Below, one piece after another: positions 1 through 23,051 of a stretch of DNA of 23,051 nucleotides. The notes beneath the pieces are model-generated. The model did not search any database. It was not told where the DNA came from and saw only the letters and a list, made by a program, of their open reading frames with translations. The translations under genes and the position numbers were made by a program. The stretch is taken from contig NC_030991.1 of the NCBI RefSeq assembly GCF_000149955.1, positions 1,830,168 through 1,853,218 of the forward strand, given 5' to 3'. This DNA comes from Fusarium oxysporum f. sp. lycopersici 4287 (lineage: Eukaryota; Ascomycota; Sordariomycetes; Hypocreales; Nectriaceae). Every line of letters begins with the position of its first letter. Positions within the stretch are counted from its first letter, which is position 1.

Positions 1-113
1 GTATTCTATCCCACAGGTTTTACTTTAAATCACCCAGCTTGATTACTAAGGGCTGTTGTTCCTGAGGATCATTGAGACCATGCCCGGCCTGCGACATACA
101 GCTACAGTATAAT

Positions 114-1667
114 TTATTGATCCATGGTTAATATAACATCTAACCTCTCATAATGGTGGTCGATTGCTTTATCCACCCATGCAAACTCTCGAACTAACAT
201 CAGCAAACCATTCAAGTCTGTGAGTTCCAATTCGTAGCACAACATCTTAAACAGATCGACTATCGCCTTCTCTGGTCCTACGTCCGAGGCGACAAGGATA
301 ACACTAACACACCATAGTAGCAACCGTCTAGCTGTGCTTCTCTCTGCCAGAAACTCAATTTTGTGACATAATTGCTGTAGAAGTTGTCTTCTGACAGTAG
401 CCGACCTTGGAAGTGGGAAGGTAACATGCGTTGCATACAGGAACAATGCAAGCCGGCAAGTCAGATAGATCTCTCGCGACAACTCGATTGCCCCGGGTCC
501 TTGGTCAGAAAGTTGCAGAATTTTCTCCACAGCGGAGCTAGTGTCGGGTGAAGAGAACAAGTTGTGGTGAACATAGTTTCGACAATCACCGAGAAGGTCA
601 AGGACCTCTGGACTAAATGACTCCATCGTGTAGTATTGTAGCACACATGATAGCTGTCCGATCTGTGAAAACGTTGCCACAATTCCTCGATGCACAGGGG
701 GGTTTATATCAAGTAGTTCTTCGAAACCAGATCCGGCACTTTCCAGAGCAAAATGTGAGGCATAAGGTCTAAACAGAATCAGAGGAGAATCTAAGACCAT
801 TCTCTTCCCATGTATATCCAGGCAGGGATATATTGGCCTCTGCAGCGTGTTTACCGCACCCATGATGTCAGATAATGAAAGAAGCCAAGCAAGCGCATGA
901 TCTTGAAGAGCTTCCACTCCACCATGTCGAGCAAGTAGATCTTGTATAATTGTCCAGTGAACCGGGTGGTAATCTCGACTACCATAAATATCCAGGGCGT
1001 GGAGGTAGGTAAATGGAGGGTTGAAAGGACTGGGGTCGCGATATATCCGTGCATCGGTTGTTTCGTTAACCGCCAAGTGGAGGATACACATGATAATACT
1101 ATCGAGAGGTTTTGCTCCAGTGAATGCTTCAACTTCATTCCGCAGGGATTTCAGAGTCAACCCTTTCAAAATGAGTTGCTCTTTTGATCCAGCTTGGTAG
1201 GTCGGACCGCCATAGGTTACGTTGAGGACGTCTTGATGGTAGGAAGCTGCCCATAGAACCGCGTACAGGCGTACTTTGTTGTCACATGGGAATACCCAGG
1301 ATTGATAGCATTTGGACGCATAGGTCAAGGGGCGGAAGTTTGGCCAGATAGAAGTGCATGCAAAATGCAGAATCTCCTGGACTTTCAATTGAGAGGTAGT
1401 CTCGTCCAATGGAACCATTGGATCGAAAGCCCCTGCCCCTACATCCCATGCTTGCAAAGGGACAATTTGGCCTGGCGAAGCTGAGGGTTTCCCGCAGACA
1501 GAACACAAAAGGCCTTGTCCTGTGTCAGGGGTCGCATACCCCTTTGGCCTAATAGGCTGATACCGTGTATCGCCCGAGACTTCTAGGGTTGGCGATGTAG
1601 GAAGTGAGGCTTTGTCGCTGCAGGCACATATATCCCTCCTCTGCCTAAGGAGAAGTTCTCGCTCCAT
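114..1667 (-). pseudogene. Fungal-specific regulator-type protein, 3' main part (split by hAT insertion)
   Basis: This is the large downstream part of a minus-strand gene, about 517 codons from an ATG at 1667-1665 to a TAA at 114-116. The protein is mostly helical with no obvious membrane segment. It has a CSVC pair near residue 60 and then a long region resembling the middle domain of fungal regulators of the Fungal_trans_2/DUF3468 kind. I recognise the general family from overall character, not from a decisive motif. The N-terminal part lies beyond the hAT element at 4760-4914. The ATG at 1667 falls inside the 8-bp target duplication, so a shortened protein could in principle still be made from a promoter within the transposon. 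The body shows no frameshift or internal stop, so the insertion is probably recent. Confidence 0.6.
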
Positions 1668-4600
1668 CAGCGCAGCCCCCAGATCAAATCCAATCAAACA
1701 AATTGCCAAACAAATCAATCAAATATGCCAAAATTTTATTTCAATCAAACAAATACAAAATCCTCGATTTGAAATAACATTTGATATATTTGATACACAA
1801 TATGCCATCCAGCGTCCATGCTGCCAGACCGTTGACCGCGCTTTCACAGCTTACCCGGAACCTGGCTGGTGAGCGACCCCAGCCAATCAAAGTCATCCAT
1901 CAAGCCTTCCATTAGTGAGCTACCCCAGTACCACGGTCAGGCTGGTGGGGGAGAAAGTAGCTCCTTAACTTTTACGTCCCGTCCTCGCGACATCAAGTCG
2001 CGTCGGTGCTAGTTTGTTTACCTTTCAACGCGTACCATTCCTCCCACGAGTCGACGCCTAACCCGATGGAATCCGACGACATCATGCTTCCTTCGCCTCC
2101 ACCCTCTGCCTTTTCTTTTCTTCGACCACCGAGGAATTTGGCGAGTCAATTCGAGCTGACGACGCAGTCGGCATTGCCAGACCACCCTACTGTTGCAGAT
2201 CTTCCGCGAGCAGTGTGGAGGAACAAACGATATGTTTTGGAAGAGTCCTTGTCCCGGAAGGGCTCGAAGGGCCGGAAGAGCTGGATCAAGCGCCATGGAT
2301 TTTTTCTTGTTGAGATCGACACTAACGACAGTCCTTTGAGTCCTTACTGGGCCTGTCGTTTGTGTGACGCGAAGGGTCAGCCTGAGTTCTTCGCCGCTGC
2401 TGCTACGAGTTCGGCAGCGGACCATCTCCGCAAGTATGTGAATGTGAATGTGACGTCGCGAGCTTGAGCACTATTGACCAACGCCAGGTCTCACAGGATT
2501 TTCGAGAGCAGTCAAGCAGCTGATCCAGATCTGTCAACCGATGAATCTGAACGGCCTAAGCGACGACGCTTGCAGTACAGCGCCGTGCCGCGTGCTAGAG
2601 TCAAGATGATCCGAGAACTGAGCCTGGGACTTCTGATCAACACCAATGTTCCTTTTTCCTTCTTCAGCGATACATTCTTTCAGCAGCTCGCTTGGCAGCT
2701 TGACCCTCACCTAGCTGACCAGATACCATGGAGCCGGCAATCGATGGGCCGTTTGCTGGATGACACGTACAAGTCTAAGAAAGATGAGATCAAGCAGGAG
2801 CTCTCAGATGCCCTTACTAAAATCCATCTGGGGTTCGACCTGTGGACATCGCCTAATCGGCATGCTGTTATGGCAGTCACAGCTCATTTTCTTGACCGCC
2901 AGGGCAAGCACCAGTCGCGCCTATTGGCACTCCGTCGCCAGCTAGGGTGTCATAGCGGAGAAAGTCTTGCGGTGACGCTCGGGCAAGTTGTGCGAGAATG
3001 GAAGATAGAGGACCGAGTCGGAACCGTGATCTCGGACAACGCATCTTCAAACGACAGCTGTCTCGTGAACTTTTACGGAGATCTCGACGCAGAGATGAGT
3101 CTGGCGGACGTTCGGGCCAGACGTATGCGCTGTTATGGGCATATCCTGAACCTGGTTGCTCGCGCCTTTCTCTACGGCGAAGATTTCGAGTCTTTCGAGG
3201 CCGAATCGCAGGTATTTGATCTTCTCGGCCGGCGCGAGGATGACCTACGACACTGGAGAAAGAAAGGGCCGGTGGGAAAGCTCCACAATGTTGTCAAATT
3301 CATCAGATCTTCCCCTCAGAGGTGTGAGCTCTTCAAAAGGATCTCACGCGAGAACGACGAAGCACAAGAATACCTCTTGGCGAGTGAGTCGACGGCAGAG
3401 CTAGAGGTCGTAATGAATAACGATACGAGATGGAACTCCACTTATCTCATGATCTCTCGAGCGCTCGTCAAGCAGGGAGACATCAGGGCGTTCTTGGTCC
3501 ACCCAGAAGTGGAGAAATGGCTACCGGAGGCCGACATGCTGAAGGGAGATGACTGGAGACTGTTGGCAGAAATCAAACTTATTCTTGAGCCATTCTATCT
3601 ACAGACTATGAGAACGCAGGGCTGGGGCAGCGAAGGAGGTAACGGACGGCTCTGGGAAGTGATGACGGGTATGGAGTACTTGCTGGAACACCTAGAGGAT
3701 CGGAAGCTGTTCCATCATGCCGTTCCAGATGAGGCAGGGGGGCAGGACACCAACTTGTAGGCCGAGCTGGCTCGAGGGCGACCAGACCGTAACCGGCAGC
3801 TTCCTGCTCGATTTAGGGATTGCGAGACGGATATCCATCCGCGAAAGTCCAGGCAAGGCCCCTTGTCAGATCGTGGCTCGAGACAATGCGATGATGGATC
3901 AGGCAAGCCATCAGGATCATTAGGAATCGATGACATGGGAAAGGATCACCGACACTATTTAAGACTGTCCATCATGACTGCCTGGCAGAAACTAAACGAG
4001 TACTACACCAAGCTTGGAGACTCACCGTTGTTCGCTGCATCCATCATCCTCCACCCATCACTCGGCATGAACTATCTGGAGGTGAACTGGGCGTCGGAAG
4101 AGCAGCTTGTGTGGGTGAGGGATGCCAAAATTGGACTGTCTGACTACTTGGACCGTTGGTACCACTGCAACCGGCCGGTGGATGAGCAGCAGAAGATGAT
4201 CATGGACACATCGACATCCTTAAGCGTACCAAGGACGACAACTGAAGTTAGCGTGTTCAAGCAATGGATTAAAAGCAGGACAGCGAAGACCACGGTGATG
4301 GGAAGCGAGCTTGAGCGGTATCTGCGGCTAGAGCCGCAAGAGACTGAGGATCCAATCGAGTGGTGGATGGCTCACCAGGGACAATTCCCGATGATCAGCC
4401 AATTGGCTCTCGATATACTCGCGATACCGGCGATGGCGACTGATTGCGAGAGGTCGTTCAGCCTAGCCAAGCTAACGCTGACGACGCAGAGGCTTTCGAT
4501 GACGACGGAAACGCTGGAGAAGTTACAATGCCTTAAGAACTGGGTCAGACATGGTGCGGTGAAGCTAGGGGCGACAATAGGTGGGGGGGAGGAGGTCCAA

Positions 4601-4759
4601 TGGGAGATTGGAGATGTTAGCATGGAAGCATAGAGAGTCAGATTTGAAATATTTGAAATATTTGAATAAATATTTCAAACAACAAATCCAGTCTTGAGAG
4701 TTATCAAATATCTCAAATATGACCCCGGATTTGATTTGTTTGATTTGAGGGCAGCGCTG
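1668..4759 (+). mobile_element. hAT-family DNA transposon, complete with TIRs and 8-bp target duplication
   Basis: The left end begins CAGCGCAGCCCCCAG and the right end, reverse-complemented, begins CAGCGCTGCCCTCAA. The two ends match at 18 of the first 21 positions. Both flanks carry CGCTCCAT (1660-1667 and 4760-4767), a perfect 8-bp duplication, which is diagnostic of hAT elements. Subterminal regions (about 1740-1800 and 4640-4715) are rich in TTTGAAATA/ATTTGA words in both orientations, typical of transposase-binding repeats. The element is 3,092 bp and encodes one transposase on the plus strand. It sits in the 5' coding part of a regulator gene. Confidence 0.93.
2066..4633 (+). pseudogene. 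hAT transposase (one intron, one in-frame stop)
   Basis: Two exons, 2066-2433 and 2488-4633, are joined by a 54-nt intron (GTATGT...GCCAG). Splicing restores the end of a BED-like zinc finger (DHLRK-SHRI). Before it, CRLC near residue 97 gives the cysteine pair. Further on are FDLWTSPN and ISDNASSND, typical surroundings of hAT catalytic aspartates. The C-terminal dimerisation block runs from DPIEWW through LAIPAMATDCERSFSLA to the tail. Length is about 837 residues, normal for fungal hAT. A TAG at 3758-3760 lies in the variable linker before the last third; it could be CAG changed by C to T. I found no intron that would remove it. The start is the first in-frame ATG; a GTG at 2006 was not used. 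The copy is probably non-autonomous now. Confidence 0.85.
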
Positions 4760-4914
4760 CGCTCCATTGCCGCATTCTGCCTCTGCTGGGATTTCCTTTG
4801 GCGATGTGCTTGCTGAAGAAGGATGGACCGAATCGGCCCTGACCTGTCTACCAGCGCCGGGCCTCCGACGAAGATGAGACGTTTCTCCTGGCTCTCTCCA
4901 CGTCGTGGCGGCAT
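4760..4914 (-). pseudogene. 5' part of the same regulator gene, upstream of the hAT insertion
   Basis: Read on the minus strand, an ATG at 4914-4912 opens 49 codons that run into the target-site duplication at 4767-4760. Removing the transposon and one duplication copy keeps the same frame into the ORF starting at 1667, giving about 566 residues. The segment is basic and contains a stretch ending in HRQRKSQQRQ after a phenylalanine-valine-rich start. That layout, a short hydrophobic start followed by RS...RQR, is common at the N-terminus of fungal Fungal_trans_2-type proteins that lack a Zn2Cys6 cluster. The promoter would lie in 4915-5176. The family assignment is inference; the frame continuity is seen directly. 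Confidence 0.6.
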
Positions 4915-5176
4915 CTGATGTGATGTCGTTCAATCTCTTTGAGTGGAGATTCTGGACCCTTCTTTCGCCATCTGGTAAAGTGGTGGGGCCAAAACCCCTC
5001 ATTTCCATAGCCATAAACCAGTACCATAAAGATAAGGGAACCTGCAAAAAATATCTAAAACATTATTATCGTTGGTCTTCTAGTCTATAATATGACGCAA
5101 CGATGAGATTCGAGGAGAGGATGCCAGAGACCGTCGTCAAATTCCACCTACACCAACAATGTCGCAGGCGATAAAC

Positions 5177-5924
5177 TCAGTTTGTGTCGGGTGTTGTCGG
5201 ATCATCTGATACATCCGCAAGGTAGTGTATCACATCACCCAATAGCACTCCACTATCTCCAAACTTACATAACGGCTTTGAGTTTTGGAGCGACTTCATG
5301 ACGCTCAACATTAGTTGTCGATGTCGCCGAAGATCCTTGATCTCTGACCAAAGTGAATCATTCTCTTGAAGGAGAAGGGCGGCTTCGGTTGTGCTTTCGG
5401 TGTATTTGCAAAGGAGTGCTTCATATTCAGTGCGAGAATGATCCAACTGTTGCTGGAGAGCCTTCTGTAATTGGTCCTTGCGCTCACGAAAGCGACGTTG
5501 CGATTCTCGATTTTTCAACCGACGCCTCTGTAATACAGATCAGTCCGTCAATGCTTTTGTTTTGAGAAAACTTCATTCGTACGCTCTTTGCATTCCCAAC
5601 TGTAGGGATGGTGCAGCCTTCCTGGCCAATTCGTGTTGTGTAGTTGTCCAATGAGGGAGCCATTGTCGGACTAGCAATTAACCCGCTAGTTGAAGTTATC
5701 ACTCTGCTGAGATGAAGGTTTTGAAAATTCACGTCTCCAAGATTCTAATGCGCGGTCAGCATAGGATTCATGTACTGATATGTAGGAAGATTAGGTACCC
5801 CATATATAATATCTGAAGGTGTTGTAGTGCCGTCGACTACAGTCTCGCAAGGCGACAAGAGGGGATAAGTGACCTCATGGTGGAGAATTGTAGATGGCTC
5901 ATCCAACATGGTTGAAAATGCCAT
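5177..5924 (-). CDS. Yap-type bZIP transcription factor, three exons
   Basis: Exons are 5924-5799, 5744-5583 and 5527-5177, giving 212 residues. Intron 1 (5745-5798, 54 nt) runs GTACCT...GCTGAC...TTAG and removes an in-frame TAG. Intron 2 (5528-5582, 55 nt) runs GTACGA...TTACAG. Both are phase 0, so the frame is continuous. Exon 3 opens with the basic region RRRLKNRESQRRFRERK, which has the Q and F residues of the Yap/Pap1 class (NRxxQxxFRERK). A leucine-zipper-like coiled coil follows (leucines in LQKALQQQL...LLCKY...ALLLQENDSL). No cysteine-rich redox domain like that of Yap1 is visible, and the protein is short, so it more likely resembles the small cluster-associated or stress-type Yap-like factors. 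The target genes are unknown. It is nuclear by inference from the DNA-binding domain. Confidence 0.85.
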
Positions 5925-7317
5925 GACAAGAGGCTGATTTTTGTACAAAAATGATTATGATTGAATTAATATAACAAGAAATTGTAGTATATGAAATCGA
6001 GGAAGACAACCGACTAGAAGGCATCCTGCTCCTGGCTTGCGGGTGGATGCCCATCTCTTATACTCTCACCTAATGGAAACTGATATGTTCTGGAGACCCG
6101 GAACCCTGGATCTTGGCATAAGCGGCAATTTGTCCTACTACATACCGAGCTAACCGAAAGCCGAAGGACCTAATGTCGTAGAGCTTCTCTGGTTTGTGGA
6201 AAGTTTACATGGATTTCCTTTATCTTACCGGTCTTTAGCTGCGCCGTACAGATATGTCAGTTCGCTTAAAAACAAGTCCCGAGAATGGAGCGAGCTGAAG
6301 ACGCTGGCAAATGAGAGATATTGACAGCATTACCTGTCTGGTTATAGCGCGCTCGCTAACTTGAGCCAATCACAACTAAGCAAAGCATTTCTGTATTCGG
6401 AATGGCTGCTCCATAATCCTTGGGAGAATCTCTAAAATTAGTTGGAATACTGATGATGTGACGCCTCAGAGCACGTATCAGTTAGAGTTCAGTAGGGAAA
6501 CGTCCCTACGTGACGTAAGGCATGAGTGAAAATTCTTAATCTCAGTACGGAGAAAGGAACACGGATCGAAAATTGGCTAAAATAAATAAAATAATCAATT
6601 CCTTAGACTATAGAGTAGGTATTATAGTTTTAGAGCTGCGTTATCTGATCATATACTTGTCCAGCTCACTCTAAAATTTCAAGCTTATGCAACACTGGGA
6701 ATATGGTTTTCTAGAAATGGTGAATTGATAAGGATAAAAAAGGTGAATTGACGCAGGACATGATAGCGCCGTGCTAAATTCCTACATAAAAAAAAGGCGA
6801 ATTGGCCATTTCACAATTACAATAAGTGATAGGGTCAGTAGGTTTTCTAATTTCATCAGTGCGGTATGAGAAACATAGTGCGTTCCCATCTTGTTATGAC
6901 CCTAGCGGTTACGTTATGTGAACCCCATTATTTTTGTCCAATCACAGGAATAGATCTACCATCTCACATTAGACTGACCTTCTAAGACCTTCAGTCCACT
7001 AATAAGATAAAGACTGATGACTTTCATTTAACAGTCCTTCAGACTGATATATAAATCATATCAGTCTAAATAGGACTGGCCTCATTATACTGTCAGTCCT
7101 TATAGAGACCTCTAGTATATAGACCACATTCATTAGCACTTTTATAGATTCTAGCTCACTAGCTATCAATAAAACTTCTTTACATTAATTAAGCCTAACA
7201 CGCATTGAATCTACCATTAAGAGATATAACACTTCAATAACGCTTAGTACCACACTCTATACAATCTGCTAACAATAAACTTAGCACGGCTTAGTTTACT
7301 ATAGTTGGAAAACCCAC
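5925..7317. other. AT-rich intergenic stretch without a recognisable gene
   Basis: No coding region with family resemblance was found in this 1.4 kb. It contains the upstream region of the bZIP gene, including a 7-bp-arm inverted repeat at 6492-6509 (GTAGGGA-AACG-TCCCTAC) directly followed by TGACGTAA (6511-6518), a word resembling bZIP sites. It also contains a degenerate hairpin repeat near 7009-7108, listed separately. The rest shows only AT-rich unique-looking sequence. Confidence 0.6.
7009..7108. repeat. Hairpin-forming inverted repeat, possible degraded MITE
   Basis: The core AGACTGATAT-ataaatc-ATATCAGTCT has perfect 10-bp arms. The symmetry extends outward imperfectly through CAGTCCT/AGGACTG and further GACTGA words. 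The same words (AGACTGA, CAGTCC) recur between about 6970 and 7108. I did not find clear target duplications, so the element type is open. Confidence 0.45.
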
Positions 7318-7462
7318 CGTCACACTCTCTTTCTTTTCTATCTTTTATTTTCCTCTCTAGAAAATCTTCACTCTTTCTTATTTACTATATTTTAGTCAAA
7401 AAGAAAACAAAATGGCAAAGATAGCTTAAATAGTTAATACTAACCCTATCCTAACCCTAACC
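7318..7462 (+). mobile_element. 5'-truncated LINE remnant, 3' end with telomere-like tail
   Basis: The last 45-50 bases align by eye with the 3' end of the LINE at 12147 read on the minus strand. Both have a GCAA(A)GATAGCTT block, then ATAG, then the tail CCCTATCCTAACCCTAACC. Upstream is a pyrimidine-rich stretch like the LINE 3' UTR. The left boundary is approximate. It lies in the opposite orientation to the large LINE, with its tail pointing toward the cyanase gene. Confidence 0.65.
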
Positions 7463-7788
7463 ATTGCAAAAGCTATAAAGCTTTAGCTACTGGGTAAGGA
7501 AGAAGTCGGTTGTTCTACAAGGGGCATAAACATATCAGTTCTGAGCAATGTGCTCATTACCCTTCACCGCGAAGGTTGGGTGGGGGGCCGCAAATTGGAA
7601 CTGGATCATTAATTTACAATGAATATAGTTTATTTATACATAATGAGCCGAAATAAGCCCAAACAAGGTGTCCAGAAGAGTCGTCTATATACCGACTGAT
7701 GAGGCTATGTGATGGGAGAGGAGAAGTGGGAGTCACCGGGTCGTACCATCTACCCATATCCCAAGTGACCATTCCACCCGCCTCCATC
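7463..7788. other. Region downstream of cyanase, no gene seen
   Basis: This holds the presumed cyanase 3' UTR (the gene ends at 7789 on the minus strand) and sequence up to the LINE tail. I see no coding region of its own. Confidence 0.5.
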
Positions 7789-8400
7789 CTAGAATCGGTT
7801 GGAAGGGAGCCTGACAGGTTGCAGTTAGACACAAGCCCTTTCTAGAACGTCATTGGTACGGGGACTTACCATTTGCCTCGCATCGTAATTACAACCCAGG
7901 GGTTACCCTCCTCGTCAATATCTTTCTCGACCTTGGTGCCGAAGCGGATAGCGCTCATGATACCGTCGCCGAATTTCTCGTTAAGGATAGCCTTGTATGC
8001 GTAGCCGTAGTTCTGGACAACCTCGTATAGGCGGTAGATAAGCGGCTCAACAGGAGGCATAGGGCCAGAGTGACCACGGTTAGGGAACACACCCATAGCA
8101 TTAGTTAGCATTGGCAGGGGTAGATCGAGGAGCTGGGAGAGTTTCTCGATGTCCTCATCTGTAGCAGTAGTTTGGGCATAGAACAGTGCGGCGCATGCTA
8201 CTTCGCTGCGCCCAAGATGCTTGGCAATAGCCTCAAAAGTGAGGCCTTTTGCCTGCTTGGCCTCGAACAGCGCGGTACAGTGAGGTGGAACCCTCTCTGC
8301 GATGAGCGGCTAGCAACTAAGGTCAGAGTCTTCTTGCGCCGCCTGTCCACGGGATGAGAGAACATACGTCGAGAGTTGCAAGTCGTCCTTCGAAAGACAT
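7789..8400 (-). CDS. cynS: Cyanate hydratase (cyanase)
   Basis: Cyanase converts cyanate and bicarbonate to carbamate, which yields ammonia and CO2. Exons are 8400-8368, 8309-7870 and 7810-7789, giving 164 residues, close to the usual 150-165. Intron 1 (8310-8367) runs GTATGT...TAG. Intron 2 (7811-7869) has a perfect GTAAGT, a CTAAC branch site and TGTCAG. The last exon encodes only LPSNRF, replacing the usual LPY-type tail. The N-terminal helical domain (residues 12-80, with [17 protein letters not shown]) and the C-terminal catalytic domain are complete. The expected catalytic residues are present: R104 and E107 in IYRLYE, and S130 in DGIMSAI. A TATA-like word about 160 nt upstream supports the ATG at 8400 over an in-frame ATG at 8598. 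It diverges from a carbonic anhydrase gene. Confidence 0.95.
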
Positions 8401-8557
8401 TATGAGGGATGTAAAAGATATCGAGTGATAATTGTTTGCTGCTTGTGGAGTAGCGAGGAAGAGTAGTTGACTGGGACGAGGTGTATCAGGTATTTGTTGT
8501 GTTGGTTGTGATGGTAGAGGCCTTGATGAGAGATAGGAGAATCGGATGATGCCTGGT

Positions 8558-8565
8558 ATTTTATA
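8558..8565 (-). promoter_or_regulatory. TATA-like box upstream of cyanase
   Basis: Minus-strand TATAAAAT lies 158 nt before the chosen ATG. It is followed by a CA-rich stretch that looks like a fungal 5' leader. Confidence 0.4.
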
Positions 8566-8893
8566 GTCCCTCGCAAGTCGCTTCTTGCTGCGACGCATGG
8601 TCTGATGTCATGCCGAGGCGACCGAGGATATGTGTGCGCTCCCTCATAGGCGAAGCATCAATGATGGTACACTATACGCAATGAATGAACTTTGTCGATG
8701 AAAGGGAACAACACCCCCCTTGCTCTGACTTGGTCTCAGATATGGTCCCGAAGGTTCTCCGAGTCGGTGTCTTCGAGGATGAGGGAATGCTTTCTCCGCG
8801 GCCCCATGCTTTGGTCGCATAAGGATCCTGATGCTGGCATCAGGATAACTCTTCTGAGCACGAGAAAAAGTCGCCCGCTGATCCGTTGTCTCG

Positions 8894-8926
8894 CTGTGTC
8901 AGCCCTGTGTCAGCCCTGTGTCAGCC
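8894..8926. repeat. Three tandem copies of an 11-bp unit
   Basis: CTGTGTCAGCC is repeated three times without change, followed by a partial CTGT. It lies in the cyanase/carbonic anhydrase intergenic region. No function is evident. Confidence 0.85.
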
Positions 8927-9513
8927 CTGTTTCTGGTTAGTGTCGATGTCGAGCATCTCGGTGGGAACGGAGGTGGAGATGTTGGACCCTTGCCCCACCG
9001 ACTCCAGGCACATGGTCGAGGAATTTATCGCAGACATGAATGGCGACATGGGCAAGCCTTACGACTGCACTATTGTTTGAGACATTGGACATTATCAAAC
9101 GGAGTTCTCGAGGCAATTCTTTGCGAGCGTAGAAATTGGCTTACTGTTTCCGAGTCCCTGAAAAATCTACCCATCCCGCACGGCAGTCCTTGTCTCCCAC
9201 TTTATCCCCGTAAGATCCGATGCGGCGCTTGCATCTTTGGAGACTTGGAGAGGCGCAGTTGCCGGGCGTCCGTCACCATCTCCGAAAGTCGACAGGAGCT
9301 TTGGCGGAGCGGCCGACGACATCGCCGCTTACCGGAATCACTCAGTCGCGAGAAATCAGATGCAACTACAAGGAACCCCCAACACCATGACTGCTTTTTC
9401 TTCTCGACCACTTGCTTTTCTAACGAAACCCACGCATCTATCACCTTGAAACGCAGTCTTCTCTTCATTCCCCTCTCAATTCTGCAATACGCATATCTGA
9501 AAATTGGCCCATC

Positions 9514-10182
9514 ATGGCTCAACGGGACGTCAGCGAGTATTTGCGACAGACGCATGCTCGCATCTTCGAAAACAACAAGAAGTGGGCAGAGCAGCAGCGC
9601 GCCAACAACCCCGGGTTCTTTGACAAGATCTCCGCCGGCCAGAGCCCCGAATACCTTTGGATTGGCTGCGCAGACTCTCGCATCCCGGCTGAGCAGGTCA
9701 CAGGCCTGGAGCCCGGCGAGGCCTTTATTCACCGTAACATTGCCAATGTTGTTCATAATATTGATCTAAATGCCATGTCTATCATCAACTATGCTGTGCA
9801 TCACCTTGGCGTCAAGCATATTATTGTTTGCGGACACTACGGCTGCGGTGGTGTTCGGGCTGCTATGACTCCCAAGGATATGGGTTTACTCAACCCATGG
9901 CTGCGAAACATCCGCGACGTCTATCGTCTTTATGAGAAAGAGCTCGATGCTATCACCGACGAGGAGCAACGGTACAACCGCCTGGTAGAGCTGAACGTGC
10001 GCGAGCAGTGCCGAAATATCGTTAAGACTGCTGAGGTCCAGCAATCATACGCCAAGAACAGCTTCCCTATTGTCCATGGCTGGGTGTTCAACCTCCACAA
10101 TGGCCTACTGACGGATCTCAAAATTGACTTCCCTGCCATGCTCAAGGACGTCCAGAAGGTCTACAACATCACTGAGGAGTAA
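9514..10182 (+). CDS. Beta-class carbonic anhydrase
   Basis: This intronless gene encodes 222 residues, typical of fungal cytosolic beta-carbonic anhydrases related to yeast Nce103. The enzyme interconverts CO2 and bicarbonate. The zinc ligands are visible as C52 (in CADSR), H108 and C111 (in HYGCGG), with the D54-R56 dyad alongside. No N-terminal targeting peptide is apparent, so a cytosolic location is likely. The ATG at 9514 is in good context (CCATCATGGC) and starts just before the conserved first helix. The divergent neighbour is cyanase, which uses bicarbonate and releases CO2. A carbonic anhydrase next to cyanase parallels the bacterial cynT-cynS pairing, and I infer that it supplies or recycles bicarbonate for cyanate breakdown. 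Confidence 0.95.
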   Translation: MAQRDVSEYLRQTHARIFENNKKWAEQQRANNPGFFDKISAGQSPEYLWIGCADSRIPAEQVTGLEPGEAFIHRNIANVVHNIDLNAMSIINYAVHHLGVKHIIVCGHYGCGGVRAAMTPKDMGLLNPWLRNIRDVYRLYEKELDAITDEEQRYNRLVELNVREQCRNIVKTAEVQQSYAKNSFPIVHGWVFNLHNGLLTDLKIDFPAMLKDVQKVYNITEE

Positions 10183-10629
10183 TCAAGACTGTTAAGAGTG
10201 GGTTGTGTACGGTTTATGCGCTGTAGTAGTGATTCATTAGTTTGGTGGGGGTACGGATTGTTGTCGCTTTGGGTGTGGTTTGACGCTGGCGGGTCGGCAT
10301 TACTTGGGGTTGTTCACAGAGAGAGCCCCAATATCGAGTTGAACGGAGTTGTCGTGATAAGTCATCAATATACCATATATGGTCTAGATACTAGCCTTCG
10401 TCATTGTAAACTGCGTTGCAAGTGTCCTTGTTCCTTGGAGGAGGTAAACATCAACATATGGCATACTCTGCATTAGAATGACGAATAGGGATAGAAGTTT
10501 AATCTAGATACAGATATATTCAGCCCACTGCATTAGCGGGGCTGGCAACACATGGTCCAGAAGGTCGGGAATCGGAGAGGATGATGCCGGTGAAACATCG
10601 GAGTAGCGAGTAGGATGAGCATGTACAAC
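10183..10629. other. Region downstream of carbonic anhydrase, no gene seen
   Basis: This contains the presumed 3' UTR and unique-looking sequence, with a short 12-bp palindrome ACCATATATGGT near 10370. No coding region or element could be supported. Confidence 0.5.
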
Positions 10630-10793
10630 CAGGGTGGCCATTTAGTCAGACTTAAGTCAGACTTGAGTCAGACTAACTAGTCACTAGTCAAAATTAGGAA
10701 GTGACTTAAGTCAGACTAGTGACTAGCTAGTCATGACTAACTGGTCAGTCAGACTAGTTAGTCTGACTTGAGTCTGACTAAATGGCCACCCTG
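10630..10793. mobile_element. 164-bp hAT-type MITE with perfect 8-bp target duplication
   Basis: Both ends read inward as CAGGGTGGCCATTTAGTCAG; the terminal inverted repeats match at 33 of 34 positions. The flanks are TGTACAAC on each side (10622-10629 and 10794-10801), a perfect 8-bp duplication pointing to hAT mobilisation. The interior consists almost entirely of AGTCAGACT and GACTAGT words in both orientations, so the whole element could fold into one long hairpin. It has no coding capacity. Its ends differ from those of the large hAT element at 1668-4759, so a different transposase would have moved it. Confidence 0.92.
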
Positions 10794-11340
10794 TGTACAA
10801 CTAAACGTACCACTCTTAGTCTGTGTCAGGGATTTGGCTATCCAAGAAGAAACTTCATACGGCCCTGTAGGGATTATTCAGCTGCACTCTGCAGCAATAG
10901 ATCACATCGTTACTGTTTTCGGAAATATTATCGTGCCGAGAACAGCCGAGCTGCGTAATGATTTGTATGGGAGGAATGAAGGGCTCATAGTCAGCAACAA
11001 AACTAGCGTTGGGTGACCTCCTCCACTTATTTCGCGCTCACATTCTTCTTAAGGATACCCGGCGTCTCTGACAAGGCGTAGCATGATTCAGGGTTGGGGC
11101 CGGCCGGCCGCTACGTGGGATAAGTGGGGCAGTGAACGGCGCTGATAAGTGGGACGGAGGAATAGCTGAGGTACTAACGCTAGACTGACGTTTGATCTAC
11201 CGAGTCTACTAATATAAATATTTCTCGGCTCGTCCGGAACCTGTTTACTCGGTCGATTCACACGCATCAAGTAGCACATTCAAGCAAAGGCATCAAGTCA
11301 CACACATTAAGTTGGAGGCAGAATCAGAAACAACTTCAAG
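10794..11340. promoter_or_regulatory. Upstream region of the DUF1348-type gene
   Basis: No gene was found here. There are two copies of GATAAGTGGG (11119-11128 and 11144-11153), 25 bp apart, which are GATA-type words. A TATA-like TATAAATA lies at 11213-11220, 121 nt before the ATG at 11341. A GC-rich GGCCGGCCGGCC palindrome lies near 11099. Confidence 0.4.
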
Positions 11341-11945
11341 ATGAGCAACCAGGAGACCAGGCCACCTTGCCCCCCTTTTCACCCTCGAAACGGCACAAAT
11401 TAAGGTCAAGGCTGCGCAAGACGGATGGAACAGCCAGTAAGTTAAGGCTACAGGACGCGAATGGTCCCTCGCCTACGCTGGGTACAGAGATCCTGCAAAG
11501 GTTAAATTGGCGTACACGCCCGACTCCATCTGGCGTAATCGTGACCACTTCCTTCAGGGCCGCGATGCGATCCAAGAATTCCTGACAAAGAAGTGGGAGA
11601 AGGAGTCTAACTACAAGCTCCGAAAAGAGCTCTTTGCATTTACTGATAACAAGGCAAGTTTATGAAGTGCAGTGACTGCAGTCGTCTACCCGTTGTCGTG
11701 CAACATGAAGAGAATCCTATTCTGACGAGTCTCTACAGATTGCGGTGCAGTTCTGGTATGAATGGACTGATGCAGCTGGGCAATGGTGGAGGACCTACGG
11801 ACTTGAAGACTGGACTTTCGCAGACAATGGGCTGATGCGAAAGAGGCAGATGAGTGGCAACGATGTGAAGATTGCCGAGGGAGAGCGTTGGTTCGTTGAT
11901 GGCGTCGATGTTAACACCGTTGACATTGCAGAGAAGCATTGGTAG
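11341..11945 (+). pseudogene. DUF1348 / SnoaL-like (NTF2-fold) protein, probable early frameshift
   Basis: The family is small NTF2-fold proteins of unknown reaction. Exons are 11341-11436, 11488-11653 and 11739-11945. Intron 1 (51 nt) runs GTAAGT...TACAG. Intron 2 (11654-11738, 85 nt) begins GCAAGT, a rarer GC-AG intron, with a CTGAC branch site and CTACAG. Recognisable blocks are AYTPDSIWRNRD, FLQGRDAIQEFLTKKW, QFWYEW and NGLMRKRQMSGNDV, ending EKHW as in full-length members. The expected size is about 155 residues. The start ATG at 11341 is one base out of frame with the body: a run of four T near 11376 appears to carry one extra base. Either this is a frameshift mutation or sequencing error, or the true start uses an undetected upstream exon. 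The rest is intact. Confidence 0.75.
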
Positions 11946-12169
11946 ATGCGGCAAACGTGCAAATAGTATGATGAGTTTCGTCGAATTTCAGATTTTCTAA
12001 TTCGTGCACGCGCGTTATTCCTTTTTATCTCTACTGATTTTGATTCAAGATTAGCATATGGATATTTTCAAGGTTGCTTATGATGGGAAAAGGGTATATG
12101 CTATTGTAATAAGTGTAGGCATTTATCCTTGAATTGAATCTTGACCGGGTTAGGGTTAGGATAGGGTTA

Positions 12170-12543
12170 TATTAGGCTATGGAAAGCTATCTTGCTCAAG
12201 TGCTATTTATATAAGGATTTATAAAGAGTATAAAGGAGAGATATATAAAGGAGATAAGACAGAGATAAGAGAGATAAGAAGAAATAAAGATAGAGAGATA
12301 AAAAGAGGTAAAAGAGATATAAATATAAGAAGGATAGATAGGAATATAGGTAAGATATAGATAGGAAAGAGATATAAATAGGGGAGAGATAGAGATAGGA
12401 AAGAGATAGAGATAAGAAAGAGATAGAGATAAGAAAGATATAAAGATTAGAAAGAGATAGAGGTAAAAAAGAGATAGAGGTAAGGGAGAAATAGGGAAAA
12501 GAGATAGGTTAAGAAGGAAGATAGGTTAAAAAGAAAGATAGGT
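12170..12543. repeat. Purine-rich (plus strand) low-complexity tract, LINE 3' UTR
   Basis: About 300 bases are dominated by AGAGATA, AAGAGATAGAGATA and AGATAGG words, with almost no C. It lies between the nuclease stop and the telomere-like tail, so it is the transcribed pyrimidine-rich 3' UTR of the LINE. Confidence 0.8.
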
Positions 12544-15500
12544 CTAGGAGCGCGTTCTCCTAGGTAGATCTCGAGCTATAGAGGCAGCTGAGATAGCCCT
12601 AGTCTTAGTCAAGGTAAGGCCGATAGTTGAGTCTAGCTGTGAGGCTGCAAAGGGACCTAAGAGCTCTTGGAGCTTCTTGTAGGTCTGTGAGGTCTCCTGA
12701 TCCATAAGGCCGCCTGCTGAGAAGATGAGAGGGTGGAAGAAGGCTCCAAGAGACTGATATTTCCGCCTTTTCTCACTAGCAGCTTCCTTCAAGGTGCTAT
12801 AGGGGTCCTCCTTTGCAGAGTCCTTGGAGATAGCTACGATTTGGATATCATAGAAGTAGCGGCTATTTCCAATAGTGACTGCAAAGTCTGCCCGGAGGGA
12901 GGGAGTCTTGCTGGACTAGGGGTTCGATCTCGACCTCAAGGTCAGGCCGGCTGCCTAGGGCTTTCACAAAGGCCCTATTAACAGCATTATGCCTTGCAAT
13001 CCACCTTCTGCTAGCTCCCTTGCAAGTATCCTCATGGCCTAGGCTAGCTATAGCACCACAGGCACTACAGGGCAGGTCTAGAGGCTTGATAGGGTAGAAA
13101 AGTCTGCTTCTAAGGGCTTCAGTGGTCTCAGAGTCTGTAAAAGAGTGGGGTTTCTGTGTAGGTAAGACTCTAAGCCACTTGCGGCCTAGATAGCTAGCAT
13201 TCTCTAGCCTGGCTTGCTTATAGGAAATAGGGAGGTCTTGGAGGAAGGTTTCTAGCTTAGCCTCGTTTAACTCTTTAAAAACCTCTTTAGCTGATTTCCC
13301 TTGGTCTTGACTAGGGTTTTGGGCTTCTGAGGTAGATAGAGAGGGGTAAGATGTAAAAAAGCTAGTAATACCTGTAAGGATCTTCTTAGCTGTTTCCTTA
13401 GCTGCCTGATATAGGCCTTGGGCTAATTCCTTATGCAAAGGAAGCCCAAGACCTCCTTCCCTTACAGGAAGGGATAAGAGATAGGGATCAGGCTCTTTAG
13501 GACGCTCAGCTGGGCTCCTAGCTACTAAGGCCATAATAGCTTCCTTGATAAGGATATCAGCTCTTTCCCATAGGTCAGATAGACCTTCTGGGTTAAGTTG
13601 CCGAAGGAGGTGCCGTAGAAGGAGGTGGATACTGCCTCGTAGGAGAAGGAGGGAGTGTTGCTTAGGCAGGTCTTGAAGAGCAGCTATAGCCTGCTGTAAG
13701 GTATCTAGCTTTTCTTCTAGAAATGCCCTTTTGCCTTCTAGGGGACCTATATAAGTACCTAAGGTCTTAAGGCCATGGTCTTTAAGGTCCTTCATAGCTA
13801 TTTCCTTGCTTTTAGCTAGGTTAAGCTTATAAGGTGATTTCTCTAGTACCTCTCTAGCTATATCTAGAGATCCTTGGTCTTTAGATAAGATATAAAGGTC
13901 ATCTAGATAAGCAACTAGGGTTGCCTCTGGAAGCTTTCTAGCTAATTCCTCTAGAGTAGGTCTAAAAGAGAGGGAAAAGAGAAGTGGTCCTATTGGGTCT
14001 CCTTGCCTAACCCCTTTAGAAGAGGCTATGGTTGAACCATCTGGAAGGACTAGCAGTGAGGGGTTATTATAAGCCCAGGTTGGGGCCCTATAGAAGGTAG
14101 GGGCAAAGGAGGCCACTGAGGATGCTATAGAGGGTCTAGCCCCGCTGTTAAAGGCGTTGTGGAGGTCAACTGAGGTGATATATTGGAAATCAGCCTTATT
14201 TGGGCCAGCTATAGCTTCCTCAAGAAGGAAGATAGCTGGTTCTACTCCTCCTGGGCTGCTAACGCCTAGCTGGAAGGGCAATAGCATAGAGGAGCTAAAG
14301 GAGGTCTTTAAGATTGCTTTCATAGCTACCTTATAGATAAGATCTCCTATAGCAATAGGTCTAATACCTCCATCTGGCTTCTCTAGGCCGATAAGGCGGC
14401 TTGCACATAATAGGTCTGCCCCTGGGGCTGTTCCTTGCCTTATCATATCAGCTAGTAGCCTTAGGAAGGCTATAACTGGGGAATCTGCCTTAGATACTAG
14501 GTTCAGAAGTGGCCTAGTCCAGCCACTAAGGCCGGGGGCTTTTTCTTTTCCTATAGTAGCTATAGAGGCAAGGATAGCTTCCTCTGCAATAGGTTGGCCA
14601 GGTCTTGGGCGAGTCTTTCTTGAAAAGGGGTCCTTTGAGCCTATTGGGTGTTTTTCAAGTAAGATGGCCCTGTTTTCAGCTGAATCAGCAGCTATAGGGG
14701 TAGGGTCTATAAGAGCTCGAGAAGCCCGTCCTAGGAAGCCTCTTTCTAGCATCTTAGCTGCCCTCTTAGCAGGGCTAGGGGCTGTTTTCCTTCCTTGAGA
14801 AAGGGAAAAGGGAGTGCTTTGAGCTGGGCTTTGTAGGAGGCTTTCCAGGGTCTCTAGGGAAGGGATATTAGAAGGATAGGCTCGGAGATAGGTAGATAAA
14901 TCTCCTTTCTGAATTCCAAGACCTAAGATTCTAGGGAGGATAAGGAAGTATAAGAGGTTTTTCTCCGTAGGTCTCTTTATAAAGGCCTCAGCGGCTTTTT
15001 GAGCAGCTATCTTGAAAATAGCTGCTTGTCTAGCTTGTAGCTTTTTCTCTACTATGGGGATTTTTGCATAGGCTAGAAGCTTCTGTATAGATCCCTTAGC
15101 TAAGATTGGTGCTATAGCCTCTTGGTGTTGCTGCTGAAGGTCTGGGGGAGGGGAAAGGGGAGTCTCTAGGTCTAATAAGATATCTTCAAATCCTTGCGAT
15201 ATAGATCTGTAAGAGGACTTGGAAGAAGATCTTGAAGAAGACCTTGAGGAGGACCTTTGAGATGACCTTGAAGAAGACCTAGCTGTAGCCTGAGGAATAG
15301 GTCTAGCTGGGGTCTGGGGGATAGGTCTAGCTGGGGTCTGGGGGATATGTGATATAGACCTAACTGGAGACTGAATAGAATCCTCTTCTATAGGACTAGA
15401 AGGGGGAATAATAGCCTGAAAAGCAGTCTCTTGCCTAGGTCTTCCTCTTTCAGCTATAGGAAAGGCAGGGATTTCAGGAAGGTCTGGGAAAAATAACCTA

Positions 15501-15916
15501 GATTGGTCTTCTGGAAAGAGGCTGCTTTGGGGTGGGCTAAGAGACTGAGAGCTTAGGAGAGGGTGAGGGCTAGGGCTGGAAGGCTGCTGCCTTTGCCTCT
15601 GTGAGGGTCTTGCTATCTCTGGGGAAGGGGTTTTAGCTGGCCTTTTCCTTCTAGCAGCTAGCTCTTTAGCTAAGGCTATTGTAGATGGATGAGGCTGATA
15701 TTGGGCCCTAGTAGCTGGATAGGTCCTTATCCTAGGAAGAGTAGAGATATTTGAAGTCCCTCTTATTCCATGGATTTTAGCACTATGAGCCTTGATGCCC
15801 TGGGCTCCTTGGCAAGCTGTTGAGCAGTGTGGGCACCTAGCTAGATTTAGAGGTTGTAGCTGCTGATCTGTATAGGCTTCGGTGGGGTGTTTTTTGCGGA
15901 TATGCTCTAGAATATC
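12544..15916 (-). pseudogene. LINE polyprotein: zinc finger, reverse transcriptase, REL endonuclease (frameshifted)
   Basis: The frame is open from 15916 to the stop at 12863, about 1,017 codons, with no in-frame ATG for the first 388; the true start was lost by 5' truncation. The protein begins with the end of one finger (HIRKKH), then a full C2H2 finger (CPHC, 12 residues, HSAKIH). A linker with a duplicated PIPQTPAR unit and RSSS repeats follows. The RT has LGVSSPGG, TSVDLHNAF, RQGDPIGPLLFSL and the catalytic YLDD. The C-terminus has a CSAC...H...C knuckle and RHNAVNRAF, typical of the restriction-like endonuclease. Near 12899 a 4-base CTCC duplication shifts the frame. The rest of the nuclease, including ADFAVTIG, YFYDIQIVAI and KRRKYQSLGAF, continues in another frame to 12544. 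This copy is therefore inactive unless the duplication is a sequencing error. Confidence 0.85.
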
Positions 15917-15936
15917 CTACTCAAGAATTATCTGCA

Positions 15937-16075
15937 GAAACGCATTGCGTTTCCTGTTTTTGACCAATCACCGTGTAGCATTTTCGCCCCATAGTTCCCC
16001 GATGGAAACGCACTGCGTTTCTTGTACCACACTCATGAAATTAGAAAACCTGAAACACGAAACGCGTCGCGTTTC
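15937..16075. repeat. Three 17-nt perfect palindromes (GAAACGC-N3-GCGTTTC family)
   Basis: Copies are GAAACGCATTGCGTTTC (15937-15953), GAAACGCACTGCGTTTC (16005-16021) and GAAACGCGTCGCGTTTC (16059-16075). Each is symmetric around one central base, and the left ends are 68 and 54 bp apart. The third copy overlaps CACGAAA and ACGCGT, words known as cell-cycle boxes (SCB/MCB) bound by APSES-type factors in yeasts. The array lies just outside the LINE and 156 bp upstream of the OrsD-like reading frame. Confidence 0.85.
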
Positions 16076-16230
16076 CGTCGGCTGACCCTTGTCGTGTTCA
16101 ACTTGACTACTTCGGACCGGAAGAAAACAACATTCATTACCATCTTCTACTGAAACTCACATGTTTTATAGTATCTAATCTATCTCCGCCATTCCATCCT
16201 CTCTATTACATTTATATATGCTTAGTTATA

Positions 16231-17307
16231 ATGGCCAGCTCTTCTATTCACGCGCAACAAAGTCACCCCACTTTGCCTCCAGCAAAGCTGCAGAAGCTCG
16301 AAAGGCTCAGCCTTTATTACAATTTGCCGGAAGCAGCTATTATATGTACTAAATGCGGTTTTGCTTTGAGTCCTAAACGCGCATCGGAGCATCCGGGCAA
16401 AAAGCACGGCATTGCCAGATCTGCTCGGCATGGCCTCAAGCCCCTCCTATCCTCATTACACCTCCCAGACCCAGACACCTTGGTCCCCAGGCCAAATGGA
16501 TCACGACGCCATCCATGCCTTACAGTACAACAAGGCTGTTCATGTAAGCACTGCGGTCTCCATTCTGCTAGCTGAAAGGTTCTGGAGGATCACCTGACGG
16601 CCGAACATCGCGACAAGTTGGAGCTCACAGTCGGAAAGAACAGCCGACAGCACAGGCTGCGAGACCATATCCAGCAAGGAGTTCTCTTCCAGAGCTGGAC
16701 AGAGAATAACAATCAAAGGTCATGGCTCGTCAGTACTGGCAACGACTTCAACAGCGGATCTATACCCAGCAGCATTCCCCCGCAGGCCAGTCCTGATCCT
16801 ATCAAGCTCCTTGCTCAGAAGCTATTTACTGAGGAGCATGCCCGTTTGGAAAGTCAGCAAAGTGGTGGTTAAAGATACTGTAGTAAAGAGCCACCAGCTT
16901 CTTCCGCCTTACAGACCAACTGGTTGCGGCGCACAGGCTGGGAAACGACATTCAGAGACGCGCATCGTGATATTCTAGTTCGCCTTGCGGCGCTACCTCA
17001 CTACACAGCTAACCGACCTTTGCCTCTTGGTGTGGTAGAAGGAGAGGAAATATTCAGTCTGGCACGCGACGAGCGTAAGCTAGTATTTATGATGGCCGCA
17101 CAAGATCGGCTCCTGGATCAATGCGGTGAGACAGTCCGAAAGACGGATGTCTGCTTGAGAAGGTGGCTTCGCAGCAGGTTCCCAGATCGCCCTTACAAGG
17201 TGCCCTTTGAGTTGGTTGCAAAATCATCTTCTGAGAAGATCTACCGGTAAGAGCTCAAGCGCTTTGTCTGCTTCTGGGTTCGATTATTTCGGTTCATGAT
17301 GCGTTAA
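16231..17307 (+). pseudogene. OrsD-like (DUF3505) pseudogene, three stops and truncated
   Basis: One frame can be followed throughout: 16231-16575, 16618-16872 and 16924-17250 are all in phase. Features recall fungal DUF3505/OrsD-like proteins: an early ICTKCGFAL...H finger-like piece, a second CKHCG...LEDHL finger, RTGWETTF, and DRLLDQCGETVRKTDVCLRRWLRS followed by a KRFVCFWVR block. In-frame stops are TGA at 16573, TAA at 16870 and TAA at 17248; each could come from a single C-to-T change (CGA, CAA, CAA). Homology ends at a TAA at 17305, well short of the usual family length. It ends where a direct repeat begins (17301). The function of intact family members is poorly known. Confidence 0.7.
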
Positions 17308-17354
17308 TTGATTGTATGTGATTGTTTTTCTGCGGGGTACTCCATGCCGTAGAG
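17301..17354 (+). repeat. Degenerate direct repeat, copy 1 (3' side of the PNP gene)
   Basis: It shares GCGTT, GATTG, a TTTT run and the block TGCGGGGTACTCCATGCCGT, then AGAG, with copy 2 at 18866-18914. The best-conserved 24-bp core differs at four positions. Confidence 0.6.
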
Positions 17355-17480
17355 CTGCGTAAATGCCGCGGACAGAGATCTCTCTGAGTCATCTTACCCA
17401 TATTCTCACTTTTACTTTCCCTCCTTGTGTGCTAATTGTTCGACTTCCTTCACCCGGAACACCAATAAGCGACTCAGCTT

Positions 17481-17525
17481 AAGGGAAAGCTGTAAAAGGG
17501 AAAGCTGTAAAAGGGAAATCTGTTG
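17481..17525. repeat. Three tandem 15-bp units
   Basis: AAGGGAAAGCTGTAA is repeated twice and followed by a third, diverged unit. It lies 65 bp beyond the 3' end of the phosphorylase-like gene, probably in its 3' UTR or terminator region. Confidence 0.85.
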
Positions 17526-17590
17526 ACCCGGCGGCCCAATTTATCAACCGATTTAACTCGCATGCCAATAACGCCTCAGGGTCGAGGCAA

Positions 17591-18679
17591 TCAATATATA
17601 TTCAGGTCCTTGCCAATAGAAAAATGACCCGAACCGGAGTTTTGGGTCCCCTTGCCATGAAAAACGTGGCGAGCGGCTAGCCCGTTGCCCCAATATGACG
17701 CTGCGTCCTTGGAAGATACCGGTACAGCAGAGGCCACCTCTGGATCTATGTAAGTGAGTAGCTCCTTGGTGCATGCGGCGGCAGTTGCAGCCGCGTAATG
17801 CTGCCAGTTGTCATTCTTATGAGAGTCAGCATAGTCGGAGATACCACGAATGACAATGCACGAGAACTCAGTCATTAGCCCTGCTGCTTCCATCTCGAAG
17901 CAGAGGATGTTGCCGATGTTACGGATGACCTCACTTCTTTTCGCAGTACTCCTCACAACACGATCGCCAGAAGCGATTAATCCGTAGTGTATCTCGGGGC
18001 CTTCAAATTCGCGACACGACCTGGAGACGGATTTTTGTCGGTCGCATTTCTCGCATGTGAGGTTCTGCGGGTCATGAGGATAATCCGTTTCAAACAGGAC
18101 ATCAAGATCGGCGGAAGGTTGCTCATAGACGGAAAGGCGTCTTCCGGTCTCCGACATCGCTGATAAGAACTCCTCAGCCCTGCTTTCGCTGACACGGTGA
18201 TCAGACCGCATTTTCATGACGGCACCTCTCAAAAGAGGCGGCGGTGGCGAGAGGAAGTCATTAAGGGCGAAACCGTCATCGGTTCCTTTCCCTAGATCAT
18301 ATTGAACGACACCGCCGTATTGCCCCTCGGGCATGCTCACCACGACATCGCCCAGCCGGATGTCGTGCTTAGTGCTAGGAACTCCACCACCAATGCCGAC
18401 GAGAAATTGCCACTTGATGCAGGAGAAGGTGCGAGTCATATTTGTGGCCACAATTGCGGCGGAGCCTTTTCCTTGGTTTCCGGGGAGGCACGCGAGGACC
18501 ACGTTATGGCCCTGGAGCACACCCAGGATGTAGATGTTAAAGTCGCCTTCCTTTGTTGGCAGACTGCGATGCTCGACGTCTAACATGTATCGGACGGCGC
18601 TCATCTCGAGCTCCATGGCGCAAACAACTGCGACGGTGTATTCTTCGTAGGCCCGAGGGGTTCTCTGCCCGTCCTGCAT
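17591..18679 (-). CDS. PNP_UDP-fold protein with C-terminal amyloid-like motif, putative NLR effector
   Basis: A single exon from ATG 18679-18677 encodes 362 residues. The nucleoside-phosphorylase/nucleosidase fold fills residues 15-310. It has the glycine-rich GIGGGVP loop (95-101), FEMEAAG (261-267) and RGISDYAD (278-285) with the expected catalytic acid, all as in the PNP_UDP domain often fused to fungal NLRs. Related immune effector domains in bacteria degrade ATP; whether this one does is unknown. Here the domain is not fused to a NACHT domain. The last 23 residues (340-362) form a Gly/Asn/Ser-rich motif, FHGKGTQNSG then HFSIGKDLNI, closely matching the N-terminus of the divergent NLR at 19448. 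A CEKC...C cluster (residues 209-222) inside the domain may be an insertion. The gene appears intact. Confidence 0.85.
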   Translation of the reverse strand: MQDGQRTPRAYEEYTVAVVCAMELEMSAVRYMLDVEHRSLPTKEGDFNIYILGVLQGHNVVLACLPGNQGKGSAAIVATNMTRTFSCIKWQFLVGIGGGVPSTKHDIRLGDVVVSMPEGQYGGVVQYDLGKGTDDGFALNDFLSPPPPLLRGAVMKMRSDHRVSESRAEEFLSAMSETGRRLSVYEQPSADLDVLFETDYPHDPQNLTCEKCDRQKSVSRSCREFEGPEIHYGLIASGDRVVRSTAKRSEVIRNIGNILCFEMEAAGLMTEFSCIVIRGISDYADSHKNDNWQHYAAATAAACTKELLTYIDPEVASAVPVSSKDAASYWGNGLAARHVFHGKGTQNSGSGHFSIGKDLNIY

Positions 18680-19447
18680 TACAATACTATTAACATATTA
18701 GGGAGGCCATACCCACCTAGGGATGATATTTCTTACAATGGATTTCGATGCAGTAGATTTAGAGTGGTCTTAAGAAGTGGGAATCGATTATTTTTGGCAG
18801 GTAGAATCAGTATCGCACTGAGCGTGCTTAAAGGGTTAAAGTGAATACGATGAGCAGCAGCAAACGCGTTGATTGAAAGTTGTCTTTTCGTGCGGGGTAT
18901 TCCATTCCGCAGAGTTAAAGCATACAGCTAGATTACTAACGCAATTGTCTCGAGCCCGTGAAGAACATACCTACCCTGCGACACCAAGTCAGGTGCGGCG
19001 TGCTTGACGCCACGCCCTTAGGCTGAGGGGCTTATGTCTGCTGTTGTAACGCGTAGCCACAATAGCCGTGGTTGCCAAGGAGGTCGCATTTTTGACGTGT
19101 TGCCATTCTCTCGACTCACCTTGTAAAAGAAGCAACAACACAGCCTAGACTGCAGTCTAACGAGCAGGCACCTCATCTGTTCTGTTACCAGAGTCCCAGC
19201 CTAGCCAATGACGCATGCGCAAACTTCTTCGAGGCCTCATTGGCCCGCGCGCTGCCTAGCTCAGCCTGATCTTCCTCTTTCATGAGCTGAAGGCTACTGC
19301 CTGCCTAATCTCTACCAGCTTGATTGTGTAGACTCTCGCGCCGTGGAGTACAGACCCAACGGACAGAAGCCTGACGTGCAAGCATCCGATACGGAAGAAA
19401 GACGCGAAAAGCGACTGCCCGCGCCGGGACATTGATCTCCACACGAC
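18680..19447. promoter_or_regulatory. Shared upstream region of the PNP gene and the NLR gene
   Basis: These 768 bp separate the divergent pair and hold no gene that I can support. Copy 2 of the direct repeat lies here. Divergent arrangement suggests coordinated expression, but no specific regulator site was recognised. Confidence 0.45.
18866..18914 (+). repeat. Degenerate direct repeat, copy 2 (5' side of the PNP gene)
   Basis: The core is TGCGGGGTATTCCATTCCGC followed by AGAG, in the same orientation as copy 1. The two copies bracket the phosphorylase-like gene. Confidence 0.6.
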
Positions 19448-22265
19448 ATGAGCGGGGCACCCAGCGAGGCAATCTGCAGGTCGAACGGGCCTGGTGTTCG
19501 ATTGGCGTTCTACGGACAGGGGATTCAGAACTCGGGCAACTTTCAAGTTGGAGGCAACCTAAATATCGGTAGAGATTTGACAGCGCATGACAGTATTGAT
19601 CGCTAACGAACCCGAAGGAGTGCAGGATAATTCCGATAAAGATGCAGAGTTCTTAGCCGCCCTACGATCCACCGACCCCAGCGACGACAGAACGCGCATC
19701 CAGCGGCAAAAGGGCGGCCTGCTGGAAGACTCATATAGCTGGATCCTTGACCATGCGGACTTCCGGCGATGGCGCGACGATGAACAAAGTCGGCTACTAT
19801 GGGTCAGGGGAGATCCCGGCAAAGGCAAGACAATGCTGTTGTGCGGGATCATCCGAGAGCTGGAGAAACTACCTGCGGATACGCGCCGCTTGTCCTACTT
19901 CTTCTGTCAGGCGACCGACGTGCGCCTTAGTAGCGCGACGTCCGTGCTCCGCAGCCTCCTCTATCTCCTCGATCAGGAGCCGTCGCTGATGTCGCACGTA
20001 CGGAAGAAGTTTGCTCACGCGGGTAAACAGCTATTTGAAGACGTGAATCAGTGGGATGCCCTGTCCAAGATTCTCGCCAATATCTTGCAGGACTCAAGCC
20101 GGCCGAACACCTTCTTAATCATCGATGCGCTTGACGAGTGCGAGACAAATCGCGACCAGCTTCTTGAATTGCTTGTCCAGATATCCTCTTCATATTCCGC
20201 TAAACTGATTGTGTCCAGTCGTAACTGGCCAAGTGTCGAGAAGGCCCTAAGAGCATCTACGCAGAAGCTCCGAATCTGTCTCGAACTCAACCATGAGTCA
20301 ATCTCCTCCGCTGTTAGCAGATACATTGATCACAAGGTAAACGAGCTGACTCAGTTGAATAATTATGACAGCAAAACACAGGACGCTGTTCGGCACCACT
20401 TAGCCTCCAACGCAAATGACACGTTCCTATGGGTAGCCTTAGTCTGTGAGGAGCTTCGGAAGATTGAGACCTGGGATGTACTGGAAGTTATAAAGGAGGT
20501 GCCTGCTGGCTTGGAAGATCTGTACGATCGAATGATGCAACAGATCCAAAGGCTGGGACGGCGGGATCAGGAATGGTGTCGATCTGTACTGTCGGCAGTT
20601 ACCACAGCCTATCGTCCACTTCATCAAGAGGAATTAGGCTACCTCTCAACCTTACCGTTGAATATTCAAAAAATGAATGACCACATGTCGACGGTCACAG
20701 GCATGTGCGGCTCGTTCCTGACAATCAGAGACAACGTTGTCTATGTCATTCATCAGTCTGCCAAAGAGTTTTTGTCCTCGAACACATATATCTTTCCTTC
20801 TGGCAAGAGAGATCAGCACCATGCCATGTTCTCGAGGTCACTAAAGATTCTTTCGAGGACCCTCCGACGCAACATTTACAGCTTACACGCCCCAGGATTC
20901 CCCATCGACCAAGTCACGCCGCCCGTCCCTGATCCATTAGCGTCCATCCGATATCCATGTATCTACTGGGCTGACCACCTAAGCGACGCCATACCGCTTG
21001 CAACTTCAGAGCCCATCGACGACCTCCGCGACGACGGCACAGTCCAGCAGTTTCTTAGTAAAAAGTACCTCTACTGGCTCGAGGCGCTGGGCCTTCTTCG
21101 AGGCATACCGGAAGGCATGATTGCGATGACGAAGTTGAGACATTACTAGTAGGTGAATTGACTTGATGAACGCCTGGAACCGATGTGCTAATTAATATCT
21201 TTATTAGGAAAAGTACGACGGCTCCCGCTTTTTCGACCTCGTTCGAGATGCACACCGCTTCATCCTATCACACGGGTGGGCGATAGGGAATGCGCCTCTT
21301 CAGGCATATGCATCAGGGCTTATCTTCAGCCCTAGGCGGTGTATAATTAGGAATCTATTTGCAGGGGAAGAGCCGGATTGGATTATAATTAAACCGGCTA
21401 TGGCGGAGGATTGGGATGCATGTTTGACAACGCTTGAGGGCCATAGTGATAGGCTTACGTCGGTGGTCTTCTCGCCCGATGGCTGTCGTCTCGCATCGGC
21501 GTCAGATGATAGGACCGTCAAAATCTGGGATTCTACGACAGGCCGCTGCCATACAACGCTTGAGGCCATAGAAGTAAGGTTTTATCAGTGGCGTTCTCGC
21601 GTGATTCCCAGCGCCTCGCAACAGGGAGCTATATGGCCGGCGCCAAGATCTGGGATGCCAAGACGGGCCAATGCGAGGCGACGCTCGAAGGCCATAGCAA
21701 TAGAGTTACATCGGTAGTCTTCTCGCCGGGTGGCCATCGTCTCGCATCGGCGTCACTCGACAAGACAGTCAAGATATGGGATGCCACAACGGGCCACTGC
21801 GAGGCGACGCTCGAGGGCCATGGTAATTGGGTTGTGTCGGTGGCCTTCTCGCCTGATGGCCAGCGTCTCGCATCGGCTACACACGACGGGTTCATCAAGA
21901 TCTGGGACGCCAGGATGGGCGGTTGCCAGGCGACGCTCGAGCTCGATAAGAATGAGGAGGATGAATATATTTTCCATTTCGAAAAGACCGGCGCTCGCCT
22001 TCGTACGAATATTGGCACGTTCGACCTCAGCCTGCTCCCATCCTCGCCGCCCGCTGCACTGCCTGCATCCAGCCCTCGGCATCACCTACTTCAATGTCAA
22101 GGTTATGGCATTAGTTCTGATCGTTCATGGATCACATATGAAGGTCGGAATCTGCTCTGGCTCCCCCCAGAGTATCGCCCAGTGACATTAGCGATCATGG
22201 CATCAACTGTAGTACTCGGCTGTAAATCGGGACTGGTCTTGCTATTCCGGTTCTCGGAGGCTTAG
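19448..22265 (+). pseudogene. NLR: amyloid-like motif, NACHT, WD40 repeats (damaged copy)
   Basis: Proposed exons are 19448-19568, 19618-21152 and 21208-22265. Intron 1 (49 nt) runs GTAGAG...GCTAAC...AAG and joins the N-terminal motif (FYGQGIQNSG, NFQV, NLNI; residues 23-40) to the NACHT domain. NACHT has the P-loop GDPGKGKT (about 105-112) and Walker B FLIIDALDE (about 196-204). Intron 2 (55 nt, GTGAAT...GCTAAT...TTAG) is phase 0, but two TAG codons lie directly before it (21147-21152), where CAGCAG|GT would be ordinary. After intron 2 come a conserved linker and four WD40 repeats (GHS...VVFSPDG..LASAS...KIWD). Near 21563 a missing G in GAGGGCCAT shifts the frame within repeat 2. Without splicing past the stops the product is a 550-residue motif-NACHT protein lacking WD40. 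The final TAG overlaps a telomere-like tail. Confidence 0.8.
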
Positions 22266-22281
22266 GGTTAGGACAGGGCTA
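22262..22281 (-). repeat. Third telomere-like tail, related to the LINE 3' ends
   Basis: Plus-strand TTAGGGTTAGGACAGGGCTA matches the LINE tail (TTAGGGTTAGGATAGGGTTA) at 18 of 20 positions, including the non-telomeric GGAYAGGG interruption. It overlaps the NLR stop codon. No LINE body is recognisable next to it, so it may be a severely truncated insertion in minus orientation. Confidence 0.5.
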
Positions 22282-22323
22282 GCTAGGCCTACTACTGTAC
22301 CAATTACCCTAGTAACTCATGAC

Positions 22324-22407
22324 CAAATCAACTCTAGTAGAGTTGATTTTATTGACCCACTTTAAACCTAGTAGGGTTGATTATTGCCAGGGTGTAGAGT
22401 TGATTTG
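22324..22407. repeat. 84-bp element with 13-bp perfect inverted ends, MITE-like
   Basis: The left end CAAATCAACTCTA (22324-22336) and right end TAGAGTTGATTTG (22395-22407) are perfect inverted repeats. A further copy, TAGAGTTGATTT (22338-22349), makes a 12-bp-arm hairpin with the left end, and a TAGGGTTGATTA variant lies between. No target duplication was clear. Confidence 0.5.
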
Positions 22408-22448
22408 ACTTTGTCCCATATACAGGAATAGTAGTGCCGATCAGAGCA

Positions 22449-22484
22449 GGGGTTTACCCCAGAACGCGACGGGTCCTGTCGCGT
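22449..22484. repeat. Two adjacent small inverted repeats
   Basis: GGGGT-TT-ACCCC (22449-22460) is followed by ACGCGAC-gggtcct-GTCGCGT (22464-22484), both with perfect arms. They lie just upstream of the LINE ORF1 remnant. Confidence 0.6.
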
Positions 22485-22527
22485 AAAGTGCTCCGAACTG
22501 GACAATCCCACGTGGCGATGCCGAGCG

Positions 22528-23051
22528 GTGACTAGGGACCCAAAGAATCCCCACCGAGTCAGGATCACCTGCAGGGACGAGAGCGAGCATGAGATTGTGA
22601 AACGCGCAGCGGAAACAAAACTGGCCCCAGGAGCCCGGATCCTACGAGACGAGTTGTACCCTATCAGAGTGGATAATGTCAGCCGTATTGCGGTCCTAAA
22701 CGAGAGGAACGAAGTTCGAACTGAGATCACCGAGATGCTCGGCCGAGAAAATGACACCGAGGTTGCAAAGATAGCGTGGCTCAGCAAGAGAGATATCCCC
22801 AAGGCGTATGGCTCGATGGTCGTATATCTCAAAAAAAAAAAAAAAAAAAAAAAAAAACGGTCAGAGGCTAGGCGGTTCATCAATAAAGGATTCTTTGTGG
22901 CTAGAGGAGAATGCAGTACGACAAAGATGTTTGCACGTCATGACCGCCTCAAGCAATGTTATAACTGCTAACAGATCACAAGCCATAAAGCCTGTCAGTG
23001 TGATAGACCACAGGTTTGTAGAAGGTGCACGTAAGAAGGCCATCACCACAG
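22528..23051 (+). pseudogene. Tad1-like LINE ORF1 (gag-like) fragment, cut by the window end
   Basis: The sequence resembles the C-terminal half of Tad1-clade ORF1 proteins. It has IRVDNVSRIAVL, then AKIAWLSKR and KAYGSMVVYL, and then zinc knuckles CYNC...HKACQC and CRRC...EGHHH, where the window ends. The 5' part is missing and no ATG is present. Two in-frame TAA stops lie in the knuckles (22969-22971 and a second near 23032); both fit CAA changed to TAA. A run of 27 A (22831-22857) encodes nine lysines in frame where a short KG-type turn is expected. This is a decayed copy and belongs to a LINE clade different from the element at 12147-15916. Confidence 0.75.

What the first reader, a model, noticed from the sequence alone, without database searches (positions are those of the whole stretch)
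17591..19632. Divergent PNP-fold protein and NLR share a short amyloid-like motif: candidate two-gene immune signalling pair
Seen: the PNP protein ends with F-H-G-K-G-T-Q-N-S-G, then H-F-S-I-G-K-D-L-N-I. The spliced NLR begins with F-Y-G-Q-G-I-Q-N-S-G, then N-F-Q-V-G-G-N-L-N-I. The shared pattern is FxGxGxQNSG, a 2-residue gap, F-x-[IV]-G-x-[DN]-LNI, at the effector C-terminus and the NLR N-terminus of adjacent divergent genes. Known: in HET-s/NWD2, sigma-motif and PP-motif systems, fungal NLRs carry an N-terminal amyloid motif that templates the same fold in a separate effector encoded nearby, and PNP_UDP domains are usually fused directly to fungal NLRs. Inference: here the PNP effector is unfused and recruited by amyloid templating. 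The motif recalls sigma and RHIM-like sequences, but I could not place it in a named class.
Basis: partly seen in the sequence, partly recalled or inferred. Interest (0 to 1): 0.87.

Follow-up and report, generated by a model that had tools for sequence, protein, structure and literature searches.

The report
Fungal amyloid-motif immune pair, broken receptor
Two neighbouring Fusarium genes share a short peptide motif of a kind already shown in another fungus to form prion-like fibres, through which an immune receptor is thought to switch on a likely nucleotide-cleaving enzyme; the enzyme gene is intact, but the receptor gene is broken in this sequence.

Summary
The PNP_UDP protein (minus strand, 17591-18679) ends in FHGKGTQNSGSGHFSIGKDLNIY; the head-to-head NLR begins with FYGQGIQNSGNFQVGGNLNIG. 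A profile of 86 PNP-side C-termini from other fungi picks out two of 546 window ORFs: the PNP itself and the NLR's first exon; the best of 2000 shuffles reaches 6.7 bits against 38.6. Eight of 12 shared residues use different codons.

The motif is not new: it is PUASM (PMC9815663). A Colletotrichum PUASM peptide, identical at 16 of 24 residues, forms fibrils and a prion.

The 49-nt intron matches gene models (FOXG_07279 of F. oxysporum f. sp. lycopersici 4287 is identical over 550 residues); there is no RNA evidence.

Against an intact 983-residue relative it lacks the upstream start, has a stop before the motif and breaks frame near 21137 and 21564, which cuts off the WD40 sensor. The effector is intact.

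Small new point: the link between the motif's two strands is 6 or 4 residues, with one exception. This pair and two related pairs combine a 6-residue effector with a 4-residue receptor.

The parts
17591..18679 (-). PNP_UDP_1 effector gene, 362 residues, one intact frame
   Evidence: PF01048 57.2 bits; 94% identical to F. oxysporum P0003 over residues 1-361 in one frame
17594..17662 (-). effector-side PUASM motif FHGKGTQNSGSGHFSIGKDLNIY
   Evidence: translation, position, 16 of 24 residues identical to the published Colletotrichum peptide
19343..19447 (+). eroded 5' extension of the receptor: GTG where relatives have the start codon, in-frame stop at 19433-19435
   Evidence: tblastn with P0124 and translation
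19448..19568 (+). receptor exon with the annotated start of FOXG_07279
   Evidence: translation; 550-residue spliced model identical to P0123
19508..19568 (+). receptor-side PUASM motif FYGQGIQNSGNFQVGGNLNI(G)
19569..19617 (+). predicted 49-nt intron joining motif to NACHT
   Evidence: in-frame join; same join in gene models of relatives; no RNA evidence
19618..21149 (+). NACHT exon; ends in a stop where relatives read on
   Evidence: NPHP3_N 130.2 bits, NACHT 47.5 bits; stop; expected residues lie in the neighbouring frame
21208..22253 (+). WD40 sensor region, now out of frame with NACHT and split in two frames at 21564
   Evidence: WD40 matches, frames +1 then +3 against P0124, repeat array 21430-21941 of period 126

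Best explanation
Two head-to-head genes share the PUASM motif, by which the NACHT receptor is predicted to template amyloid assembly on a separate, likely ATP-cleaving nucleosidase, but the receptor's reading frame is broken in this sequence. In relatives with a full-length receptor the likely chain is: the WD40 propeller senses a ligand (inferred); the NACHT domain oligomerises (inferred from NLRs in general); the gathered N-terminal motifs form a cross-beta seed (fibrils of each peptide alone are shown in print for a Colletotrichum PUASM pair, untested here); the seed converts the C-terminal motif of the PNP protein (inferred; the prion experiment in print used the effector motif only, and co-aggregation was left for later); the clustered enzyme destroys nucleotides and kills or arrests the cell (inferred). 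In this genome the effector is intact and the receptor would at best be a 550-residue motif-plus-NACHT protein without its sensor, so the pathway here is likely off or misregulated.
For: Motif match both ways, far above shuffles; similarity held at protein and not codon level; published PUASM pattern met letter for letter on the effector side and in 39 of 120 listed PNP relatives; adjacent genes, PNP_UDP plus NACHT; fold and sequence nearest to MTA/SAH nucleosidases, with the residues aligned to their catalytic Glu and Asp conserved; PADLOC PN-superfamily effector match E 5.5e-14 over residues 240-313; reviews state ATP cleavage for related immune effectors (passages). Receptor erosion.
Against: No fibril, prion, cross-seeding or enzyme data for these sequences. 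The receptor motif is two residues shorter than the published pattern. Splicing rests on gene models only, and two receptor models in other Fusarium (P0128, P0129) start inside the intron and so lack the motif. One Monosporascus receptor (P0231) near a motif-bearing PNP shows no motif in its model. The erosion could be sequencing error. The motif part of the effector model has low confidence (pLDDT blocks 34-51).
Confidence: 0.75

Rival explanations
1. The receptor is not dead but a working short form: a 550-residue motif-plus-NACHT protein without sensor that acts as helper, decoy or primed seed for the PNP effector.
For: The motif and NACHT stay in one spliced frame from an ATG at 19448, and this product is annotated in Fol 4287, its cluster holding 7 member sequences. 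F. anthophilum P0132 (639 aa) also shows motif plus NACHT and no WD40 match in Pfam.
Against: Remains of the whole WD40 region lie downstream in two frames, plus a lost start and an upstream stop, as expected of decay. Cluster members may differ in length.
Confidence: 0.15
2. The frame breaks are sequencing or assembly errors and the receptor is intact.
For: Frame breaks are a common error type in draft assemblies (general knowledge); the NACHT exon is 92% identical to P0124 with no break.
Against: Four separate lesions (start, stop, two frame breaks), two of them substitutions; the FOXG_07279 protein is identical over 550 residues including the early end, although it may be the same sequence record.
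Confidence: 0.12
3. The motif is a structural C-terminal or N-terminal tail that does not signal by amyloid, for example a soluble docking strand between the two proteins.
For: No amyloid test of these sequences; the model shows two strands in the monomer, at low confidence.
Against: A relative of the same class forms fibrils and a prion (PMC9815663, passages).
Confidence: 0.1
4. The shared motif is a recent DNA copy or gene conversion between neighbours.
For: The two genes are under 1 kb apart.
Against: Of 12 shared residues only 4 use the same codon, and 37 of 60 bases match; the motif recurs on both sides in other genera.
Confidence: 0.01

Closest known systems
PUASM pairs, e.g. Colletotrichum gloeosporioides Cg-14 EQB50682.1 / EQB50683.1 (PMC9815663)
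   Same: Motif class, positions (effector C-terminus, NLR N-terminus), PNP_UDP effector, NACHT or NACHT-WD40 receptor, neighbouring genes, Pezizomycotina; effector peptide 16 of 24 residues identical
   Different: Receptor motif here is two residues shorter than the published pattern; receptor gene broken; no experiment on these sequences
HET-S/NWD2, sigma and PP (HELLP-type) amyloid NLR systems
   Same: Two-gene logic: N-terminal amyloid motif on the NLR, C-terminal copy on a separate effector (described in PMC9815663)
   Different: Different motif sequence (no Pfam match) and an enzymatic PNP effector instead of a HeLo pore former
PNP_UDP domains fused to NLRs, e.g. P0151 of F. oxysporum f. 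sp. zingiberi
   Same: PNP_UDP and NACHT in one pathway
   Different: Fused in one chain (PF01048 plus NACHT); here two proteins linked only by the motif
Bacterial immune ATP nucleosidases (Detocs PNP effector)
   Same: Same superfamily; PADLOC PN-superfamily effector match; ATP cleavage stated in reviews
   Different: Coupled here to an amyloid-type motif; substrate untested
MTA/SAH nucleosidase (MTAN)
   Same: Nearest solved relatives by sequence and fold
   Different: 77 bits against a cut-off of 169 for the NCBIfam equivalog

Membership tests
PUASM | Pattern FxGxGxQxxGxGxF at the C-terminus of a PNP_UDP protein | tested here: met
   FHGKGTQNSGSGHF fits letter for letter (pattern)
PUASM | Same motif at the N-terminus of the NLR | tested here: inconclusive
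   Profile of PNP-side motifs gives 38.6 bits, but the literal pattern is two residues short (FYGQGIQNSGNF). The short form also occurs in 13 of 88 classified effector motifs. The authors' own profile was not available
PUASM | Effector is PNP_UDP, receptor NACHT or NACHT-WD40 | tested here: met
   PF01048, NPHP3_N/NACHT and WD40 matches; the WD40 part is out of frame in the window
PUASM | Genes are neighbours | tested here: met
   Head to head, under 1 kb apart
PUASM | Host in Pezizomycotina | tested here: met
   Receptor model identical to a F. oxysporum protein over 550 residues
PUASM | Fibril and prion formation | not testable with these tools
   Shown in print for a Colletotrichum pair only
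Sigma (PF17106), PP/SesB (PF17046), HET-s (PF11558) | Match to the Pfam family of the motif | tested here: not met
   Not among the reported families at E up to 10 for effector, first exon or NACHT exon; HMMER filters may drop weak matches. Accessions from PMC12261475
MTA/SAH nucleosidase equivalog | Curated NCBIfam cut-off | tested here: not met
   NF004079 77 bits, cut-off 169; TIGR01704 36.8, cut-off 73.8
Immune ATP nucleosidase | Nucleosidase fold with catalytic Glu and Asp | tested here: met
Immune ATP nucleosidase | Cleaves ATP on activation | not testable with these tools
   No enzyme data; reviews describe related effectors

The most novel reading that the evidence does not exclude
In the Fusarium-Ilyonectria branch of PUASM, signalling runs through a mismatched pair: receptor motifs have a 4-residue arc and effector motifs a 6-residue arc. 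Because the step is an even two residues, the strands keep their inside/outside alternation, so arc length could act as a specificity or one-way switch in amyloid templating. In this Fusarium the receptor has then lost its sensor, leaving either a sensor-less seed or an orphan, prion-capable enzyme.
Probability: 0.25. Interest if true: 0.5.

Novelty: new member of a known kind. Interest (0 to 1): 0.32.

Why it matters
It places an unnamed motif in a published amyloid signalling class and describes a Fusarium pair of that class. It gives a natural case in which the effector stays intact while its receptor decays. The even-step variation in arc length offers a direct cross-seeding test of how amyloid signalling partners recognise each other.

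Tried and rejected
Sigma, PP and HET-s membership: not among Pfam matches at E up to 10. Housekeeping MTA/SAH nucleosidase: below the NCBIfam cut-off. Recent DNA duplication between the genes: disfavoured by codon use. A frameshift instead of an intron between motif and NACHT: not favoured, because models P0124-P0127 and P0132 join NIG to V at the same place, but RNA evidence is missing. P0128 and P0129 start inside the intron and lack the motif; I take this as misannotation, untested.

No whole genome is held for this window. A paper search for FOXG_07279 found nothing. The search for PUASM listed 11 papers, of which two, PMC9815663 and PMC12261475, concern this motif and nine are unrelated by title. 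PMC12261475 (passages only) scanned F. oxysporum Fo5176 with a PUASM profile among others; its 23 identified motifs are given as 17 sigma and 6 HET-s, so no PUASM is named there. Supplementary tables could not be opened, so I cannot say whether this Fusarium pair is already listed in one; the main text of PMC9815663 does not contain the word Fusarium. The third homologue search, with the first 90 residues of P0124, returned four proteins, all known. Paper searches gave no test of ATP cleavage by an unfused fungal PNP effector (listings). The Foldseek and VIA-align lists name nucleosidases and phosphorylases; no entry shown is titled an ATP nucleosidase, which excludes nothing.

Limits of counts. 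The loose pattern count (45 further rows) included false matches and is not used. The regular expression left 17 of 105 effector C-termini unclassified, misread receptor P0127 and failed on P0130, P0131 and P0150; those four I read by eye as 4, 6, 6 and 6. Alignment A1 holds the window protein and 49 of the 120 listed relatives, chosen by me and mostly with a motif, so the motif conservation computed from it is biased upward.

The odds of the rivals were written in full only in this version; the main confidence was fixed at 0.75.
Full report
What is there. The minus-strand gene at 17591-18679 encodes a 362-residue PNP_UDP_1 protein (57.2 bits). It has one open frame and aligns at 94% identity over 361 residues with a Fusarium oxysporum protein, P0003. 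It ends in FHGKGTQNSGSGHFSIGKDLNIY. Head to head with it, a short exon from 19448 carries FYGQGIQNSGNFQVGGNLNIG; after a predicted 49-nt intron follows a NACHT exon. The spliced 550-residue model is identical over its length to FOXG_07279 of F. oxysporum f. sp. lycopersici 4287, P0123, so the window most likely comes from that species complex.

Is the match more than chance? A profile was built from 86 PNP-side C-termini of other fungi, leaving out P0003-P0006, and run over 546 window ORFs, 2000 shuffles of the receptor's first 90 residues and 119 receptor relatives. Among window ORFs only the PNP ORF (40.1 bits) and the receptor's first-exon ORF (38.6 bits) stand out; the next has 5.3 bits and the best shuffle 6.7. 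21 of 119 receptor relatives pass E<1e-3; these came from a search that included the motif, so this is not a census. The reverse profile, from 17 of those 21 (the Fusarium-Ilyonectria ones left out), reports the same two window ORFs and 89 of 120 PNP relatives; its best shuffle has 10.8 bits. In the window pair 12 of 20 aligned residues are identical, but only 4 of these 12 use the same codon. In 50 aligned PNP proteins, chosen mostly for carrying the motif, the motif keeps a mean majority-residue share of 0.71, the linker before it 0.34 and the catalytic part 0.78. I infer that selection holds the peptide.

What it is. PMC9815663 (outline, passages, sections 19 and 25) describes PUASM, the PNP_UDP-associated amyloid signalling motif: pattern FxGxGxQxxGxGxF, uniquely with PNP_UDP effectors, receptors annotated NACHT or NACHT WD40, hosts in Pezizomycotina. 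Its table gives 33 receptor motifs, 11 with the motif in a neighbouring protein, and 29 effectors. Both Colletotrichum peptides formed amyloid-like fibres in vitro; the effector-side motif behaved as a prion in Podospora when fused behind GFP, while fusions in front of GFP or RFP stayed diffuse; co-aggregation of the pair was left for a separate study. The window effector motif fits the pattern letter for letter and shares 16 of 24 residues with the Colletotrichum peptide. The exact pattern is in 39 of 120 listed PNP relatives.

Splicing. P0123-P0127 and P0132 all read NIG-V at the predicted junction; P0123 is the same gene as the window's. These are gene models, not transcripts, and P0128 and P0129 begin inside the intron instead. 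Of 12 in-frame donor/acceptor combinations, ten keep the motif through NLNI, so the join does not hang on one splice choice.

The receptor is broken. Against the 983-residue F. oxysporum relative P0124 the window has GTG where the start codon lies and a stop at 19433-19435 before the motif. Near 21137 the NACHT frame runs into a stop, while the residues expected next, ETLLVGELT, lie in the neighbouring frame; F. solani P0129 reads ILLVGELA there and P0124 reads ALLEEYD. At 21564 the frame changes again inside the WD40 array, where the two aligned pieces meet with no room for an intron. At best a motif-plus-NACHT protein remains. Sequencing error is not excluded.

Arc length. Between the Q and the start of the second strand lie 6 residues in 74, 4 in 13 and 5 in 1 of 88 classified effector motifs, out of 105 C-termini. 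On the receptor side it is 6 in 15 and 4 in 7 of 22, P0123 (the window's gene) included and four read by eye. The window pair has 6 on the effector and 4 on the receptor. Sequences are related, so the counts are not independent. I saw no discussion of this in the parts of PMC9815663 that I read; its Figure 5 and supplements were not visible.

Pairing in relatives. Compared by eye in the listed rows, 2 of 21 motif-bearing receptor relatives share organism and contig length with a motif-bearing PNP (the two pairs above). Receptor P0231 of Monosporascus sp. 5C6A shares them with PNP P0025, but its model shows no motif. One contig is shown per protein cluster, so this is no synteny survey.

Noticed in passing
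window 7866-10182: A cyanate lyase ORF (minus, 7866-8309) and a beta-carbonic anhydrase ORF (plus, 9424-10182) lie side by side in divergent orientation.
   Followed up: no
window 16231-17250: An OrsD-like (PF12013) ORF lies beside the PNP gene; further ORFs up to 17250 are in other frames without Pfam match.
   Followed up: no
window 2468-4633: hAT transposase with a C-terminal dimerisation domain (PF05699) in the second of two ORFs.
   Followed up: no
window 12863-15916: A 1017-residue reverse transcriptase ORF (RVT_1) on the minus strand, retroelement-like.
   Followed up: no
window 12237-12543: GA-rich minisatellite of several overlapping periods downstream of the reverse transcriptase ORF.
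   Followed up: no
window 22831-22857: A run of 27 A inside an ORF (22435-22971) that ends in a cysteine-rich stretch, perhaps part of another retroelement.
   Followed up: no
P0128 and P0129 (other Fusarium receptors): Two public gene models start inside the predicted intron and so omit the PUASM exon; automatic annotation may be hiding motif-bearing receptors.
   Followed up: partly
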